Origin: Neisseria sp. 83E34
GTDB taxonomy: Bacteria > Pseudomonadota > Gammaproteobacteria > Burkholderiales > Neisseriaceae
NCBI RefSeq assembly: GCF_001308015.1
Contig: NZ_LGYH01000008.1
Location: 62,001 to 126,000 of the forward strand
DNA: 64,000 bases
Direction: 5' to 3'
Part shown: positions 1-64,000 of the stretch, piece by piece
Layout of the letters: the number at the start of each line of letters is the position of its first letter
Position numbering within the stretch: the stretch's first letter is position 1
Program-made: the position numbers and the translations under genes
The notes under the pieces: generated by a model
What the model saw: only the letters and a program-made list of their open reading frames with translations
Told to the model about the DNA's origin: nothing
Databases searched by the model: none

Positions 1-59
1 TTTTTAATGAAAAACCCCGTATTATGCGGTTTATTGAAATTTCTCTGGAAGCATATATC

Positions 60-1406
60 ATGAATCTAGCTGAGATGGCATCTGATTACTTGCCGCAACT
101 TCAGGAATTTGAAAAGAAAATTTTATCAAATCAAACTAAAATCGAAGCCTGGTTTCGTGCGCAATGGAGCAAAAATCCGCCGCCTTTTTATGGTTCGGTG
201 GATATCCGCAATGCCGGTTATAAAATGGCTTCTATTGATATGAACCTGTTTCCCGGAGGCTTCAATAATTTAAATGTAAACTTTATCCCTCTGGCTGCTA
301 TGGCGGCTCAGGATGCTGTGGAGCGTGCTTGTGAAACGGCGCGTTCGGTGCTGATTATTCCTGAAAACCATACGCGTAATACTTTTTATCTGCAAAACGT
401 ATATGCGCTGAGCAATATTTTGCGCAGTGCGGGCTTTGAAGTGCGTTTAGGCAGCCTGAATCCTGAAATCAAAGAAGCTACCGAGTTTGAAACGGCTTTG
501 GGAGACAAGGTATTGCTCGAGCCTTTAATGCGCACCCGCGAACGTGTACATCTGGCAGATGGCTTTTCTCCGTGTTTGATTTTGCTAAACAATGACTTGT
601 CTGCCGGTGTGCCTGATATTTTGCAAAATTTAAGCCAAACGGTGTTGCCGCCTTTGCATGCAGGCTGGACCAACCGCAGAAAAACCACACATTTTGAAGC
701 TTATAACCATGTAGTGGCCGAATTTGCCGAGTTAATTGATATTGATGAGTGGCGTATCAATCCGTATTTTGAGCAGGTGAGCGGTTTGGATTTCCAAGAG
801 CGTGAAGGCGAAGACATGCTGGCTGATGCAGTCGAACGCATGCTGGCAAAAATTCAGGTTAAGTATGATGAAAAAGGCATTAAGGATGCGCCTTTTGTGA
901 TCGTGAAAGCCGACGCGGGCACTTACGGTATGGGTGTGATGAGTGTGAAATCGGCAGAAGAAGTGCGCAGCCTAAACCGTAAAAACCGCAATAAAATGGC
1001 TACGGTGAAAGAAGGTTTGGCCGTTACTGAAGTGATTGTTCAGGAAGGAATTTATACTTATGAAACCCTGAATGGCGCAGTATCGGAGCCGGTGGTTTAT
1101 ATGATGGACCGTTTTGTGATTGGTGGTTTTTACCGTGTGCATGAAGGGCGTAGCGCCGATGAAAATCTGAACGCGACAGGTATGCTGTTTGTGCCGCTGG
1201 AACAGAGTATTCCGGTGGCTGAGTCAGAAGAAGGCGGCTCCGAATTACGTTGTAAACGGGTGTTTGAGCAATGGAATACTTTGGGTGTGCCGCAAACCAA
1301 TCACGCCGATCCGGATTGCGAGTGCAACCGCCTGTATGTATATGGCGTAATGGCGCGCTTGTCGCTGCTGGCAGCTTCGTTGGAGCTGAAAACTACGGCA
1401 AAATAA
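60..1406 (+). CDS. gshA: Glutamate--cysteine ligase, proteobacterial/neisserial type
   Basis: ATP-dependent ligation of glutamate and cysteine, the first step of glutathione synthesis, in the cytoplasm. The protein (448 aa from this start) is recognised as the GshA family of Neisseria and some other proteobacteria, which is unrelated in length and sequence to the enterobacterial enzyme. A glycine-rich ATP-grasp-like stretch (VKADAGTYGMGVMS) lies near residue 290. The frame is open from an ATG at 24, but the ATG at 60 was chosen because GGAAG precedes it at a suitable distance and the protein then begins MNLAEMASDYLPQ. It stands alone, with a single DUS (1427-1438) downstream. The family assignment is from recognition of the whole protein; the exact start is less certain. 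Confidence 0.88.
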   Translation: MNLAEMASDYLPQLQEFEKKILSNQTKIEAWFRAQWSKNPPPFYGSVDIRNAGYKMASIDMNLFPGGFNNLNVNFIPLAAMAAQDAVERACETARSVLIIPENHTRNTFYLQNVYALSNILRSAGFEVRLGSLNPEIKEATEFETALGDKVLLEPLMRTRERVHLADGFSPCLILLNNDLSAGVPDILQNLSQTVLPPLHAGWTNRRKTTHFEAYNHVVAEFAELIDIDEWRINPYFEQVSGLDFQEREGEDMLADAVERMLAKIQVKYDEKGIKDAPFVIVKADAGTYGMGVMSVKSAEEVRSLNRKNRNKMATVKEGLAVTEVIVQEGIYTYETLNGAVSEPVVYMMDRFVIGGFYRVHEGRSADENLNATGMLFVPLEQSIPVAESEEGGSELRCKRVFEQWNTLGVPQTNHADPDCECNRLYVYGVMARLSLLAASLELKTTAK

Positions 1407-1426
1407 GTCTGAGTGTGCAGAAGTTT

Positions 1427-1438
1427 TTCAGACAGGCA
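1427..1438 (-). repeat. Single DNA uptake sequence (TG-wadDUS)
   Basis: Perfect complement of TGCCTGTCTGAA in the gshA-thiD gap, unpaired. It marks DNA for natural transformation in this Neisseria dialect. Confidence 0.9.
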
Positions 1439-1505
1439 TTAAGATGTATCGATAACATAATAATTTTTTAAAATTAAAAACGAATTCAAATTGCAGAGAT
1501 AAATT

Positions 1506-2348
1506 ATGGAAATAAAAGAATTGCAGTACAACAAACCTTTTCCGTGCGTATTGACCATTGCAGGATCGGATTGCAGCGGAGGTGCCGGTATTCAGGCCGA
1601 TATCAAGACATTCGATGCACTTGGCGCTTATGGTGCCAGCGTTATTACTACGATTGTTGCAGAGAATACGCAGGGAGTACAAGGATTGCATGTGATTCCG
1701 CCCGAGATGGTGCGGGAACAGTGTGAGTCGGTACTAACCGATATTCGGATTGATGCGGTTAAAATCGGCATGTTGCCGAATATCGCAACAGTAGGCGCGG
1801 TGGCCGATGTGTTGGGTAGGCATAAACCACCTTTTGTGGTGTTGGATCCCGTGTTGGTGGCCACTTCCGGAGACAGTCTCGCTTTGGAAAATACGGTTGA
1901 TGCCATGTTGAGTGAATTGGTGCCGCTTGCCGACATCATCACACCGAACTTGAGTGAATTGGCAGAGCTTACCGGCAATCCGTTAGCGCAAACCGAGGAA
2001 GAAATGCTCGAGCAGGGCAAACAATTGATGAATAAAGGAGCAAAAGCCGTATTGCTTAAAGGTGGGCATTGGGAAAACAGCAATGATGCGCGTGACTGGT
2101 TAATCCAGCAAGGCGTGGAGCAGCCGCAATGCTTCATTTCTCCTCGTGTGCCGACACAAAATACCCATGGTACAGGTTGCACGCTTGCCAGCGCGATTGC
2201 GGCCTATTATCCTCATAAACGGGATCTGCGCTCTGCTGTATCTTCAGCCAAAAGTTACGTTCAAGGTGCGATTGAAGCAGGGGCGAACTGGAAAGTGGGC
2301 AAAGGTAACGGCCCCTTGGCGCATTTTTGGCGGATAGAGCGGGATTGA
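1506..2348 (+). CDS. thiD: Hydroxymethylpyrimidine/phosphomethylpyrimidine kinase
   Basis: Phosphorylates HMP to HMP-P and then HMP-PP for thiamine synthesis in the cytoplasm. The 280-aa protein has the family's N-terminal substrate motif (AGSDCSGGAGIQAD, about residues 19-32), the internal VLDPVLVATSGD block, and the C-terminal NTHGTGCTLASAIAA anion-hole motif with the catalytic Cys near 222. Length is normal for ThiD. No TPP riboswitch-like structure is visible in the 99 nt upstream, and no other thi gene adjoins. A DUS-pair hairpin follows the stop codon. Confidence 0.93.
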   Translation: MEIKELQYNKPFPCVLTIAGSDCSGGAGIQADIKTFDALGAYGASVITTIVAENTQGVQGLHVIPPEMVREQCESVLTDIRIDAVKIGMLPNIATVGAVADVLGRHKPPFVVLDPVLVATSGDSLALENTVDAMLSELVPLADIITPNLSELAELTGNPLAQTEEEMLEQGKQLMNKGAKAVLLKGGHWENSNDARDWLIQQGVEQPQCFISPRVPTQNTHGTGCTLASAIAAYYPHKRDLRSAVSSAKSYVQGAIEAGANWKVGKGNGPLAHFWRIERD

Positions 2349-2370
2349 GGCAAAATTTTCTCAAGTTCGA

Positions 2371-2414
2371 AATGCCTGTCTGAAAATGTTGCAGCATATT
2401 TTCAGACAGGCATT
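2371..2414 (+). terminator. DUS inverted-pair hairpin after thiD
   Basis: TGCCTGTCTGAA (2373-2384) and its complement (2401-2412) form a stem of about 14 bp around a 16-nt loop. Paired DUSs are known to work as Rho-independent terminators in Neisseria. Confidence 0.7.
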
Positions 2415-2436
2415 CTTGCTATCGATTGATTTAATT

Positions 2437-3213
2437 ATGAAACATATCACTTCAGTTAAAAACGAGCAGCTCAAGCATTTGGTCAAACTACTTTCTTCAG
2501 CCAAAGAGCGCCGAACGTGTCGCCAAACTGTATTGGAAGGCACCCATCTGCTTGATGCCTGTCTGAAAGCAGGCTGGAAGCCGCAGCATCTCTATATTCC
2601 TGAGAGCAAAGCCGATAAACCGGAAATACAGGTTTTACTCAAGCAGCTTAACGAGCAAAACACCACCATCGTAGGCAGCACAGCTTTGTCGAAAATCACA
2701 AGTTTGACAGAAGGTGAAGAGGTGATGACGCTGGTATCACTACCGGACGAGCCTTCGCTACCGAATAATGGCGATTGCGTTGTATTGGAGCAAGTGCAAG
2801 ACCCGGGCAATATCGGCACTATTTTACGAAGCGCAGCGGCCGCAGGTGTACGGCAGGTTGTGTTAAGCAAGGAATGTGCGGATGTTTGGTCGCCCAAAGT
2901 GTTGCGGGCCGGAATGGGCGCGCATTTTCTGTTAAAGCTTCACACTCGTGTTGATTTGAATATTTGGCGCGAGCGCTATTCAGGGCAAGTGTGGGTAACT
3001 GCTTTGGGACATAATAACCAAAGTCTTTATAATATCAACCTGAAGCAGTCTTGCGCGTGGATATTTGGCAACGAAGGAAGCGGCGTGAGCCAAGTTATGC
3101 AGGAAGCCGCAACTGGCACGGTACGCATACCAATGCTTGGTGAAACGGAATCTCTGAATGTTGCAATGGCTGCTACGATTTGCTTGTTTGAACAAATGCG
3201 CCAGCGCTTGTAA
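2437..3213 (+). CDS. TrmH/SpoU-family RNA 2'-O-methyltransferase
   Basis: SPOUT-fold methyltransferase that uses SAM to methylate ribose in rRNA or tRNA. The 258-aa protein has an N-terminal substrate-binding domain (about 1-95) and the trefoil-knot domain with the three SpoU motifs: the asparagine motif in QDPGNIGTILRSA (about 115), the IFGNEGSGV block (about 205), and the C-terminal MLGETESLNVAMAATICLFE. The ATG at 2437 is preferred over an in-frame ATG at 2386 because the latter lies inside the upstream DUS hairpin. A DUS (2556-2567) is embedded in the coding region and is read as ACLK. Which nucleotide it modifies cannot be told; RlmB-like and TsnR-like relatives are hard to separate. Confidence 0.85.
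   Translation: MKHITSVKNEQLKHLVKLLSSAKERRTCRQTVLEGTHLLDACLKAGWKPQHLYIPESKADKPEIQVLLKQLNEQNTTIVGSTALSKITSLTEGEEVMTLVSLPDEPSLPNNGDCVVLEQVQDPGNIGTILRSAAAAGVRQVVLSKECADVWSPKVLRAGMGAHFLLKLHTRVDLNIWRERYSGQVWVTALGHNNQSLYNINLKQSCAWIFGNEGSGVSQVMQEAATGTVRIPMLGETESLNVAMAATICLFEQMRQRL
2556..2567 (+). repeat. Intragenic DUS
   Basis: Exact TGCCTGTCTGAA inside the SpoU methyltransferase gene, translated in frame as ACLK. Confidence 0.9.
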
Positions 3214-3216
3214 CCG

Positions 3217-3228
3217 TGCCTGTCTGAA
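3217..3228 (+). repeat. Single DUS between rRNA methyltransferase and macrodomain genes
   Basis: Exact TGCCTGTCTGAA just after the upstream stop codon, unpaired, so no hairpin forms and the next gene may be cotranscribed. Confidence 0.9.
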
Positions 3229-3245
3229 AAGGGAGAAATACAGCA

Positions 3246-3761
3246 ATGAAAGCCATAATCGAAGTGATAGAAGCAGATATCACCACCTTGCGGGTGGATG
3301 CTATCGTAAATGCCGCCAATCCCACTTTGCTTGGCGGAGGCGGTGTGGACGGAGCCATTCACAGGGCGGCAGGAGCGGAGCTGCTTGCTGAATGCCGTAC
3401 TCTGAACGGTTGCAAAACCGGTGAAGCAAAAATCACAGCGGGCTACCTTTTGCCCGCGCGATCAGTGATCCATACCGTAGGCCCCATCTGGAACGGTGGT
3501 GTGCAAGGAGAAGAAGAGCTGCTGGCTAATGCTTATGCCAATTCATTAAAACTGGCGGAAGCTGAAGGCATTCGCAGCATAGCTTTTCCCAGTATCAGCA
3601 CAGGTGTGTACGGTTATCCTTTCGAGCAAGCCGCAGAAATAGCATTGAACACGATTTTGGTAACACTGCCTCAATGTCCGACTATCGAACGTGTGATTTT
3701 GTGCTGTTTTTCAGCAAATGATGCACGCATTTATCAAAAGATGCTGGTAGATTTAGAATAA
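3246..3761 (+). CDS. Macrodomain protein, probable O-acetyl-ADP-ribose deacetylase
   Basis: Macrodomain hydrolases of the YmdB/MacroD type remove acetyl or ADP-ribosyl groups from ADP-ribose derivatives in the cytoplasm. The 171-aa protein is essentially a single macrodomain: [23 protein letters not shown] (residues about 18-40) supplies the ADP-ribose-binding Asn and the [10 protein letters not shown] catalytic loop, and [10 protein letters not shown] (about 117) is the second phosphate-binding loop. It begins 32 nt after the preceding gene, with a GGGAGAAA ribosome site, so it may share a transcript. Only the substrate is uncertain. Confidence 0.9.
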
Positions 3762-3782
3762 GGGAATAAAGGTTAAGAACGT

Positions 3783-3812
3783 AAAAATCCCAAGCTATGG
3801 TAGCTTGGGATT
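3783..3812 (-). terminator. Intrinsic terminator of tRNA-Ser(GCU)
   Basis: A perfect 12-bp stem (3786-3797 with 3801-3812) closes a 3-nt loop. On the minus strand it is followed directly by five T residues, so it ends the tRNA-Ser transcript. It may also stop the plus-strand macrodomain mRNA. Confidence 0.85.
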
Positions 3813-3818
3813 CATATT

Positions 3819-3912
3819 TGGCGGAGTAGGAGGGATTCGAACCCTCGATCCAGGTTTTAGCCCAGATGCACCCTTAGCAGGGGTGTGCCTTCAGCCTCTC
3901 AGCCACTACTCC
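3819..3912 (-). tRNA. tRNA-Ser (anticodon GCU)
   Basis: On the complement, the acceptor GGAGTAG pairs with CTACTCC, followed by discriminator G and an encoded CCA. The anticodon loop holds GCT, which reads AGC and AGU serine codons. The T-loop GGTTCGAATCC is standard and a long variable arm is present, as expected for a class II serine tRNA (94 nt with CCA). Confidence 0.96.
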
Positions 3913-4002
3913 GTTTCGAAGAAGCACGAAATATAAAGGTTTAAAGTGATAGTGTCAAGCCTTTAGCTTATACTAAATCTTAACTGATTGAAGTTAAATT
4001 AA

Positions 4003-4036
4003 ATAAAAACCCACTGCAACAGCAATGGGTTTTTAT
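4003..4036 (-). terminator. Intrinsic terminator of icd
   Basis: The arms AAAAACCCA and TGGGTTTTT surround a 12-nt loop just beyond the icd stop codon. On the minus strand the stem ends in a T-rich run. Confidence 0.8.
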
Positions 4037-4050
4037 TCTGCTCGGGCAGC

Positions 4051-5289
4051 TTACATGCGCTCAATCATGGCTTTGCCGAAGGCTGAGCAAGATACTTCGT
4101 TAGCACCATCCATCAAGCGGGCAAAGTCATAAGTTACTTGTTTGTCGCCGATGGCTTTTTCCATAGATTCAATCACCAAATCAGCAGCTTCTTTCCAGCC
4201 TAAATGACGCAACATCATTTCGGCAGAAAGAATCAGTGAGCCGGGATTTACTTTGTCTTGACCGGCATATTTGGGCGCAGTGCCGTGGGTCGCTTCGAAT
4301 ACGGCGTATTTGTCCGAAATATTGGCTCCGGGAGCGATGCCGATACCGCCTACTTGGGCAGCCAAAGCGTCGGAAATGTAGTCGCCGTTCAAGTTCAGAG
4401 TGGCAATCACATCATACTCGGCAGGACGCAATACGATTTGTTGCAGGAAAGCATCGGCAATTGCGTCTTTCACGATGATTTCTTTACCGGTTTTCGGGTT
4501 TTTAAATTTGCACCACGGGCCGCCGTCGATCAGCTCGGCACCGAATTCTTTTTGTGCCAGCTCATAGCCCCAATCGCGGAAACCGCCTTCGGTAAATTTC
4601 ATGATGTTGCCTTTGTGCACCAAAGTAACGCTGTCGCGATCATTATCGATAGCGTATTGGATGGCTGCACGCACTAAGCGCTGAGTGCCTTCTTTAGAAA
4701 CAGGTTTGATGCCGATACCTGATGTTTCAGGGAAGCGGATTTTTTTCACGCCCATTTCGTTTTGCAGGAATGCAATTACTTTTTTAGCCGCTTCACTTTC
4801 GGCTTCCCATTCGATACCGGCATAAATGTCTTCGGTATTTTCACGGAAAATAACCATATCGGTTTTGCTTGGATCTTTCAGCGGAGAAGGTACGCCGTTG
4901 AAGTAGCGGACGGGGCGTACGCATTGGTATAAGTCCAATTCTTGGCGCAGGGCTACGTTCAGAGAACGGATACCGCCGCCGACAGGGGTGGTCATCGGGC
5001 CTTTGATGGAAACGGAATACTCTTTCAACGCTTCCAGAGTTTCTTCAGGCAGCCATACATTGTCTCCGTATACGCGGGTGGCTTTTTCGCCTGCATAAAC
5101 TTCCATCCAATGGATTTTCTTCTCGCCACCATAAGCTTTCTCTACGGCAGCATCGATTACTGCTTTCATTACTGGCGTAATGTCTACGCCGATACCGTCG
5201 CCTTCGATGAAGGGGATAATCGGGTTGTTGGGAATAGCTTGACCGGGAATGATTTTTTGACCTTCTGCGGGTACTTGGATATGACTCAT
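4051..5289 (-). CDS. icd: Isocitrate dehydrogenase, NADP-dependent
   Basis: TCA-cycle enzyme converting isocitrate to 2-oxoglutarate, CO2 and NADPH in the cytoplasm. The 412-aa protein matches the homodimeric enterobacterial type. It shows the substrate-serine loop [11 protein letters not shown] (about 110), the REN(T)[10 protein letters not shown] block (about 152), the Mg-binding [10 protein letters not shown] (about 300), and the [12 protein letters not shown] nucleotide loop (about 335), a signature of the NADP form. AGGAGACACC lies just before the ATG. It is monocistronic, with its own terminator and about 280 nt of upstream sequence. Confidence 0.97.
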
Positions 5290-5524
5290 GGTGTCTCCTG
5301 ATTGTTAGGTTCGTTTTTTTCTTCAGAGCAAGCACCGATTGATCGGTGCGCCTTCGCGTGATTATGCGGTATTTTTGTTTATTGCGCTAGGGTGCGTAGG
5401 TAATAAACTTTATTAGGTTATTAATATAAACTGTGAAAATAGAATGCTTTAAAAACCGGTAATACTTTATTATTTCTGCTGTCGAATGGAATCTGCCGGA
5501 GGATTCCGGAAACAAAGCTAGCAA

Positions 5525-5558
5525 AATGCCTGTCTGAACAAGGTTTCAGACAGGCATT
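5525..5558 (-). terminator. DUS-pair terminator after purE
   Basis: TGCCTGTCTGAA (5527-5538) and its complement (5545-5556) form a 6-nt-loop hairpin 13 nt past the purE stop. On the minus strand it is followed by TTTTGC. Confidence 0.75.
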
Positions 5559-5570
5559 GTTGAGTGACGA

Positions 5571-6056
5571 TTATTCTTCGGATAGCTGCATATCCAGAAC
5601 GGTTTGTTTCTGTTTTTTGCGGAAATCTTCAAGTTTTTGAGCCAGCAGGGTATCTTCGTTGGCCAGCAGGGAAACGGCAAACAAGGCGGCGTTGGCTGCT
5701 CCTGCTTCACCTATGGCGAAGGTGGCAACGGGGATACCTTTGGGCATTTGCACGATAGAAAGCAGCGAATCTTCACCGCGCAAGTATTTGCTGGGTACGG
5801 GCACGCCCAATACGGGCACGGTGGTTTTGGCTGCCACCATGCCGGGTAAGTGCGCTGCGCCGCCGGCGCCGGCAATAATGGCTTTTAGACCGCGTTCCCG
5901 TGCGCTTTCTGCGTATTCAAACATTAAATCGGGTGTGCGGTGGGCGGATACGACGCGGGCTTCATATTCTACGCCGAATTCTTTTAAGAATTGTGCTGCA
6001 TGCTGCATAACGGGCCAGTCGCTGTTGCTACCCATAATGATGCCGATTTTTGCCAT
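5571..6056 (-). CDS. purE: N5-carboxyaminoimidazole ribonucleotide mutase
   Basis: Class I PurE moves the carboxyl group of N5-CAIR to give CAIR in purine synthesis. The 161-aa protein begins with the PurE signature [12 protein letters not shown] (residues 5-16), followed by VSAHRTPD (about 36) with the catalytic His, [14 protein letters not shown] (about 62) and the [10 protein letters not shown] segment. Length is normal for a single-domain class I enzyme. Its usual partner purK is not adjacent here. Confidence 0.95.
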
Positions 6057-6082
6057 ATTTTGCTTTCCTTATGAAATTGGGT

Positions 6083-6109
6083 TTTCAGACAGGCAATGCC
6101 TGTCTGAAA
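6083..6109 (-). repeat. DUS inverted pair with almost no spacer
   Basis: Thirteen-base arms TTTCAGACAGGCA and TGCCTGTCTGAAA are separated by one base, between purE and the lipoprotein gene upstream of it (both minus strand). It could end the lipoprotein transcript, though the loop must steal bases from the stem. Confidence 0.75.
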
Positions 6110-6126
6110 TGAAGATGGGTTAACAC

Positions 6127-6843
6127 TTATTTTTTATTCAGTTGTTGGTGGGCACGTTTGGCGGCGGAGCTGTCGGGATAAGTTTGTATCAGCTTGCGCC
6201 AGGTAACTTTTGCAATGTCGTGCTGCTGCATATTGTATTGGCATTGGCCGACGTTGAATAAGGCTTCAGGTGCTTCTTGGCTGTTGCGAAAGCGGCCGAC
6301 AAAGCGGTTGCCGATATTGATGGCGGATTCGCAATTGTTTAAACGCTGATGGCTTTGCATGAGCAGATACATGCTTTTACGGGCGGTATCGCTGCCATCG
6401 CCACCGCTTTCTGCATGTTTAAGTGTTTCTACGGCGGCTTTGAATTGACCGCTCTGATATTGGCTTTGCGCGCGTTGCAAGGTTTGTGCGGCATTTTGTT
6501 GTATTTGTTGGGTTTGCGCGGCTTCATCCGCCGAAATGCTGCTGGCTGCGGAACGTGGGCGGAGTGTGCTTGTAGTGCGTGTTTGGTTACGGCGCTCGAG
6601 CTGCTGGATGCGGGTTTGCAAGGTTTGAACCTGTTGCTCCAAGCGGGCAATCTGTATGCCTAGTTGGTTGATTTGCGTTTCTGTATCGATAGTGGGATAA
6701 AGAACTTCTTCCTCGGTTTTGACAACATGTTTGGGCGGTTCGGGCTGTGTTGCAGGAGTGTGGGGTGCTGAAACGGGCGGTCTGCTTACTGCACAGGCTG
6801 TCAACAAGAAGGAAAGCAATATAGGGAGCGTTTTATGGTTCAT
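6127..6843 (-). CDS. CpoB/YbgF-like TPR lipoprotein
   Basis: A 238-aa envelope protein of unproven role. It starts with a lipoprotein signal (hydrophobic LPILLSFLLTAC; lipobox LTAC with Cys near 17). A proline-rich spacer follows, then a coiled coil of heptads (INQLGIQIARLEQQVQTLQ, about 58-85). An Ala/Ser/Gln linker leads to a C-terminal tetratricopeptide region (about 125-235; ALFNVGQCQYNMQQHDIAKV is TPR-like). Coiled coil plus TPR is the layout of CpoB/YbgF, which links the Tol-Pal system to peptidoglycan synthesis, but that protein is not usually lipidated and no tol genes are nearby. I call it CpoB-like only. Confidence 0.75.
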   Translation of the reverse strand: MNHKTLPILLSFLLTACAVSRPPVSAPHTPATQPEPPKHVVKTEEEVLYPTIDTETQINQLGIQIARLEQQVQTLQTRIQQLERRNQTRTTSTLRPRSAASSISADEAAQTQQIQQNAAQTLQRAQSQYQSGQFKAAVETLKHAESGGDGSDTARKSMYLLMQSHQRLNNCESAINIGNRFVGRFRNSQEAPEALFNVGQCQYNMQQHDIAKVTWRKLIQTYPDSSAAKRAHQQLNKK

Positions 6844-6858
6844 AATGCTGTGAGGGTA

Positions 6859-7527
6859 TTATTTTTTTAACAGAAGCGTTAAGCCGTCGCCAACGGGCAG
6901 CGTAATCGGAATGATACGGTTATCATGGGGCAAGGATGCGTTGAATGCTTGCAAAATGGATAAGGCGGGAGGATCGTTGGGGGTGGCTTCCTGCATCACT
7001 CGGCCTCCAAGCAGGATGTTGTCGATAGCGATAATGCCGCCGCTGCGCACTAATGTGAGGCAGCGCTCGTAATATTGGGGAGTGGGCGGTTTGTCGGCAT
7101 CGATAAACGCAATGTCGTAGCTGCCCGCATGGCCTTCGTTAATCAATTCGTCTAAGGTAATCAGGGCGGGTTGTAGGTGGAGCGTGATTTTATCGGCTAC
7201 ACCGGCCTGCTGCCAGAAGCGGCGGGCGGTATCGGTAAAGCTTACATTGATATCGCAACAGGTAAGTCTGCCGTGTTCGGGCAATGCCAATGCCATGGCC
7301 GTGCTGCTGTATCCGGTAAATACGCCAACTTCCAAATAGCGCTCGGCGTGCATCAAACGGGCAAGCCAGCAGAGCAGAGCAGCCTGCTCGGGAGCGATGG
7401 CCATTTTGCCGAGCCTGTGGCCTGAAGTTTCAGTTCTGAGCTGTGTTAAAACCGGATGCTCGGGTTCACTGATGTTGCGCAGATAGCAGGCCAGCTCAGG
7501 ATTTACGGTGGCGGCGTGAACGCTCAT
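6859..7527 (-). CDS. Class I SAM-dependent O-methyltransferase
   Basis: The 222-aa protein matches the caffeoyl-CoA/catechol O-methyltransferase-like family of small bacterial enzymes. Motif I is YLEVGVFTGYSSTAMA (about 60-75), the acidic end of strand 2 is CCDIN, the metal-binding aspartate block is DIAFIDADKPPTPQYYE (about 138), and GGIIAIDNILLGGRV (about 160) completes the Asp-Asp-Asn metal site. It starts just upstream of the lipoprotein gene (16 nt gap), so the two could be cotranscribed. The natural acceptor is unknown. Confidence 0.85.
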   Translation of the reverse strand: MSVHAATVNPELACYLRNISEPEHPVLTQLRTETSGHRLGKMAIAPEQAALLCWLARLMHAERYLEVGVFTGYSSTAMALALPEHGRLTCCDINVSFTDTARRFWQQAGVADKITLHLQPALITLDELINEGHAGSYDIAFIDADKPPTPQYYERCLTLVRSGGIIAIDNILLGGRVMQEATPNDPPALSILQAFNASLPHDNRIIPITLPVGDGLTLLLKK

Positions 7528-7535
7528 GCCTGTTA

Positions 7536-7721
7536 TTAGTCAGGTTGGTAAGCGTAAGGTTTTTTAGGGAGCTTGGCTGCTTCAAAACCGGCTTGCTCTT
7601 CGGGATTTAATTCTACATCCCACAATAAACCGCGATTTTTTAGGCGTTGTTCGGCCTCTTTGGGATTTTTTTCGATGTATTCATTCAGAAACTGGGTGGC
7701 TTCGGATTGGTAGTTATACAT
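7536..7721 (-). CDS. DUF3460 family small protein
   Basis: A 61-aa soluble acidic protein starting MYNYQSEATQFLNEY and containing the conserved GLLWD and ending PYAYQPD of DUF3460, a short betaproteobacterial family of unknown function. The longer upstream extension of the frame was rejected: this ATG follows a good AAGGAGT ribosome site, and the upstream residues look non-coding. The gene ends 8 nt before the methyltransferase start, so they probably share a transcript. Confidence 0.8.
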   Translation of the reverse strand: MYNYQSEATQFLNEYIEKNPKEAEQRLKNRGLLWDVELNPEEQAGFEAAKLPKKPYAYQPD

Positions 7722-7900
7722 GTTGACTCCTTGTGATGTCGGCTTGTTATGGTATATGCCGAATTCGGAAATAATCCGGCATGTTTTAGTATGCTTTGTT
7801 AAGCAGATATTATAGCCTGATTTTTTGATATAAGCAGCTTTACTTTCAATAACATGTTGCAGCCGCGGGGATGAGGGTATAATGTGGCGCGTTTTAAAAA

Positions 7901-7912
7901 TGCCTGTCTGAA
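7901..7912 (+). repeat. Single DUS in the DUF3460-pcnB gap
   Basis: Exact TGCCTGTCTGAA. A degenerate inverted partner (TTTCTGACAGGCAT) lies near 7978. The rest of this 295-nt divergent gap shows no other clear element. Confidence 0.88.
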
Positions 7913-8016
7913 ACCTTTGCAGAAGCATTTGCTTTTCAGATGTTTGTGCAAAGGTTTGTTTTAAAGAAACCGTTGTGTTTCTGACAGGCATGAGATTGTT
8001 TGAAAACAGGAGATTT

Positions 8017-9369
8017 ATGCTGAAAAAACTGTGGCGTAAAATGGTGCCGGCGAAAAGCAAAATGCATAAACGGGTGCTGCCTTTTGCAGAGCATCATATC
8101 AGCGCGGATAAATTAAACTTTGCCGCCGAAAAAGTGGTAGACCGTTTGCATCATGCAGGTTATGAAGCTTATGTGGTGGGCGGTGCCGTGCGAGATCTGC
8201 TTTTGGGCATAGAGCCCAAAGACTTTGACGTGGCAACCAATGCCACGCCGGAGCAAGTGCGAAAAGTGTTCCGCCGCAGCCGCATTATCGGGCGCCGTTT
8301 CCAGATTGTGCATGTGGTGGTGGGCCCTGAAACGATTGAGGTAACCACATTTCGAGGCGGCGATAATGCTTTGCAGAACGAACACGGCCGCATTATGAAA
8401 GACAATACTTACGGCTCGATGGAAGAAGATGCCATGCGCCGTGATTTTACCTGCAACGCGCTGTATTTCGATCCGATTCGCCGTGAAATTATTGACTTTC
8501 ATCACGGTGTAGAAGATGTGCGCAATAAAAAGCTGGTAATGATAGGGGAACCTGAAGCGCGTTATCAGGAAGATCCGGTAAGAATTTTGCGGGCTATCCG
8601 ATTGTCGGGCAAACTGAGTTTTGATATCGAAGAAGCAACCGCTGCGCCGATTGCAGAAAATGCAGCCCGTTTGAAAAACGAGCCGGTCGCACGCTTGTTT
8701 GACGAAATGCTGAAAATCCTTTTATCAGGTTATGCACGCCGCTGTTTGGATGCGTTGAAACGCTCCGATATTGATGTTTCGATCCATCCGATTTTAGATG
8801 CACTGAAACAATCTGATCATCACAATGGGCAAAACATTATCACGCTTGCATTGAAGAATACCGACGAACGTTTGCGGGCGGACAAATCCGTATCGGTGGG
8901 TTTTGTGTTGGCAGCGGTGTTGTGGCCGGAGCTGTACGGCTACTGGCAGCAACATTTGTCGCAAGGAGAAAAGCCTGTTGCTGCACTCAATAGTGCGATC
9001 GGCGTGATGCGCGATAATATGGAGCAAGGGTGGGGCGTGCCGCAGCGTTTTTCCGCGACTATGAGGGAAATTTGGGCTTTGCAGCCACAGTTTGATTTTG
9101 TACGTGGCAACCGTCCGTTTCGCTTGTTGGGGCAGCCGAGATTTCGCGCGGCGTATGATTTTTTAATGCTGCGTGCGCAAGCCGGTGAAGTGCCGCAAGA
9201 ATTGGTTGATTGGTGGACGGTATTCCAACATGCCGATGAACATACCAAACAGGAAATGACTTCGGCTAAACATGTGCCGGCTACACAGAGCGGGGAAACC
9301 GAACCTGCCAAGAAAAAACGCCGCCGGCCACGTAAACGCAAGCCAAAACCAGTGATCGTGCAAATTTAG
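8017..9369 (+). CDS. pcnB: Polynucleotide adenylyltransferase (poly(A) polymerase I)
   Basis: Adds 3' poly(A) tails to RNA and so promotes decay. The 450-aa protein has the class II nucleotidyltransferase head: YVVGGAVRDLLLG (about 48-60), then KDFDVATNA with the catalytic Asp pair, and RRDFTCNALYFD (about 140). The RNA-binding helices follow (YQEDPVRILRAIRLSGKLSFDI, about 182). The C-terminus is a strongly basic tail (KKKRRRPRKRKPKP), usual in PcnB and distinguishing it from CCA-adding enzymes. The ATG at 8017 was chosen because CAGGAGA precedes it; the frame is open from 7975 but that part overlaps a DUS remnant. Confidence 0.94.
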   Translation: MLKKLWRKMVPAKSKMHKRVLPFAEHHISADKLNFAAEKVVDRLHHAGYEAYVVGGAVRDLLLGIEPKDFDVATNATPEQVRKVFRRSRIIGRRFQIVHVVVGPETIEVTTFRGGDNALQNEHGRIMKDNTYGSMEEDAMRRDFTCNALYFDPIRREIIDFHHGVEDVRNKKLVMIGEPEARYQEDPVRILRAIRLSGKLSFDIEEATAAPIAENAARLKNEPVARLFDEMLKILLSGYARRCLDALKRSDIDVSIHPILDALKQSDHHNGQNIITLALKNTDERLRADKSVSVGFVLAAVLWPELYGYWQQHLSQGEKPVAALNSAIGVMRDNMEQGWGVPQRFSATMREIWALQPQFDFVRGNRPFRLLGQPRFRAAYDFLMLRAQAGEVPQELVDWWTVFQHADEHTKQEMTSAKHVPATQSGETEPAKKKRRRPRKRKPKPVIVQI

Positions 9370-9378
9370 TTTGAAACC

Positions 9379-9433
9379 AATGCCTGTCTGAAAACGAAGC
9401 TTCAACGACGTGAAAATGTTTCAGACAGGCATT
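9379..9433 (+). repeat. DUS inverted pair between pcnB and folK
   Basis: TGCCTGTCTGAA (9381-9392) and its complement (9420-9431) with a 27-nt loop. It may terminate pcnB, but the long loop makes it weaker than the tight pairs. Confidence 0.75.
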
Positions 9434-9453
9434 AGGGATACCGGAATCTATTT

Positions 9454-9948
9454 ATGAAAGAAACCGCAGTTATCGCGCTCGGCAGCAATTTAGAACAGCC
9501 TGCCGAACAAATTCGTAACGCCTTATCTGCTTTGGGTTCGCATCCGCAGATTCATGTTGTAAAAACTTCATCGTTTTATCAAACAAAACCTGTTGGTTAC
9601 ACCGATCAACCGGATTTTGTGAATGCCGTAAGTATGATTGAAACCGATTTGGATCCGCCCGAATTGTTGGCAACGTTACACATCATCGAAGCGCAAGCCG
9701 GCCGCGAGCGTACTTTCCGTAATGCGCCGCGCACTTTGGATTTGGATATCATTGATTACGCGCACCACCGTTCGGATGATCCTACTTTGACCTTACCTCA
9801 TCCCCGGGCAGCCGAACGTAGCTTTGTGATGGTGCCGCTGGCAGAAATCGCACCGGATTTTGAGTTGGGCGGTTTGGGAAAAGCGGCTGAAATCGCTGCC
9901 GGATTGGAGCAGGGCGGTATAGAGAAATTATCAAAGGAAGATGAATGA
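9454..9948 (+). CDS. folK: HPPK: 2-amino-4-hydroxy-6-hydroxymethyldihydropteridine diphosphokinase
   Basis: Transfers pyrophosphate from ATP to the pterin in folate synthesis. The 164-aa protein begins with ALGSNLEQPAEQI (residues 8-20), has the YQTKPVGYTDQPDFVNAV substrate loop (about 43-60), and the signature RTFRNAPRTLDLDIIDY (about 88-104) with the two Mg-binding aspartates. Its stop overlaps the start of the following kinase gene by 4 nt (ATGA), indicating translational coupling. Confidence 0.95.
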   Translation: MKETAVIALGSNLEQPAEQIRNALSALGSHPQIHVVKTSSFYQTKPVGYTDQPDFVNAVSMIETDLDPPELLATLHIIEAQAGRERTFRNAPRTLDLDIIDYAHHRSDDPTLTLPHPRAAERSFVMVPLAEIAPDFELGGLGKAAEIAAGLEQGGIEKLSKEDE

Positions 9949-10589
9949 ACTACCGATACATCGTTGTCGAAGGTACGATAGGCAGCGGCAAATCAAAAGT
10001 CAGCCGCCGCTTGGCAGAATATTTTGATGCGCTTTACCTCACGGAAAATCCCGAGCGCAATCCTTTTTTGGAACAGTTTTACCTAAACCCGACCAATCAC
10101 GGTTTGGCCACCGAATTGTATTATCTGGTGCGCCGCGCCGAAGCGGTGGACACGATAAACGCTGAAGAAGAAGGCAGCCGTCGGATTGTGGCGGATTTCC
10201 TATTGGAAAAAGATCAGATTTTTGTACCGGTGGTGCTCAAAGGCAAAGAACCGGGTAACGAGCAAACGCTGTTTTGGCAGGTAAAGCACAAGATCATGCC
10301 TGAATTTCCCGTACCGGATTTGGTGATTTATCTGCAAACGTCAGCCGAAAATACCAAAAAACGTCTGCAAAAACGCGGCGATAATATATTGAATTTATTT
10401 CCGGCCGGCCATCTGAATCAAATTCATGAAGAATACCGCCACTTTTTCCACCTCTATCAAAACGCGCCGCTGTTGATCGCCAACGCCGACGAAATGGATT
10501 TTGAAGAAAATGACGAACATTTTGAAATGCTGATTCGTGCAATGGGTGATATGAAAGGCAGCCGCCATTATCTAAATTTGAGCGAATAA
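9945..10589 (+). CDS. Deoxynucleoside kinase family protein
   Basis: Salvage kinases of this family phosphorylate deoxyadenosine, deoxyguanosine or deoxycytidine. The 214-aa protein has the P-loop VEGTIGSGKSKVSRRLAE (about 8-25), the LLEKDQIF(V) region (about 85) in the position of the family's DR(S/E)-type motif, PDLVIYLQTSAENTKKRLQKRGD (about 123-145) as the LID arginine segment, and a C-terminal Glu/Asp-rich helix. Coupling to folK by a 4-nt overlap is common in bacteria with this kinase. Substrate preference cannot be read from the sequence. Confidence 0.85.
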   Translation: MNYRYIVVEGTIGSGKSKVSRRLAEYFDALYLTENPERNPFLEQFYLNPTNHGLATELYYLVRRAEAVDTINAEEEGSRRIVADFLLEKDQIFVPVVLKGKEPGNEQTLFWQVKHKIMPEFPVPDLVIYLQTSAENTKKRLQKRGDNILNLFPAGHLNQIHEEYRHFFHLYQNAPLLIANADEMDFEENDEHFEMLIRAMGDMKGSRHYLNLSE

Positions 10590-10593
10590 TAAC

Positions 10594-10627
10594 AATGCCT
10601 GTCTGAAAACGCTTTCAGACAGGCATT
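10594..10627. terminator. Bidirectional DUS-pair terminator (kinase/dut)
   Basis: TGCCTGTCTGAA (10596-10607) and its complement (10614-10625) make a tight hairpin between two converging genes, flanked by A- and T-rich bases on both sides. Confidence 0.8.
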
Positions 10628-10651
10628 TGGCTATTTAACAGATTTATACGC

Positions 10652-11104
10652 TCAAGCCTTGCCGGTGCTGCCGAAACCACCTTCGCCGCGTTCGCTGGCT
10701 GCAAATTCGTCCACCACCTTAAAAGCCGCTTGAATCACCGGCATAATCACCATCTGCGCAATCCGTTCCATTGGCTCAATGGTGAAAGTTTCTTTGCTGC
10801 GGTTCCACACCGACACTTTCAATTCGCCTTGATAATCCGAATCGATTAATCCGACTAAATTGCCCAATACGATACCGTGTTTATGCCCCAAGCCCGAGCG
10901 CGGCAATAGCACGGCCGCATAGGCTGGGTTGTTTAAATGCACTGCTAAACCGGTGGGCACTAGAAAAGTATCTCCCGGCGCCAATTCTACCGCTTCATCC
11001 AAACAGGCGCGCAAGTCCAAACCGGCCGAACCCGGTGTGGCATAAGCAGGCAGCTGGTCTGCCATTTTAGGATTGAGGATTTTCAGTTCAAGTTCCATTT
11101 GCAT
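10652..11104 (-). CDS. dut: Deoxyuridine 5'-triphosphate nucleotidohydrolase (dUTPase)
   Basis: Hydrolyses dUTP to dUMP and PPi, keeping uracil out of DNA and feeding dTMP synthesis. The 150-aa trimeric-type protein shows all five motifs: GSAGLDLRA (about 26), [10 protein letters not shown] (about 68), [11 protein letters not shown] (about 84), RIAQMVI (about 113) and the C-terminal [15 protein letters not shown] precedes two candidate ATGs, 11104 and 11098; the first is given. Confidence 0.96.
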
Positions 11105-11168
11105 AAAGATTCCTAAACTCGGGTCGGATAAAAAAGCAATTATACGTTTCCTGCCTGCATTTGCCCAA

Positions 11169-11180
11169 TGCCTGTCTGAA
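11169..11180 (+). repeat. Single DUS in the dut-rho gap
   Basis: Exact TGCCTGTCTGAA in the 292-nt divergent region. I see no certain promoter there, though the region must drive both dut and rho. Confidence 0.88.
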
Positions 11181-11396
11181 TGCAGATGGGCCGAAGCCTA
11201 TTCGCCTTAACTTTCCTGTGTATTCGTTGACATGAATTGTCATTTTCCATAGAATACGCGGGCAATCGATTTCTTCCATTGCGTCCGAATAATTTCTCGA
11301 AATCATTCTAAAACCATTTAAATCCTTCGCATATCAATAAATGCCGAGCCATACTCAGCTCTGGCAGATTTATCTTTCATATTTGAATCAAACATC

Positions 11397-12656
11397 ATGC
11401 ACGTTTCCGAACTACAAACACAACATATTTCCAAACTTCTCGAACAAGCCGAACAATTAGGTATTGAAAACGCCAACCGCCTGCGCAAGCAAGACCTTGT
11501 TTTTGCTATTGTGCGCCAGCTCATGAAACAGGGCGAAGATTTTTCCTGCTCGGGCACACTTGAAATCCTGCCTGACGGCTTCGGTTTCCTGCGCAGCTCC
11601 GACACTTCTTATCTGGCAGGGCCTGATGATATTTATGTGTCGCCCAGCCAAATCCGCCGCTTCAATTTACACACCGGCGACACCATCGAAGGCACGGTGC
11701 GCGTGCCGAAAGACAATGAGCGCTATTTCGCACTCGTGCGTTTGGATGCCATCAACGGCGACAAGCCGGAAGTATGCAAACACAAGATTCTATTTGAAAA
11801 TCTCACCCCTCTTTTCCCAACCAAACAATTCAAGCTCGAACGCGACATCAAAGCCGAAGAAAACTTAACCAGCCGTGCCATTGATTTGGTGGCCCCTATC
11901 GGTTTCGGCCAGCGTGCATTGGTGGTTGCACCGCCCAAATCGGGTAAAACCGTGATGCTGCAAAACATTGCTCATGCAATTACGGCCAATTATCCCGATG
12001 TTGAATTGATCGTTTTGCTGATAGACGAGCGCCCGGAAGAGGTAACCGAAATGATCCGGTCCGTGCGCGGCGAAGTGGTATCTTCCACATTTGACGAACC
12101 GGCCAGCCGCCATGTTCAAGTTGCCGAGATGGTGATTGAAAAAGCCAAACGCATGGTGGAGCATAAGAAAGACGTGGTGATTTTGCTCGACTCAATCACA
12201 CGCCTTGCACGCGCATACAATACCGTAGTGCCGGCATCCGGTAAGGTACTTACCGGTGGCGTGGATGCCAATGCATTACACCGCCCCAAGCGCTTTTTTG
12301 GTGCGGCGCGTAATGTAGAAGAAGGCGGTTCGCTCACTATTATTGCTACGGCATTGGTGGAAACCGGTAGCCGTATGGATGATGTGATTTACGAAGAATT
12401 TAAAGGCACGGGCAATATGGAGCTGCATCTCGACCGCCGCATGGCTGAGAAGCGCTTGTTCCCTGCTATCAATATCAACAAGTCCGGCACCCGACGAGAA
12501 GAATTGTTGGTACCGAACGATCAGCTTCAGCGCATGTGGCTGTTACGTAAATTCCTGCACCCGATGGACGAAATCGAAGCAACGGAGTTTTTAGTGGGCA
12601 AACTCAAAGATTCAAAAGACAACAATGATTTCTTTGAATTGATGCGCGGTAAATAA
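11397..12656 (+). CDS. rho: Transcription termination factor Rho
   Basis: Hexameric RNA helicase that ends transcription at Rho-dependent sites. The 419-aa protein has the N-terminal helical and cold-shock RNA-binding domain ([25 protein letters not shown] split across about 58-82), the Walker A loop [12 protein letters not shown] (about 180), Walker [14 protein letters not shown] (about 260), the Q-loop [20 protein letters not shown] (about 285-305) and the R-loop [12 protein letters not shown]. Length matches the compact E. coli form, with no insertion. Confidence 0.98.
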
Positions 12657-12661
12657 TCAGA

Positions 12662-12692
12662 GTGGCTGTCTGAAAATTTCAGACAGCCATTT
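12662..12692 (+). terminator. Variant-DUS hairpin terminator after rho
   Basis: The arms TGGCTGTCTGAAA and TTTCAGACAGCCA pair perfectly. Both depart from the usual DUS by the same C-to-G change, so pairing is kept although the uptake word is altered. It lies 6 nt beyond the rho stop. Confidence 0.75.
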
Positions 12693-12700
12693 ACTATCAA

Positions 12701-12781
12701 TAATGCCTGTCTGAATATTGAGTGACCGAACCGGTTTACGGTGATATATAAAGCCCGGAATGAATTTTTCAGACAGGCATT
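12701..12781 (+). repeat. Widely spaced inverted DUS pair upstream of dgt
   Basis: TGCCTGTCTGAA at 12703-12714 and its complement at 12768-12779, separated by 53 nt. This is too far apart for a good terminator; the pair brackets the likely dgt promoter region. Confidence 0.8.
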
Positions 12782-12805
12782 TAAATACAATAAAGGATTG
12801 TAGCT

Positions 12806-14155
12806 ATGCCCCGAATGAATTGGCAGCAGCTGTTAAGCACACAACGTTTCCGCCCGAAAAACGGCGGTATCGAACCCACAAGCACACCATCGACTCAAGA
12901 AGGTATCGATGCCTTACGCACTGATTTCCATATCGATTATGACCGTGTTGTATTTTCCAGCGCCTTCCGCAGATTAGGGCGTAAAACACAAGTCCATCCT
13001 TTTGCGGAGCACGACCACACGCATAATCGTTTAACGCATAGTGTGGAAGTGGCCAGTGTAGGGCGAAGTTTGGGCAACCGCGTCGGTGTGATGTTGGCAG
13101 CCGGCGGTTTCCTACCGCAAGGCAATATGCCCAGCGACATCGGTGCCATTGTTCAGGTAGCGTGCTTGGCACATGATTTAGGTAATCCGCCTTTTGGGCA
13201 TGTAGGTGAAGATGCGTTGCGCGATTGGTTTCGTGCGCCTGAGCATGCCCGTTATTTGGAAGGTTTAACCGAAGTAGAACGTAGCGACATTCAAACTTAT
13301 GAAGGTAATGCCCATAGTTTGCGTTTAGTTGCTAATTTGGAGATGTATCGAAACCATGGCGGGATGCGGCTCACCTCAGCCTCAATCGGTGCGCTAATTA
13401 AATATCCGTGGACTACGCTGGATTCCCGGGGCAGTAAAAAATTCAATATTTATCAAACCGAGTTACCCTTTATCCGCCGAATCACACAAGAGCTCGGTTT
13501 GCCGGAATTGAGTAAAGATTGCTGGGCCCGCCATCCTTTATCTTATCTAATGGAAGCGGCGGATGATATTTGCTATGCATTGCTGGATTTGGAAGATGCT
13601 GTTGAAATCGGGCTGCTTAATGATATGGAAATGGAAAGCATCCTGTCTGAACTCACATTTTCCGAAAGCACTTGGCATGCACCTTCCAGCAGGCAGCGTT
13701 GCGCTATGCTCAGAGGAATTGCCATCGGTAGGGCTATAGAAGATGTGGCACAAACATTTATGATGCATCAATCTGATTTGCTAAATGGTGAATTCAAAGG
13801 CAAAGATTTGCTCGCTTTGTGCAGCCCGGCGGTGCAAAATACTCTACATAAAGCTAAAGATTTGGCAAAAACTAAAGTTTTCCGCCATGAATCCAAGCTT
13901 TTGACTTCTATTGCCGCGTTTCCATGCTTGGCTTCGGTTTTGGATTTATTAGTGCCGGCCGCACATCAATGGATACATAACAAGCAGCTCAGCCCGCGCC
14001 ACTCCCTAGCTTTGGAGCTTTTGGCAGACGAGCCGCTAGAATACAATGATTCACTATACACGGCTTATATGAAAATCTTGGATTTTGTTGGCGGTATGAC
14101 TGATAACACTGCGGCCAAAATGGCAAGAGAGTTGTCCGGTATCGGCATGATATAG
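12806..14155 (+). CDS. dgt: dGTPase-like HD-domain triphosphohydrolase
   Basis: Dgt-like enzymes split dNTPs into deoxynucleosides and tripolyphosphate. The 449-aa protein has the HD metal site spread as the family expects: SSAFRRLGRKTQVHPF (about 50), NRLTHSVEVASVGRSLG (about 72-88) with the first His, and CLAHDLGNPPFGHVGEDAL (about 120-138) with the HD pair. The YLMEAADDICYALLDLEDAVE block (about 248-268) carries the last metal-binding Asp. Length fits type-1 dGTPase-like proteins. Confidence 0.92.
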   Translation: MPRMNWQQLLSTQRFRPKNGGIEPTSTPSTQEGIDALRTDFHIDYDRVVFSSAFRRLGRKTQVHPFAEHDHTHNRLTHSVEVASVGRSLGNRVGVMLAAGGFLPQGNMPSDIGAIVQVACLAHDLGNPPFGHVGEDALRDWFRAPEHARYLEGLTEVERSDIQTYEGNAHSLRLVANLEMYRNHGGMRLTSASIGALIKYPWTTLDSRGSKKFNIYQTELPFIRRITQELGLPELSKDCWARHPLSYLMEAADDICYALLDLEDAVEIGLLNDMEMESILSELTFSESTWHAPSSRQRCAMLRGIAIGRAIEDVAQTFMMHQSDLLNGEFKGKDLLALCSPAVQNTLHKAKDLAKTKVFRHESKLLTSIAAFPCLASVLDLLVPAAHQWIHNKQLSPRHSLALELLADEPLEYNDSLYTAYMKILDFVGGMTDNTAAKMARELSGIGMI

Positions 14156-14157
14156 TC

Positions 14158-14187
14158 TTTCAGACAGGCATTGATGCCTGTCTGAAA
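14158..14187 (+). terminator. DUS-pair hairpin after dgt
   Basis: A complement DUS (14159-14170) and a DUS (14175-14186) with a 4-nt loop, 3 nt past the dgt stop codon. Confidence 0.75.
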
Positions 14188-14323
14188 ATAATATCGATAA
14201 AATTCATAATATTATTTTGATTTTAAAAATTAATTGGAAAGATTGCTAGACAGCAAAGAAAAAAAAATATATTATTCTATTTCTTGATTGGTTGCACTTA
14301 ATAAGTTGTAGCTGAATCGAAAT

Positions 14324-14400
14324 GCACCCGTAGCTCAGTTGGATAGAGTATCTGGCTACGAACCAGAGGGTCGGGCGTTCGAATCGCTCCGGGTGCGCCA
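14324..14400 (+). tRNA. tRNA-Arg (anticodon ACG)
   Basis: 77 nt with encoded CCA. The acceptor GCACCCG pairs with CGGGTGC, the anticodon loop is CTACGAA with ACG (A34 is normally edited to inosine by TadA), and the T-arm is standard. The gene is 16 nt from tRNA-Glu. Confidence 0.97.
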
Positions 14401-14416
14401 AAAAATTAAATTATCC

Positions 14417-14491
14417 GCGCCCATCGTCTAGCGGTTAGGACATCGCCCTTTCACGGCGGTAACCGGGGTTCGATTCCCCGTGGGCGTGCCA
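14417..14491 (+). tRNA. tRNA-Glu (anticodon UUC)
   Basis: 75 nt including CCA. The acceptor GCGCCCA pairs with TGGGCGT through one terminal G-U pair. The anticodon loop CTTTCAC carries TTC and the T-arm is standard. Cotranscribed with tRNA-Arg, with a shared terminator. Confidence 0.96.
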
Positions 14492-14499
14492 GATTTTAT

Positions 14500-14536
14500 A
14501 AAAAAGACCTCTTGCCAATAGCAAGAGGTCTTTTTT
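14500..14536 (+). terminator. Intrinsic terminator of the tRNA-Arg/Glu operon
   Basis: The stem AAAAAAGACCTCTTGC pairs with GCAAGAGGTCTTTTTT around a 5-nt loop and ends in six T residues. It is one of the strongest terminators in the window and is not DUS-based. Confidence 0.93.
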
Positions 14537-14630
14537 ATCTTAAAGATTAAATTATATTAAAGTTGCTCAATTTGCTCAAAACCAGTCATTTCTGAAATTA
14601 AAAGTTCCATTTAACAATAATCGGTCATGT

Positions 14631-14765
14631 TATAGTCATAACACATTAATATAAGGCAGCAAGAGACAGTATAAGTGTGCGGAATTGATTTTGTTGCTGC
14701 TTTAGCGGCTTTCTTTGAGCTAAGGCGCAGCAATGTTGTAGCAAAAACTAAGTTAATTGACTATG
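14631..14765 (-). mobile_element. Correia-like miniature element A (shortened)
   Basis: A 135-bp element with terminal inverted repeats beginning TATAGTCA on the left and, on the complement, ATAGTCAATTAA on the right. Its interior contains CTTTGAGCTAAGGCGCAGCAA, the hallmark of neisserial Correia elements, in reverse orientation to copies B and C. It is about 20 bp shorter than copy C, consistent with an internal deletion. It sits between the tRNA terminator and the mltD terminator and contains no gene. Confidence 0.8.
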
Positions 14766-14773
14766 GAAATAAA

Positions 14774-14799
14774 ATAAGCCGGACTTAAGTCCGGCTTAT
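14774..14799 (-). terminator. Intrinsic terminator of mltD
   Basis: A perfect palindrome with 13-bp arms centred on CTTAAG, 11 nt past the mltD stop. On the minus strand it is followed by TTTTATTT. Confidence 0.85.
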
Positions 14800-14809
14800 A
14801 AATTTTAGT

Positions 14810-16909
14810 TTAGATTCCGATCAAATTAATGCGTTGGCCGGGTGTTACTGTACGTGTATTTTTGTTCCAGCGGCGGATATCATTTATGTTGATATTAAAA
14901 CGGTTAGCAATTGTGTTTAATGTATCGCCTTTACGCACCGTATAAGATACAGAACGTATATTGGAAGCATTGTTAGTGTTGGTCGCGACTTTCAATACCT
15001 GGCCTTTTTGAATATTGTTACCACGGATGTTGTTAATAGTAGCTAAGTCTGCAACGCTGATATTATAGCGCTGAGAGATATTATACATAGTATCGCCATC
15101 GGTTACCCTATGCGTTCCGGATGCCAGCGTTTGTTGCTGTTGTAGAGCGCGAGCTAAGCGGGCTTGTGTACGTTCTTGTTGTTTGGCTTTTGCCAAGCGG
15201 GCTTTCGCAGCACGTGCCTCATCTTCTTCCAAACGTGCAATTGTACTGCGGATAACTTCAGCTGCATTGCCTTGTTCAGCCAAAACTTGCAACTCATCTG
15301 CGGATTGGTTGTTTTCAAGTGTTGCCAATTGAGTGTTGGTATTCGTTACTGAACCGTTTGTTATCGGTGTTGCAGAAGCTTCTGTTTTGGCTATCTGAAT
15401 TTGGGGTTCGGTAACTATTGTGTTTGTTGCTAAATTTTCAGAAACCGTTGGGTGAACTTCAGACGTCAGAGGCGATGCTAATGGTTGGTTGGTCGCGATA
15501 TTTACCGGAGCAGTTTGATCATTAACGGTTGGTTTGTTTGAGGCAATTGCTACGAAGCCCTCAACTGGTGTAGTAGATACAGACGCCGTTTTTGAAACCG
15601 GAATGACTTCTGCTTTCTGAGCCATTACAACAGGTTTAGGCATTACCGGTTGAACGGCAGCCAGCGAGTTGCCGATTGAGCCACCTTGCATCGGCTCTAC
15701 TGTTTGTAGTTTATTATCATTTGGATTTAAATCTTTATCCATGCGCGCGAAATCAATATAGCTGGCAGCTTGATTTACGTTGGTGCCATTTTTAGCAACC
15801 AAAAGGCTGTATCCGCCATTAACGGAAGCACCTTTGATGCCGTTAAGGCGTTTTAGTTCGCTCAGGCTGGTGCCGGTTTCTGCTGCAATGCTGGCTAAGC
15901 TGGTCATGCCTTGTGTTTGGTATACATTCCATGAAAGCAAGGTTGATTTATCTGCTTTGCTGTAATTTTTTTCAAAAGTGGCAACCGAGCCAACAGGCAA
16001 CAGCATTTTGCGTTTTTCGTTGGGCACGAATACCGGTGCTTTGAATGCAGGGTTCAAAGCCAAGAATTCGCTTTCTGTAATGCCTGCCAAGCGGGCGGCA
16101 GCAGAAGTGTCGATAGGTTGGTCGAGTGTGACGGCTTTAAAGTAGGGTTTGCTGTCGATTTCGGCCAGGTTGATACCGTAATATTGGGGATCGCGCACAA
16201 TGTTGCGGACAGCCATCAATTTAGGCACATAGTTACGGGTTTCGTTTGGCATGCGTAGGTTTTCATACACCGGCTCCAAGCCTTGTGCACGTGCGCGGTT
16301 AACGGCGCGGCTAACGTTGCCTTCGCCCCAGTTGTAGGCGGCTAGAGCCAATGACCAGTCACCAAAAAGACCATGTAAATATTGCAGATAATTAAGAGCG
16401 GCATCGGTGGCGGCTTTTACGTCATGGCGGCCATCATATAGTGAAGTTTGTTCCAAGCCGTAATGGCGGCCGGTAGCCGGCATAAATTGCCATAAACCGG
16501 ATGCGCCGACATGGGATTTGGCTTTGGTTACATAAGCACTTTCGATAAACGGCAGCAAGGCGATTTCGGCAGGCATGTTGCGCTTTTCTACTTCGCTCGC
16601 GATGTAGGACATATAGGGTTTGCTGCGGTCTATGGTGCGGGTAAAGTAGGCTGATCCTGCACTGAATTTACTCTCGTGGCGGCGCACTAATTCGGGGTTT
16701 ACTTCATTCATGCGGAAATCTTTACGCATTTTCGCCCAAATGCTGCTTGATTTTTCAGCTATTTTTTTGTTGTGGTCAAGCGGGGATGCGCTTAAACGCA
16801 TCATGGCCATACCAACTTGGTTGGGCGAATAAGATGATGTTTGGGCATGAGAAGCCGTGGAAATAGACAAGCCTGCAACGGCAAGAGAAATCGTTTTCAG
16901 TGACGCCAT
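14810..16909 (-). CDS. mltD: Membrane-bound lytic murein transglycosylase D with LysM repeats
   Basis: Cleaves peptidoglycan glycan strands to 1,6-anhydromuropeptides in the periplasm. The 699-aa protein starts with a signal peptide (about 1-22, cut after SHA; no lipobox, unlike E. coli MltD). The SLT catalytic domain (about 105-230) holds the catalytic Glu in IESAYVTKAKSHVGASGLWQ and the LAAYNWGEGNV motif. A LysM-like region lies near 325-365, followed by a long Ala/Thr/Gln-rich linker (about 390-590) and two clear C-terminal LysM domains (starting HRVTDGDTMYNIS and YTVRKGDTLNTIA). It is larger than E. coli MltD because of the linker. Confidence 0.93.
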   Translation of the reverse strand: MASLKTISLAVAGLSISTASHAQTSSYSPNQVGMAMMRLSASPLDHNKKIAEKSSSIWAKMRKDFRMNEVNPELVRRHESKFSAGSAYFTRTIDRSKPYMSYIASEVEKRNMPAEIALLPFIESAYVTKAKSHVGASGLWQFMPATGRHYGLEQTSLYDGRHDVKAATDAALNYLQYLHGLFGDWSLALAAYNWGEGNVSRAVNRARAQGLEPVYENLRMPNETRNYVPKLMAVRNIVRDPQYYGINLAEIDSKPYFKAVTLDQPIDTSAAARLAGITESEFLALNPAFKAPVFVPNEKRKMLLPVGSVATFEKNYSKADKSTLLSWNVYQTQGMTSLASIAAETGTSLSELKRLNGIKGASVNGGYSLLVAKNGTNVNQAASYIDFARMDKDLNPNDNKLQTVEPMQGGSIGNSLAAVQPVMPKPVVMAQKAEVIPVSKTASVSTTPVEGFVAIASNKPTVNDQTAPVNIATNQPLASPLTSEVHPTVSENLATNTIVTEPQIQIAKTEASATPITNGSVTNTNTQLATLENNQSADELQVLAEQGNAAEVIRSTIARLEEDEARAAKARLAKAKQQERTQARLARALQQQQTLASGTHRVTDGDTMYNISQRYNISVADLATINNIRGNNIQKGQVLKVATNTNNASNIRSVSYTVRKGDTLNTIANRFNININDIRRWNKNTRTVTPGQRINLIGI

Positions 16910-17129
16910 AGTTTCTGCATATAGTTTAGTAATTAAAATTTAATGAATGGTACTGGCCTTGTTTGGATGCGTCAAGCTTTGAAAAGAAATTAATTTATTT
17001 TTTCAATATATTAGAATAACAATACGCCTAAAATTTTGGCCTTGATTGGTTTTTCGTATGTTTTTATAGGTTTTGCCGCTGCATTTGGTATGATACGGCT
17101 TACGTTATCGAAGGTTGGAGATATGCGGA

Positions 17130-17834
17130 TTGGCAAATGTAAGAAATCATAATATCAGCTGTTGGTTTGATGAAACACTTTTAGGCAGCTATGTTCGCAG
17201 TGAAGAGGAGTCTTTTTTCTCACACTCCGCAACCCGCTATGCTTTCGGCACAACGGTACAGATGGGTATGCCTGCTTGGAATTTATTGGAAGGGCATCAT
17301 GTTATCCGTTCCGGTTATGATTTTGAAATGGAAGCGGAATATTCTGCATGGATGGCAGATTCGCTTGATTTATTGCTGATGCCGCATGTATTGGAGTGCT
17401 GTGATGCTTACGCAGTGGCTTTGGCCGAAGCTTACCGGGCTTTGAAACCGGAAGGGCGTATGGTTTTAACCGGATTGAATCCGCACTCACTTTGGCAGTT
17501 TAGCGGCTGTTTCGACGGAAAACGCCTGCCTGAAAAAAGTAAGTGTCTGCCTTTGCCTGAGTTGAAACATGTGTTGTCGGATTTGGGATTTATGATTGAG
17601 AGCGGGCGGTTTATGGTTTACCGGCCGATGATTCAAAATAAACAAGCCTTACGTGCTTTGGAATTTATGGAAGCTGCCGGTGATCGTTGGTGGCCTCATG
17701 CTGCCGCTGTTTATGGTTTGGTGTTGGTAAAAAGAGAGCTAGGCATGCATCCGCTTAAACAAGAAAATCATGAGGAAGCATTGGAGGCGGAAGGAAAAAT
17801 GGTGCTTACACCTGCTAGGGTGAAGGAAACGTAA
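17130..17834 (+). CDS. YafS-like class I SAM-dependent methyltransferase
   Basis: The 234-aa protein resembles YafS of enterobacteria, which also sits near mltD and gloB. It contains a methyltransferase domain: the segment LDLLLMPHVLECCDAYAVAL (about 87-106) followed by EAYRALKPEGRMVLTGLNP is the usual post-motif I strand and helix. No in-frame ATG gives a good start. TTG at 17130 was chosen because GGAG lies 9 nt before it; a TTG at 17115 is possible but follows AAGG with no spacer. The substrate is unknown. The 220-nt gap upstream separates it from the divergent mltD. Confidence 0.75.
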   Translation: MANVRNHNISCWFDETLLGSYVRSEEESFFSHSATRYAFGTTVQMGMPAWNLLEGHHVIRSGYDFEMEAEYSAWMADSLDLLLMPHVLECCDAYAVALAEAYRALKPEGRMVLTGLNPHSLWQFSGCFDGKRLPEKSKCLPLPELKHVLSDLGFMIESGRFMVYRPMIQNKQALRALEFMEAAGDRWWPHAAAVYGLVLVKRELGMHPLKQENHEEALEAEGKMVLTPARVKET

Positions 17835-17852
17835 ATGTGTTTCAATCAACAT

Positions 17853-17888
17853 AATGCCTGTCTGAAAAATGTTTTTCAGACAGGCATT
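17853..17888. terminator. Bidirectional DUS-pair terminator (methyltransferase/XRE gene)
   Basis: A DUS (17855-17866) and its complement (17875-17886) with an 8-nt loop between converging genes; A and T runs flank it. Confidence 0.8.
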
Positions 17889-17897
17889 TGTTTTGGG

Positions 17898-18170
17898 TTA
17901 AATCATTTTTAAACGTTCTTCCGGCGGTAGTAACAGTTGGTAAGCTGGAATGCCGAGTGCGGCTGCCATTTTTTCGATATTGGATAGAGCGATGTTCCAG
18001 CGTTTGCGCTCTACTGCGGAAACGTAGGTTCGATCCAATCCGCATTGGCGGGCGAGCTCTTCTTGCGACCAGCCTTTGCTCACTCTGAACAGACGCATAT
18101 TGTAGGCAAGTACGGCACGTAAATCATTGGAATCGGGAAGCTCGGTGGGGGCGTGCAATTTGTTGGACAT
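17898..18170 (-). CDS. Small XRE-family transcriptional regulator
   Basis: A 90-aa protein that is nearly all one helix-turn-helix domain of the Cro/C1 type: NMRLFRVSKGWSQEELARQC (about 24-43) is the first half with helix 2, and GLDRTYVSAVERKRWNIALS (44-63) holds the recognition helix. The YVSAVER core resembles controller proteins of restriction-modification systems and other stand-alone XRE regulators, but no R-M genes are near. It diverges from radC and may bind the 167-nt gap between them, possibly with autoregulation (inference). Confidence 0.85.
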   Translation of the reverse strand: MSNKLHAPTELPDSNDLRAVLAYNMRLFRVSKGWSQEELARQCGLDRTYVSAVERKRWNIALSNIEKMAAALGIPAYQLLLPPEERLKMI

Positions 18171-18243
18171 TATTTTTCCTTGTGTATTTATTTCAACGGA
18201 TTTTACTTCACGGTTGATTAAAACTCAATGTTTGCTTAACTGT

Positions 18244-18255
18244 TTCAGACAGGCA
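18244..18255 (-). repeat. Single DUS upstream of radC
   Basis: Exact complement of TGCCTGTCTGAA in the divergent XRE-radC gap. Confidence 0.88.
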
Positions 18256-18337
18256 TCAGCGTTTTGCTGTTCATTCTGATTTTAAGATAAAATAATTTCT
18301 GAAACTATCAATTATAAAACATTGCGGATTGTTATAT

Positions 18338-19012
18338 ATGAGTATTAAACACTGGCCGGAAGGGGAGCGCCCGCGTGAAAAGCTGTTGGAGCGGGGAGCG
18401 GCTGCGTTAAGTGATGCGGAATTGCTTGCGATTTTGCTGCGTGTGGGCACAAGGGGAATGAGTGCGGTAGATTTGGCGCGCTATCTTTTGCAAGAGTTTG
18501 GCAGCTTGGGGCGGCTTTTGAGTGCGCCTGCACAAGAATTGTCTAAATACAAAGGCATGGGATTGGCAAGCTATACCCAGTTTGCGGTGGTGCGCGAAGT
18601 AGGGCGCAGGGTGTTGGGCGAAGAATTGCAGCAAGCGCCTGTATTCGGCAGTTCGCAGGCGGTGGCCGACTATTTGCGCCTCCAGCTTGGGCAGGAGCGG
18701 GTGGAGGTAACGCTGGCATTGCTGCTGAACCGGCAAAATCAATTGATTAATTTAGTTGAGTTGGCGCGGGGCACGGTAGCTGAAAATACGGTGTATGTGC
18801 GTGAGGTGGTTAAACTGGCGTTGGAGCATCATGCCAATGCAATCATTATTGCCCATAACCATCCGGGTGGCTCTGCGGAGCCTTCCGGCGAAGATATTGC
18901 GTTTACGGGCAGGCTGAAAGCTGCTTTGAACTTGGTGGATGTTGCTTTGCTGGATCACTTTGTGGTTACTTCAACTCAAGCTGTGTCATTTGCCGAGCGG
19001 CGTTTACTATAA
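18338..19012 (+). CDS. radC: RadC family JAB-domain protein
   Basis: The 224-aa protein has an N-terminal helix-hairpin-helix region (about 20-80) and a C-terminal JAB/MPN-like domain whose metal motif is complete: NAIIIAHNHPGGSAEPSGED (His-x-His, Ser and Asp, about 168-187). The biological role of RadC is unsettled; the old link to DNA repair is doubtful. The ATG at 18338 gives the normal MSIKHWPEGERPREKL start. The last sense codon and the TAA stop (19007-19012) lie in the left end of Correia-like element B, so the element may have reset the C-terminus. Confidence 0.93.
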   Translation: MSIKHWPEGERPREKLLERGAAALSDAELLAILLRVGTRGMSAVDLARYLLQEFGSLGRLLSAPAQELSKYKGMGLASYTQFAVVREVGRRVLGEELQQAPVFGSSQAVADYLRLQLGQERVEVTLALLLNRQNQLINLVELARGTVAENTVYVREVVKLALEHHANAIIIAHNHPGGSAEPSGEDIAFTGRLKAALNLVDVALLDHFVVTSTQAVSFAERRLL

Positions 19013-19154
19013 GCAAATGAACTTAACTTTTACTACGGCGTTGCTGCGCCTTAGCTCAAAGAGAACGATTTTGTAAGCCGTTGAATTATGAATAAAATCA
19101 GTTCTGTACTATGAGACTTGCTGCCTTGCATCAAAAATAAGTTTATTTGCTATA
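19008..19154 (+). mobile_element. Correia-like miniature element B, overlapping the radC stop
   Basis: A 147-bp element. The left end TATAAGCAAATGAACTTA and the complement of the right end, TATAGCAAATAAACTTA, form the terminal inverted repeat. Inside are GCGTTGCTGCGCCTTAGCTC and the ACTTGCTGCCTTGCATCAAA block, both shared with element C. It fills most of the radC-Nudix gap, so it could affect expression of either; Correia elements elsewhere are known to carry promoters, IHF sites and RNase III sites. Confidence 0.82.
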
Positions 19155-19193
19155 TGAGCTGAATTATCGGTGCGCTTAAAAATTAAGATACAA

Positions 19194-19205
19194 TGCCTGT
19201 CTGAA
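19194..19205 (+). repeat. Single DUS upstream of the Nudix gene
   Basis: Exact TGCCTGTCTGAA, unpaired, 30 nt before the start codon. Confidence 0.9.
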
Positions 19206-19235
19206 AACATACTTACATTATGAAAGGACACGCCG

Positions 19236-19769
19236 ATGGATTTAACCGAAACTCAAATCAGCTCCGAAAAAATTTTCAACGGCACGTTTGTGTCGATTGC
19301 TCAAGACAAGGTGCGGTTACCCAACGGCAATGAAAGTTTCCGCATAGTAATCCGTCATCCCGGTGCGGCATGCATTTTGGCTGTTACGCCTGATGACAAG
19401 GTTGTGTTTGTGCGGCAATGGCGCTATGCCTGCGATAAAGCAATGTTGGAGTTTCCGGCGGGCAAGCTGGAAGAAGGAGAAGATCCCGCTGTATGTGCTT
19501 TGCGCGAGTTGGCGGAAGAAACGCTTTTTGAAGCCGAGCGCGTTGAATTAATGCGGACTTTCTACACTGCTCCGGGATTTTGCGATGAAAAAATGTATCT
19601 TTATCGTGCAATTAATGTGAGCCAAACCAGCAAACTTGAGCCTGATCAAGATGAATTTGTGGAAACCGTGGTGCTTAGCCGTGAAGAAGTGTTGCAAGCT
19701 TTGAAAAACGGTGAAATTGAAGATGCGAAAACAGTTATCGGTTTGCAGGAATGGCTTTTGGAAGGATAA
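19236..19769 (+). CDS. Nudix hydrolase, ADP-ribose pyrophosphatase-like
   Basis: Likely splits ADP-ribose or a related nucleoside diphosphate sugar. The 177-aa protein has the Nudix box at about 75-97: GKLEEGEDPAVCALRELAEE, with Gly, Glu, the REL and the EE pair in place. The glycine usually found two residues after EE is replaced (EETLF), a tolerated but notable change. An upstream EFPAGKLE context and YTAPGFCDEKMYLY (about 110-123) match the NudF/ADPRase subgroup. It lies 4 nt upstream of gloB, suggesting one transcript. Confidence 0.88.
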   Translation: MDLTETQISSEKIFNGTFVSIAQDKVRLPNGNESFRIVIRHPGAACILAVTPDDKVVFVRQWRYACDKAMLEFPAGKLEEGEDPAVCALRELAEETLFEAERVELMRTFYTAPGFCDEKMYLYRAINVSQTSKLEPDQDEFVETVVLSREEVLQALKNGEIEDAKTVIGLQEWLLEG

Positions 19770-19773
19770 AGCT

Positions 19774-20523
19774 ATGCAGATTATCCCGATTCCTGCTTTT
19801 AACGATAACTATATTTGGCTGCTGCAATGCGGCTCGGATGCAGCGTGTGTTGATCCGGGTGATGCAGCGCCGGTATTGGATTATCTCAAGCAGCATAATC
19901 TGACATTGCGCCAAATTTGGATTACCCATCATCATAATGACCATACGGGCGGCATCGAAGGCTTGTTAAAGGCGTTTCCCGATTGCGAAGTGTATGGCAA
20001 TGCCGATATTCAAGGCGTGACGCACAAAATCGAAGAGGGCGGCAAGGTTGTGTTTTGCGGAACAGAGGCGCAGGTGTGGCATGTTCCCGGGCATACGGCC
20101 ACGCATTTTGCTTACCTTTTGCTGCTTTCAGACAGGCTTCATGTGTTCTGCGGCGATACTTTATTCAGCGCAGGTTGCGGACGCGTGTTTACCGGCACAA
20201 TCGGGCAACTGTTTAACAGCATCCAGCGCTTTAACAGCTTGCCGCCCGACACTTTGTTTTATCCCGCGCATGAATATACCGCATCCGATTTATGTTTTGC
20301 CGAATATGTGGAACCGGGCAACACGGCGGTAAAAGAAGCGCTGCGTGTGTCTGACAAATTGCCTACCTTGCCCGTAACCTTGGCCCATGAGCGAGCGGTA
20401 AACCCATTTTTACGTACCGACCAAACGATTCTGATTAGGCAGGTGGAAAAATTATCAGGCCAAACTTTGAATGATGACGCCGCTGTTTTTGCAGCGTTGA
20501 GAGAATTGAAAAATACCTTTTAA
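19774..20523 (+). CDS. gloB: Hydroxyacylglutathione hydrolase (glyoxalase II)
   Basis: Zinc metallo-beta-lactamase-fold enzyme hydrolysing S-lactoylglutathione in methylglyoxal detoxification. The 249-aa protein has the metal motif THHHNDHTGG (about 51-60), the second-shell PGHTATH (about 109), the CGDTLFSAGCGRVF block (about 126-139) and the C-terminal glyoxalase II extension ending PVTLAHERAVNPFLR. The start at 19774 gives MQIIPIPAFNDNYIW, the normal N-terminus. A near-DUS (one mismatch) is present within the gene near 20125. Confidence 0.95.
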   Translation: MQIIPIPAFNDNYIWLLQCGSDAACVDPGDAAPVLDYLKQHNLTLRQIWITHHHNDHTGGIEGLLKAFPDCEVYGNADIQGVTHKIEEGGKVVFCGTEAQVWHVPGHTATHFAYLLLLSDRLHVFCGDTLFSAGCGRVFTGTIGQLFNSIQRFNSLPPDTLFYPAHEYTASDLCFAEYVEPGNTAVKEALRVSDKLPTLPVTLAHERAVNPFLRTDQTILIRQVEKLSGQTLNDDAAVFAALRELKNTF

Positions 20524-20546
20524 CATTAATCCTATGCTTTGATGGC

Positions 20547-20581
20547 AATGCCTGTCTGAAATCTGTGTTCAGACAGGCATT
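20547..20581 (+). terminator. DUS-pair terminator after gloB
   Basis: A DUS (20549-20560) and its complement (20568-20579) with a 7-nt loop; TTTTAG follows. Confidence 0.8.
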
Positions 20582-20642
20582 GTTTTAGGCATTATGCAAC
20601 TCCGCTTTGCATATCGTTAAACCACTTACACAGTAACAGCGC

Positions 20643-20722
20643 CGTCATACTCGGGCTTGACTCGAATATCTCCCAACATTATTTCGAATTTAAAAATATT
20701 CGGGTCAAGCCCAAATATGACG
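20643..20722. repeat. 80-bp imperfect inverted repeat (CGTCATA/TCGGGCTTGAC type)
   Basis: Two arms of about 27 bp, one starting CGTCATACTCGGGCTTGAC at 20643 and the other its near-complement ending near 20722, enclose an A/T-rich centre. The arms differ at a few positions. Similar CGGGCTTGAC-containing repeats are widespread intergenic elements in proteobacteria. It occupies the gloB-cls gap, upstream of the cls promoter region. Confidence 0.7.
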
Positions 20723-20816
20723 AGTGTACTATTTTTAAGTTGATTCACCATGGAAATGCAGCCTTGTTTGTGTGGTATGCTAAACTCCGTTTTATTTATG
20801 ATCAAAAAGGTTTGCG

Positions 20817-22298
20817 ATGTCAATATCTTGGGGACAAGTTCTGGTTTTCCTGCACGCGGCGGCGGCGCTTGCCTGTATGGTGCGTGTCCTTTATACGCAG
20901 CGTAATACGGGCACGGCATTTGCATGGCTGATTATATTGTTTGTGTTTCCGCTTCTCGGCGTGGTTGCCTATATGTTGGTAGGAGAACCGCGTTTGGGGA
21001 TGGCACGGGCAAAGCGGTCTGCAGAGATGAACCGCTTTTACGGCGAATTTGTCGAGCAGCACCTTGCCGATAGTGATTTGGACATCACCAATGAAATCGG
21101 CCCGCGCTACCGTGGTATTGCGAGAGTGGCCGCAGATATCACCGGTATGGGCGCTACCAGAAACAACGCTATGACGCTGCTTTCCACAACCGATGATATT
21201 GTAGATGCCATGTTGGCAGATATCCGCTCGGCCCAACAATCATGCTTGCTGGCTTTTTACATTATCCAGCCGCAAGGCAAAATCGAGAGCATGCTCAATG
21301 AGCTGATTTATGCAGCACAACGCGGTGTCAATTGTGTGATTCTTGCAGATGCCGTGGGCAGTGCCGATTTTTTCGGCAGCAGCTGGCCGGATAAGTTGAA
21401 AAATGCAGGAGTAGAAGTGCATGTGGCTTTGCCGGTAGGTGTTTTGCGCACGTTTTTTACCCGCAGTGATTTACGCAATCACCGTAAGATTATGATTATC
21501 GATAAAAAAATCGGCTATACCGGCAGCTTCAATTTGGTTGACCCGCGCTTTTTCAAGCAAGGTTCCGGTGTGGGAGAGTGGGTGGATGTGATGATGCGTT
21601 GCAGCGGGCCGATGGTGTTGGAAATGATGGCGGTGTTTTATGCAGATGTGGCAGTGGAAGGTGACGAAAGCTTGTCTGAAGTACAGCAATACATCACGGA
21701 ACACAGCAGCATTGTAACCGGGCTGTTGCCGCAGAAAATACAGGCGGGCACGGTTGTGGTGCAGGTTATTCCTTCCGCGCCCGACCAAGCGCAGCGCGTG
21801 ATTTACGATACCATCATCAGCGTGATTTACGCAGCAACCCGGAAAATCGTGATTACCACGCCGTATTTTGTGCCGGATGACCCGCTGCTCACCGCGTTGG
21901 TAGTAGCCGCCAAGCGCGGGGTGGACGTCACTTTAGTGCTGCCGGCCAAAGTAGATTCCATGATGGTGCGCTATGCTTCCCGAGCTTATTACCCGATGCT
22001 GCTCAACGCAGGTGTGAAAATAGCTTTGTTTGAAGGCGGTTTGCTGCATGCAAAAACGCTGACTATCGACGAAGACTACACCTTATTCGGCACAGTCAAT
22101 ATGGATATGCGCAGCTTTTTTCTCAATCTGGAAATCAGTCTGGCGATTTATGATGAAAAAACCACTGAAGAAGTGGCCGCGTTGCAGCGGCAGTATCTCA
22201 GCCAGAGCCGCTATGTTACGGTAAAAGCATGGCAGCGGCGCAGCAAATGGTGGGGGTTGGTAGAAAACAGCGTACGCCTGCTCGCACCTTTGCTCTGA
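20817..22298 (+). CDS. cls: Cardiolipin synthase (phospholipase D family)
   Basis: Joins two phosphatidylglycerols to form cardiolipin at the inner membrane. The 493-aa protein begins with two membrane segments (about 7-27 and 35-57) and carries two PLD catalytic repeats: NHRKIMIIDKKIGYTGSFN (about 220) and LHAKTLTIDEDYTLFGTVNMD (about 405). Each has the HxKxxxxD core and downstream Gly/Ser-Asn. This is the ClsA layout. AAAAAGG precedes the ATG. Monocistronic, with its own DUS-pair terminator. Confidence 0.95.
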   Translation: MSISWGQVLVFLHAAAALACMVRVLYTQRNTGTAFAWLIILFVFPLLGVVAYMLVGEPRLGMARAKRSAEMNRFYGEFVEQHLADSDLDITNEIGPRYRGIARVAADITGMGATRNNAMTLLSTTDDIVDAMLADIRSAQQSCLLAFYIIQPQGKIESMLNELIYAAQRGVNCVILADAVGSADFFGSSWPDKLKNAGVEVHVALPVGVLRTFFTRSDLRNHRKIMIIDKKIGYTGSFNLVDPRFFKQGSGVGEWVDVMMRCSGPMVLEMMAVFYADVAVEGDESLSEVQQYITEHSSIVTGLLPQKIQAGTVVVQVIPSAPDQAQRVIYDTIISVIYAATRKIVITTPYFVPDDPLLTALVVAAKRGVDVTLVLPAKVDSMMVRYASRAYYPMLLNAGVKIALFEGGLLHAKTLTIDEDYTLFGTVNMDMRSFFLNLEISLAIYDEKTTEEVAALQRQYLSQSRYVTVKAWQRRSKWWGLVENSVRLLAPLL

Positions 22299-22308
22299 AC
22301 ATACAATC

Positions 22309-22342
22309 AATGCCTGTCTGAAAAAGCTTTCAGACAGGCATT
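22309..22342 (+). terminator. DUS-pair terminator after cls
   Basis: A DUS (22311-22322) and its complement (22329-22340) with a 6-nt loop extended by AAGCTT; 11 nt past the stop. Confidence 0.8.
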
Positions 22343-22392
22343 GCCGATTTCGGGTATCATAACAGCCTGCATTTTAAACAGAAACACTCACT

Positions 22393-23424
22393 ATGCTGCA
22401 AACCGATAATCTCACCGCTGCACGAAGCGAGCGCGTGATTACACCGAAAACCCTTTCCGCCCAAGAAGAACAGCTCGAACGCGCATTGCGCCCTAAAGCG
22501 CTGGCCGACTATATCGGTCAGGAAAAAGCCAAAGAGCAGCTGGAAATCTTTATTCAAGCGGCCAAAAAGCGCGGCGAAGCGCTTGACCACACATTGCTGT
22601 TTGGCCCGCCGGGTTTGGGTAAAACCACATTGGCGCATATCATTGCGCGCGAATTGGGCGTGAACCTGCGCCAAACCAGCGGGCCGGTGCTCGAGCGGGC
22701 AGGGGATTTGGCTGCGCTGCTTACCAATCTTGAGCCGCACGATGTATTGTTTATCGACGAAATCCACCGACTAAGCCCGGTGGTAGAAGAAATTCTGTAC
22801 CCCGCGTTGGAAGATTACCAGCTCGATATTATGATCGGCGAAGGCCCGGCCGCACGCTCAGTGAAAATCGACTTGCCGCCGTTTACATTGGTAGGTGCCA
22901 CCACTCGCGCAGGTATGCTGACCAATCCTTTACGTGACCGTTTTGGTATCGTTTCGCGGCTGGAATTTTACCGTAATGAAGATTTGTCCGTTATCGTGGG
23001 CCGTTCAGCCGCGTTGTTGCAATTGGATATCGACGACACCGGCGCAATGGAAATCGCCCGACGCAGCCGCGGCACCCCGCGTATTGCTAACCGGTTGCTA
23101 CGCCGTGTGCGTGATTATGCCGAAGTAAAAAGCGGCGGAAAAATCACCGCAGCCACAGCCGATGCCGCATTAAGCATGTTAGACGTTGATGCCGAGGGGT
23201 TGGATGTGATGGATAGAAAATTTTTAGATGCTATCTTGCATAAATTCGGTGGCGGCCCGGTCGGACTGGATAATGTGGCGGCTGCCATAGGCGAAAGCAC
23301 CGACACAATCGAAGATGTGATTGAGCCCTATCTGATCCAGCAAGGCTTTTTGCAGCGCACTCCCCGCGGTCGTATGGCCACCGAGCGAAGCTACCTGCAT
23401 TTTGGTTTGAAATTTGAAAAGTAA
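22393..23424 (+). CDS. ruvB: Holliday junction branch migration helicase RuvB
   Basis: AAA+ hexamer that drives branch migration with RuvA. The 343-aa protein shows Walker [16 protein letters not shown] (about 60), Walker [13 protein letters not shown] (about 118), sensor 1 [11 protein letters not shown] (about 166), and the arginine-finger region LRDRFG(I) just after it. The C-terminal winged helix ([20 protein letters not shown]) is intact. ruvA and ruvC are not adjacent, as is usual in Neisseria. Confidence 0.97.
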
Positions 23425-23467
23425 TCGGATCGCCTTCAAATGAACTATGCCTCAAAGAAATTTAGTT

Positions 23468-23479
23468 TTCAGACAGGCA
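23468..23479 (-). repeat. Single DUS between ruvB and rlmJ
   Basis: Exact complement of TGCCTGTCTGAA between two converging genes, unpaired; no clear terminator is seen here. Confidence 0.88.
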
Positions 23480-23487
23480 TTTTAAGA

Positions 23488-24333
23488 TTATGCAATCCGA
23501 TAATCCAATTCAAATCGCGCCTGATTATCTTGCTTTAAAAGTTCGCACAACGCCGGCAAAGTATCTGCGAGCTGTTTGGCCAAAAGGTAGGGCGGGTTAA
23601 TCACAAACATGCCGCTGCCGTGCATACCGAAACCATCAGCCCGCGGCGCGTGTACATGAAGCTGTGCATTTAAATAGTTTTCCGGTGAAAGTTTCATCAG
23701 GGTCTGCGGCAATTTCCGACTTTCCTCGCGGGATAGGCAAGGGTACCAAACGATATAGCAGCCTTCCGCAAAGCGTTTCTGCGCTTCTTTCAGCGTTTTT
23801 ACTACGCGCTCGTAATCCTGTTTTTCTTCATAAGGCGGGTCAATTAATACCACAGCGCGGCGCGTAGGGGGCGGCAACAGGGTGATTAAACCTTGATAGC
23901 CGTTTTCTTTCTTGGCGATGCAGCGCCTGCCCAGTTTCCATTCCCGAATATTATTCTGCAGAAGTTCAAAATCTGCCGGATGTAATTCAAACAAGCGCAT
24001 TTTATCGCTCTCGCGCAAAGTCGCTGCTGCCAAAAACGGGGAGCCGCAATAAAGATTTTCATCAGGCAATAGGTTTTTCAGACAGGCATTAAATTGCTGC
24101 AATGTTTCGGGCAAGCCAGAAGCTGCGCGTAAAAGGGCAATTCCTTGCCGGTACTCCCCCACTTTCTGAGCCTGCTCTCCGGCAAGGTTATATACACCGG
24201 CGCCGCTATGCGTATCGATATACCAATAAGGCTTATCTTTTTTATTGAAATAATCCAATACCAGCCAAAGCGTAAAATGTTTGAGTATGTCGGCATGGTT
24301 TCCTGCATGGAAGGCGTGGCGGTAACTGAGCAT
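23488..24333 (-). CDS. rlmJ: 23S rRNA (adenine(2030)-N6)-methyltransferase
   Basis: SAM-dependent methylation of A2030 in 23S rRNA. The 281-aa protein has the characteristic N-terminus MLSYRHAFHAGNHADILKH and motif X-like YWYIDTHSGAGVYNL (about 36-50). The catalytic DPPY motif appears as VLIDPPYEEKQDYERV (about 161-176), and GSGMFVINPPY follows (about 240). A DUS (24077-24088) is embedded and reads as ACLK in frame. Confidence 0.95.
   Translation of the reverse strand: MLSYRHAFHAGNHADILKHFTLWLVLDYFNKKDKPYWYIDTHSGAGVYNLAGEQAQKVGEYRQGIALLRAASGLPETLQQFNACLKNLLPDENLYCGSPFLAAATLRESDKMRLFELHPADFELLQNNIREWKLGRRCIAKKENGYQGLITLLPPPTRRAVVLIDPPYEEKQDYERVVKTLKEAQKRFAEGCYIVWYPCLSREESRKLPQTLMKLSPENYLNAQLHVHAPRADGFGMHGSGMFVINPPYLLAKQLADTLPALCELLKQDNQARFELDYRIA
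24077..24088 (-). repeat. Intragenic DUS in rlmJ
   Basis: Exact complement DUS, in the coding direction TGCCTGTCTGAA, translated in frame as ACLK within NACLKNLL. Confidence 0.9.
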
Positions 24334-24363
24334 AATTTGAGAAAAATAGATGAGTTGATAAAT

Positions 24364-24394
24364 AATGCCTGTCTGAATGTTTCAGACAGGCATT
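24364..24394 (-). terminator. DUS-pair terminator after the binding-protein gene
   Basis: A DUS (24366-24377) and its complement (24381-24392) with a 3-nt loop, downstream of the solute-binding gene on the minus strand. Confidence 0.75.
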
Positions 24395-24424
24395 CTGCTT
24401 CAAATTAAAAAATGATGCAAAAGC

Positions 24425-25201
24425 TTATTTGGCAAAATATTTGCTTTCGATTTTTTCGTATTCACCGCTTTCACGCACTTTTTTCAACGAATCATTCAGC
24501 ATTTTGAGCGTTTCTTCATCGTTTTTACGCACGGCGAAACCATAATTTTCTTCAGTGAAATCAGGTGCTTCTACCACAGTAAAGCCTTTGTTGGCATTAT
24601 GTTTCAGATAATTGCCGACTACCGCGCTATCTGTAACCACAGCATCCAAGCCGCCGCTTTCCATCTCTTTGATTACCAAAGGCAATGTATCGAAACGCGC
24701 AATCTTCGCGCTGTCTTTGCCCAACATCTTGGAAATAACAAAATCTCCGGTTTGGCCGGTAATCACGCCTACCTTATTGGCTTTTTTCAAATCATCAACA
24801 TTTTTAATGTTTTTACCTTGCGGTACCAGAATCACTTGGGTAATTTTGTAATAAGGATCGGTAAACGACATGCTTTGTTTGCGTTCATCGGTAATAGTGA
24901 TAGCGGAAGCCAAAATATCCACATCACCGTTGCCCAAAGCGGCAAACAGGCTATCCCATGGTTGATGCTTGTATTCCACTTTGAAATTACCTGCCGCAGC
25001 CATCGCATTCATCAGATCAACGTCAAAACCTTCCACATTATTTTGGGCATCCAACGATTCAAACGGCGCAAATTCCGCATTCATGGCCACACGGTAAACC
25101 TTATCCGCTTTTTGTCCGCCACTTTGGCCTTGTCCGCCGCAGCCGCCCAATACCAAAGCCGAACACATTAGTGTAGCGGCAAGCCATTTTTTCATATTCA
25201 T
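24425..25201 (-). CDS. Amino-acid ABC transporter substrate-binding lipoprotein
   Basis: Periplasmic family 3 solute-binding protein, membrane-anchored. The 258-aa protein has a lipoprotein signal (MKKWLAATLMCSALVLGGCG; Cys near 21), the family signature FAPFESLDAQNNVEGFDVDL (about 46-65), and ITITDERKQSMSFTDPYY (about 102-119). These match the HisJ/GlnH/ArtJ class that binds basic or polar amino acids. No permease or ATPase gene lies next to it, so its membrane partners must be elsewhere. GGATC precedes the first of two close ATGs. Confidence 0.88.
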   Translation of the reverse strand: MNMKKWLAATLMCSALVLGGCGGQGQSGGQKADKVYRVAMNAEFAPFESLDAQNNVEGFDVDLMNAMAAAGNFKVEYKHQPWDSLFAALGNGDVDILASAITITDERKQSMSFTDPYYKITQVILVPQGKNIKNVDDLKKANKVGVITGQTGDFVISKMLGKDSAKIARFDTLPLVIKEMESGGLDAVVTDSAVVGNYLKHNANKGFTVVEAPDFTEENYGFAVRKNDEETLKMLNDSLKKVRESGEYEKIESKYFAK

Positions 25202-25333
25202 GATCGTGATCCTGTTTCAGAAAATAAATAATAGTAGGAAGAGCCAGATAAATGATTCTATCGAATTGGGCATTTTATCATGACTTTACATAAAGTGACA
25301 TTTTTTCAGGCAGGCATATGTACTCTAAAAAGG

Positions 25334-25588
25334 TTAATGCTCTTTTTCTCTAAAGAAAGAATAAGTTACATCATGAAACAAATCAATATGCGGGCTGTCT
25401 TCATAGCTCAACTCAGCCAAAGCATCTTCAAACGCCAGTTGGATGGATTCGACCGCATCTTGCGCCATATCGGCCGGCAGGGCGCGGATAAGCCCCTTTA
25501 AAGCCGTAGACAATACGCGGTTTTGCATACGCACCACTTCATTGGCTTCTTCTAAAAATTCAATCCTTTGTTCCAAGCTGTTCATCAT
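25334..25588 (-). CDS. Conserved small acidic protein, unknown function
   Basis: An 84-aa protein that I do not recognise. It begins with a short coiled-coil helix (LEQRIEFLEEANEVVRMQNR) that continues into an amphipathic helical region, is acidic in its second half (FEDALAELSYEDSPHIDLF) and has no signal or membrane segment. AAGGAAAC precedes tandem ATGs at 25588 and 25585. Good ribosome site and codon use make it a likely real gene. It diverges from the next gene by about 75 nt. Confidence 0.7.
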   Translation of the reverse strand: MMNSLEQRIEFLEEANEVVRMQNRVLSTALKGLIRALPADMAQDAVESIQLAFEDALAELSYEDSPHIDLFHDVTYSFFREKEH

Positions 25589-25664
25589 GTTTCCTTAGAA
25601 AATAATCTGATAAAATAGGGCACCGATTATAAGCCTTCAAATGCCAGCAAAGAAAGCAAAAAGA

Positions 25665-26411
25665 ATGAACAATCAAAGATTCAACCCGACACATCAAAAT
25701 CTTCCGCAAGGCCAGCAGGAAGAATGGGAACGTAAACTCGAGCAGTTGCGTCGTCAAAACAGCGGTCAGCCACTTTCAGGCGGCGCACGTCAAGTCAGCA
25801 GTGCGATCCGCCCGCAACCTGCCATGAAAAATCTTGCACAAACCGAAGCACGTGAACGGGCTTTGCAAGAATATCTGCGGGAATGGCAAGAAGAAATCAA
25901 CGCGGAGTTTTCTGCCGAGCAGCCCGTAGAAGATGCTGCCGTTTTATTACAAGAAGACTGGATAGCCGCACAAGCAGCTTTGCAAGGTGATGCCGAAGAA
26001 AGCGCCATTGAAAGCACGCATACCGTTTGGCTCAATCCCAAACGCCAGATTAGGGGCGAACAAACTATTGAACAAAAAGAATTTTTCGATAAAGACACGC
26101 CGCCGATTTCCGCTGAAAATATTCCGGTCAGCATCAATGTGATCAATCCTCAAGTCGCGCCCAAACAGCCAGTTACATGCCTGTCTGAAAAAGAATTGCT
26201 GGAGCGCCTTACAGCAAAATTATTACCACACCTAACTGACGCCGTTTCCGGCATGATACGCACAGCGGTGCAGAAACAAACCGCAGTGCTCACATACCAA
26301 ATCCAAGAAACCCTTGCCAAAGAAACACCCGGATTAGTAAAAGAAGTGCTCGACCACAACTTAGCCAGTGTGATGAAAGATATCCGCTACGATTTAAAAT
26401 ACAAACGCTAA
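25665..26411 (+). CDS. Hypothetical protein, glutamine-rich with helical C-terminus
   Basis: A 248-aa cytoplasmic-looking protein of unknown function. The N-terminal part is polar and Gln/Arg-rich (QGQQEEWERKLEQLRRQN), then a helical acidic middle (about 75-125). The C-terminal region of about 70 aa (ELLERLTAKLLPHLTDAVSG onward) is predicted all helix and ends in YDLKYKR. There is no signal, membrane segment or known motif. The frame extends to an ATG at 25641, but MNNQRFNPTHQN gives a more natural start; neither has a strong ribosome site. A DUS (26178-26189) is translated in frame as CLSE. Confidence 0.7.
   Translation: MNNQRFNPTHQNLPQGQQEEWERKLEQLRRQNSGQPLSGGARQVSSAIRPQPAMKNLAQTEARERALQEYLREWQEEINAEFSAEQPVEDAAVLLQEDWIAAQAALQGDAEESAIESTHTVWLNPKRQIRGEQTIEQKEFFDKDTPPISAENIPVSINVINPQVAPKQPVTCLSEKELLERLTAKLLPHLTDAVSGMIRTAVQKQTAVLTYQIQETLAKETPGLVKEVLDHNLASVMKDIRYDLKYKR
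26178..26189 (+). repeat. Intragenic DUS
   Basis: Exact TGCCTGTCTGAA, read as CLSE in the preceding hypothetical gene. A decayed copy (TGCCTGTCTAAA) follows at 26412, over the gene's stop region. Confidence 0.88.
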
Positions 26412-26425
26412 TGCCTGTCTAAAAA

Positions 26426-26908
26426 ATGAATAAAAACAAAATCCTTATCCTAGCCATCGCTGCCATTGCCGTTTTCGGCTGGCAGCATTTCAACAAAACC
26501 AATCAGCAATCTGAACCAAATACAAGTTTGAGCCAACCGCATGGCCAACAAACCACCGTTCAAAACAACCAAAATTTCGAACAGCTTCTGCAGCAAGCCT
26601 ATCAAAACCGTCAAAGCAATCTGCAAATCGAAGGTAGTGGTACAGTGAAAAAAACATTGCCTGATGATAATAAAGGCTCTCGCCATCAACGCTTCATCCT
26701 CGAACTAAGCAGTGGACAAACGTTACTCGTTGCGCACAATATCGACTTAGCCCCAAAAATTAAAGGTTTGAAAAAAGGCGATACCGTTGGTTTTTACGGC
26801 GAATATGAATGGAGCGAACAAGGCGGCGTTATTCATTGGACACATCATGATCCGGCCAAACGGCACCCAGACGGTTGGCTGAAGCATCAGGGCATTATTT
26901 ATCAGTGA
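26426..26908 (+). CDS. DUF3465 domain protein, membrane-anchored or secreted
   Basis: A 160-aa protein with an N-terminal hydrophobic segment (ILILAIAAIAVFGW, about 6-19) acting as an anchor or uncleaved signal. A Gln/Asn-rich spacer (about 25-60) precedes the DUF3465 domain (about 62-158). Diagnostic features of the domain are the HQRFILELSSGQTLLVAHNIDLA block and the C-terminal GGVIHWTHHDPAKRHPDGWL. DUF3465 is OB-fold-like and of unknown role. It starts 14 nt after the preceding gene, so both are probably on one mRNA. Confidence 0.82.
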   Translation: MNKNKILILAIAAIAVFGWQHFNKTNQQSEPNTSLSQPHGQQTTVQNNQNFEQLLQQAYQNRQSNLQIEGSGTVKKTLPDDNKGSRHQRFILELSSGQTLLVAHNIDLAPKIKGLKKGDTVGFYGEYEWSEQGGVIHWTHHDPAKRHPDGWLKHQGIIYQ

Positions 26909-26971
26909 TACTAGGTAAAGGTTATTAGTGATTAAAATAGGGCACTTAATTTCGAACGTATTGAATCAACT

Positions 26972-27097
26972 CTAGATATAAAATTTAACATAATTATGAT
27001 TATGGGAAATAATAGCTGCGATAAACCAGCCATGGCCTTGATGGTTATCTAAATCGGTATTGGCAGCGTCGGTTAACATGTTTCCTGCCACGCTCAT
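26972..27097 (-). CDS. Candidate 41-aa small protein downstream of a membrane protein gene
   Basis: The frame begins MSVAGNMLTDAANTDLDNHQ and ends HNHNYVKFYI. Its ATG lies 8 nt after the stop of the 97-aa membrane protein gene, and AGAGGTAAT, which overlaps that stop codon, is a good ribosome site, so translation could be coupled. No family is recognised. It may instead be the remnant of a longer gene. Confidence 0.4.
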   Translation of the reverse strand: MSVAGNMLTDAANTDLDNHQGHGWFIAAIISHNHNYVKFYI

Positions 27098-27105
27098 TAT
27101 TACCT

Positions 27106-27399
27106 CTAAGCATTTTTCCACGGTAACCACATTTTGCCTAAGATATACAATGTTGCGCCTACAATCCCTAACATCAGGAAAATCAGGCCTTTTTTTCGGG
27201 CATTGGGGCACAAGATATAGATTGCTAATGAAAAGCTGAAAAACATGGCTATGGCGGCGCCCAAGCGTTGTTTGTCTTCCTTAAAGCGGTTTAAGCTGTA
27301 ACTTTCCGACATCACTACATACATTTGCCACAAGGCGGCGGCGCCCATCAGCAATACGCCGAGGGGTAAGAAGTAGAATCCGAGCAACTGCTGGTTCAT
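27106..27399 (-). CDS. Small three-helix membrane protein, unknown function
   Basis: A 97-aa protein with three predicted membrane segments (about 5-28, 46-64 and 70-90) and a charged loop between the first and second (LNRFKEDKQRLG). GGAG stands 9 nt before the ATG. It is divergent from mutL. No family is recognised; the length and codon use suggest a genuine gene. Confidence 0.65.
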   Translation of the reverse strand: MNQQLLGFYFLPLGVLLMGAAALWQMYVVMSESYSLNRFKEDKQRLGAAIAMFFSFSLAIYILCPNARKKGLIFLMLGIVGATLYILGKMWLPWKNA

Positions 27400-27487
27400 G
27401 GGTTGGCTCCGTTTTGCAAATAAACGAATTATATAGCGAAACCGGCTCAGCTATGATTGCTATATAATGATGTTTGTCTGAAAATTT

Positions 27488-29407
27488 ATGGATACGCCCA
27501 TGAAACGCATTGCCGCCCTGCCCGACCATCTGATTAATCAAATCGCCGCCGGCGAAGTGGTGGAGCGTCCGGCCAACGCTTTGAAAGAAATTGTTGAAAA
27601 CAGCATTGATGCAGGGGCAAGTGAGATTCAAATCGAATTGGCTTCGGGCGGCATCAAGTTGATTCGTGTAACGGATAACGGCTTCGGTATTCATGCAGAG
27701 GACATCAATCTTGCGCTTCACCGCCATGCTACCAGCAAAATTGCCACTTTAAATGATTTGGAACATGTTGCCAGTATGGGTTTTCGCGGAGAAGGTTTGG
27801 CCAGTATCGCTTCCGTGTCGAGGCTTACGCTGACCAGCCGCCGGGAAGATGCTGCGCATGCTTCGGAAATCCGTGCTATTGATGGCAAATTGGAAAGTGG
27901 TCGCGCAGCTGCCCACCCTACCGGCACCACAGTGGAAGTGGCGGATTTATTTTTTAACACGCCCGCACGGCGCAAGTTTCTCAAATCTGAAAATACGGAA
28001 TACGCGCATTGCGCCAACACCGTTGAGCGCTTGGCTTTGGCGCATCCTGAAATCGGTTTTTCCTTGAAACACAATGGTAAAAGCATTTTCAAACTACCGC
28101 CACAAAGCCTTGAAGAGCGTGTTTGCGCAATTTTGGGTGAAGAATTTAAAGCAGCTTCTTTGCCTACCGACAGCGGCCAAGGGCTTGTACGCCTGCATGG
28201 TTTGATTTCCAAACCCACTTTTGCCAAAGGCAAAACCGATCGGCAATATTGTTTTGTTAACCGCCGCTTTGTGCGCGATAAAGTGATGCTGCATGCTGTG
28301 AAACAGGCTTACCGCGATGTGTTGCACAACGCGCTCACGCCTGCTTTCGTGCTGTTTCTTGAGCTGCCGCCGGAGATGGTGGACGTTAATGTGCACCCTA
28401 CCAAAACCGAAATCCGTTTTCGAGACAGCCAGGCCGTCCACCAGCTTGTGTTCCATACTCTGAATAAAACTTTAGCGGCCACCCGCGCCGACCAAACCGA
28501 GAGCGTGGGCAATGCGGGGGCAATTCTGCATGATATGCTTGGCGTTGCCTCTGAAAAGCATTCTGAAACAAGTGAATCTTCTGTCAAATCATCCCCGGTT
28601 TCTTACACACCCGCTTCCCGTTCACCGCAACAACGCAACCTTAGCTTGCGGGAAAGCCGCGCAGCTATGGATACTTATGCCGAACTCTACCGCAAAACAC
28701 CTGAACACGATATTGAACTGGCAGCATTCGAGCAAAGCCGTTTTCCTTTGGAGCAGACGGAATGCCTGTCTGAAACCTTTTCAGACAGGCATCAGGCAGC
28801 AAGTGAAAATAATAGTGAGTTACCGCCATTAGGTTTTGCCATTGCACAATTATTAGGCATTTATATCCTTGCACAAGCAGAAGACAGTTTGCTGCTGATT
28901 GATATGCATGCTGCCGCCGAACGCGTGAATTATGAAAAAATGAAAGCGGCACGCGAGCAAAATAGCAGCCTGCCCAGCCAATCTTTGCTGATTCCGGTAA
29001 CCTTTGCCGCCAGCCATGAAGAAATGGCAGCGCTCACCGACCACGGCGAAGCATTGCGCGGATTCGGCTTGGATTTATCCGCAATGGGCAGCAACACCAT
29101 AGCCGTCCGTGCCGTGCCGCAAATGCTCGGTAAATCTGATGTGGCAGAGCTTGCCCGCGACATGCTGCGCGAGTTTGCACAAGTAGGTGCTTCGCAGGCC
29201 GTTGAAGCAAGAGAAAACCAAATTCTTTCCACAATGGCTTGCCACGGCTCTATCAGAGCCGGCCGTCAGCTTACTTTGCCCGAAATGAACGCTCTGCTGC
29301 GCGATATGGAAAATACGCCACGCAGTAATCAATGCAACCACGGCCGCCCTACTTGGGTTAAGCTTACATTGAAGGAATTAGATGCTTTGTTTTTAAGGGG
29401 GCAGTAA
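27488..29407 (+). CDS. mutL: DNA mismatch repair protein MutL
   Basis: Links mismatch recognition by MutS to strand incision. The 639-aa protein has the GHKL ATPase motifs: ENSIDAGASEI (about 37), VTDNGFGI (about 58) and the GFRGEGLASI lid (about 98). A flexible linker (about 335-445) leads to the C-terminal domain. That domain contains DMHAAAERVNYE (about 472), matching the endonuclease motif DQHA(X)2E(X)4E, plus ACHGSIRAG and CNHGRP metal-site segments. MutL here should therefore be a nicking enzyme, as in MutH-lacking bacteria. A complete DUS pair (28763-28791) lies in the linker. The start could also be the ATG at 27500. Confidence 0.96.
   Translation: MDTPMKRIAALPDHLINQIAAGEVVERPANALKEIVENSIDAGASEIQIELASGGIKLIRVTDNGFGIHAEDINLALHRHATSKIATLNDLEHVASMGFRGEGLASIASVSRLTLTSRREDAAHASEIRAIDGKLESGRAAAHPTGTTVEVADLFFNTPARRKFLKSENTEYAHCANTVERLALAHPEIGFSLKHNGKSIFKLPPQSLEERVCAILGEEFKAASLPTDSGQGLVRLHGLISKPTFAKGKTDRQYCFVNRRFVRDKVMLHAVKQAYRDVLHNALTPAFVLFLELPPEMVDVNVHPTKTEIRFRDSQAVHQLVFHTLNKTLAATRADQTESVGNAGAILHDMLGVASEKHSETSESSVKSSPVSYTPASRSPQQRNLSLRESRAAMDTYAELYRKTPEHDIELAAFEQSRFPLEQTECLSETFSDRHQAASENNSELPPLGFAIAQLLGIYILAQAEDSLLLIDMHAAAERVNYEKMKAAREQNSSLPSQSLLIPVTFAASHEEMAALTDHGEALRGFGLDLSAMGSNTIAVRAVPQMLGKSDVAELARDMLREFAQVGASQAVEARENQILSTMACHGSIRAGRQLTLPEMNALLRDMENTPRSNQCNHGRPTWVKLTLKELDALFLRGQ
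28762..28792. repeat. Intragenic DUS inverted pair in the mutL linker
   Basis: A DUS (28763-28774) and its complement (28780-28791) separated by 5 nt, translated as ECLSETFSDRH in the disordered linker between MutL's two domains. Elsewhere such pairs terminate transcription; here it lies mid-gene. Confidence 0.9.
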
Positions 29408-29448
29408 TGCCTGTCTGAAAATAAAACCAATCCGTTCAGACAGGCATT
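29406..29448 (+). terminator. DUS-pair hairpin after mutL
   Basis: A DUS (29408-29419) and its complement (29435-29446) with a 15-nt loop; it overlaps the mutL stop codon region. Confidence 0.7.
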
Positions 29449-29487
29449 GCGGCCTATTTGCTTACTCATTTATTTAGGAATATACAT

Positions 29488-29940
29488 ATGATTAAAAAAA
29501 TTTCCGCATTACTCTGCTGCTTGCTGCCGCTAAGCGCCGTTGCGCAAGAATTTGCAGTAGGTCAAGTCTGGCAATACCGACAGCGCGCAAACGAGCAAAA
29601 TTCCCGCTTATACATCGTGAAAGTCGATTCCGATACCCAAGGTGAGAAACAAAGAAAAATATTTCATATTTATATTGACAATTTGGCGTTGAAAAACCCA
29701 CATATTGCAGGAGGCATTCAAACCACCCTGCCCCATGTGCCTGTTTCCGAAGGTTCGCTTAAATCAAGTGTAACCAAATTGGAAGAACAAGAAAAAACTG
29801 ATCTGCCGGATATTTCCGAAGGTTATGAATTGTGGAAACAGGATTGGGAAGCGGGCGATGCGGGTGTGTTTACCATACCGGTTAAAGATTTGATTAAATC
29901 CGTGGAAAAAGCGCTCAATGAGCCGCTGGTTGAGCTTTGA
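29488..29940 (+). CDS. Hypothetical exported protein
   Basis: A 150-aa protein with a clear signal peptide (KKISALLCCLLPLSAVAQ, probable cut after AVA near 17) and a mature part rich in beta-type residues (EFAVGQVWQYRQRANEQNSR onward), so probably periplasmic. No family is recognised. The ATG at 29488 is preferred over an in-frame ATG at 29458, which would put extra residues before the signal. It is followed after 19 nt by the broken lipoprotein gene, suggesting a two-gene accessory unit. Confidence 0.7.
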   Translation: MIKKISALLCCLLPLSAVAQEFAVGQVWQYRQRANEQNSRLYIVKVDSDTQGEKQRKIFHIYIDNLALKNPHIAGGIQTTLPHVPVSEGSLKSSVTKLEEQEKTDLPDISEGYELWKQDWEAGDAGVFTIPVKDLIKSVEKALNEPLVEL

Positions 29941-29959
29941 TTTATAGAGGTGATCGAAA

Positions 29960-30696
29960 ATGAAAGCTTTATTTTCCGCTATTGTCGCGGCGGTTTTCTA
30001 GTCGGGCTGCATTACTTCGATGGAAACCGTTACCAAAAAAGAGCCGGATGAAAACTTAATCGGTTTTTATATAAACAGTAAAAACGGGTTGAATCATATT
30101 TACGTTATCGGGGAGCGCAATGAATATCTGTTTTATGAAAACAAAGCATTTTCCGCATTTTTGAAATCAAACCACCTGAACCATATCGTGCTTACCAATA
30201 CGGATATCAGTTATAGCGCTTCTAACAGTGCGCTGATTAACTACAATGTTTATGATTAACTACAATGTTTATGATTAACTACAATGTTTATTTAGATGCG
30301 CAAAAAAGTGATTATTCCGATTTAAAACAATTTGAAAATTTGGATAGCGACGTTGCTGTGTCCCAACCTAAAGCGCCCAAGCCGGTTTTATTAACGCAAA
30401 TAAAACAGAGTCATCTCGATTGGCGTGAAGGGAACCAAATCATTGAAGTCCGTTTCCGAAGCCGTGGCCAATTAATCGACCTGAGTAATAGAAATGAACT
30501 TTTGGCTCAACATGCTTTAAAAACGCCTATCAAAGCAACGGTTTCAAGTAGTCACTCGCGTGAGAAAGTGCATATTGGTAAAAGCCTGGGTGTGGCAGCT
30601 CTTATGCCGATTTTCGTGGTTGCTGCTCCGCTGACCTGCTTTAACAAAAACGACAGCTTTGTAGAAAGCTTTGTAGATTTATGTCCTTTCCGCTAA
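29960..30696 (+). pseudogene. Lipoprotein pseudogene: amber codon in the lipobox and frameshift from a 19-bp triplication
   Basis: AGAGGTGA precedes ATG at 29960. The frame reads MKALFSAIVAAVF, then TAG at 29999-30001, then SGC, which is the rest of a lipobox; a single change (TTG to TAG) would turn L-S-G-C into stop-S-G-C. Past the stop the same frame runs open to 30259. A 19-bp unit (GATTAACTACAATGTTTAT) occurs three times in tandem at 30235-30291. The 38 extra bases shift the frame, and the continuation is open in the shifted frame to 30696 (ending in a membrane-like segment and CPFR). With one copy the two halves join cleanly as INYNVYLDAQ. The ancestral product would be an envelope lipoprotein of about 230 aa; no family is recognised. 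Confidence 0.85.
30235..30291 (+). repeat. Tandem 19-bp repeat, three perfect copies
   Basis: Copies at 30235-30253, 30254-30272 and 30273-30291 are identical. The unit is not a multiple of three, so each extra copy shifts the frame of the surrounding pseudogene. Confidence 0.97.
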
Positions 30697-30709
30697 AAGA
30701 TCCTAACCT

Positions 30710-31660
30710 ATGAACTTTTCCAAAGCACTTGCTATCTTAGGCCCAACAGCCAGCGGTAAAACCAGCCTTGCTTTAAGGCTGGCAGAGCATTTGCCGGTGG
30801 AAATCATCAGCCTTGATTCGGCGCTGGTTTATCGGGATATGAATATCGGCACGGCCAAGCCTTCTGCGGAAGAATTGGCCCAAGTGCCTCATCATTTAAT
30901 CGATATTATTTCGCCGCTGGAAAGCTACAGCGCGGCAGAGTTTGTGTCAGATTGCCTGCGCTTGTGTAACGAAATTCACAAGCGGGGAAATCTGCCGCTG
31001 ATTGTGGGCGGCACCATGATGTATTACCACGCGCTGGTTAATGGCCTGAATGATTTGCCGGAAGCAGATGATGCGGTGCGCACGCAATTGCAGCAAGATA
31101 AACAAAGCCGCGGATTAGCACACCTTTATCAACGCTTGCAGGAAGTTGACCCGGCTACCGCACAACGCTTGGAACCTACCGACAGCCAGCGCATCGAACG
31201 CGCTTTGGAAGTGTGGATGCTTACCGGCAAGCCCTTAAGCGAACATTTTGCAGAACAAGCTGCTTATACCGTTCCTCTCGATATACATGCGGTTGCACTG
31301 TTTCCTGAAAACAGAAAGCGGCTGCATGAAAATATTGCTTTGCGCTTTCACATGATGCTGAAACAAGGCTTCACAGATGAAGTGAAAGCGCTGCAAGCGG
31401 CCTACCCTAGCCTAACAGCAGATATGCCTTCCATGCGCTGCGTGGGTTACAGACAGGCATGGGATTATCTAGCAGGGGAAACCGATTACGAAACATTTGT
31501 TGAAAAAGGCATAGTTGCTACCCGCCAACTTGCAAAACGCCAAATAACCTGGTTGCGCAAATTGCCAACCGACACGCTTATCGATCCCTGTCAGTCTGAC
31601 GATGCGTTAAATATTATGTTGCAAACCGCACAATCACATTTTTCATCTTTTATTAAATGA
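30710..31660 (+). CDS. miaA: tRNA dimethylallyltransferase
   Basis: Adds a dimethylallyl group to A37 of tRNAs reading UNN codons. The 316-aa protein has the P-loop [18 protein letters not shown] (about 8-25), the catalytic-site [19 protein letters not shown] (about 36-54), [19 protein letters not shown] (about 63-81), and the C-terminal [16 protein letters not shown] and [14 protein letters not shown] motifs. The stop overlaps the next start by 4 nt (ATGA). It often lies near mutL, as it does here. Confidence 0.97.
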
Positions 31661-32178
31661 GCAAGACCATGCCCCATTCATCCACCGTTTCCCTCAAACG
31701 CCGCCTTGCCTCCCTGCTCTACGAAGGCTTATTGGCCGCCGCTATCACCGTGGCGCTTGGGCTGCCTGCCGGGCTAGCGTCTATGTTACTCAACCCGATT
31801 TCGCCGCTGCTTTCCCAAATTGCTGTTAGCCTGATTATGCTGGTGGGTTGGTGGTTTTATTTCAAACTCAACTGGCTTAAACAAGGCCAAACCTTGCCTA
31901 TGCGTACTTGGCATATCGGCCTTGCCGACCAGTCAGGCAATCAGCCGCACACCTCGCGCTTGCGCCTGCGCTTTATGTGGGCTTGTGTGTTTATCGTATT
32001 CATTCCGCTGCTTGCCTATTCTGCACTGCATGGTTGGGGGATTCCACCCAAACCCGCATTCGGTGCCGCCCTTTTCTGGTGGATATTGCCTTGGGGTTTT
32101 GCATTATTTAATGCAGACCGCCAGTTTTTATACGACTTCCTTGCCGGTACCCGTTTGGTAGATTTGCGTAAAAAATAA
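31657..32178 (+). CDS. RDD family membrane protein
   Basis: A 173-aa inner-membrane protein with about four hydrophobic segments (near 20-42, 50-68, 105-122 and 135-155). The RDD family is poorly understood; some members are proposed transporters. The N-terminal [13 protein letters not shown] is the counterpart of the family's Arg-Asp-Asp region (here R..L-YE, so the namesake residues are only partly kept), and the C-terminal [13 protein letters not shown] is a typical RDD signature. Translation is probably coupled to miaA. Confidence 0.82.
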
Positions 32179-32205
32179 TATTCAGGTTAATTTGGGAAGT
32201 TAATG

Positions 32206-32239
32206 GTGCCTGTCTGAAAAAGTGGTTTCAGACAGGCAT
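32206..32239 (+). terminator. DUS-pair terminator after the miaA operon
   Basis: A DUS (32207-32218) and its complement (32227-32238) with an 8-nt loop. Confidence 0.75.
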
Positions 32240-32247
32240 TGCTAAAC

Positions 32248-32406
32248 TATAGTTAATCCATTTAACTTTTGTTACAGCGTTGCTGCGCCTTAGCTCAAAG
32301 TGAACAATTTTGTAAGCATTTGAAGCAGCAACAAAATCAGTTCCGTCCCACATTTGTACTGTCTTAGGCTTGCTGCCTTGTATCAAAAATGTGTTGATTG
32401 ACTATA
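32248..32406 (+). mobile_element. Correia-like miniature element C (full length)
   Basis: A 159-bp element, close to the length of full-size Correia elements in pathogenic Neisseria. The left end is TATAGTTAATCC and the complement of the right end is TATAGTCAATCA. Inside are the recognisable blocks GCGTTGCTGCGCCTTAGCTC, AAATCAGTTCCGT, TTTGTACTGTCTTAGGCTTG and TGCTGCCTTG in the canonical order. It lies between converging transcripts (RDD gene and lpdA), wedged between their two terminators. Confidence 0.87.
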
Positions 32407-32408
32407 GC

Positions 32409-32442
32409 AAAAAGGCTGCCTGAACAGTTTCAGACAGCCTTT
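32409..32442 (-). terminator. lpdA terminator made of non-standard DUS arms
   Basis: The arms AAAGGCTGCCTGAA (plus strand) and TTCAGACAGCCTTT pair with one C-A mismatch on the plus RNA, but as a G-U wobble on the minus RNA, the direction of lpdA. TTTTGC follows on the minus strand. The left arm equals AGGCTGCCTGAA, the DUS dialect of Simonsiella (AG-simDUS). Confidence 0.78.
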
Positions 32443-32460
32443 CTAAACAAGCCAGCAGGC

Positions 32461-34248
32461 TTATTTTTTCTTTTTCTGAGGCGGCAAATCGGTGCAAACA
32501 CCCAATGCCACTTCAGCAGCCATACCAATGCTTTCACCTAGAGTCGGGTGTGGATGAATGGTTTTGCCGATGTCTGCCGCATCACAACCCATCTCAATCG
32601 CCAAGCAAATTTCGCCGATCATGTCGCCGCCGTTCGGGCCGACGATGCTGCCGCCGATAATCTTGCCGCTGTCTGCATCAAAAATCAGCTTGGTGAAGCC
32701 TTGATCGCAACCGTTGGCAATGGCGCGGCCTGATGCAGCCCACGGGAACACGGCTTTGGTGATTTTCAGGCCGTCTTCTTTGGCGGAAGTTTCGGTTACG
32801 CCTACCCATGCCACTTCGGGCGACGTGTAGGCCACGCCCGGAATCACACGGACATCGAAATAAGCTTTGTGCCCCGCGCAATTCTCAGCCGCCACATGAC
32901 CTTCGTGTACGGCTTTATGCGCCAACATCGGTTGGCCAACCACATCGCCGATGGCATAGATGTTCGGCACATTGGTGCGCATTTGTTTGTCAACTTCGAT
33001 AAAGCCTCGGTCGGTCACAATTACGCCGGCTTTCTCGGCATCAATCAATTTACCGTTCGGCGCACGGCCCGCGGCAACTAGCACCAAATCGTAGCGCTGC
33101 GGCTCTTTAGGTGCGTTTTCACCTTCAAAGCTCACATAAATGCCGTCTTCTTTTGCATCCACTGCTACGGTTTTGGTGTTGATCATGATGTTGTCGAAGC
33201 GATATTCGTTTAGTTTTTGCCAAACTTTTACCAAATCACGGTCAGCACCCTGCATCAGGCCGTCCATCATTTCCACCACATCCAAGCGGGCGCCTAAAGT
33301 GCTGTATACCGTACCCATTTCCAAGCCGATAATGCCGCCGCCGATAATCAGCATTTTTTGCGGGATTTCTTTCAGCGCCAAAGCACCGGTGGAATCGACA
33401 ATGCGTGGGTCTTGCGGAATAAACGGCAGGTTCACGACACGGCTGCCGACTGCGATAATACAGTTTTTAAATGCTACTACTTTTTTGCTGCCGGTTTGTG
33501 TGGCTTGTTCGTATTCCCGGCTTTCGGTTAATGCAACTTCAATGTGATTCGCATCTAAAAATTTACCAAAACCCTGAATGATGTCGACTTTTCGGGCCTT
33601 CGCCATACCTGCCAAGCCGCCGGTTAATTTGCCGATGACTTTGTCTTTGTATGCGCGCAGCATGTCGATATCTACTTCCGGTTCGGGATAAGAAATACCG
33701 TTGGCTTTCAGGTGGTGCACTTCATCCATTACCGCTGCATTGTGCAACAAGGCTTTAGACGGAATACAACCCACATTCAAACATACGCCGCCCAAGGTGC
33801 TGTATTGTTCGATAATGGCAACTTTCAAGCCTTCGTCGGCCGCAGCAAAAGCAGCCGAATAGCCGCCCGGGCCGCCGCCTAATACTACGACATCGTATTC
33901 CGCATCAGAAGCACCGCTGAATTGCGCTGCTTGCGGTGCCGGTGCGGCTGCTTTTGGTGCTTCTTGTGCCGTTTCCGGCTTGCTTTCAGTTTTTGGGGCT
34001 TCAGCCAAAGCTGCTGCTTCGATAACGGCAATCACGCCGCCTTCGGAAATTTTGTCTCCCACTTTTACTTTCACTTCTTTTACCACGCCGGCAGATTCGG
34101 CCGGTACATCCATGGTGGCTTTGTCGGTTTCCAAAGTAATCAGCGTGTCTTCCAAGGCAATCGTGTCACCCGCTTTGATTTCTACGGCGATAATGTCTAC
34201 ATTTTCATGCCCGCCGATATCGGGCACTTTGAGTTCGATTAAGCTCAT
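32461..34248 (-). CDS. lpdA: Dihydrolipoyl dehydrogenase (E3) with N-terminal lipoyl domain
   Basis: FAD flavoprotein that re-oxidises lipoamide in pyruvate dehydrogenase. The 595-aa protein has a lipoyl domain (about 1-78; lipoylated Lys in ETDKATMD), an Ala/Pro linker (about 80-115), the FAD-binding VVVLGGGPGGYSAAFAAADEG (about 119), the redox disulfide GGVCLNVGCIPSKAL, the NAD-binding GGGIIGLEMGTV (about 292), and the C-terminal HPHPTLGES catalytic His. The extra lipoyl domain is a known neisserial feature that makes E3 longer than the usual 470-480 aa. It is the last gene of the PDH cluster. Confidence 0.96.
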   Translation of the reverse strand: MSLIELKVPDIGGHENVDIIAVEIKAGDTIALEDTLITLETDKATMDVPAESAGVVKEVKVKVGDKISEGGVIAVIEAAALAEAPKTESKPETAQEAPKAAAPAPQAAQFSGASDAEYDVVVLGGGPGGYSAAFAAADEGLKVAIIEQYSTLGGVCLNVGCIPSKALLHNAAVMDEVHHLKANGISYPEPEVDIDMLRAYKDKVIGKLTGGLAGMAKARKVDIIQGFGKFLDANHIEVALTESREYEQATQTGSKKVVAFKNCIIAVGSRVVNLPFIPQDPRIVDSTGALALKEIPQKMLIIGGGIIGLEMGTVYSTLGARLDVVEMMDGLMQGADRDLVKVWQKLNEYRFDNIMINTKTVAVDAKEDGIYVSFEGENAPKEPQRYDLVLVAAGRAPNGKLIDAEKAGVIVTDRGFIEVDKQMRTNVPNIYAIGDVVGQPMLAHKAVHEGHVAAENCAGHKAYFDVRVIPGVAYTSPEVAWVGVTETSAKEDGLKITKAVFPWAASGRAIANGCDQGFTKLIFDADSGKIIGGSIVGPNGGDMIGEICLAIEMGCDAADIGKTIHPHPTLGESIGMAAEVALGVCTDLPPQKKKK

Positions 34249-34303
34249 TCTTATAAACCTTTCTGGAAAGCAACCGGCATTCTACCGGTTCCTTCGGTAA
34301 TTT

Positions 34304-34338
34304 TTTCAGACAGGCATTGTTTGAATGCCTGTCTGAAC
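34304..34338 (-). terminator. DUS-pair hairpin between aceF and lpdA
   Basis: A complement DUS (34305-34316) and a DUS (34326-34337) with a 9-nt loop, 4 nt past the aceF stop. It could partly reduce readthrough into lpdA. Confidence 0.7.
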
Positions 34339-34342
34339 AGCG

Positions 34343-35977
34343 TTACAGTGTAATGCGGCGGAAATCTTTTAACAGACTTGCCAAGAACACGGTAAAGCGC
34401 ATACCGGCCGCGCCATCAATCACGCGGTGGTCGAATGACAAGCTCAACGGACACATCAGGCGGGGTTCAAAGCCGGAACCGTTCCACACCGGTTTCATTT
34501 GCGATTTGCACACACCCAAAATAGCCACTTCAGGCGCATTCACAATCGGAGTGAAACCGGTACCGCCGATACCGCCCAAGCTGGAAATGGTAAAGGTTGC
34601 ACCTTGCATTTCGTTGGGTTTGAGCTTGCCTTCGCGGGCTTTTTTGCTCAGCTCGGTTAGGTCTTGAGAAATTTCTTTCAAACCTTTCTTATCGGCATCT
34701 TTAATTACCGGTACAACCAAGCCGTTAGGCGTGTCGGCTGCGAAGCCGATATTGTAGTATTTTTTCAATACCAGATTGTCGCCGTCTAAGGAAGCGTTGA
34801 ATTCCGGGAAAGCTTTCAAAGCGGTTACGGAAGCTTTGATGATAAACGCCAACGGTGACAGTTTCACACCTTCGCGTTCCCATTCTTTATTCAGCTGTTT
34901 GCGGAATTCTTCCAGATCGGTCATATCTGCTTCGTCATTTACGGTAACGTGCGGAATCATCACCCAGTTACGCGACAGGTTTTGACCGGAAATTTTCTTG
35001 ATACGCGAAAGCTCTTTCACTTCGATTTCGCCGAATTTGCTGAAATCAACTTTCGGCCATGGCAACAAGTCCAAACCGCCGCCCAGAGAAGGCGCTGCCG
35101 GAGCAGCCTTGCCCGCACCGCCTTGCATGGCAGCTTTAACGAAGGCTTTAATGTCATCACCAACAATACGGCCTTTCAAGCCGGTGCCTTTTACCAAGCC
35201 TAAATCCACGCCTAATTCGCGTGCCAGTTTACGGGCAGACGGGCCTGCGTGCGCTTTGGCAAAAGCAGCTTCGTTAACAGGGGTGTTGCCAAATGCGGCA
35301 ACCGGTGAAGAAGCGGTTTGCGGCGCAGGTGAGGCAGCAGCCGGTGCGGCGGCAGGAGCCGGTTCGGCTTTTTTCTCTTCGGTTTTCTGTTCAACAGGGG
35401 CAGCGGCAGGAGCAGCACTTCCGGCAGCTTCAACGTCAACAATAATGGTGCCTTGGGAAACTTTGTCGCCTACTTTGATGTGAACAGCTTTAACCACACC
35501 GGCCGCGGTTGACGGCACATCCATCGTTGCTTTGTCGGTTTCCAAAGTAATCAGCGTGTCATCCACAGAGATGGTATCGCCGGCTTTCACTTCCACCGCA
35601 ATCACATCAACATTGTCATGTCCGCCGATATCAGGCACTTCTACCTTAACCACACTGCCGCCGGCTGATGCAACAGGCGCAGCTTGTTGGGCTGGTGCAG
35701 GTGCAGCCTCTTTAGCGGGTGCGGATTCGGTGGCGCCGGTGGCTTCAACCAACACAATCACGCTGCCTTCCGATACTTTATCGCCCACTTTTACTTTCAC
35801 TTCTTTCACCACGCCTGCGGTGTCGGCAGGCACATCCATGGTGGCTTTATCGGTTTCTAAAGTAATCAGGGCATCATCTACGGCAATGGTATCGCCGGCT
35901 TTTACTTCTACCGCAATGACATCCACATTCTCGTGGCCGCCAATGTCGGGTACTTTGATTTCTACGATTTGACTCAT
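34343..35977 (-). CDS. aceF: Dihydrolipoyllysine-residue acetyltransferase (PDH E2)
   Basis: Transfers the acetyl group from lipoyl to CoA and forms the PDH core. The 544-aa protein has two lipoyl domains (about 1-78 and 110-185, each with ETDKATMDVP), Ala/Pro-rich swinging linkers, an E3/E1-binding domain (about 240-275, PSARKLARELGVDLGLVKGTG) and the catalytic domain (about 305-544) ending with SFDHRVIDGAAGMRF, which contains the DHRxxDG catalytic His. The two lipoyl domains are nearly identical to each other and to the one in lpdA. Confidence 0.97.
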   Translation of the reverse strand: MSQIVEIKVPDIGGHENVDVIAVEVKAGDTIAVDDALITLETDKATMDVPADTAGVVKEVKVKVGDKVSEGSVIVLVEATGATESAPAKEAAPAPAQQAAPVASAGGSVVKVEVPDIGGHDNVDVIAVEVKAGDTISVDDTLITLETDKATMDVPSTAAGVVKAVHIKVGDKVSQGTIIVDVEAAGSAAPAAAPVEQKTEEKKAEPAPAAAPAAASPAPQTASSPVAAFGNTPVNEAAFAKAHAGPSARKLARELGVDLGLVKGTGLKGRIVGDDIKAFVKAAMQGGAGKAAPAAPSLGGGLDLLPWPKVDFSKFGEIEVKELSRIKKISGQNLSRNWVMIPHVTVNDEADMTDLEEFRKQLNKEWEREGVKLSPLAFIIKASVTALKAFPEFNASLDGDNLVLKKYYNIGFAADTPNGLVVPVIKDADKKGLKEISQDLTELSKKAREGKLKPNEMQGATFTISSLGGIGGTGFTPIVNAPEVAILGVCKSQMKPVWNGSGFEPRLMCPLSLSFDHRVIDGAAGMRFTVFLASLLKDFRRITL

Positions 35978-36054
35978 CGTGCTTATCCTTTAATTTAGTT
36001 GTGAAGCAAGGTTCGCAACTTAATTATTTTGTTAGAACCATTCAAAATCCTTTT

Positions 36055-36086
36055 TTCAGACAGGCCTATAATAATGCCTGTCTGAA
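36055..36086 (-). terminator. Imperfect DUS-pair hairpin between aceE and aceF
   Basis: TTCAGACAGGCC (36055-36066, last base off consensus) pairs with the DUS at 36075-36086 across an 8-nt loop, 9 nt past the aceE stop. Confidence 0.65.
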
Positions 36087-36095
36087 AACCACTGT

Positions 36096-38768
36096 TTAAC
36101 GCTCCCAGCTGGGCACAGTGTCGGTTTTGATGCCGTATTTCTCAATAGCCTGCTGTACAACCACTTTTTCAATTTTGCCTTGGTCGGCCAAAGCATTTAA
36201 GGCAGTAACAACGATGTTGTAGCTATCTACCTCGAAGAAGCGGCGCAGGTTGGCGCGTGAGTCGCTGCGGCCGAAACCGTCGGTGCCCAAAACATGGAAA
36301 TCGTTTGGAATGTAGGCACGGATGCGCTCGGCAAAGCCGCGGATATAGTCGGTAGCGGCAACAACCGGGCCTTCATGGCCTTGCAGCTGCTGGGTAACAA
36401 ACGGCAGTTTTTGTTCTTGCAAAGGATGCAGACGGTTATGACGTTCAACTTTCATAGCGTCGCGGTGCAGCAAGTTGAATGACGGGCAAGACCAAACATC
36501 GGCTTCTACACCAAAGTCTTTTTTCAGCAGTTCAGCTGCTTTAATTACTTCGGTCAGAATCGTGCCGGAACCCATCAGTTGGACTTTCTTATCGCTTTCT
36601 CCGCCGGCTTTGAACAGATACATACCTTTCAGGATTTCTTCTTCAATACCTTCGCGTTGCGGCATGGCGGGATGTACGTAGTTTTCGTTCATCACGGTCA
36701 GATAGTAGAACACATCTTCCTGATTCACATACATGCGGCGCAAACCGTCTTGAACGATTACGGCCAGCTCGTATTGGAAGGTCGGATCATAGCTCATACA
36801 GTTCGGAATCAGGTCGGCTTGAACTTGGCTGTGGCCGTCTTCGTGTTGCAGGCCTTCGCCGTTCAAAGTCGTACGGCCAGCGGTACCGCCCACCAAGAAG
36901 CCGCGCGCACGCATATCGCCTGCTGCCCAAGCCAAATCGCCGATGCGTTGGAAGCCGAACATTGAGTAATAGATATAGAACGGAATCATGGCGTAGCGGC
37001 TGTTTGCATAGCTTGTTGCTGCTGCAATCCAGTCTGCCATTGCACCGGGTTCGTTAATACCTTCTTGCAGAATCTGACCGTCAACCGATTCTTTGTAGAA
37101 CATCAGTTGGTCTTTATCTTGCGGCGTATATTGCTGGCCTTTCGGGTTCCAGATACCGTATTGGCGGAACATGCCTTCCATACCAAAGGTACGGCTTTCA
37201 TCAGGTACAATCGGTACGATGCGTTTGCCGATTTGCTTGTCTTTCAACAAGGTTGACAGAATACGTACGAATGCCATGGTGGTAGAAAACTCACGGTCGC
37301 CGCTTGATTCAAGCTGTGCGTCGAATGTTTCCAAAGCAGGAATCGGTAAAGCTTCGTTATTCGGATTACGTTGTGGCAGATAGCCGCCCAAAGCATTGCG
37401 GCGCTCACGCAGGTATTGCATTTCCGGGCTGTCTTCGGGGAAACGGTAGTAAGGCAGGTCGCCGCTTTCGATTTGCTCGTCGGTTACCGGAATGCCGAAA
37501 CGGGTACGGAATTGTTTCAGAGAAGCCACGTCCATTTTTTTGGCTTGGTGGGCAATATTTTGGCCTTCACCTGAAGCACCCATACCGTAGCCTTTAATGG
37601 TCTTAGCCAAAATCACGGTCGGACGGCCGTCAGGATTGTTTACGGCTTCGTAGTAAGCTGCGTAAACTTTGTGCGGGTCGTGACCGCCTCGGTTTAAGGC
37701 CCAGATTTCTTCATCCGACATATTGGCTACCATAGCTTTTAATTCGGGCGTATTGAAGAAATGTTCGCGTACGTAAGCACCGTCTTTGGATTTATAAGTT
37801 TGGTAGTCACCGTCCAAACATTCGTTCATGCGCTGTTTCAGAGCGTTGTTGGTGTCGTTGGCCAACAAGCCGTCCCAACGACCGCCCCAAATCACTTTCA
37901 ATACGTTCCAACCTGCGCCGCGGAAGTTACCTTCCAGCTCTTGGATGATTTTGCCGTTACCGCGTACCGGGCCGTCCAAGCGTTGCAAGTTACAGTTGAT
38001 GACGAAAATCAGGTTGTCCAAACCTTCGCGGGCAGCCAGTGAAATCGCGCCTTGGCTTTCCGGTTCGTCCATTTCGCCGTCGCCGCAGAATACCCATACT
38101 TTGCGGCCTTTGGTTTTGGTTAAGCCGCGCGACTCAAGGTATTTCAGGAAACGTGCCTGATAAATCGCCATTAACGGGCCCAAACCCATAGATACGGTTG
38201 GGAATTGCCAGAAATCAGGCATCAGATAAGGGTGGGGGTAGGAAGACAGGCCATCTGAGTCTGCTTCTTGACGGAAATTGTTCAGTTGGTCTTCTGTTAA
38301 ACGGCCTTCCACAAATGCGCGTGCATAGATACCAGGCGCAGAGTGGCCTTGGATGAATACCAAATCGCCTTCTACGCCGTCTTTGCCTTTGGCATGCCAA
38401 AAGTGGTTGAAGCCCACGTCGTACAAAGTAGCGGCTGATTGGAAAGAAGCAATATGACCACCCAGCTCTAAATCTTTTTTACCTGCGCGCAATACCATTG
38501 CAGCAGCATTCCAACGGATGATAGAACGGATACGGTGCTCCAATTCGTGATTACCCGGAGATTTCTGCTCTTTGCCTACCGGAATGGTGTTCAGATAAGC
38601 GGTAGTTGCGTCAAACGGCATGTGCACACCGCGGCGGCGGGTGTATTTCACCAGATTTTGCAAGAGGAAATGTGCGCGTTCGGTACCTTCGTGTTCCAGA
38701 ACAGAGCTTAATGCGTCTAACCATTCCTGAGTTTCAATAGGATCAACGTCTTGAATTTGGGTGGACAT
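36096..38768 (-). CDS. aceE: Pyruvate dehydrogenase E1 component (homodimeric)
   Basis: Thiamine-diphosphate enzyme that decarboxylates pyruvate and acetylates lipoyl groups on E2. The 890-aa protein matches the gamma/betaproteobacterial homodimeric E1. It shows the N-terminal ETQEWLDAL, the HFWHAKGKDGVEGDLVFIQG region (substrate His), and the ThDP/Mg motif GDGEMDEPESQGA...NCN (about 229-260). FGMEGMFRQYGIW (about 530) and YYSMFGFQRIGDLAWAAGD (about 600) follow. Length equals E. coli AceE. First gene of aceE-aceF-lpdA. Confidence 0.98.
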   Translation of the reverse strand: MSTQIQDVDPIETQEWLDALSSVLEHEGTERAHFLLQNLVKYTRRRGVHMPFDATTAYLNTIPVGKEQKSPGNHELEHRIRSIIRWNAAAMVLRAGKKDLELGGHIASFQSAATLYDVGFNHFWHAKGKDGVEGDLVFIQGHSAPGIYARAFVEGRLTEDQLNNFRQEADSDGLSSYPHPYLMPDFWQFPTVSMGLGPLMAIYQARFLKYLESRGLTKTKGRKVWVFCGDGEMDEPESQGAISLAAREGLDNLIFVINCNLQRLDGPVRGNGKIIQELEGNFRGAGWNVLKVIWGGRWDGLLANDTNNALKQRMNECLDGDYQTYKSKDGAYVREHFFNTPELKAMVANMSDEEIWALNRGGHDPHKVYAAYYEAVNNPDGRPTVILAKTIKGYGMGASGEGQNIAHQAKKMDVASLKQFRTRFGIPVTDEQIESGDLPYYRFPEDSPEMQYLRERRNALGGYLPQRNPNNEALPIPALETFDAQLESSGDREFSTTMAFVRILSTLLKDKQIGKRIVPIVPDESRTFGMEGMFRQYGIWNPKGQQYTPQDKDQLMFYKESVDGQILQEGINEPGAMADWIAAATSYANSRYAMIPFYIYYSMFGFQRIGDLAWAAGDMRARGFLVGGTAGRTTLNGEGLQHEDGHSQVQADLIPNCMSYDPTFQYELAVIVQDGLRRMYVNQEDVFYYLTVMNENYVHPAMPQREGIEEEILKGMYLFKAGGESDKKVQLMGSGTILTEVIKAAELLKKDFGVEADVWSCPSFNLLHRDAMKVERHNRLHPLQEQKLPFVTQQLQGHEGPVVAATDYIRGFAERIRAYIPNDFHVLGTDGFGRSDSRANLRRFFEVDSYNIVVTALNALADQGKIEKVVVQQAIEKYGIKTDTVPSWER

Positions 38769-39223
38769 AATGACAATCCCTTTCAGTTGAGTTAATTAAA
38801 GAAGCTTGTTAAATTATCGAATCTTAATATTTTCGTTTTCGAAAAAGTAAGAAGAATTTCAAAATGTAAAAGCAACCGTTACTTGTATTTTATCTAAATA
38901 AAACAATGGTTTCAGACAGGCTTATTGTATAGCAGCTTGCTGGGATATTCCATTGTATTATATTTAGATATAAGCGTATTTCTGAATGCTAACAGCAATC
39001 ATCTTGTATGGCAAACAGCTTAATTTGCCTTAAAACAAATTTTTGGCATTTTAATTCTATTATTCTTTCTTTGGTGTTCGTATTGGAACATTTCAAAATG
39101 AAAATTTGAAAGATTAAAATCATGCCGAGTCTTAAAATCTTCGAAAACGAATCGAATAAGAAGCTTGTGCGTGCCGCTTGTAATCTTGCCTGCCAATGTT
39201 AAAAAAGTTAAAGGCGAAATGCT
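38769..39223. other. 455-nt region upstream of aceE without a convincing gene
   Basis: A/T-rich gap between aceE and the Smr gene, both on the minus strand; it should contain the PDH promoter. The 12-mer TTCGTTTTCGAA occurs at 38832-38843 and, inverted, at 39140-39151, and could be an operator pair. A decayed DUS (TTCAGACAGGCT) lies near 38920. A 26-codon frame at 39122-39202 lacks a ribosome site and is not called. Confidence 0.6.
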
Positions 39224-39853
39224 TTACCGGCCGCTTTTTTCATCTTGGCCGCGCCATTGGCGTTTCAATAAAAACCTGACCGCTCCGTCATTTCCTTTAC
39301 GCGGTTCTACATAGGCCAGCACGTCGGGGTGCTGCATCAGCCAACGCCTCACTAAGTTTTTAAGAACGGACTGGTAACCTGAAGAACCTAAGCCGCTGCC
39401 GTGAACAATTTCGCCGCACACGCCGCGCTTTTTGGTAAATTCGATAAATTCATTCAGCACTTGCTGCGCTTCTTCCTGTGTGTAACCGTGTAAGTCGACA
39501 TCGGCAACAACCGGATAATGGCCGCTTTGCAAGCGCTTGATATCGTTGCTGCCCTGCCCGTTTTTACTGAATTTATCGGGCACTTCCAACCATTGCCCTT
39601 CCCCTACATAAAAGTAGTTTTCTTCTTCAAGTTCGGTTTCGTTGTGTTTGCGCGGCTTGATGGGCGAATTATCCCGTGGAGGAATATAGCGGTTTTGACC
39701 TTTTAAGGGTTTAACGTCGCTCATCATTTTGGCGAAATCCACTTCTTCGGCTGCTTGTTTGCGGGCTGCTTTTTCTTGCTTGGCTTTGGCTTCGGCTTCT
39801 TGTTTGGCTTGTTTGCCCAGCGCTTTCAAGGTGGCTTGGAAATCTTGTTTCAT
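39224..39853 (-). CDS. Smr-domain protein (SmrA/SmrB-like)
   Basis: Smr domains are DNA or RNA endonucleases; SmrB in E. coli cuts mRNA at collided ribosomes. The 209-aa protein has a basic Ala/Lys/Gln-rich N-terminal helix (about 10-40), a linker, and the Smr domain (about 115-205) with VDLHGYTQEEAQQVLNEF (the DLHG motif) and VHGSGLGSSG (the HGxG motif). Its size fits the YfcN/SmrB group, and the basic N-terminus suggests nucleic acid contact (inference). The 148-nt gap upstream contains the terminator of the SDR gene. Confidence 0.87.
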   Translation of the reverse strand: MKQDFQATLKALGKQAKQEAEAKAKQEKAARKQAAEEVDFAKMMSDVKPLKGQNRYIPPRDNSPIKPRKHNETELEEENYFYVGEGQWLEVPDKFSKNGQGSNDIKRLQSGHYPVVADVDLHGYTQEEAQQVLNEFIEFTKKRGVCGEIVHGSGLGSSGYQSVLKNLVRRWLMQHPDVLAYVEPRKGNDGAVRFLLKRQWRGQDEKSGR

Positions 39854-39965
39854 AATTTACTCTGCGTTATTTATTTGTTTTGCTGTGACATGAAATATGT
39901 GTTTTATCACTATGCTTTTCAACGCCTTAAAATGTTGCTGTATTCAGAACTATATAGCATAAAAG

Positions 39966-39995
39966 TTTTCAGACAGGCATAGGCCTGTCTGAAAA
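39966..39995 (-). terminator. DUS-derived terminator after the SDR gene
   Basis: Thirteen-bp arms TTTTCAGACAGGC and GCCTGTCTGAAAA close a 4-nt ATAG loop. The left arm is a full DUS complement; the right arm has a G where the DUS has T. Confidence 0.8.
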
Positions 39996-40001
39996 TGTTT
40001 T

Positions 40002-40727
40002 TTAAGAATATTGCCTTACATCACATATTGCTTCCAATTCAAAGCGTTCATCCTCAATGATGCCGGCTATTTTGGCGGCAGTTTCTTTCGAAGAACTCAA
40101 GCCGCCCTGTTTTTTTAAGTCGAGGAATCGTTGCAGCATCGGAAAATGATCGGCATCAGAAGCGCGGATGGCTGCCTGCATATCAGTATCGACCACGCCG
40201 GGGGCAATGGATAAGGCACGTATATTCGGATTGGCTTCAATATTGACACATTGTGCATGATGATCAAGCGCGGCTTTGGTGGCGCCGTACACACTCCAGC
40301 CCGGATAGGCATTTCTGCCCGCTCCGCTTGAGATATGGATAATTTTCAGACAGGCATCGGTTGGTTTGTGCGATGCAAGATGGTTGGCGAGCAATAAGGG
40401 CGCGGTGATATTGAGCGCAACAGCCTGCATAATGTCTGCAGCATTTTGTTTGCATAATATAGCGTTCGGTGAGGTTGTGCCAGCATTATTAATTAACACA
40501 ATATGTTTGGTACTGCTTATAAAATGAGCCAAAACGCCCTGCTCCAGCCATATATTCAATGCCTGACTATCTGACAAATCAATTGCTTGCTGCTGCAAGT
40601 TTTCAGACAGGCATTCTTTTAAAAGATTGCGCGACAAGCCAAAAACGGTGCAATTCTTATCCAGATAGTATTGAGTTAAGGCTTTTCCCAATCCCCGGCT
40701 ATGGCCGGTGATAATGACTTTTTCCAT
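40002..40727 (-). CDS. Short-chain dehydrogenase/reductase
   Basis: NAD(P)-dependent Rossmann-fold oxidoreductase of unknown substrate. The 241-aa protein has the cofactor loop TGHSRGLGKAL (about 7-17), NNAG (about 80), and the catalytic Tyr-Lys in VYGATKAALDHH (about 146-157), with Ser in HISSGAGRN upstream. It most resembles the YueD/sepiapterin reductase-like group. Two DUSs (40345-40356, 40612-40623) are embedded, read as ACLK and CLSE. It starts 2 nt after metW, so it is cotranscribed with metX-metW, but a role in methionine synthesis is not implied by its sequence. Confidence 0.85.
   Translation of the reverse strand: MEKVIITGHSRGLGKALTQYYLDKNCTVFGLSRNLLKECLSENLQQQAIDLSDSQALNIWLEQGVLAHFISSTKHIVLINNAGTTSPNAILCKQNAADIMQAVALNITAPLLLANHLASHKPTDACLKIIHISSGAGRNAYPGWSVYGATKAALDHHAQCVNIEANPNIRALSIAPGVVDTDMQAAIRASDADHFPMLQRFLDLKKQGGLSSSKETAAKIAGIIEDERFELEAICDVRQYS
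40345..40356 (-). repeat. Intragenic DUS in the SDR gene
   Basis: Exact DUS in the coding direction, translated as ACLK. Confidence 0.9.
40612..40623 (-). repeat. Second intragenic DUS in the SDR gene
   Basis: Exact DUS in the coding direction, translated as CLSE; two DUSs in one 241-codon gene is dense. Confidence 0.9.
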
Positions 40728-40729
40728 AT

Positions 40730-41311
40730 TTAACCTACCCGGTAAAAAGCCAAACTGCCAAGAAGATTAGGCAATGTGTTGACACGTTTGCCTTTGGTCA
40801 TCACGGCGCGCTCCAGAATATGGATGCCGTTTTTCACGCATAGCAGTTCGAAATCGACAATGGTGCAAAAATGGATATTCGGCGTGTTATACCATTGATA
40901 CGGCATACGCTCGGATACGGGCATATGGCCGGTTAAACCAAGCTGCACACGGTTGCGCCAATAGCCGAAATTGGGAAAAGAAACAATGGCCTGTTTGGCC
41001 ACGCGTGTGAGGTCGCGCAAAATGTTTTCTGTGTTTTGCATGGCTTGGATGGTTTGGCTCAACACCAGAATATCAAAGCTGTTGGAATCGAAATCCTGCA
41101 AGCCTTGCTCCAAATCAGCCTGTATCACGTTGATGCCGCGCTCCATGGAAGCGAGCACGCCTTCGGTGTCGATTTCCACGCCGTAACCGCTGCAATGTTT
41201 GTTTTGCACCAGCGCTGAGAGCAATTCGCCTTTGCCGCAGCCCAAATCCAGCACGCGGCTGTTTTCAGGAATCCAATCGTAAATCAATTGCAAGTCGTCG
41301 CGCAGATTCAT
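40730..41311 (-). CDS. metW: Methionine biosynthesis protein MetW
   Basis: Partner of MetX in homoserine acylation; a class I methyltransferase fold whose own activity is not settled. The 193-aa protein has motif [17 protein letters not shown] (about 20-35), GVEIDTEG (about 45), and the [10 protein letters not shown] region (about 82-91), with the conserved C-terminal [10 protein letters not shown] and [13 protein letters not shown]. Overlaps the metX stop by 4 nt, the standard metXW arrangement in betaproteobacteria. Confidence 0.94.
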
Positions 41312-42447
41312 GGCTGTAATTCCTTATAAACATTATTCATATAGGCGCGCATGGCGCGGACATACGGCTCGTCGGTCATCAAAAAAGCATCGTGGCCGTG
41401 ATACGACTCCACTTCTATATATTGCACGCTTTTCCCTGCTCTGACCAAATGTTTGACTAATGAACGTGAGCGTTCCGGCGCAAAACGCCAGTCTGTGCTG
41501 AAGCTGGCAACAAAAAATTTGGCTTTTACATGGCTGAGCGCGGCTGATAAATCGTTGCCGTATTCGTCGGCCGGAGCAAAATAATCCAGCGCTTTGGTCA
41601 TGCGCAGGTAAGAGTTGCCGTCAAAACGCTCGGCAAATTTATCTCCTTGATAACGCAGATAGGACTCTATTTCAAACTCAACGCCGTAGCCGTATTGGTA
41701 ACCATCGCTGCGCATACTGCGGCCGAATTTTTTGCCCATGCCTTTTTCGGCTAAATAAGTGATATGCCCCATCATGCGCGCGATGCGCAAGCCGCGGCGG
41801 GGAATGGTGTTGTAACGGCGGTAATGGCCGTTGTGAAAATTCGAATCGGTGATAATGGCTTGGCGCGCCACATCGTTAAATGCGATATTTTGGGCAGACA
41901 GGCACGTGGCCGAAGCAATCACCAAAGCGTGGCGCACGCGGTCGGGAAAATCAATCGTCCACTGCAAAGCCTGCATGCCGCCCAAGCTACCGCCGACAAT
42001 CGCCGCCCATTGCCCGATGCCTAAATAATCGGCCAACATTGCCTGGCTTTTAACCCAGTCTTTTACGGTAACAACCGGAAAGTCGGCGCCGTATTCTTCG
42101 CCGGTTTCCGGGTTTTCGCTCAAAGGGCCGGTGCTGCCGTGGCACCCGCCGAGATTGTTGAGCCCGACTACAAAAAAGCGGTTGGTATCAATCGGCTTGC
42201 CGGGGCCGACCATGTTGTCCCACCAGCCCGGTGTTTTATCCTGCTCGCTATAATATCCGGCCACATGGTGGTTGCCCGATAAAGCATGGCAAATCAAGAC
42301 GGCATTGTTTTTGGCCTCGTTGAGCGTTCCGTAAGTTTCAATCATCAAATCAAAACGGGGTAGCGTTTGACCGCTTTGCAAAAGCAAAGGTAATTCAAAC
42401 GGAATTTTCTGCGGGCTGACCAGCCCGACGCTGTTGGCACGGTTCAT
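41308..42447 (-). CDS. metX: Homoserine O-acyltransferase (MetX)
   Basis: Alpha/beta-hydrolase-fold enzyme that acylates homoserine at the first committed step of methionine synthesis. The 379-aa protein has the nucleophile elbow [13 protein letters not shown] (about 150-162, Ser), the oxyanion segment [14 protein letters not shown] (about 53), and the catalytic Asp and His in [11 protein letters not shown] (about 315) and SYHGHDAFL (about 348). Whether acetyl- or succinyl-CoA is used cannot be settled here; neisserial enzymes with MetW are often annotated as succinyltransferases. Confidence 0.94.
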
Positions 42448-42504
42448 AAGGCAGGCATGTTTTCGGAAAAGCGTTTATTATAGCGGCTTCGCCTGCTTTG
42501 TGCA

Positions 42505-42516
42505 TTCAGACAGGCA
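42505..42516 (-). repeat. DUS, first of a direct pair upstream of the MIGRI-type gene
   Basis: Exact complement of the DUS; a second copy in the same orientation lies 29 bp on. No hairpin is possible. Confidence 0.9.
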
Positions 42517-42533
42517 TTTTCACATCAGAGTTT

Positions 42534-42545
42534 TTCAGACAGGCA
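42534..42545 (-). repeat. DUS overlapping the ribosome site of the MIGRI-type gene
   Basis: Exact complement of the DUS. Its ACAGG is the only purine-rich stretch before the ATG at 42552 (8-nt spacing), so the DUS seems to double as the Shine-Dalgarno sequence. Confidence 0.85.
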
Positions 42546-42551
42546 TCAAGC

Positions 42552-42728
42552 ATGATCGGGCGGATCTTACGCATTATTCTATTGATTTCCATTGCGGCGC
42601 TTATCATAAACCGCTTGTTCGGCAAAAAACAAAAACGGGCGCTAAACGACATTGTCCGCTTGGCTGCTTGGGTGATATTGGTTGTAACCACATTGGCTTT
42701 TCTGCTGCATCTTTCCTTCGGTATTTAA
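42552..42728 (+). CDS. Small membrane protein of the MIGRI type
   Basis: A 58-aa protein starting MIGRILRIILLISIAALII and ending AWVILVVTTLAFLLHLSFGI, with two membrane segments around a basic loop (NRLFGKKQKRALND). I associate it with the small neisserial family named after its first five residues (protein MIGRI); its function is unknown. The frame is open from 42498, but this ATG gives the family N-terminus and has an 8-nt-spaced AGG. Confidence 0.75.
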   Translation: MIGRILRIILLISIAALIINRLFGKKQKRALNDIVRLAAWVILVVTTLAFLLHLSFGI

Positions 42729-42783
42729 AACCTCATGATAAAATGCCCCGTTTTCCGGCAACACATTAACAAACGTTTTTCAC

Positions 42784-43554
42784 ATGACCGACTATCAAAC
42801 CGCCCTATCGCAATGCCTGTCTGAACAAACCGCTACCATTGCCAGCCACACGCTGGCAAGCGGGGAAACCGTTTGGGTGCGGAAAGCAGGCAAACATGTG
42901 CCGCAATGGCGATATGCTGCATTGGGTTTGCTCAGTAAGGTATTCAAACTCGGTGCTTTGCAGCCGGTGCCCAATTTGGGTGGCGAAGCGGCGCTCGCCA
43001 TAGAAGCGCGACGCCTGCAAGAGCTGGAACAAGCCGGCGTGCCGGCGCCCAAACTGCTCGCGCAAAACAGGAAAGCAATTATGTTCAGCAACTTGGGGGG
43101 AAATGGGTTTATGCACGAAATAGAAAATCCTGCCACCCAGCTCGGTTCCTTTGCAGAAGGTTTGGCTGCAATCGCCCGTGTGCATAAAGCTGGGCAATAC
43201 CTCAGCCAGGCGTTCATCCGCAACATTATCCGGCAAAGCGATGGAGGTATCGGCTTTATTGATTTTGAAGACGACCCGTTGCTGCACATGCCTTTGATAC
43301 AATGCCAATGCCGCGACTATTTATGCTATCTGCAATCTTCCGCCACCTGGCTTGAGCGAACCGGCAATCTATCCGAAGCCGTTGCCATTTGGTGCCGACA
43401 CTTTCAAAGCCTGCCCGAAAATCTGCAAACCGCTCTGCGTAAAAACTACCTTCGTGTATTGTGGTTGAGGAGACTGAAGGCCGGTTGGATGGGCAACGAT
43501 ACCCGCAGGTTGTCTGCTTTGGCTCAATTGTTATATCAAGCGGAAAAGATATAG
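42784..43554 (+). CDS. Protein-kinase-fold protein (BUD32/WaaP-like)
   Basis: A 256-aa protein that looks like a lipopolysaccharide- or BUD32-type kinase: a glycine-poor N-lobe with TVWVRKAGKH (Lys candidate near 34), EARRLQELEQAGVPAPKLLA (about 73-92) as the helix C region, MFSNLGGNG (about 100) as hinge, and GGIGFIDFEDDPL (about 152-164) as the DFE metal motif. The usual HxD catalytic loop is weak (IRNIIRQSDGG), so activity is uncertain. A DUS (42814-42825) is read as CLSE near the start. The substrate may be a cell-envelope sugar or protein (inference). Confidence 0.7.
   Translation: MTDYQTALSQCLSEQTATIASHTLASGETVWVRKAGKHVPQWRYAALGLLSKVFKLGALQPVPNLGGEAALAIEARRLQELEQAGVPAPKLLAQNRKAIMFSNLGGNGFMHEIENPATQLGSFAEGLAAIARVHKAGQYLSQAFIRNIIRQSDGGIGFIDFEDDPLLHMPLIQCQCRDYLCYLQSSATWLERTGNLSEAVAIWCRHFQSLPENLQTALRKNYLRVLWLRRLKAGWMGNDTRRLSALAQLLYQAEKI
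42814..42825 (+). repeat. Intragenic DUS near the start of the kinase-fold gene
   Basis: Exact TGCCTGTCTGAA, read as CLSE at codons 11-14. Confidence 0.9.
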
Positions 43555-43570
43555 AAAAATCGCAACCTGA

Positions 43571-43605
43571 ATGCCTGTCTGAAACATAATTTCAGACAGG
43601 CATTT
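43571..43605. terminator. Bidirectional DUS-pair terminator (kinase-fold gene/LysR gene)
   Basis: A DUS (43572-43583) and its complement (43591-43602) with a 7-nt loop, between converging genes; TTTTTAC follows on the plus strand. Confidence 0.8.
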
Positions 43606-44511
43606 TTACAAACCGGAAAATGCTTGCTCCGAATAAGTGTGCAAAAAATCCCTTAACGTTTCTGCAGCAGGGGAAAGCGCACGACTACGGCGACGGTAGA
43701 GAAAAAAACTGCGCTCTACCTGCGGTTCGGAAAGTAAGCGCATTACCAGACCGTGCTGCTTCACCCAGTCGGCAGCATATGGTAGACACATCGTTATGCC
43801 CAACCCTGCTTTGGTCATACCCAATGCAGTGGACAGGAAATTCACACGATATCGTGGATGCTTGATGTATTCCGCGGTTTCAGGCGGCAAGGTAGCTGCA
43901 AGCCTGTCTGTAAACGGGCTGCTGAGTGTGATCAGCTGCTCCGATGCCAAATCAGCCCAGCAGACAGCATTTTGCCCTGCCAAACGGTGCTCCGGCTTCA
44001 TAACCAAATAAAAAGGCAATTTAAACAGCAACTCCGATTCGATATCACTGCCGTATGTGCGCTCCGGCCCCAAACCAAAATCCGCTTCGCTGTCTTCCAC
44101 ACGCTGCAATACCTGCTCTACGCTGCAATCAATCAGATTGGTTTGAATATCAGGATATTGGCGTTGAAACGCCGCCATTACAGCCGGCAGAGCAGAAGCG
44201 GCAAGTTGCTGGGAAACGGCGATATGCACTTGCCCCTGATGAAAATTCTTCAGATTTTTCAATTCAATATCCAAAACCGATACTTCATTGATAATTCTTC
44301 TTACCTGCGGCAGCAAATAGCTGCCATAGTCCGATAAATGTAACTGCCGTGTGGTTCGGTCAAACAGCTTAACATCCAAATTGTTTTCCAACTCTTTAAT
44401 CAAGCCGCTTAATGCAGACTGGGTAAGATGCAGTGCCTCCGCTGCACGGGTAAAACTGCCGCAATCGGCCACGGTGATAAATGCCTTAAGTTGACGTAGG
44501 GTAATATTCAT
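43606..44511 (-). CDS. LysR-family transcriptional regulator, likely of the aromatic catabolic genes
   Basis: A 301-aa LysR protein with an N-terminal winged helix (ITLRQLKAFITVADCGSFTRAAEALHLTQSALSGLIKELE in 20-residue halves, about 3-42) and a two-lobe effector domain (about 90-290). It is divergent from hpd across 169 nt. LysR regulators usually act on the divergent operon, so it is the best candidate to control hpd and its neighbours in response to an aromatic effector (inference). The start at 44511 gives MNITLRQLKAF; the ATG at 44523 would add four residues. Confidence 0.88.
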   Translation of the reverse strand: MNITLRQLKAFITVADCGSFTRAAEALHLTQSALSGLIKELENNLDVKLFDRTTRQLHLSDYGSYLLPQVRRIINEVSVLDIELKNLKNFHQGQVHIAVSQQLAASALPAVMAAFQRQYPDIQTNLIDCSVEQVLQRVEDSEADFGLGPERTYGSDIESELLFKLPFYLVMKPEHRLAGQNAVCWADLASEQLITLSSPFTDRLAATLPPETAEYIKHPRYRVNFLSTALGMTKAGLGITMCLPYAADWVKQHGLVMRLLSEPQVERSFFLYRRRSRALSPAAETLRDFLHTYSEQAFSGL

Positions 44512-44523
44512 AAGAAAAACCAA

Positions 44524-44680
44524 TAAATAAATAATAAAAAACTGATTGTCTGATAAATGATAGCCGTTTTATGATTTATTGCATACAAATTGCTCACTTT
44601 TCTAAATATTAATCAGCTAGATATACAAACCGTTTAATCAATAAAATTTTATTTAAATCTATATTCAAGAGGAGAAGATT
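44524..44680. promoter_or_regulatory. Divergent LysR-hpd control region
   Basis: A/T-rich gap holding both promoters. A plausible plus-strand promoter is TTGCAT (44579-44584) with TAAATA (44603-44608) at 18-bp spacing; AGAGGAGAAG precedes the hpd ATG. No certain LysR box was assigned. Confidence 0.35.
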
Positions 44681-45766
44681 ATGGCTGATTTGTTTGACAA
44701 CCCCATGGGCTTGTGTGGTTTTGAGTTTGTTGAATTCGCTTCGCCCGAGCCTAATATTTTAGAGCCTTTGTTTGAAAAAATGGGTTTTGCACCAGTGGCA
44801 AAACACCGCTCCAAGGATGTTTTGCTCTATCGTCAGGGCGGCATTAATTTCATTGTCAACCGGGAGCCTAAAAGCGAAGCCGCTTATTTCGCCGCCGAAC
44901 ACGGGTCGAGCGCCTGCGGTATGGCATTCAGAGTGCGTGATGCGCATCAGGCATACAACCGCGCTTTGGAATTGGGCGCTCAGCCGATTGAGATTCCTAC
45001 TTCCGTGATGGAGCTTCGCCTGCCTGCCATCAAAGGCATCGGCGGTGCACCTCTTTATCTGATCGACCGTTTTGAAGAGGGCAAATCCATTTACGATATC
45101 GACTTTGAATTTTTACCTGATGTCGACCGTAATCCCTTCGGTTACGGCCTGAAAGTCGTCGATCACCTCACTCACAATGTTTACCGCGGCCGCATGGATT
45201 ATTGGGCAGGCTTTTATGAAAAGCTTTTCAATTTCAAAGAAATCCGCTATTTCGACATCAAAGGCGAATACACCGGCCTTACCAGCCGTGCGATGACGGC
45301 ACCCGACGGTTTAATCCGGATCCCTTTAAACGAAGAAGCCAAACAAGGCGGCGGTCAGATTGAGGAATACCTGATGCAGTTTGGCGGCGAAGGTATCCAG
45401 CACATTGCCCTGTTGAGCGACAACCTTCCGGAAACCATAGACCAATTGCGCGCCGCCGGCATTCCTTTAATGACTGCACCGCCGGCTACTTATTACGAAA
45501 TGCTCGACGAACGGTTGCCCGGGCACGGCGAACCGGTGGATGAATTGCGTGCGCGCGGTATTCTGCTGGACGGCACAACCGAAGGCGGCCACCCGCGTTT
45601 GTTACTGCAAATTTTTTCCGAAACCTTGTTGGGGCCTGTGTTCTTCGAGTTTATCCAACGCAAAGGCGATTATCGGGAAGGTTTCGGCGAGGGCAACTTC
45701 AAAGCTTTGTTTGAATCACTGGAGCGGGATCAGATCCGCCGCGGTGCGTTGGCGGTTGATGAATAA
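44681..45766 (+). CDS. hpd: 4-hydroxyphenylpyruvate dioxygenase
   Basis: Non-heme iron enzyme converting 4-hydroxyphenylpyruvate to homogentisate. The 361-aa protein is a tandem VOC-fold protein with the His-His-Glu iron site: [10 protein letters not shown] (about 165), [10 protein letters not shown] (about 243) and [10 protein letters not shown] (about 325). The N-terminal region ([11 protein letters not shown]) and the C-terminal [14 protein letters not shown] are typical. Length matches bacterial HPPD. It opens the catabolic cluster and has a strong ribosome site. Confidence 0.97.
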
Positions 45767-45870
45767 TTAGCGCCAGATGATGGCTTTGGTGCCGTTTGAA
45801 TAAATCCATTATAGATAATTTTAATTATCAAACGGCTTTTGCTTCTTAAAATAAAAATTGGAGAAATACA

Positions 45871-47184
45871 TTGAACCAGCAGCCTTATCTCTCAGAGATT
45901 ATTGATAATCGCCCTTTAGGCAAACGCCAATATTGGATTTTGGTAATTTGCGGAATTTTGATGGTATTAGACGGATTTGATGTTCAGTCGGTAAGCTATG
46001 CTGCACCGGCCATTTTGCAGGATTGGCAGATTGAGAAATCTGAATTGGGGGCAGTATTCGGTTCAGGATTATTCGGTTTGTTAATCGGTTCGTTGGTATT
46101 CAGCTATTTTTCCGACAAATTCGGCCGTCGTCCGATTCTGTTGTGGAGTACATTGTTTTTTGCTCTGTGCATGACTGCCACGGCTTTTGTTGAAAACGTT
46201 ACCCAGCTTGTCGCGCTCCGGTTTATCACAGGCTTGGGTCTGGGTGCGATTATGCCAAATGCAATGGCTTTGTGCGGCGAGATTACGCCCAAACACCAGC
46301 GAATTTCAGTCATGATGATGATTTCTTGCGGATTTACCATAGGCGCGATGTTAGGCGGTTTTCTGGCAGCTTTCCTGATTCCGCGCTTCGGCTGGGAATC
46401 TGTATTTTTAGTTGGTGGTGTGCTGCCTTTTTTATTACTCGGCGTGATGATCAAATACATGCCCGAATCTCTGCAATATTTGGCGCTTCGCAATCCGCAA
46501 GATCCGAGGGTACGTCGCGTCTTGGGAGAGTTTTATCCGGATCAGCCTCTGCCGGATAGTGTTCAGACTGCCAAAGCTCAAGGCAGCATGCCGGTTAAGG
46601 CTTTGTTTGAATACGGCCGTCACACGTTTACACTGACAATTTGGGTTATCAGCCTGATGAACATGATTGCACTCTACTTTTTATCAAGCTGGATGCCCAC
46701 CTTAGCCAAGCAAACCGGCATGTCGCTGGAAACTGCGGTGTTGGTTGGCGCAACACTCCAATTGGGAGGCACGATTGGTACTGTGCTGATGGGGCGCATC
46801 ATCGACAGACAGGGTTTCTACAAAGTGCTGATACCGTGTTTTGCTGTGTCGGCCGTATCGATAGCGGCTTTGGGCAGCACCGTTGGATCTATCGGAATGT
46901 TTTTTGCAGTTGTGTTCGTAATCGGATTCACCGTAATCGGCGGTCAGCCTGCAATTAATGCAATGGCAGCCAATTACTATCCTACCGAGTACCGCACTAC
47001 CGGAGTGGGTTGGAGTTTAGGTGTCGGCCGTATTGGTTCTGTTATCGGTCCGGTTTTAGGAGGCTGGCTGGTACATGCAGGTAATTTGAGCCCGCAGCAA
47101 CTGTTTTATTTCGTTGCCGTGCCGTCTGTAGTGATTATTGCTTTCCTCTTTTTACAGAAAATGCTCGGCATTGCCAAAGCATAA
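45871..47184 (+). CDS. MFS transporter, aromatic acid:H+ symporter (AAHS) family
   Basis: A 437-aa inner-membrane protein with 12 predicted helices. DGFDVQSVSYAAPAI (about 30-44) holds the DGFD motif of PcaK/BenK/MhpT transporters, followed by the MFS loop SDKFGRRPIL (about 83) and RFITGLGLGAIMPNA. The family imports benzoate-like aromatic acids with protons, so a tyrosine-pathway acid such as 4-hydroxyphenylpyruvate, 4-hydroxyphenylacetate or homogentisate is a reasonable cargo (inference). The start is TTG, after GGAGAAATACA. It lies between hpd and the VOC gene. Confidence 0.9.
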   Translation: MNQQPYLSEIIDNRPLGKRQYWILVICGILMVLDGFDVQSVSYAAPAILQDWQIEKSELGAVFGSGLFGLLIGSLVFSYFSDKFGRRPILLWSTLFFALCMTATAFVENVTQLVALRFITGLGLGAIMPNAMALCGEITPKHQRISVMMMISCGFTIGAMLGGFLAAFLIPRFGWESVFLVGGVLPFLLLGVMIKYMPESLQYLALRNPQDPRVRRVLGEFYPDQPLPDSVQTAKAQGSMPVKALFEYGRHTFTLTIWVISLMNMIALYFLSSWMPTLAKQTGMSLETAVLVGATLQLGGTIGTVLMGRIIDRQGFYKVLIPCFAVSAVSIAALGSTVGSIGMFFAVVFVIGFTVIGGQPAINAMAANYYPTEYRTTGVGWSLGVGRIGSVIGPVLGGWLVHAGNLSPQQLFYFVAVPSVVIIAFLFLQKMLGIAKA

Positions 47185-47214
47185 TTTCCCATTACATCAT
47201 GAAGGAGAAATATC

Positions 47215-47760
47215 ATGGCTATTACTCAAGGCGTACACCACGCCGCTTACCGCTGCAAAGACGCGAAAGAAACCGTTGAATGGTATCAAAAACACTTGGA
47301 TATGGACTTTGTGTTGGCGATTGCGGAAGACAAAGTGCCATCTACCGGCGAACCTGATCCGTATATGCATATTTTTTTGGATGCCGGCGGCGGTAATATT
47401 CTGGCGTTTTTCGAATTGCCGACCAAACCTGAAATGGGGCGCGATCCCAATACGCCGGTGTGGACACAGCATATTGCTTTCAAAGTGGAAAGCATGGAAA
47501 AACTACTGGCAACCAAAGATAAGCTGATTTCAGAAGGTGTCGATGTGCTCGGGCCTGTAAACCATACTTTGTTCAAATCTATTTATTTCTTTGACCCGAG
47601 CGGCCACCGCATTGAGCTGGCATGCGACATTGCGACTGAAAAAATGAACCGGGCTTTGGATAATGTGAAATGGGATATGCTTAACGAGTGGGCGGAAACA
47701 AAACGTGCTCCGCAGCATGCCCGCTGGATTCACGACGGTACGGAACCGCCGGAAGTTTAA
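47215..47760 (+). CDS. VOC-superfamily metalloprotein in the tyrosine-degradation cluster
   Basis: A 181-aa protein with two VOC beta-alpha modules (about 5-70 and 82-140) and a helical C-terminus. Candidate metal ligands are His8/His9 (GVHHAAY), Glu67 (FFEL), His86 (QHIAFK) and Glu134 (HRIELACD). All four positions of a glyoxalase-type site are filled, and an extradiol-type His-His-Glu set can also be drawn. It is 30 nt from the transporter gene and 90 nt from the FAH-family gene. No cupin-type homogentisate dioxygenase is in the cluster, so this protein may do that step, or a side or detoxifying reaction; sequence alone cannot decide. Confidence 0.85.
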   Translation: MAITQGVHHAAYRCKDAKETVEWYQKHLDMDFVLAIAEDKVPSTGEPDPYMHIFLDAGGGNILAFFELPTKPEMGRDPNTPVWTQHIAFKVESMEKLLATKDKLISEGVDVLGPVNHTLFKSIYFFDPSGHRIELACDIATEKMNRALDNVKWDMLNEWAETKRAPQHARWIHDGTEPPEV

Positions 47761-47849
47761 TCGATTATCACGTTATTCAGCCGTACTTAATGATGAAAAA
47801 GAAAACCGTATTTCGAGATAGAGCCTGAAAATACTAAGAAGGAAAAAAT

Positions 47850-48851
47850 ATGAAATTAGCAACATTGAAACAAGGTGGCCGTGACGGTCGTTTGGCGGTG
47901 GTAAGCCGTGATTTGAGCCGTTATGTATTGCCGGAAATCCAAACCCTGCAAGCTGCTTTAGACGATTGGGCGCAAGCGGAAGGCCGTCTGAAAGCCGTGT
48001 ATGACGACTTGAATGCCAACCCTGAAAAAGGCGAAGCATTCGACCCTGAAAACTGCCATTCCCCTCTGCCGCGCGCCTACCAATGGGCAGACGGATCGGC
48101 TTATCTCAACCATGTGGAATTGGTGCGCAAAGCACGCAATTCCGAAGTGCCCGAGTCATTCTACGATGATCCTTTGATGTATCAGGGCGGCTCGGACAGC
48201 TTTATCGGCCCGCGTGATGAGATTTTGGCTCAGCCGGAATGGGGCATTGATTTTGAAGCGGAAGTGGTGGTGGTGAGCGGAGACTTGCAACAAGGCGCAA
48301 CAAATGAAGAAGCAGCCAAAGCCATCCGCTTGGTAATGTTGGTTAACGATGTGTCACTGCGCAATCTGATTCCTGCCGAGCTCGCCAAAGGTTTCGGCTT
48401 TTTCCAAAGCAAGCCCGCCAGCGCGTTCAGCCCCGTGGCCGTTACGCCTGATGAGTTGGGCGAAGCGTGGAAAGACAATAAAGTGCACCTGCCTTTGCGT
48501 GTAACGCTCAATGGCAAGGCGTTTGGTTTCCCCAATGCCGGCGATGATATGACTTTCGACTTCGGCCGCCTTTTGTCGCATGTGACTAAAACCCGCAACG
48601 CAGCCGCCGGTTCGATTGTCGGCTCGGGCACGGTTTCCAATAAGCAAGACGATCTTTACGGCTCTTCGGTGGAAAACGGCGGTGTAGGTTATTGCTGTTT
48701 GGCGGAGCTGCGCATGTATGAAACCATTGAAACCGGCGTACCGAAAACGCCGTTTATGCAGCACGGCGATGTGGTGGAAATCGAAATGCTGGATAAAGAC
48801 GGCAACAATATTTTCGGCACCATCATCAATAAGGTAAACACGAAATACTGA
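47850..48851 (+). CDS. Fumarylacetoacetate hydrolase family protein
   Basis: Most likely hydrolyses fumarylacetoacetate to fumarate and acetoacetate, the last tyrosine-degradation step. The 333-aa protein has an N-terminal domain (about 1-75) of the kind seen in the betaproteobacterial FahA-like group. The catalytic FAH domain (about 90-325) includes FIGPRDEI, IDFEAEVVVV (metal Glu pair, about 133), NDVSLRNLIPAEL (about 170) and VGSGTVSNKQDD (about 255). It is about 90 aa shorter than mammalian FAH, so related hydrolases of other 2,4-diketo acids are alternatives; the context favours fumarylacetoacetate. Confidence 0.88.
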   Translation: MKLATLKQGGRDGRLAVVSRDLSRYVLPEIQTLQAALDDWAQAEGRLKAVYDDLNANPEKGEAFDPENCHSPLPRAYQWADGSAYLNHVELVRKARNSEVPESFYDDPLMYQGGSDSFIGPRDEILAQPEWGIDFEAEVVVVSGDLQQGATNEEAAKAIRLVMLVNDVSLRNLIPAELAKGFGFFQSKPASAFSPVAVTPDELGEAWKDNKVHLPLRVTLNGKAFGFPNAGDDMTFDFGRLLSHVTKTRNAAAGSIVGSGTVSNKQDDLYGSSVENGGVGYCCLAELRMYETIETGVPKTPFMQHGDVVEIEMLDKDGNNIFGTIINKVNTKY

Positions 48852-48860
48852 CCTTAACCC

Positions 48861-48904
48861 CATGCCTGTCTGAAAGCACACGGCATCATTTTCAGACAGG
48901 CATT
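48861..48904 (+). terminator. DUS-pair hairpin after the FAH-family gene
   Basis: A DUS (48863-48874) and its complement (48891-48902) with a 16-nt loop; it separates hpd-MFS-VOC-FAH from the NhaC gene. Confidence 0.7.
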
Positions 48905-49009
48905 GCATCCAATATAGATTTATTAACAAGTGCTGCAATAAGAAACGATGCGTATCAAATCAATACTTTGGCGCATTAAGACCACAAAATGAAAAAAGAG
49001 GAGGAGCAC

Positions 49010-50401
49010 ATGGATAAAGCATTATTGAGAATGAGGCCGCGGGAGGCTTTATTGATTGCCGTGATGGTGGTCGCCGTGATGGGCACAACCATGATCGGTT
49101 TTGAATGGGTGCCGCATTTATCGGTAATTTTCGTATTGTGCGGTTTGATGGTATTCGGCAAATATAAAAAAATATCGTTTAAAAACATGCAAAGCGGCAT
49201 GGCTTCGGGTGTGGTATCCGGAATCGGCGCGATTTATCTGTTTTTCTTTATCGGCCTGTTGGTTTCTGCGCTGATGATGGCCGGGTCGATTCCCACCTTG
49301 ATTGATTACGGCTTCGAGCTGATTTCGCCAAAAATATTTTATCTTTCCGCTTTCCTGCTGACGGCCGTTATCGGTATGGCCATCGGCAGCAGCCTCACCA
49401 CTTGCGCCACTTTGGGCGTGGCCTTCATCGGCATGGGCAGCGCGTTTGCCGCAAATCCGGCGATTGTTGCCGGAGCGGTCGTATCTGGTGCTTTTTTCGG
49501 AGACAAAATGTCGCCGCTTTCCGACACCACCAGCATTGCCGCATCAATAGTGGGCATTGATTTGTTCGAGCATATCCGAAACATGATGTATACCACTCTG
49601 CCCGCTTTTGCGATTACCGCGGTTATATTTTGGATTTTGTCGGGTAATCTCAATTCTGCCGATCTGGCCGGCGTGCAGGCTTTCAGAACGCAATTGGAAG
49701 CCAGCGGTTTGGTGCACGGTTATACTTTGCTTCCTTTTTTTGTGTTGCTGGTTTTGGCTGTCAAAAAAGTAAACGCCATTTACACCATTATCGCCACGAT
49801 TTTAACCGCCTTGCTTATCACGTTTATCCACAGCAGCCCCACAATTTCTCAGCTGGGCGGCTACTTTTTCACAGGCTACAAGCCCAACGAAGGTGTAGAT
49901 TTGGGCGAAGTGGGCAAGCTGATTTCGCGCGGCGGCATCAACAGCATGTTTTTCACCCAAACCATCGTGATTCTGGCTTTAAGCTTGGGCGGACTGCTGA
50001 ACACTTTAGGCGTTTTGCCGGCACTTTTGGCCGGAGTCGGCCATGTGCTGACCAATGCCGGACGCGCCACCTTTACCGTAGCCGCTACGGCGTTAGGCAT
50101 CAACGTGTTAATCGGCGAACAATACTTGAGCCTGCTCTTGGCCGGCAACACTTTCAAACCGGTTTATGAAAGGCTTGGCCTGCACCCGCGCAATATCTCG
50201 CGCACCGTAGAAGACGCAGGTACGGTTATCAACCCATTGGTACCCTGGAGCGTGTGCGGCGTGTTTATCAGCAATGTGCTGGGTGTGCAAGTGATTGATT
50301 ATTTACCTTATGCTTTCTTTTGTTATCTGAGTTTGGCGTTGACGCTGGTGTTCGGATTTACGGGATTAACGCTGAGTAAAGCCGAAAAAGAACCCGCATA
50401 A
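49010..50401 (+). CDS. NhaC-family Na+/H+ antiporter-type transporter
   Basis: A 463-aa inner-membrane protein with about 11-12 hydrophobic helices, recognised as NhaC family: AVVSGAFFGDKMSPLSDTTS (about 155-174) is the family's central signature with the conserved Asp residues. Members exchange Na+/H+ or couple ion flow to organic substrates such as malate/lactate. Its place inside a tyrosine-degradation island suggests a substrate transporter, perhaps for tyrosine, rather than pH control (inference). The ATG at 49010 follows a near-ideal GAGGAGGAG; an ATG at 48989 was rejected. Confidence 0.85.
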   Translation: MDKALLRMRPREALLIAVMVVAVMGTTMIGFEWVPHLSVIFVLCGLMVFGKYKKISFKNMQSGMASGVVSGIGAIYLFFFIGLLVSALMMAGSIPTLIDYGFELISPKIFYLSAFLLTAVIGMAIGSSLTTCATLGVAFIGMGSAFAANPAIVAGAVVSGAFFGDKMSPLSDTTSIAASIVGIDLFEHIRNMMYTTLPAFAITAVIFWILSGNLNSADLAGVQAFRTQLEASGLVHGYTLLPFFVLLVLAVKKVNAIYTIIATILTALLITFIHSSPTISQLGGYFFTGYKPNEGVDLGEVGKLISRGGINSMFFTQTIVILALSLGGLLNTLGVLPALLAGVGHVLTNAGRATFTVAATALGINVLIGEQYLSLLLAGNTFKPVYERLGLHPRNISRTVEDAGTVINPLVPWSVCGVFISNVLGVQVIDYLPYAFFCYLSLALTLVFGFTGLTLSKAEKEPA

Positions 50402-50409
50402 TTTGTACA

Positions 50410-50443
50410 CACGGTTTTCAGACAGGCCTGTCTGAAAACCGTG
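50410..50443. terminator. 34-bp perfect palindrome of fused DUS arms
   Basis: CACGGTTTTCAGACAGG followed by its exact complement, with no spacer. Each arm carries 11 of 12 DUS bases (the first T is replaced by G). It lies between the NhaC and maiA genes and may end the former's transcript, though the hairpin overlaps the maiA leader. Confidence 0.75.
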
Positions 50444-50458
50444 CCGAAGGATTCGTTT

Positions 50459-51100
50459 ATGAAACTCTATTCTTACTATCGAAGCTCTGCCGCCTACCGT
50501 GTGCGCATCGCCCTGAATCTGAAAAAACTGGCTTACGATACCGCATTCGTTCATTTGGTTAAGCAAGGCGGTGAGCAGAAATTACCGGAATATGCAAAGT
50601 TAAACCCGCAAAAACTGGTTCCCTCTTTGGAAGATAAGGGGCAAATATTTACCCAATCGCTGGCCATCATCGAATATCTGGACGAAACCCATCCCGAGCA
50701 CCCACTGCTCCCCGCTGCACCTGCCGAACGCGCCCGCGTACGCGCCCTCTCCCAGCTGATTGCCTGTGACACCCATCCTTTAAACAATTTGAGGGTGCTG
50801 CAATACTTGCAAAACCAATTGGGTGCAAGCGAAGCCGCTAAAACAGAATGGTACAGCCATTGGATTCAAGAAAGCTTTACCGCTTTGGAAAGTATGCTGC
50901 AATCGGCGCAAACCGGCCGTTTCTGCCACGGTAACACGCCCACTTTAGCCGATTGCTGCCTGATTCCCCAGGTTTACAATGCACGCCGTTTCAACGTTGA
51001 TTTATCTGCTTATCCGACCATTATGCGCATTGTCGGCGAATGTGAGTCTTTGCCGGAATTTCAGGCAGCTGCACCGGAAAACCAACCGGACGCAGAATAA
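50459..51100 (+). CDS. maiA: Maleylacetoacetate isomerase
   Basis: Glutathione-dependent zeta-class GST that converts maleylacetoacetate to fumarylacetoacetate. The 213-aa protein has the signature active-site motif YSYYRSSAAYRVRIALNLK (about 4-22) with the catalytic Ser pair, and the GST C-terminal domain (about 90-205) with NTPTLADCCLIPQVYNARRF. The ATG at 50459 follows GAAGGATT; the 50441 ATG lies within the palindrome. Its function directly supports a homogentisate route in the cluster. Confidence 0.93.
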   Translation: MKLYSYYRSSAAYRVRIALNLKKLAYDTAFVHLVKQGGEQKLPEYAKLNPQKLVPSLEDKGQIFTQSLAIIEYLDETHPEHPLLPAAPAERARVRALSQLIACDTHPLNNLRVLQYLQNQLGASEAAKTEWYSHWIQESFTALESMLQSAQTGRFCHGNTPTLADCCLIPQVYNARRFNVDLSAYPTIMRIVGECESLPEFQAAAPENQPDAE

Positions 51101-51224
51101 GCGTATGCCTGTCTGTATCTGCAAACAAAATAGGCGCCGCGATAAGCTTCATAAACTTGAGCATGACAGATGATTTCAGGTGGTAAGATTAAGTCTCATT
51201 GCACAGCAACAATCGGAGTAATAG

Positions 51225-52025
51225 ATGTCTACCCTTCCCCAATATGATTTACAAGGCAAAACCGTATTGATTACCGGTGCGGCCAGCGGTATCGGACGTG
51301 ATATGTCCGTAGAATTCGGTCGTGCAGGAGCCAATGTCGGTGTGGCTGATTTAAACCTCGAGCAGGCTGAAGCAGTAGCAGAACACATCGCCTCTAAAGG
51401 CGGGCGGGCAATCGCCGTGGGTATGGATGTGAGCGATGAAAACCAAGTCAACGCCGGCACGGCCAAAGTAGTGCAGGCATTCGGCAGAATAGACGTATTG
51501 GTGTCAAATGCCGGCATACAGATTATCAACCCGATTGATAAATTGTCGTTTGCAGAATGGAAAAAAATGCTCGCTATCCATCTCGACGGCGCATTCCTCA
51601 CCACTCGTGCGGCCCTGAAATATATGTACGCAGATAAGCGGGGCGGAACGGTCATTTATATGGGCTCCGTCCACTCCCATGAAGCCTCGCCGCTGAAAGC
51701 ACCTTATGTCACTGCCAAACACGGCTTGCTGGGGCTAAACCGCGTATTGGCGAAAGAAGGCGCGGAGCATAATGTGCGCTCGCATGTTATCTGCCCGGGG
51801 TTTGTGAGAACACCGCTGGTTGAGCAGCAAATTCCCTTACAAGCACGGGAAAAAAACATCAGTGAAGAAGAAGTGGTTAAAAACATTATGCTGGGCAATA
51901 CGGTTGATGGTGAGTTTACTACCACGGAAGACATCACACAGCTTGCATTGTTTTTGGCAGCCTTCCCCAACAATGTATTTACCGGGCAGTCTTTTATTGC
52001 CAGCCACGGTTGGTCTATGAAATAA
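51225..52025 (+). CDS. bdhA: D-3-hydroxybutyrate dehydrogenase
   Basis: NAD-dependent SDR that interconverts 3-hydroxybutyrate and acetoacetate. The 266-aa protein has [10 protein letters not shown] (about 18-27), SNAGIQ (about 93), catalytic Ser in [11 protein letters not shown] (about 146) and the [10 protein letters not shown] Tyr-Lys (about 165). [16 protein letters not shown] (here ICPGF, about 190) and the SHGWSMK end match bacterial BDH. It heads the bdhA-scoA-scoB-atoB block and feeds on the acetoacetate made by tyrosine breakdown. Confidence 0.9.
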
Positions 52026-52040
52026 CCATAAGGAGAAAAA

Positions 52041-52739
52041 ATGAACAAACTTTACCCTGATGCGCCCACAGCGCTAAACGACATCGTAGCAAACGGCCAA
52101 ACCATTGCCGTGGGCGGTTTCGGCCTGTGCGGCATTCCGGAAGCGCTGATTGCCGCCCTGCGCGACAGCGGCGTGAGCGGCCTTACCTGCATCAGCAACA
52201 ACGCAGGCGTTGACGGCTTCGGCCTCGGACTTTTATTGGAAAGCCACCAAATCAAAAAAATGATTGCTTCCTATGTGGGTGAAAACAAAGAATTCGAGCG
52301 GCAATTTTTATCGGGAGAACTGGAAGTGGAGCTTACCCCGCAAGGCACTTTGGCAGAAAAACTGCGTGCAGGCGGTGCAGGCATTCCTGCTTTTTTTACA
52401 CGCACAGGTGTGGGCACGCAAGTGGCCGAAGGTAAAGAAACACGCGAATTCGACGGGCTGGAATATGTGATGGAGCGCTCGCTCACAGCCGATGTTTCTC
52501 TGGTAAAAGCCTGGAAAGCCGATAAAACAGGCAATCTTGTTTTCCGCAAAACCGCGCGCAATTTCAACCCTGATGTTGCCTCTGCCGGAAAAATCACTGT
52601 GGCGGAAGTGGAAGAAATTGTGGAAGTCGGCGGGCTGGATCCCGACTGCATCCACTTGCCCGGCATTTATGTACATCGGATCATCGTTAACAAAAATCCA
52701 GAAAAACGCATTGAACAACGCACCACAAGGGAGATATAA
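52041..52739 (+). CDS. scoA: Succinyl-CoA:3-ketoacid CoA-transferase, subunit A
   Basis: Alpha subunit that, with ScoB, moves CoA from succinyl-CoA to acetoacetate. The 232-aa protein shows the family I CoA-transferase pattern [14 protein letters not shown] (about 25-38), [12 protein letters not shown] (about 54-65), and [16 protein letters not shown] (about 112-127). It starts 15 nt after bdhA with AAGGAGAA, and ends 2 nt before scoB. Confidence 0.95.
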
Positions 52740-52741
52740 GC

Positions 52742-53371
52742 ATGGCTTGGACACGGGAACAAATGGCGCAACGCGCCGCCAAAGAGCTGCAAGACGGATT
52801 CTACGTCAACCTCGGCATCGGCCTGCCCACATTGGTTGCCAACTACATTCCCGCAGGCATGGACGTGATGTTGCAATCAGAAAACGGCCTCTTGGGCATA
52901 GGCGCTTTCCCCACCGAAGAAGAAATCGACCCCGACCTGATCAACGCAGGCAAACAAACCGTTACCGCACAACCCGGCGCCAGCTTTTTCCCCAGCTCCC
53001 AATCTTTCGCCATGATACGCGGCGGCAAAATCAATCTGGCGATTCTCGGCGCGATGGAAGTATCCGAGCAAGGCGATCTGGCCAACTGGATGATTCCGGG
53101 CAAAATGGTTAAAGGCATGGGCGGCGCCATGGATTTGGTGGCCGGCGTGCAGCGCGTGATAGTGTTGATGGAGCACACCGCCAAAGGAGGCGCATTCAAA
53201 ATCAAACCGCAGTGTGATCTGCCGCTAACCGGCAAACAAGTGGTGCACCGCATCATTACCGATCTGGGCGTGTTGGACGTAGTTGAAGGTAAATTAAAAC
53301 TGGTGGAGCTGGCCGACGGCGTGAGCTTTAAAGCGTTGCAGGCTGCCACCGGCGTAACCATTGGGCAATAA
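52742..53371 (+). CDS. scoB: Succinyl-CoA:3-ketoacid CoA-transferase, subunit B
   Basis: Catalytic beta subunit. The 209-aa protein contains [17 protein letters not shown] (about 22-38) and the active-site Glu motif SENGLLGIG (about 45-53), followed by [14 protein letters not shown] and [20 protein letters not shown]. Length and coupling to scoA are standard. Together the subunits yield acetoacetyl-CoA for AtoB. Confidence 0.96.
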
Positions 53372-53374
53372 CAA

Positions 53375-53415
53375 TATGCCTGTCTGAAAACCGCTTGATT
53401 TTTCAGACAGGCATA
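53375..53415 (+). terminator. DUS-pair hairpin between scoB and atoB
   Basis: A DUS (53377-53388) and its complement (53402-53413) with a 13-nt loop. atoB may still be reached by readthrough. Confidence 0.7.
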
Positions 53416-53433
53416 GTTTGAAAGGTTGTATTT

Positions 53434-54615
53434 ATGAGCAAAGAAATCGTCATCGTTGCCGCAAAGCGAACACCGATCGGCAGCTTTTCGGGCAGCCTTG
53501 CCGGCGTACGCGCCCCCGATTTGGGCGCGGTGGTCATCAAAGCCTTGCTGGATCAAACTGGTGTTGCCCTCGAAGCCGTGAACGAAGTGATTATGGGCAA
53601 CGTGCTGACAACCGGCATTGGTCAAAACCCCGCCCGCCAAGCCGCCATATCGGCCGGTTTACCTGCAAAAACACCCGCTACCACGGTAAACGTGGTGTGC
53701 GGTTCTGGGCTGAAAGCGGTGCAGATGGCTGCGCAAGCGGTTGCCTGCGGCGACGCCGAAATCGTGATTGCCGGCGGGCAGGAATCCATGTCGCAAAGCC
53801 CGCATTTCATTCACATGCGCGGCGGCATAAAAATGGGCAACGGTGAATTGACCGACAGCATGGTGTTCGACGGCCTCACCGACATTTACAGCCGCTACCA
53901 CATGGGCATTACCGCGGAAAACATTGCCGAGCGCCTCAATATCGGCCGCCAAGAGCAAGACGCATTTGCCCTGAAATCGCAGCAAAAAGCCGCAGCCGCA
54001 CAAGCAGCCGGCAAATTTGATGAAGAAATCGTGCCCGTATCCATTGTCCAACGCAAAGGCGACCCGATCAGCTTTGAGCGCGACGAATACATTAAAGCCG
54101 GCAGCAGCGCCGAAAAACTCGCCGCTTTGCGCCCCGCGTTCAAAAAAGACGGAACGGTAACCGCAGGCAACGCTTCCGGTATCAACGACGGCGCAGCCGC
54201 CGTGATGGTCATGAGTGCCGAAAAAGCCGCCGAACTCGACCTGAAACCACTCGCGACCATCCGTGGTTATGCCGCTACCGGTATCGAACCGGAAATAATG
54301 GGATTAGGCCCGGTTGATGCGGTTAGACACACGCTGAACAAAGCCGGCTGGCGTATCGAAGACGTAGATTTATTTGAAGCCAACGAAGCCTTTGCCGTGC
54401 AGTCTTTGGGCGTGATGCAGCAATTGGGTTTGCCGCCGGAAAAAACCAATGTCAACGGCGGTGCCATTGCGCTCGGCCACCCCATCGGCGCTTCAGGCTG
54501 CCGTATTCTAGTAACCCTGCTGCACGAAATGCAGCGCAGCGGCAAACGCAAAGGTATCGCCACTTTGTGCGTGGGCGGCGGCATGGGATTGGCTTTGGCG
54601 GTGGAGCGCGGATAA
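53434..54615 (+). CDS. atoB: Acetyl-CoA C-acetyltransferase (thiolase)
   Basis: Splits acetoacetyl-CoA into two acetyl-CoA (or the reverse). The 393-aa protein has the three thiolase catalytic sites: Cys in [14 protein letters not shown] (about 87), His in [15 protein letters not shown] (about 340-354) and Cys in [10 protein letters not shown] (about 378). The substrate-loop region (about 120-250) is normal in length. It completes the path from acetoacetate to acetyl-CoA. Confidence 0.96.
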
Positions 54616-54623
54616 CCTCGCAA

Positions 54624-54635
54624 TGCCTGTCTGAA
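54624..54635 (+). repeat. Single DUS after atoB
   Basis: Exact TGCCTGTCTGAA, 9 nt past the stop codon, followed within 35 nt by a further inverted pair. Confidence 0.9.
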
Positions 54636-54656
54636 AAATTTAGGCTATAATATTCA

Positions 54657-54692
54657 AATGCCTGTCTGAAAAAGAGGATTCAGACAGGCATT
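54657..54692 (+). terminator. DUS-pair terminator upstream of arfA
   Basis: A DUS (54659-54670) and its complement (54679-54690) with an 8-nt loop; probably ends the atoB transcript. Confidence 0.75.
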
Positions 54693-54718
54693 TACCATAA
54701 AACTAAAAAGGAATATTC

Positions 54719-54907
54719 ATGCCTAGGAAAACAGAAATCAACAAAGGTAAAATCAAAGACAATGCCTTAAAAGCGCTGGTTAAATCCAATTTATTCCAGC
54801 CCAAAATCCACAAGCCGAAAAAAGGCAAAGGGTCTTACAGCCGCAAAGGCAACAAGCAATCAGGTTTTTTGATGGGCAAAAAACCTGATTTTTTTATGCC
54901 TGCCTGA
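54719..54907 (+). CDS. arfA: Alternative ribosome-rescue factor A
   Basis: ArfA recruits RF2 to ribosomes stalled on mRNAs lacking a stop codon, as a backup to tmRNA. The 62-aa protein has the family core KGKIKDNALKALVKSNLF (about 9-26) and the basic KKGKGSYSRKG (about 39-49). Codons 47-59 overlap a near-perfect intrinsic terminator (54858-54895), so most transcripts should end inside the gene and produce non-stop mRNA. This is the known arfA logic: the peptide is tagged for decay when tmRNA works, and made in active truncated form when it does not. The ATG follows AAAAAGGAATATTC. Confidence 0.9.
   Translation: MPRKTEINKGKIKDNALKALVKSNLFQPKIHKPKKGKGSYSRKGNKQSGFLMGKKPDFFMPA
54858..54895 (+). 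terminator. Intrinsic terminator inside the arfA coding region
   Basis: A 14-bp stem (54858-54871 with 54877-54890; AATCAGGTTTTTTG paired with its complement) closes a 5-nt loop and runs into seven T residues. It lies 17-60 nt before the arfA stop codon, so terminated mRNA lacks a stop. Confidence 0.93.
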
Positions 54908-54989
54908 AAAATCGTTTACCCGTCATACTGTTCCAAGCGGGTACTTTCACTTAAAATAGCCGCTTTTGTTTTATTCGCTGTCAAACATC

Positions 54990-56903
54990 ATGAATATTCT
55001 GCAATTAGAAAACTGCTCTTTCGCCGTCGGCCATGTTGCGCTGCTGGCCAACGCCTCTTTCCAGCTCGATACCGGAGAAAAAGTCGGCCTTATCGGGCGC
55101 AACGGTGCAGGCAAGTCTTCATTGCTGAAAATTCTGGCCGGCGTGCAAAAGCCCGATGACGGGCAGCTGATTGTACAAAACGGCCTGAAAACCGTGTATG
55201 TGCCACAGGAAAGTTTTTTCGATGAGTCGGCCACCGTGTTTGATGTGGTTGCCGAAGGCTTGGGCAATCTGCGCGACTTATTGCGCCGCTACCACCAAGT
55301 CAGCCTGCGTTTGGAAAACGAGCAATCCGAAGCCTTGCTCAAAGAGCTAAACACCCTGCAAACCGAATTGGAAACGCTTAACGGCTGGCAGTTTGATGCC
55401 GCCATCAAACAAACCATCAGCGAATTAGGCCTGCCTGAAAACGAAACCATAGCCAACCTTTCCGGCGGCCAAAAAAAGCGCGTTGCGCTGGCGCAGGCAT
55501 GGGTGCAAAAGCCGGACATTCTGCTTCTGGACGAACCCACCAACCATCTTGATATAGATGCGATTATCTGGCTGGAAAACCTGCTTCAGCAGTTTAGCGG
55601 CAGTATCATCGTGATCACGCACGACCGGCGCTTTCTCGATAATATCGCCAACCGCATCGTCGAGCTGGATCGTGGCATATTGCGCTCATATCCCGGCTCT
55701 TTCTCCAAATACAGCGAGAAAAAAGCGCAAGAATTGGCGGTGGAAGCCGAGCACAACCGCTTATTTGATAAATTCCATGCGCAAGAAGAAGCGTGGATAC
55801 GCAAAGGCATCGAAGCGCGCCGCACCCGCAACGAAGGCCGCGTACGCCGTTTGGAAGAATTGCGCCGCCAGCGTGCCGAGCGCCGCGAGCGGCAAGGCCA
55901 GGTTAATTTCAAACTCAGCAGCGGCGAAAAAAGCGGCAAAATTATTGCAGAATTGGAGCATGCGGGCTTCAGCTACGGCGATAAAGTGATTATGAACCCG
56001 TTTTCCACCGTGATTCAGCGCGGCGACAAAATCGGCTTAATCGGCTCGAACGGCATCGGCAAAACCACCTTCCTCAAGCTGATTTTAGGCGAATTGCAGC
56101 CAACCTACGGCAAAATCCGCCTAGGCAGTAAACAGGAAGTGGCTTATTTCGATCAATTCAGAAGCGCGCTCAACGAAAACGACACCGTGTTTTACACGCT
56201 TGGGCAAGGCAATGATTATGTGGAAATCGGCGGTAAAAAACGACATGTGATGAGCTATTTGGAAGATTTTCTTTTCCACCCTGCACGCGCCCAAAGCCCG
56301 GTTTCTTCACTTTCCGGCGGTGAACGCAACCGCCTGTTGCTCGCCAAGCTGTTTACCAAACCCGCCAATATTCTGGTGCTTGACGAGCCGACTAACGATT
56401 TGGATATCGACACACAGGAATTGCTGGAAGAATTGCTGCGGGATTATCAAGGCACCGTGTTTCTAGTGAGCCACGACCGGATGTTTCTCGATAATGTCAT
56501 CACACAAAGCATTGTTTTCGAAGGCGAAGGCCGCCTGAAAGAATACATCGGCGGTTATCAGGATTATCTCGACGCCAAAGCACGCGAAGAGGCTATTCAA
56601 GCTGCGCCGGCCAAAGCGGCGACTGTTGCCGAGCCTGAGAAAAACACCCGCTCCAAACAAAACCGCACGGTCAAACTTTCTTATAAAGAGCAACGCGAAC
56701 TCGACGCCCTTCCCGACGAAATCGCCGCGCTCGAAGCCGAACAAGCTGATTTAACCGGGCAGCTTTCCAATCCGGAAATCTTCAAAGATTACGAACAAGC
56801 CGCCAAGCTACAAACCCGTTCGGAAGAAATCGAAATGCTGCTATTGGAAAAGCTCGAGCGCTGGGAAATTTTGGAAAACAAGCAAAACGGCATCCAACAA
56901 TAA
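54990..56903 (+). CDS. uup: ABC-F family ATPase, Uup type
   Basis: Soluble twin-ATPase protein that acts on the ribosome; Uup also affects transposon excision and branched DNA. The 637-aa protein has two ABC domains: Walker A GRNGAGKSSLLK (about 36) with SGGQKKRVALAQAW (about 155), and GSNGIGKTTFLK (about 351) with SGGERNRLLLAKL (about 440). The ABC-F linker rich in Arg/Glu (about 235-305) joins them. The C-terminal coiled coil (about 560-637; ELDALPDEIAALEAEQADL) marks Uup. The ATG at 54990 gives MNILQLENCSF. Confidence 0.93.
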   Translation: MNILQLENCSFAVGHVALLANASFQLDTGEKVGLIGRNGAGKSSLLKILAGVQKPDDGQLIVQNGLKTVYVPQESFFDESATVFDVVAEGLGNLRDLLRRYHQVSLRLENEQSEALLKELNTLQTELETLNGWQFDAAIKQTISELGLPENETIANLSGGQKKRVALAQAWVQKPDILLLDEPTNHLDIDAIIWLENLLQQFSGSIIVITHDRRFLDNIANRIVELDRGILRSYPGSFSKYSEKKAQELAVEAEHNRLFDKFHAQEEAWIRKGIEARRTRNEGRVRRLEELRRQRAERRERQGQVNFKLSSGEKSGKIIAELEHAGFSYGDKVIMNPFSTVIQRGDKIGLIGSNGIGKTTFLKLILGELQPTYGKIRLGSKQEVAYFDQFRSALNENDTVFYTLGQGNDYVEIGGKKRHVMSYLEDFLFHPARAQSPVSSLSGGERNRLLLAKLFTKPANILVLDEPTNDLDIDTQELLEELLRDYQGTVFLVSHDRMFLDNVITQSIVFEGEGRLKEYIGGYQDYLDAKAREEAIQAAPAKAATVAEPEKNTRSKQNRTVKLSYKEQRELDALPDEIAALEAEQADLTGQLSNPEIFKDYEQAAKLQTRSEEIEMLLLEKLERWEILENKQNGIQQ

Positions 56904-56904
56904 A

Positions 56905-56939
56905 CCATGCCTGTCTGAAAGTTTTTCAGACAGGCATGG
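56905..56939. terminator. Bidirectional DUS-pair terminator (uup/alr)
   Basis: A DUS (56908-56919) and its complement (56925-56936) extended by CCA/TGG, with a short loop, between converging genes. Confidence 0.8.
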
Positions 56940-56951
56940 TTCATAAAATAA

Positions 56952-58010
56952 TCAATCAATATAAACAAACTTAGCGCGCTTCACGTTACACAAAAGCTCG
57001 TAAGCAATCGTGCCCGCGCTCTGCGCCACTTCGTTGACATCTATCTTGTCGCCCCACAGCTCCACTTCGCTGCCGATGGCACCGTCCGTACCATTCAAAT
57101 CAACGGTAATCATATCCATCGACACGCAGCCGATTATCCGGCTGCGCACGCCGTTTACCGCAACAGGGCTGCCGGTTGACGCCCTTCTCGGGTAGCCGTC
57201 GGCATAGCCGCAGGCGATCAGGCCGACGCGGGTTGAGCGTTTGGTGTAGAAAATAGCGCCGTAACCCACCGGTTCGTGCGGCTGTAAAACCCGTTCGTCA
57301 AACACTTTGGTCGATAAACGCATGACCGGCTTAATACGCGAATCATGCTCCAAAAACGGATCCACGCCGTACAAAGCAAGCCCTGCGCGCCCCCAATCCC
57401 GTCTTGCTGTGGGATAAGCCAGCATCGCGGCGGAATTGGTCAAACTTTCTTCACCGCTCAAACCGTGGCAGGCCGCGTCAAAAGTTTCGATTTGTATATC
57501 CGTCATGCCGCTGTCTGCGTCGTCGGCGCAGGCAAAATGGCTGAATTTCACAATATCCAACACCTTCGGGCTTTGCTTCAAGGTATGATAAGCAGGTGCA
57601 TAATTATGCGGGAAAAATCCGGCACGGTGCATGCCCGAGTCCATTTTCAGCCAAACTTTCACCGGCTCTTTCCAATCATGATTCAACAAAGCCTCGAGCT
57701 GCCATTGGCTGCCCACAACCGGCCATAAACCGTGTTTGTCAACCAAATCATATTCAGCCGCGTCAAATACGCCTTCTAAAAGCACAATCGGCTTGCCCAC
57801 ACCGGCTTCACGCAATTCCAAAGCTTCTTCGATACATGCCACGGCAAAACCGTCGGCCAAGTCTTCCAGCGCCAAAGCACACCGCACCGCGCCATGCCCA
57901 TAGGCATCCGCTTTTAAAACCGCCAAAAGTTTGCCGCCATGGATTTGTTTTAAAGTCCGATAATTATCACGCAAGCGGTTTAGATAAATTTCTGCTCGCA
58001 AAGGCCGCAT
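56952..58010 (-). CDS. alr: Alanine racemase
   Basis: PLP enzyme that makes D-alanine for peptidoglycan. The 352-aa protein has the PLP-lysine motif AVLKADAYGHGAV (about 31-43), the NSAAML region (about 193), and the catalytic Tyr in the GAIFYTKRSTRVGLIACGYADGYPR block (about 245-270, given here in part). Length is normal. The ATG at 58010 was chosen since AAGGA lies 9 nt upstream and the protein begins MRPLRAEIYLNRL. Confidence 0.95.
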   Translation of the reverse strand: MRPLRAEIYLNRLRDNYRTLKQIHGGKLLAVLKADAYGHGAVRCALALEDLADGFAVACIEEALELREAGVGKPIVLLEGVFDAAEYDLVDKHGLWPVVGSQWQLEALLNHDWKEPVKVWLKMDSGMHRAGFFPHNYAPAYHTLKQSPKVLDIVKFSHFACADDADSGMTDIQIETFDAACHGLSGEESLTNSAAMLAYPTARRDWGRAGLALYGVDPFLEHDSRIKPVMRLSTKVFDERVLQPHEPVGYGAIFYTKRSTRVGLIACGYADGYPRRASTGSPVAVNGVRSRIIGCVSMDMITVDLNGTDGAIGSEVELWGDKIDVNEVAQSAGTIAYELLCNVKRAKFVYID

Positions 58011-58058
58011 TTGAATATTCCTTAAATAATTAAACAACTGAAATAAAGCCGCAGGCGA

Positions 58059-58619
58059 TTATGGCAGCCTGTCTGAAAACTTCCAAGCACCTAAATCAAG
58101 ATTTTCATCAAACAAGTTAATCCTGCCCACTGCCACGCGCACCAAGCGCAGACACGGATAACCTGCTTTCGCCGTCATCCTGCGCACTTGCCTGTTTTTT
58201 CCTTCGCTGATTTTCACTTCCAACCAAAAATCAGGCACTGTCTTGCGCACCCTTATCGGCGGGTTTCTCGGCCAAAGCAGCGCCGTTTCTTCAACACTCA
58301 TCACGCGCACTTTGGCGGGTTTGGCCACAAAATCGCCCAAATCCACGCCTTTACGTAAAATATCAAGCTTTGCTTCATCCGGCTCGCCTTCCACTTGTGC
58401 CCAATATGCTTTTTCCAGCTTGAATTTAGGCTCGGCAATCCGGGCCTGCAAACGCCCGTCGTCGGTCAGCAAAAGCAAGCCTTCGCTATCAGTATCCAGC
58501 CTTCCTGCCGGATAAAAGCCTTTTGCATCAATATAATCTTTTAGCGATTGATGTTTTTCATGAGGGCTGAATTGGCAAATAACGCCGAAGGGTTTGTTAA
58601 AGATAATCAGGTGTGCCAT
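58059..58619 (-). CDS. rluE: RsuA-family pseudouridine synthase, RluE-like
   Basis: Isomerises uridine to pseudouridine in 23S rRNA (U2457 in E. coli). The 186-aa protein lacks the N-terminal S4 domain of RsuA and RluB, as RluE does. It has LIIFNKPFGVICQF (about 4-17), the catalytic Asp motif AGRLDTDSEGLLLLT (about 38-52) and the C-terminal EGKNRQVRRMTAKAGYPCLRLVR (split at about 139-161). The 48-nt gap to alr has no clear terminator, so the two may be cotranscribed. Confidence 0.9.
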   Translation of the reverse strand: MAHLIIFNKPFGVICQFSPHEKHQSLKDYIDAKGFYPAGRLDTDSEGLLLLTDDGRLQARIAEPKFKLEKAYWAQVEGEPDEAKLDILRKGVDLGDFVAKPAKVRVMSVEETALLWPRNPPIRVRKTVPDFWLEVKISEGKNRQVRRMTAKAGYPCLRLVRVAVGRINLFDENLDLGAWKFSDRLP

Positions 58620-58832
58620 TGCGGGTTACAGCATAAACAATCAAACAAATATCGCCGGAAACCTGATACTCCATTGTAAGTTTCACAGCCATAGGCGGAT
58701 AAACGGTAATATTTTACCTTAAATCTGCGCCGTTAATCCGCCCGATAAAATAAAACAATATTTGCCAACCTTGCCAAACCACACAACACCCTCTAAAGTT
58801 CACCCATCTTACCTTTGAAAGAAAGCAACATC

Positions 58833-59612
58833 ATGTTTTTCGTATTGTCTCCCGCTAAAAACCTGAATGAAAAAGATCCTGCGCCCACAAAGCATTTCAC
58901 CCAACCCGAATTGCTGAATCAAGCCGAGGAGTTGATGAAAGAAGTGAAAACACTTGCGCCGCAGGAGATTGCCGAATTGATGCATGTTTCCGATAAAATC
59001 GCCCTGCTCAATGCCGAACGCAATGCCGCATGGCACACGCCTTTCACCCCGGAAAATGCCAAGCAGGCGGTTTTTATGTTTAACGGTGATGTGTATGAAG
59101 GCATTGATGCGCCAAGCCTTGCGCCCAAAGAAATAGACTACCTGCAAAACCATGTACGCCTGCTTTCCGGCCTCTACGGCCTGCTCCGCCCGCTTGATCT
59201 GATGCAGCCTTACCGCTTGGAAATGGGCACACCGTTTGCCAATTCGCGCGGCAAAAACCTTTATGAATTCTGGAGCGACCATATTACCGATTTGCTGAAT
59301 CAAACTTTAAAACAAGCGGATACCGATATTTTGATCAATCTGGCTTCGCAAGAATATTTCAAAGCCGTCAATACTCGCAAACTCAATGCACGCGTGATTA
59401 CACCTGTGTTTAAAGATGAAAAAAACGGGCAATACAAAGTCATCAGCTTTTATGCCAAACGTGCGCGCGGGCTGATGGTGCGTTATGCCGCAGAACACAG
59501 CATTACCGAACCGGAAGGTTTGAAAAATTTCGATTACGAAGGCTATGCATTCAATCCTGCCGCTTCAAACGAAAACGAATGGGTATTTTTGTGCAACGAA
59601 CAATCCAAATAA
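58833..59612 (+). CDS. yaaA: Peroxide stress protein YaaA
   Basis: Member of the DUF328/UPF0246 family; YaaA of E. coli limits iron-driven DNA damage during peroxide stress and binds DNA. The 259-aa protein begins [18 protein letters not shown] and has the conserved [36 protein letters not shown] (about 113-137, cited in part) and RGLMVRY near the C-terminus. A TTG at 58815 could extend it by six residues, but the ATG gives the family start. It has its own upstream gap of about 210 nt. Confidence 0.92.
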
Positions 59613-59693
59613 AAACAAAAAGCTACTTTTACATCCATTAAAAAAGCTTGGCAAAGCGTCGGTTTTCCGCTAATATCCACGCTTTCAAGAAAC

Positions 59694-59784
<91 letters not shown>

Positions 59785-59808
59785 ATCTTGATTAAAGTTT
59801 TACAAACC

Positions 59809-59899
<91 letters not shown>

Positions 59900-59909
59900 G
59901 TTATTCAAA

Positions 59910-59945
59910 CAAAGCCCTTGATTATTCAAGGGCTTTGTTCTTTTT
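59910..59945 (+). terminator. Intrinsic terminator of the tRNA-Ser pair
   Basis: The stem CAAAGCCCTTG pairs with CAAGGGCTTTG around a 6-nt loop, followed by a TTCTTTTT tract. Confidence 0.9.
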
Positions 59946-59993
59946 GCGCTGCTTGTTTAATTGGCTGCTATACTGTCGGTATAATCATAATTT

Positions 59994-60005
59994 TTCAGAC
60001 AGGCA
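59994..60005 (-). repeat. DUS overlapping the ribosome site of fieF
   Basis: Exact complement of the DUS ending 2 nt before the ATG at 60008. Its ACAGG (4-nt spacing) is the only Shine-Dalgarno-like sequence. Confidence 0.85.
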
Positions 60006-60007
60006 TC

Positions 60008-60907
60008 ATGAACACAACCTCTGCCAAGCGCGAATTATTGCTCAAACGCGCAACCACAGCCTCTGTATGCACCGCCCTTTTCCTCGTGATAATCAAGGCG
60101 GCTGCTTGGATTGCCGACGGTTCGGTAAGCGTGTTGGCCAGCATGGTCGATTCGTTAACCGATTCGGCGGCCAGCATTATCAATCTGATTGCCGTGCGTT
60201 TCTCGCTCAAGCCTGCCGATGAAGACCACCAGTTCGGCCATGGCAAAGCGGAAGGTTTGTCTGCTATGGTGCAGGCGGCTTTTATCGGCGGCTCTTCCGT
60301 GTTTTTAATTTTGAATGCAATCGACCGTATGGTTACGCCACAGCCTCTGGAGCATACCGGCTGGGGGATTGCCGTGATGGTTGTTTCCATTATCTGCACC
60401 TTGGCTTTGGTGAATTTCCAGAAAAAAGTGTTGCAGCAGGTGCAATCCGGTGCGGTTGAGGCAGACCATTTGCACTATGTTACCGATTTGCTGACCAACG
60501 GCGCGGCGATTCTGGCTTTGATTTTGGCAACATTCGGCTGGCTTTGGGTGGACGTGGCGGTGGGTTTGATCATTGCCGCTTGGGTGATGAAAAGCGCGTG
60601 GAGCATTGCGGCAGATGCTTTTAATGTGCTGATGGATAAAGCCTTGTCGGCCGAAATTGTCGAACAAATCCGCGCCGCAGCATTATCGGTGGAAGGCGTG
60701 GAAGGTGTGCACGATTTGCGCACCCGCGAAGCCGGCGGCAGAAAATTTGTGGACATGCATTTGGATTTAGACGGCAACATCACGCTAAAAGAAGCACACG
60801 ATATCGGCTTGCGGGCGGCGGATAAAGTGAAAGCTTTGTTTGATGGCGCGGCGGATGTGATTGTGCACCATGATCCGGCAGATGATGAAGAATGCATCAA
60901 ACCGTAG
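60008..60907 (+). CDS. Cation diffusion facilitator (FieF/ZitB-like)
   Basis: Exports divalent metals such as Zn2+, Fe2+ or Mn2+ by proton exchange. The 299-aa protein has six predicted helices (about 15-210), with the metal site DSLTDSAASIINL (about 46-58; DxxxD) and HYVTDLLTNGAAI (about 158-170; HxxxD). A histidine-rich segment between helices is absent, and HQFGHGKAEGLSAM (about 77-90) is the conserved loop. The C-terminal cytoplasmic domain (about 215-295) ends HHDPADDEECIKP. The pattern is closest to FieF; metal preference is inferred. Confidence 0.9.
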   Translation: MNTTSAKRELLLKRATTASVCTALFLVIIKAAAWIADGSVSVLASMVDSLTDSAASIINLIAVRFSLKPADEDHQFGHGKAEGLSAMVQAAFIGGSSVFLILNAIDRMVTPQPLEHTGWGIAVMVVSIICTLALVNFQKKVLQQVQSGAVEADHLHYVTDLLTNGAAILALILATFGWLWVDVAVGLIIAAWVMKSAWSIAADAFNVLMDKALSAEIVEQIRAAALSVEGVEGVHDLRTREAGGRKFVDMHLDLDGNITLKEAHDIGLRAADKVKALFDGAADVIVHHDPADDEECIKP

Positions 60908-60929
60908 CATAAAGAATCCGGCAAAATAA

Positions 60930-60981
60930 AATGCCTGTCTGAAAAGCTTCTTGAAAGCTCAAGCTTTTCAGACAGGCATTA
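60930..60981. terminator. Long DUS-pair terminator (fieF/permease gene)
   Basis: Twenty-bp arms starting AATGCCTGTCTGAAAAGCTT (60931-60950) and their complement (60961-60980). The longest perfect DUS stem in the window, between converging genes. Confidence 0.88.
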
Positions 60982-60994
60982 GTCAAATCTTCTA

Positions 60995-61744
60995 TCAACC
61001 GCGTTTCCACCAGCTCCCGAGTTTGCGCGCGCCACCGTCGAGCGCCCAGCCGATTAAGCCGATCAACACAATGGCTGCCATCAATTCCGAATAGGCCAGC
61101 CTATCGCGTGTATCCAAAATAAAATAACCCAAACCTTCGTTCACGCCCAACATTTCGCAAGGCACCAACACCACCCACACGATGCCGATTGCCAAGCGCA
61201 GGCCGTTGAGAATATCTCCGGTTACCGCAGGCAGCATGATTTTAAACAGCATCTCGCCTTTAGTGGCCGAGAGCGAGCGCCCGAGCTCCAACCATTGCTT
61301 GTTGATATTTTTTACACCGGCCGCTGTGTTCAGAATAATCGGCCACACTGCGGCAAATGCGATCAGGAAATAAATCGGCGCATCGCCTATACCGAACAGC
61401 ATCACCACCACAGGCATCCACGAAAGCGGCGAAATCATACGCAAAAACTGAAAAGCCGGGCTGCTCGTCTGCTCCGCTTTAGGCGACAAACCGAGCATAA
61501 ACCCAACCGGCACACCAATCAGCAAAGCAAAAAACAAACCCACAAACACCCGCTGCAAACTCGCCCAAATATGCGGCCACAGCTGGCCTTCCGACAACAA
61601 TGTGCCCAAATTGCCCAAAGCAGGTGCAGGGGCGAGCAGATTGGCCAGCGACATATTCTGTGCCAGCAGCATTGCCCCTGCCTGCCATACGGCAACCAAA
61701 ATCAGCAAACCCAGCCCGCCGAGCAGATAATTGTTTAGTTTCAT
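60995..61744 (-). CDS. ABC transporter permease, nitrate/sulfonate/taurine type
   Basis: Inner-membrane part of an importer of the SsuC/TauC/NrtB family. The 249-aa protein has six hydrophobic helices and the ATPase-coupling EAA-like loop ELGRSLSATKGEMLFKIMLPAV (split near 155-176; ends in the usual G-x-x-x-x-x-x-LP). LIGVPVGFMLGLS and MISPLSWMPVVVMLFGIGDAP are family-typical. It is the third gene of the ABC cluster, downstream of the binding protein. Confidence 0.9.
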   Translation of the reverse strand: MKLNNYLLGGLGLLILVAVWQAGAMLLAQNMSLANLLAPAPALGNLGTLLSEGQLWPHIWASLQRVFVGLFFALLIGVPVGFMLGLSPKAEQTSSPAFQFLRMISPLSWMPVVVMLFGIGDAPIYFLIAFAAVWPIILNTAAGVKNINKQWLELGRSLSATKGEMLFKIMLPAVTGDILNGLRLAIGIVWVVLVPCEMLGVNEGLGYFILDTRDRLAYSELMAAIVLIGLIGWALDGGARKLGSWWKRG

Positions 61745-61784
61745 GACCTTCCTTTAATGTGCGTTATCCTGCATATCCGTATTT

Positions 61785-61796
61785 TTCAGACAGGCA
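61785..61796 (-). repeat. Single DUS between permease and binding-protein genes
   Basis: Exact complement of the DUS, unpaired, in the 53-nt gap; it does not interrupt the operon with a hairpin. Confidence 0.88.
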
Positions 61797-61797
61797 T

Positions 61798-62964
61798 TCA
61801 AATCTCAAATATTTCTTTCCTGTTTAAATCCTGCAAACCGAAAGCCTGCATCATTTGAGACTGCTTTAAAGCCTGCTCTACAAAGCGCGTGTCAAACAAT
61901 TCTTTCGCCGCTTCGGCCGGATTCAATTCTTGCAGAAACCGGTTTACACCCGCCAAATGGGTTTCCTGCAAAAGCTTCACCAGCATTTCGCTGTATGATT
62001 GGAACGGATAAGGTTGGAAATCAATGCGTTGCTGCTGCCAGCCGGTATGGCGGACGGCACCGTCGCGCTCGTATTTGCCCCAAACCACCGGCTCGGGCTG
62101 CAATACATTACGCAACACTTTCACATCATGCGGGGTGTATTTCTGAATGCCTTGCTTGGCCAGTAATTCGGCGGTTTCTTCCCGGTGCGTTTTCGCCCAC
62201 GCGGCCGCTTGCACCAGCGCGTTAACGACCTTTTGCACCCATTCGGGGCGGTTTTCGATATCGTGGTCGTGCATCATACTCAGGCAGCAGGCGTGGTCTT
62301 TCCAAATATCACCGGAAAAGCGTAAAACTTTGCCCACCCCTTTGGCTTCGGCCAAAGCGTTAAACGGTTCGGCCACAATAAAGCCTGCAATCTGCTTAGA
62401 GGCCAAGCCCGGCACCATATCGGAAGGCGGCATCACGGTCAGCCTCACCTGCCCTGCCTGAGGATTTTTCTCCACTATTTGCAAACCTGCTTTGCGTATC
62501 ATCTGCTGCACAATCACATTGTGTATCGAATACCAAAACGGAATCGCCACCGTTTGCCCCTGCAAATCCTGCACGCTTTGGATATCGGTGCGCACGGTCA
62601 GCGCGGAGCCGCAGGTGTGGTTCCACATCAGCGCGCGCACGGGCGCTTGGCTGCCGTAACGCATCCACACGCTCATGGGCGAGAGCACATGGATCAGATT
62701 GACCTGGCCGCTTAAAAACGCCTCCACCAAGCTGGCCCACGAGCGGAACAACACCGGCTTGACCGCCGCCACGCCATTTCGTTCAAACATGCCTTTGCCG
62801 TGTGCCACCAAGAGCGGCGTGGCATCGAGAATCGGCAGATAGCCTATGTTTAAAGGCGCATCCGGGTTGGCGGAGGCGCGGTTGGAACAGGCTTGCAGCA
62901 ACGGCAAGGCTGCACCGGCGGCAAACAAGGCGGAAAGTTTGAGAAAATCGCGGCGTGAATGCAT
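61798..62964 (-). CDS. ABC substrate-binding lipoprotein, NrtA/CmpA-like, Tat-type signal
   Basis: Solute receptor for the importer. The 388-aa protein opens MHSRRDFLKLSALFAAGAAL, combining a twin-arginine motif (RRDFLK) with a lipobox (LLQAC, Cys near 26), so it is probably exported folded and lipid-anchored. NIGYLPILDATPLLVAHGKG (about 38-57) is the nitrate/bicarbonate/sulfonate receptor signature, with SWASLVEAFLSGQVNLIHVLSP following. The cargo is unknown; nitrate, sulfonates and thiamine precursors use related receptors. The start at 62964 was chosen over 62994. Confidence 0.88.
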   Translation of the reverse strand: MHSRRDFLKLSALFAAGAALPLLQACSNRASANPDAPLNIGYLPILDATPLLVAHGKGMFERNGVAAVKPVLFRSWASLVEAFLSGQVNLIHVLSPMSVWMRYGSQAPVRALMWNHTCGSALTVRTDIQSVQDLQGQTVAIPFWYSIHNVIVQQMIRKAGLQIVEKNPQAGQVRLTVMPPSDMVPGLASKQIAGFIVAEPFNALAEAKGVGKVLRFSGDIWKDHACCLSMMHDHDIENRPEWVQKVVNALVQAAAWAKTHREETAELLAKQGIQKYTPHDVKVLRNVLQPEPVVWGKYERDGAVRHTGWQQQRIDFQPYPFQSYSEMLVKLLQETHLAGVNRFLQELNPAEAAKELFDTRFVEQALKQSQMMQAFGLQDLNRKEIFEI

Positions 62965-62998
62965 GATGTTGATCTTTATATCTATTGTTTTCAAATGG

Positions 62999-63029
62999 TT
63001 TTCAGACAGGCATCATGCCTGTCTGAATA
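62999..63029 (-). terminator. DUS-pair hairpin between ATPase and binding-protein genes
   Basis: A complement DUS (63001-63012) and a DUS (63016-63027) with a 3-nt loop, 5 nt past the ATPase stop. It may lower expression of the downstream genes of the ABC operon. Confidence 0.7.
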
Positions 63030-63031
63030 AT

Positions 63032-63829
63032 TCAAATCACAAAATCCACGGTTTTGGTTTGCGATGTATTTTGTTGTGCCCGATGCAGGCTTTGCAGGAT
63101 TTCCACCCTCAATTCATTCATTTCCAATAATTTATTATGCCGAGGAAAACATTGCTCTGGCTTCCAACTGCCGATGATGCGGCCGGGCATTTGGCCGATT
63201 AACACAATGCGGTCTGAGATCAGCATGGCTTCATCAATATCATGGGTTACCATCACGGCGGCGGTTTGGTGTTTTTGCACGATTTCGCGCAGCAAATCCT
63301 GCATTTGCGCACGAATCACTTCATCCAGCGCGGAAAAAGGCTCGTCAAGCAGCAGCACTTGCGGCTTACGCGCCAGTGCACGCGCCAGCGCCACACGCTG
63401 CGCCATACCGCCGGAAAGTTCCGACGGGAATTTGTCGGACGCATGGCTCAAGCCCACTTCTACCAGCGCGGCTTCGATACGGTTGTTCAACTCGGCTTTG
63501 TCGATGTGCGGCTGTTTTTTAAAGTCCAAACCAAACGCCACATTGTCGCGCACGTTCAGCCACGGCAGCAAAGAAGCTGTTTGAAACACAAACCCGACAC
63601 GCGGATGAGGCTTTTCCACTGCTTCGCCCAACAGCGATACCTCGCCTTTAAGCGGGCGGTTGAGCCCGGCCAAAATGCGCAAAAGCGAAGATTTTCCCAC
63701 CCCGCTGGGGCCGAGCAGGCTTACCAGCTCGCCTTGCCCGGCTGCCAAAGAAAAGTCTTGCAAAATGGTTTTCAAGCGGCCTTGTTCCTGATAGCCGAGG
63801 GAAAGGTTTTGAACGGAAAGTGCGGTCAT
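63032..63829 (-). CDS. ABC transporter ATP-binding protein, nitrate/sulfonate/taurine type
   Basis: Energises the importer on the cytoplasmic side. The 265-aa protein has Walker A GPSGVGKSSLLRILAG (about 42-57), the Q-loop GFVFQTASLLPW (about 86), the signature LSGGMAQRVALARAL (about 141), Walker B VLLLDEPFSALD (about 162) and the H-loop VMVTHDIDEA (about 194). The start at 63829 gives MTALSVQNLSLGY; the frame extends to 63901, but that stretch includes a DUS. Confidence 0.93.
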   Translation of the reverse strand: MTALSVQNLSLGYQEQGRLKTILQDFSLAAGQGELVSLLGPSGVGKSSLLRILAGLNRPLKGEVSLLGEAVEKPHPRVGFVFQTASLLPWLNVRDNVAFGLDFKKQPHIDKAELNNRIEAALVEVGLSHASDKFPSELSGGMAQRVALARALARKPQVLLLDEPFSALDEVIRAQMQDLLREIVQKHQTAAVMVTHDIDEAMLISDRIVLIGQMPGRIIGSWKPEQCFPRHNKLLEMNELRVEILQSLHRAQQNTSQTKTVDFVI

Positions 63830-63850
63830 GATGGAGTGTCCGGTAAACAA

Positions 63851-63862
63851 TGCCTGTCTGAA
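63851..63862 (+). repeat. Single DUS upstream of the ATPase gene
   Basis: Exact TGCCTGTCTGAA between the partial gene at the window edge and the ATPase start. Confidence 0.88.
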
Positions 63863-63897
63863 AAAAGCAGGCTTGCACCCGCTTATCGTGAAACGCG

Positions 63898-64000
63898 TCA
63901 AATCGAAAATTCTTCTCCGCCCATAAATTCCAAATCGCTGATTTCTTTGCGCAGATGCTTTAGCGCGGGAGTAACGATGGCCACAAACAAGGCTTCGCGC
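63898..64000 (-). CDS. C-terminal fragment of an unidentified protein (cut by window end)
   Basis: The last 33 codons of a minus-strand gene, ending LEFMGGEEFSI and then TGA. The visible part is a mixed hydrophobic helix (ALFVAIVTPALKHLRKE) and gives no family. It lies 68 nt upstream of the ABC ATPase, so it may be the first gene of that operon. Confidence 0.55.
   Translation of the reverse strand, partial: REALFVAIVTPALKHLRKEISDLEFMGGEEFSI

Follow-up and report, generated by a model that had tools for sequence, protein, structure and literature searches.

The window, a stretch of 64,000 nucleotides from Neisseria sp. 83E34, very probably encodes a complete homogentisate pathway in which a small VOC-fold protein acts as the ring opener in place of HmgA. 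This protein (VOC) is predicted, almost certainly, to open the homogentisate ring and so replace the cupin HmgA. Its kind is not new, as the type has already been deposited as homogentisate 1,2-dioxygenase (PDB 9u42). The ten-gene aromatic catabolic set running in one direction, described in an earlier sequence-only reading, was confirmed by open reading frames and profile matches: each of the ten is an uninterrupted ORF on the + strand within 44681-54615. A LysR gene is divergent from the cluster and separated from Hpd by 157 bases. The features are as follows.

43606..44523, - strand: LysR-type regulator (PF00126 and PF03466)
44681..45766, + strand: Hpd, 4-hydroxyphenylpyruvate dioxygenase, the homogentisate producer (TIGR01263, 390.6 bits, cut-off 277)
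45871..47184, + strand: AAHS-type MFS transporter (TIGR00895, 387 bits, just below the cut-off of 418.55 and still the best match)
47215..47760, + strand: predicted VOC-fold homogentisate 1,2-dioxygenase, HmgA replacement (PF00903, 65 bits, cut-off 20.6; 60% identity to 9u42)
47850..48851, + strand: FAH-family fumarylacetoacetate hydrolase, 333-aa type (PF01557 and PF18288)
48989..50401, + strand: NhaC-family transporter (TIGR00931, 383.6 bits, cut-off 370; PF03553)
50441..51100, + strand: MaiA, maleylacetoacetate isomerase (TIGR01262, 310.2 bits, cut-off 171.05)
51225..52025, + strand: BdhA, 3-hydroxybutyrate dehydrogenase (NF009931, 412.4 bits, cut-off 340)
52041..52739, + strand: ScoA, 3-oxoacid CoA-transferase subunit A (TIGR02429, 250.2 bits, cut-off 128.5)
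52742..53371, + strand: ScoB, 3-oxoacid CoA-transferase subunit B (TIGR02428, 320.5 bits, cut-off 243.55)
53434..54615, + strand: AtoB, acetyl-CoA acetyltransferase (TIGR01930, 483.6 bits, cut-off 240.55)

The homogentisate pathway set (Hpd, MaiA, FAH) is therefore together in one cluster if VOC is counted as the ring opener. Hpd would convert 4-hydroxyphenylpyruvate to homogentisate, which VOC would open to maleylacetoacetate, with both activity and product predicted from sequence. MaiA would isomerise the ring-opened product, and FAH would convert the isomer to fumarate and acetoacetate. ScoAB and AtoB would then take acetoacetate to acetyl-CoA, while BdhA would provide a connection to 3-hydroxybutyrate. 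The earlier proposal that tyrosine carbon ends up as fumarate and acetyl-CoA is supported at the level of gene content. The AAHS-type transporter is a probable importer of aromatic acids, and the LysR-type protein probably regulates the tyrosine cluster.

VOC is 181 aa long and consists of one VOC module. It aligns with 9u42 over residues 6-174 at 60% identity (E 1.2e-71); the latter is an Acinetobacter protein of ~180 aa, titled homogentisate 1,2-dioxygenase and carrying the molecule name Glyoxalase. In literature searches of partial coverage no paper on 9u42 or on a VOC-type homogentisate dioxygenase was found, and the function of 9u42 therefore rests on the depositor's title. VOC passes no NCBIfam cut-off, and model-based annotation would therefore show a hole in the pathway. 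Its PF13669 match is below cut-off, and the catechol 2,3-dioxygenase model TIGR03211 gives 39.5 bits, far under the cut-off of 320.2. The residues H86, H117, Y124, and E134 align with residues 214, 246, 255, and 265 of 1mpy, the catalytic positions of catechol 2,3-dioxygenase. All four are invariant in 89/89 VOC relatives. The type I extradiol signature pattern occurs in 89/89 relatives versus 2 of 100,000 shuffles. For the AlphaFold model (pLDDT 86.7) the top Foldseek match was 9u42 (E 3.7e-21). The single-chain superposition of the two was poor (rmsd 16.8, TM 0.41/0.44), and domain swapping or wrong module packing is possible. The 9u42 structure was solved with Zn; we infer that the working metal of VOC is Fe(II).

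The sequence-only reading found no cupin HmgA in the cluster, and this absence extends to the whole genome. Profile searches with PF04209 and PF20510 gave no match in the genome (0/1 each), while the Caulobacter control was matched by both. Usual HmgA was absent from all 83 genomes of the family, including the 12 with Hpd, and the short divergent HmgA (profile A2) was likewise found in 0/83, the source genome among them. Profile A2 matched 58/370 class genomes, i.e. it works elsewhere. The suggestion that HmgA is encoded elsewhere was accordingly rejected, all three profiles being without a match. A cupin HmgA that fell into an assembly gap or is too divergent for the searches, with VOC as an accessory, is very unlikely. 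The assembly is indeed a 2.42 Mb draft in 40 contigs, and divergent HmgA forms do exist, because one short form scores just 89 bits against the TIGR01015 cut-off of 510.75. However, the genome is rated 100% complete, neither HmgA form occurs in the family, and VOC and the HmgA forms are mutually exclusive in the 370 class genomes, unlike what is expected of an accessory. The other suggestion, a non-homologous ring opener within the cluster, is strongly supported; VOC had been listed in that reading but its likely role was missed. The ring-opening gap is thus real for the cupin type but is not open, given the deposited Acinetobacter protein.

VOC orthologues (86-100%) were found in exactly those 12 of 83 family genomes which have true Hpd. 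Four family genomes (G005-G008) carry VOC without true Hpd, and because of these the idea that VOC is an Hpd helper was rejected. In two of them (G006, G008) VOC is closer in look to 9u42 and sits in a cluster of another make-up, where its neighbours are TIGR01266 FahA, MaiA, an AAHS transporter, and a CYP116B-like P450. Among the 370 class genomes VOC was detected in 9, usual HmgA in 45, and short HmgA in 14, never two together. Sixty class genomes possess Hpd: 34 have usual HmgA, 13 short HmgA, 8 VOC, and 5 none, so that 55/60 have exactly one. In 8 class genomes both VOC and Hpd are present, and in 7 of these the two genes are no more than 1.5 kb apart. Of the 9 class genomes with VOC, G214 alone has no true Hpd.

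Eighteen Hpd genomes lacking both usual HmgA and VOC (16, plus two with weak matches) were considered as counter-evidence, and 13 of them are explained by short HmgA. The five Hpd genomes without VOC, usual HmgA, or short HmgA are G170, G173, G280, G418, and G136. G170 has Hpd-FAH-MaiA, with a known ring opener absent from the stretch examined. Hpd is present in G173 and G280 without FAH or MaiA in the stretch examined; elsewhere these two genomes encode a VOC relative scoring 152-155 bits.

At 80 named VOC loci (5 kb radius) FAH was present in 60, MaiA in 30, and usual or short HmgA in none; VOC occupies HmgA's position beside FAH and MaiA. A LysR protein resembling that of the cluster is within 5 kb of VOC at 20/80 loci. 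Nineteen of the 80 are without Hpd, FAH, and MaiA within 5 kb, with contig ends cutting some loci. An MhpA-like FAD monooxygenase is near VOC at 43/80 loci versus 14/80 for Hpd, an excess which could speak for another aromatic substrate of VOC within the cluster, e.g. gentisate or hydroquinone. This is improbable in the extreme: VOC is accompanied by MaiA and FAH, and is paired with Hpd here as well as in 11 further genomes of the family. Moreover, according to PMC3053370, MhaA of P. putida U, which had once carried the annotation MhpA and is a flavoprotein of comparable size (560-566 aa), converts 3-hydroxyphenylacetate to homogentisate. At some loci where VOC likewise sits beside FAH and MaiA, homogentisate probably comes from the CYP116B-like P450 or an MhaA-like monooxygenase.

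There is also hardly any chance that a different ring-cleaving dioxygenase of the genome opens homogentisate and VOC is otherwise employed. The genome has 10 PF00903 matches, among which a catechol 2,3-dioxygenase (C12:215098-215877) stands out as a candidate. It is a VOC protein with two domains, 308 aa long, and scores 422.6 bits on TIGR03211 (cut-off 320.2). However, it satisfies a catechol-specific equivalog model, sits on another contig, and is not the protein akin to 9u42; just one region of it aligns well with VOC (36% over 55 columns).

The Acinetobacter literature may touch the same step. In A. baumannii, interruption of a gene named hmgA reportedly leads to pigment and overexpression to its loss (PMC9431530). 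The hmgA reference is given as 633 bases (PMC11945678), which would not accommodate a usual HmgA of ~430 aa. A type I ring-cleaving gene, flanked by hmgC and hmgR, is retained in a pigment-making A. baumannii strain, and the authors suppose it to be inactive (PMC7646211). If that gene is a counterpart of VOC, it counts against reading VOC as active.

VOC-fold homogentisate dioxygenases likely form a third class that is widespread and moves between lineages. This class would have replaced cupin HmgA repeatedly (in the class sample, 7 families) and would serve any homogentisate source, be it Hpd, a CYP116B P450, or an MhaA-like monooxygenase. If true, Hpd and the ring opener in such clusters would be two consecutive ring-attacking dioxygenases, both built on VOC modules. 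With VOC named, tyrosine breakdown has all its steps in Neisseria, Moraxella, Pelistega, and others represented in the fetched loci; the assignment also predicts which bacteria should brown upon gene loss.

Among the closest known systems is the Acinetobacter 9u42 protein, which is also one VOC protein of about the same length but comes from a different genus. With cupin HmgA (PF20510/PF04209, TIGR01015; usual and short forms) VOC shares the pathway step and the neighbours Hpd, FAH, and MaiA, but it belongs to an unrelated family and the HgmA_N and HgmA_C domains are not matched. Catechol 2,3-dioxygenase is, like the other type I extradiol dioxygenases, a two-module enzyme that cleaves ortho-diols, and the PcpA/LinE hydroquinone dioxygenases are VOC enzymes with para-diol substrates. 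VOC has the fold of the type I extradiol enzymes (TIGR03211, 1mpy) and their matching H86, H117, Y124, and E134, but unlike catechol 2,3-dioxygenase it is single-module.

The ten genes named in the sequence-only reading (Hpd, AAHS transporter, VOC, FAH, NhaC, MaiA, BdhA, ScoA, ScoB and AtoB) are intact and on the + strand at 44681-54615, with 2 to 137 bases between adjacent genes from Hpd to AtoB. The features referred to below are:
43606-44523, - strand: LysR gene, divergent from the cluster
47215-47760, + strand: VOC-fold protein (VOC), 181 aa
48989-50401, + strand: NhaC-family transporter, inside the cluster

The genome (40 contigs, 2.42 Mb, completeness rating 100%) does not appear to encode HmgA elsewhere, one of the two explanations offered by that reading for the missing ring-opening step. 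Profile searches of this genome found no match to PF04209 or PF20510, and PF04209 was also unmatched across the 83 family genomes. A divergent short cupin HmgA of 376-379 aa is found at two loci:
L181:5825-6961, - strand: short HmgA, between Hpd and FAH
L182:6753-7880, + strand: short HmgA, between Hpd and FAH
Short HmgA scores 88.9 bits on TIGR01015 (cut-off 510.75), and models may therefore miss it. A profile built from two short divergent HmgA proteins, which detects both the usual and short forms (58/370 class genomes), matched none of the 83 family genomes.

Searching the genome with PF00903 gave 10 matches, including Hpd and VOC; another is a lactoylglutathione lyase. A 308-aa protein on a different contig, C12, is a catechol 2,3-dioxygenase (TIGR03211, 422.6 bits, cut-off 320.2):
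L192:1375-2301, - strand: catechol 2,3-dioxygenase
It aligns with VOC at 36% identity across 55 columns and is unlikely to be the homogentisate ring opener; it is predicted to belong to a separate meta-cleavage route in Neisseria sp. 83E34. A ferredoxin-like ORF lies upstream of it.

The other explanation, a non-homologous ring opener inside the cluster, is strongly supported: this enzyme is very probably VOC, a type with a deposited structure. VOC residues 6-174 match 9u42_A (E 1.2e-71, 60% identity), titled "Crystal Structure of Homogentisate 1,2-Dioxygenase from Acinetobacter in Complex with Zn ion" (released 2025-07-23). The AlphaFold model of VOC (pLDDT 86.7, pTM 0.80) retrieved 9u42 as its top structural match but superposed poorly on it as a single chain (rmsd 16.8, TM 0.41/0.44). 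In alignment, H86, H117, Y124 and E134 correspond to residues 214, 246, 255 and 265 of catechol 2,3-dioxygenase 1mpy, which we take to be catalytic. All four are unchanged in 89/89 distinct VOC relatives from 102 loci with a match, most of them the best 80 of 576, so that distant relatives are under-represented. An extradiol signature occurs in all 89; shuffling the VOC sequence 100,000 times produced it twice.

Within the family, VOC orthologues (86-100% identity) occur in 12/83 genomes, and true Hpd (scoring above its cut-off) in the identical set. Three further genomes have weaker Hpd-like matches alone, four genomes of one genus (G005-G008) carry a VOC relative (61-62%) without Hpd, and one has a 20-bit VOC match. 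Among the matches listed, the top named match of the VOC gene is N. wadsworthii 9715 (99% identity), which has all ten cluster genes at 90-99%. In L031, a MAG labelled Moraxella sp., Hpd, VOC, FAH, NhaC, MaiA, ScoA and ScoB keep the window order (56-89% identity). Because of this shared order and the patchy family distribution, horizontal transfer of the cluster is suggested, unless the MAG is mislabelled.

In the class, VOC scores fall into groups: at least 277 bits in nine genomes, 152-155 bits in two, and at most 92 in the others. One of the nine, G204, was listed with an internal TAG, yet its reading frame runs uninterrupted for 179 aa. Usual HmgA is present in 45/370 genomes (two weak matches were reassigned to the short form and not counted), the short form in 14 and true Hpd in 60; no two of VOC, usual HmgA and short HmgA co-occur in any of the 370. 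The Hpd genomes divide into 34 with usual HmgA, 13 with short HmgA, 8 with VOC and 5 with none (Fisher 5e-7 for VOC versus any HmgA, relatedness ignored); without Hpd the counts are 11, 1 and 1. The nine VOC genomes span seven families, two of which are mixed: f124 (G204 with VOC, G384 with HmgA) and f18 (G097 with VOC, G326 with short HmgA). In G173 and G280, which encode Hpd but none of the known ring openers, a VOC relative of 152-155 bits lies far from Hpd and may be a remoter representative of VOC's enzyme class:
L174:7547-8158; L175 near 7646; L176; L177: loci of G173 and G280
G418 and G136 (L188, L189) encode Hpd but none of the known ring openers, and the fetched stretch shows neither FAH nor MaiA matches.

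Of the 8 class genomes that carry VOC together with Hpd, 7 have the two genes within 1.5 kb of each other. Gene order is Hpd-VOC-FAH-MaiA in L169 and Hpd-FahA-VOC-MaiA in L167; the HmgA comparison locus L149 reads Hpd-HmgA-FAH-MaiA. Across 80 named loci, some ending early at contig ends, the genes within 5 kb of VOC include either FAH type (60; the second is fumarylacetoacetase TIGR01266, 598.8 bits in L178), a FAD monooxygenase like that of L050 or L172 (43), MaiA (30), a LysR like the window's (20) and Hpd (14). None of the 80 has usual or short HmgA in that range, and 19 have none of Hpd, FAH or MaiA. The NhaC-family transporter recurs in 11 of the 80, all titled Neisseria, Eikenella or Moraxella; that of the cluster may carry an aromatic substrate rather than act as a Na+/H+ antiporter.

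Homogentisate may also come from elsewhere. In G006 and G008, VOC accompanies FahA, MaiA, an AAHS transporter and a P450-reductase fusion matching 6kbh over nearly its full length and P450 RhF (6ro8) over the haem part. P450 RhF is a CYP116B, and a Cupriavidus CYP116B enzyme converts 2-hydroxyphenylacetate to homogentisate (PMC8449657, in part). The L050 and L172 FAD monooxygenases belong to PRK08132 and match MhpA models as well; MhaA, a 560-566 aa flavoprotein formerly annotated MhpA, converts 3-hydroxyphenylacetate to homogentisate (PMC3053370, in part). By analogy, these P450 and FAD monooxygenase neighbours would likewise make homogentisate. As VOC neighbours Hpd, a CYP116B-like P450 or an MhaA-like monooxygenase, it therefore seems to accompany homogentisate whatever its source.

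Searches covering part of the literature found no publication on a VOC-type homogentisate dioxygenase; homogentisate is absent from the main text of PMC9007349 and confined to the reference list in PMC12718150, as far as the available portions go, and hmg regulators are the subject of PMC5343134 (in part). Available portions of other papers report that no hmgA homologue was found in pigment-making A. baumannii AB4353, where hmgC and hmgR flank a type I ring-cleaving gene that was supposed inactive (PMC7646211); that interrupting a gene named hmgA gave pyomelanin, which was lost on overexpression (PMC9431530); and that a 633-base hmgA reference was used (PMC11945678). The HmgA gap is very probably explained by a non-homologous replacement that is already known in kind.
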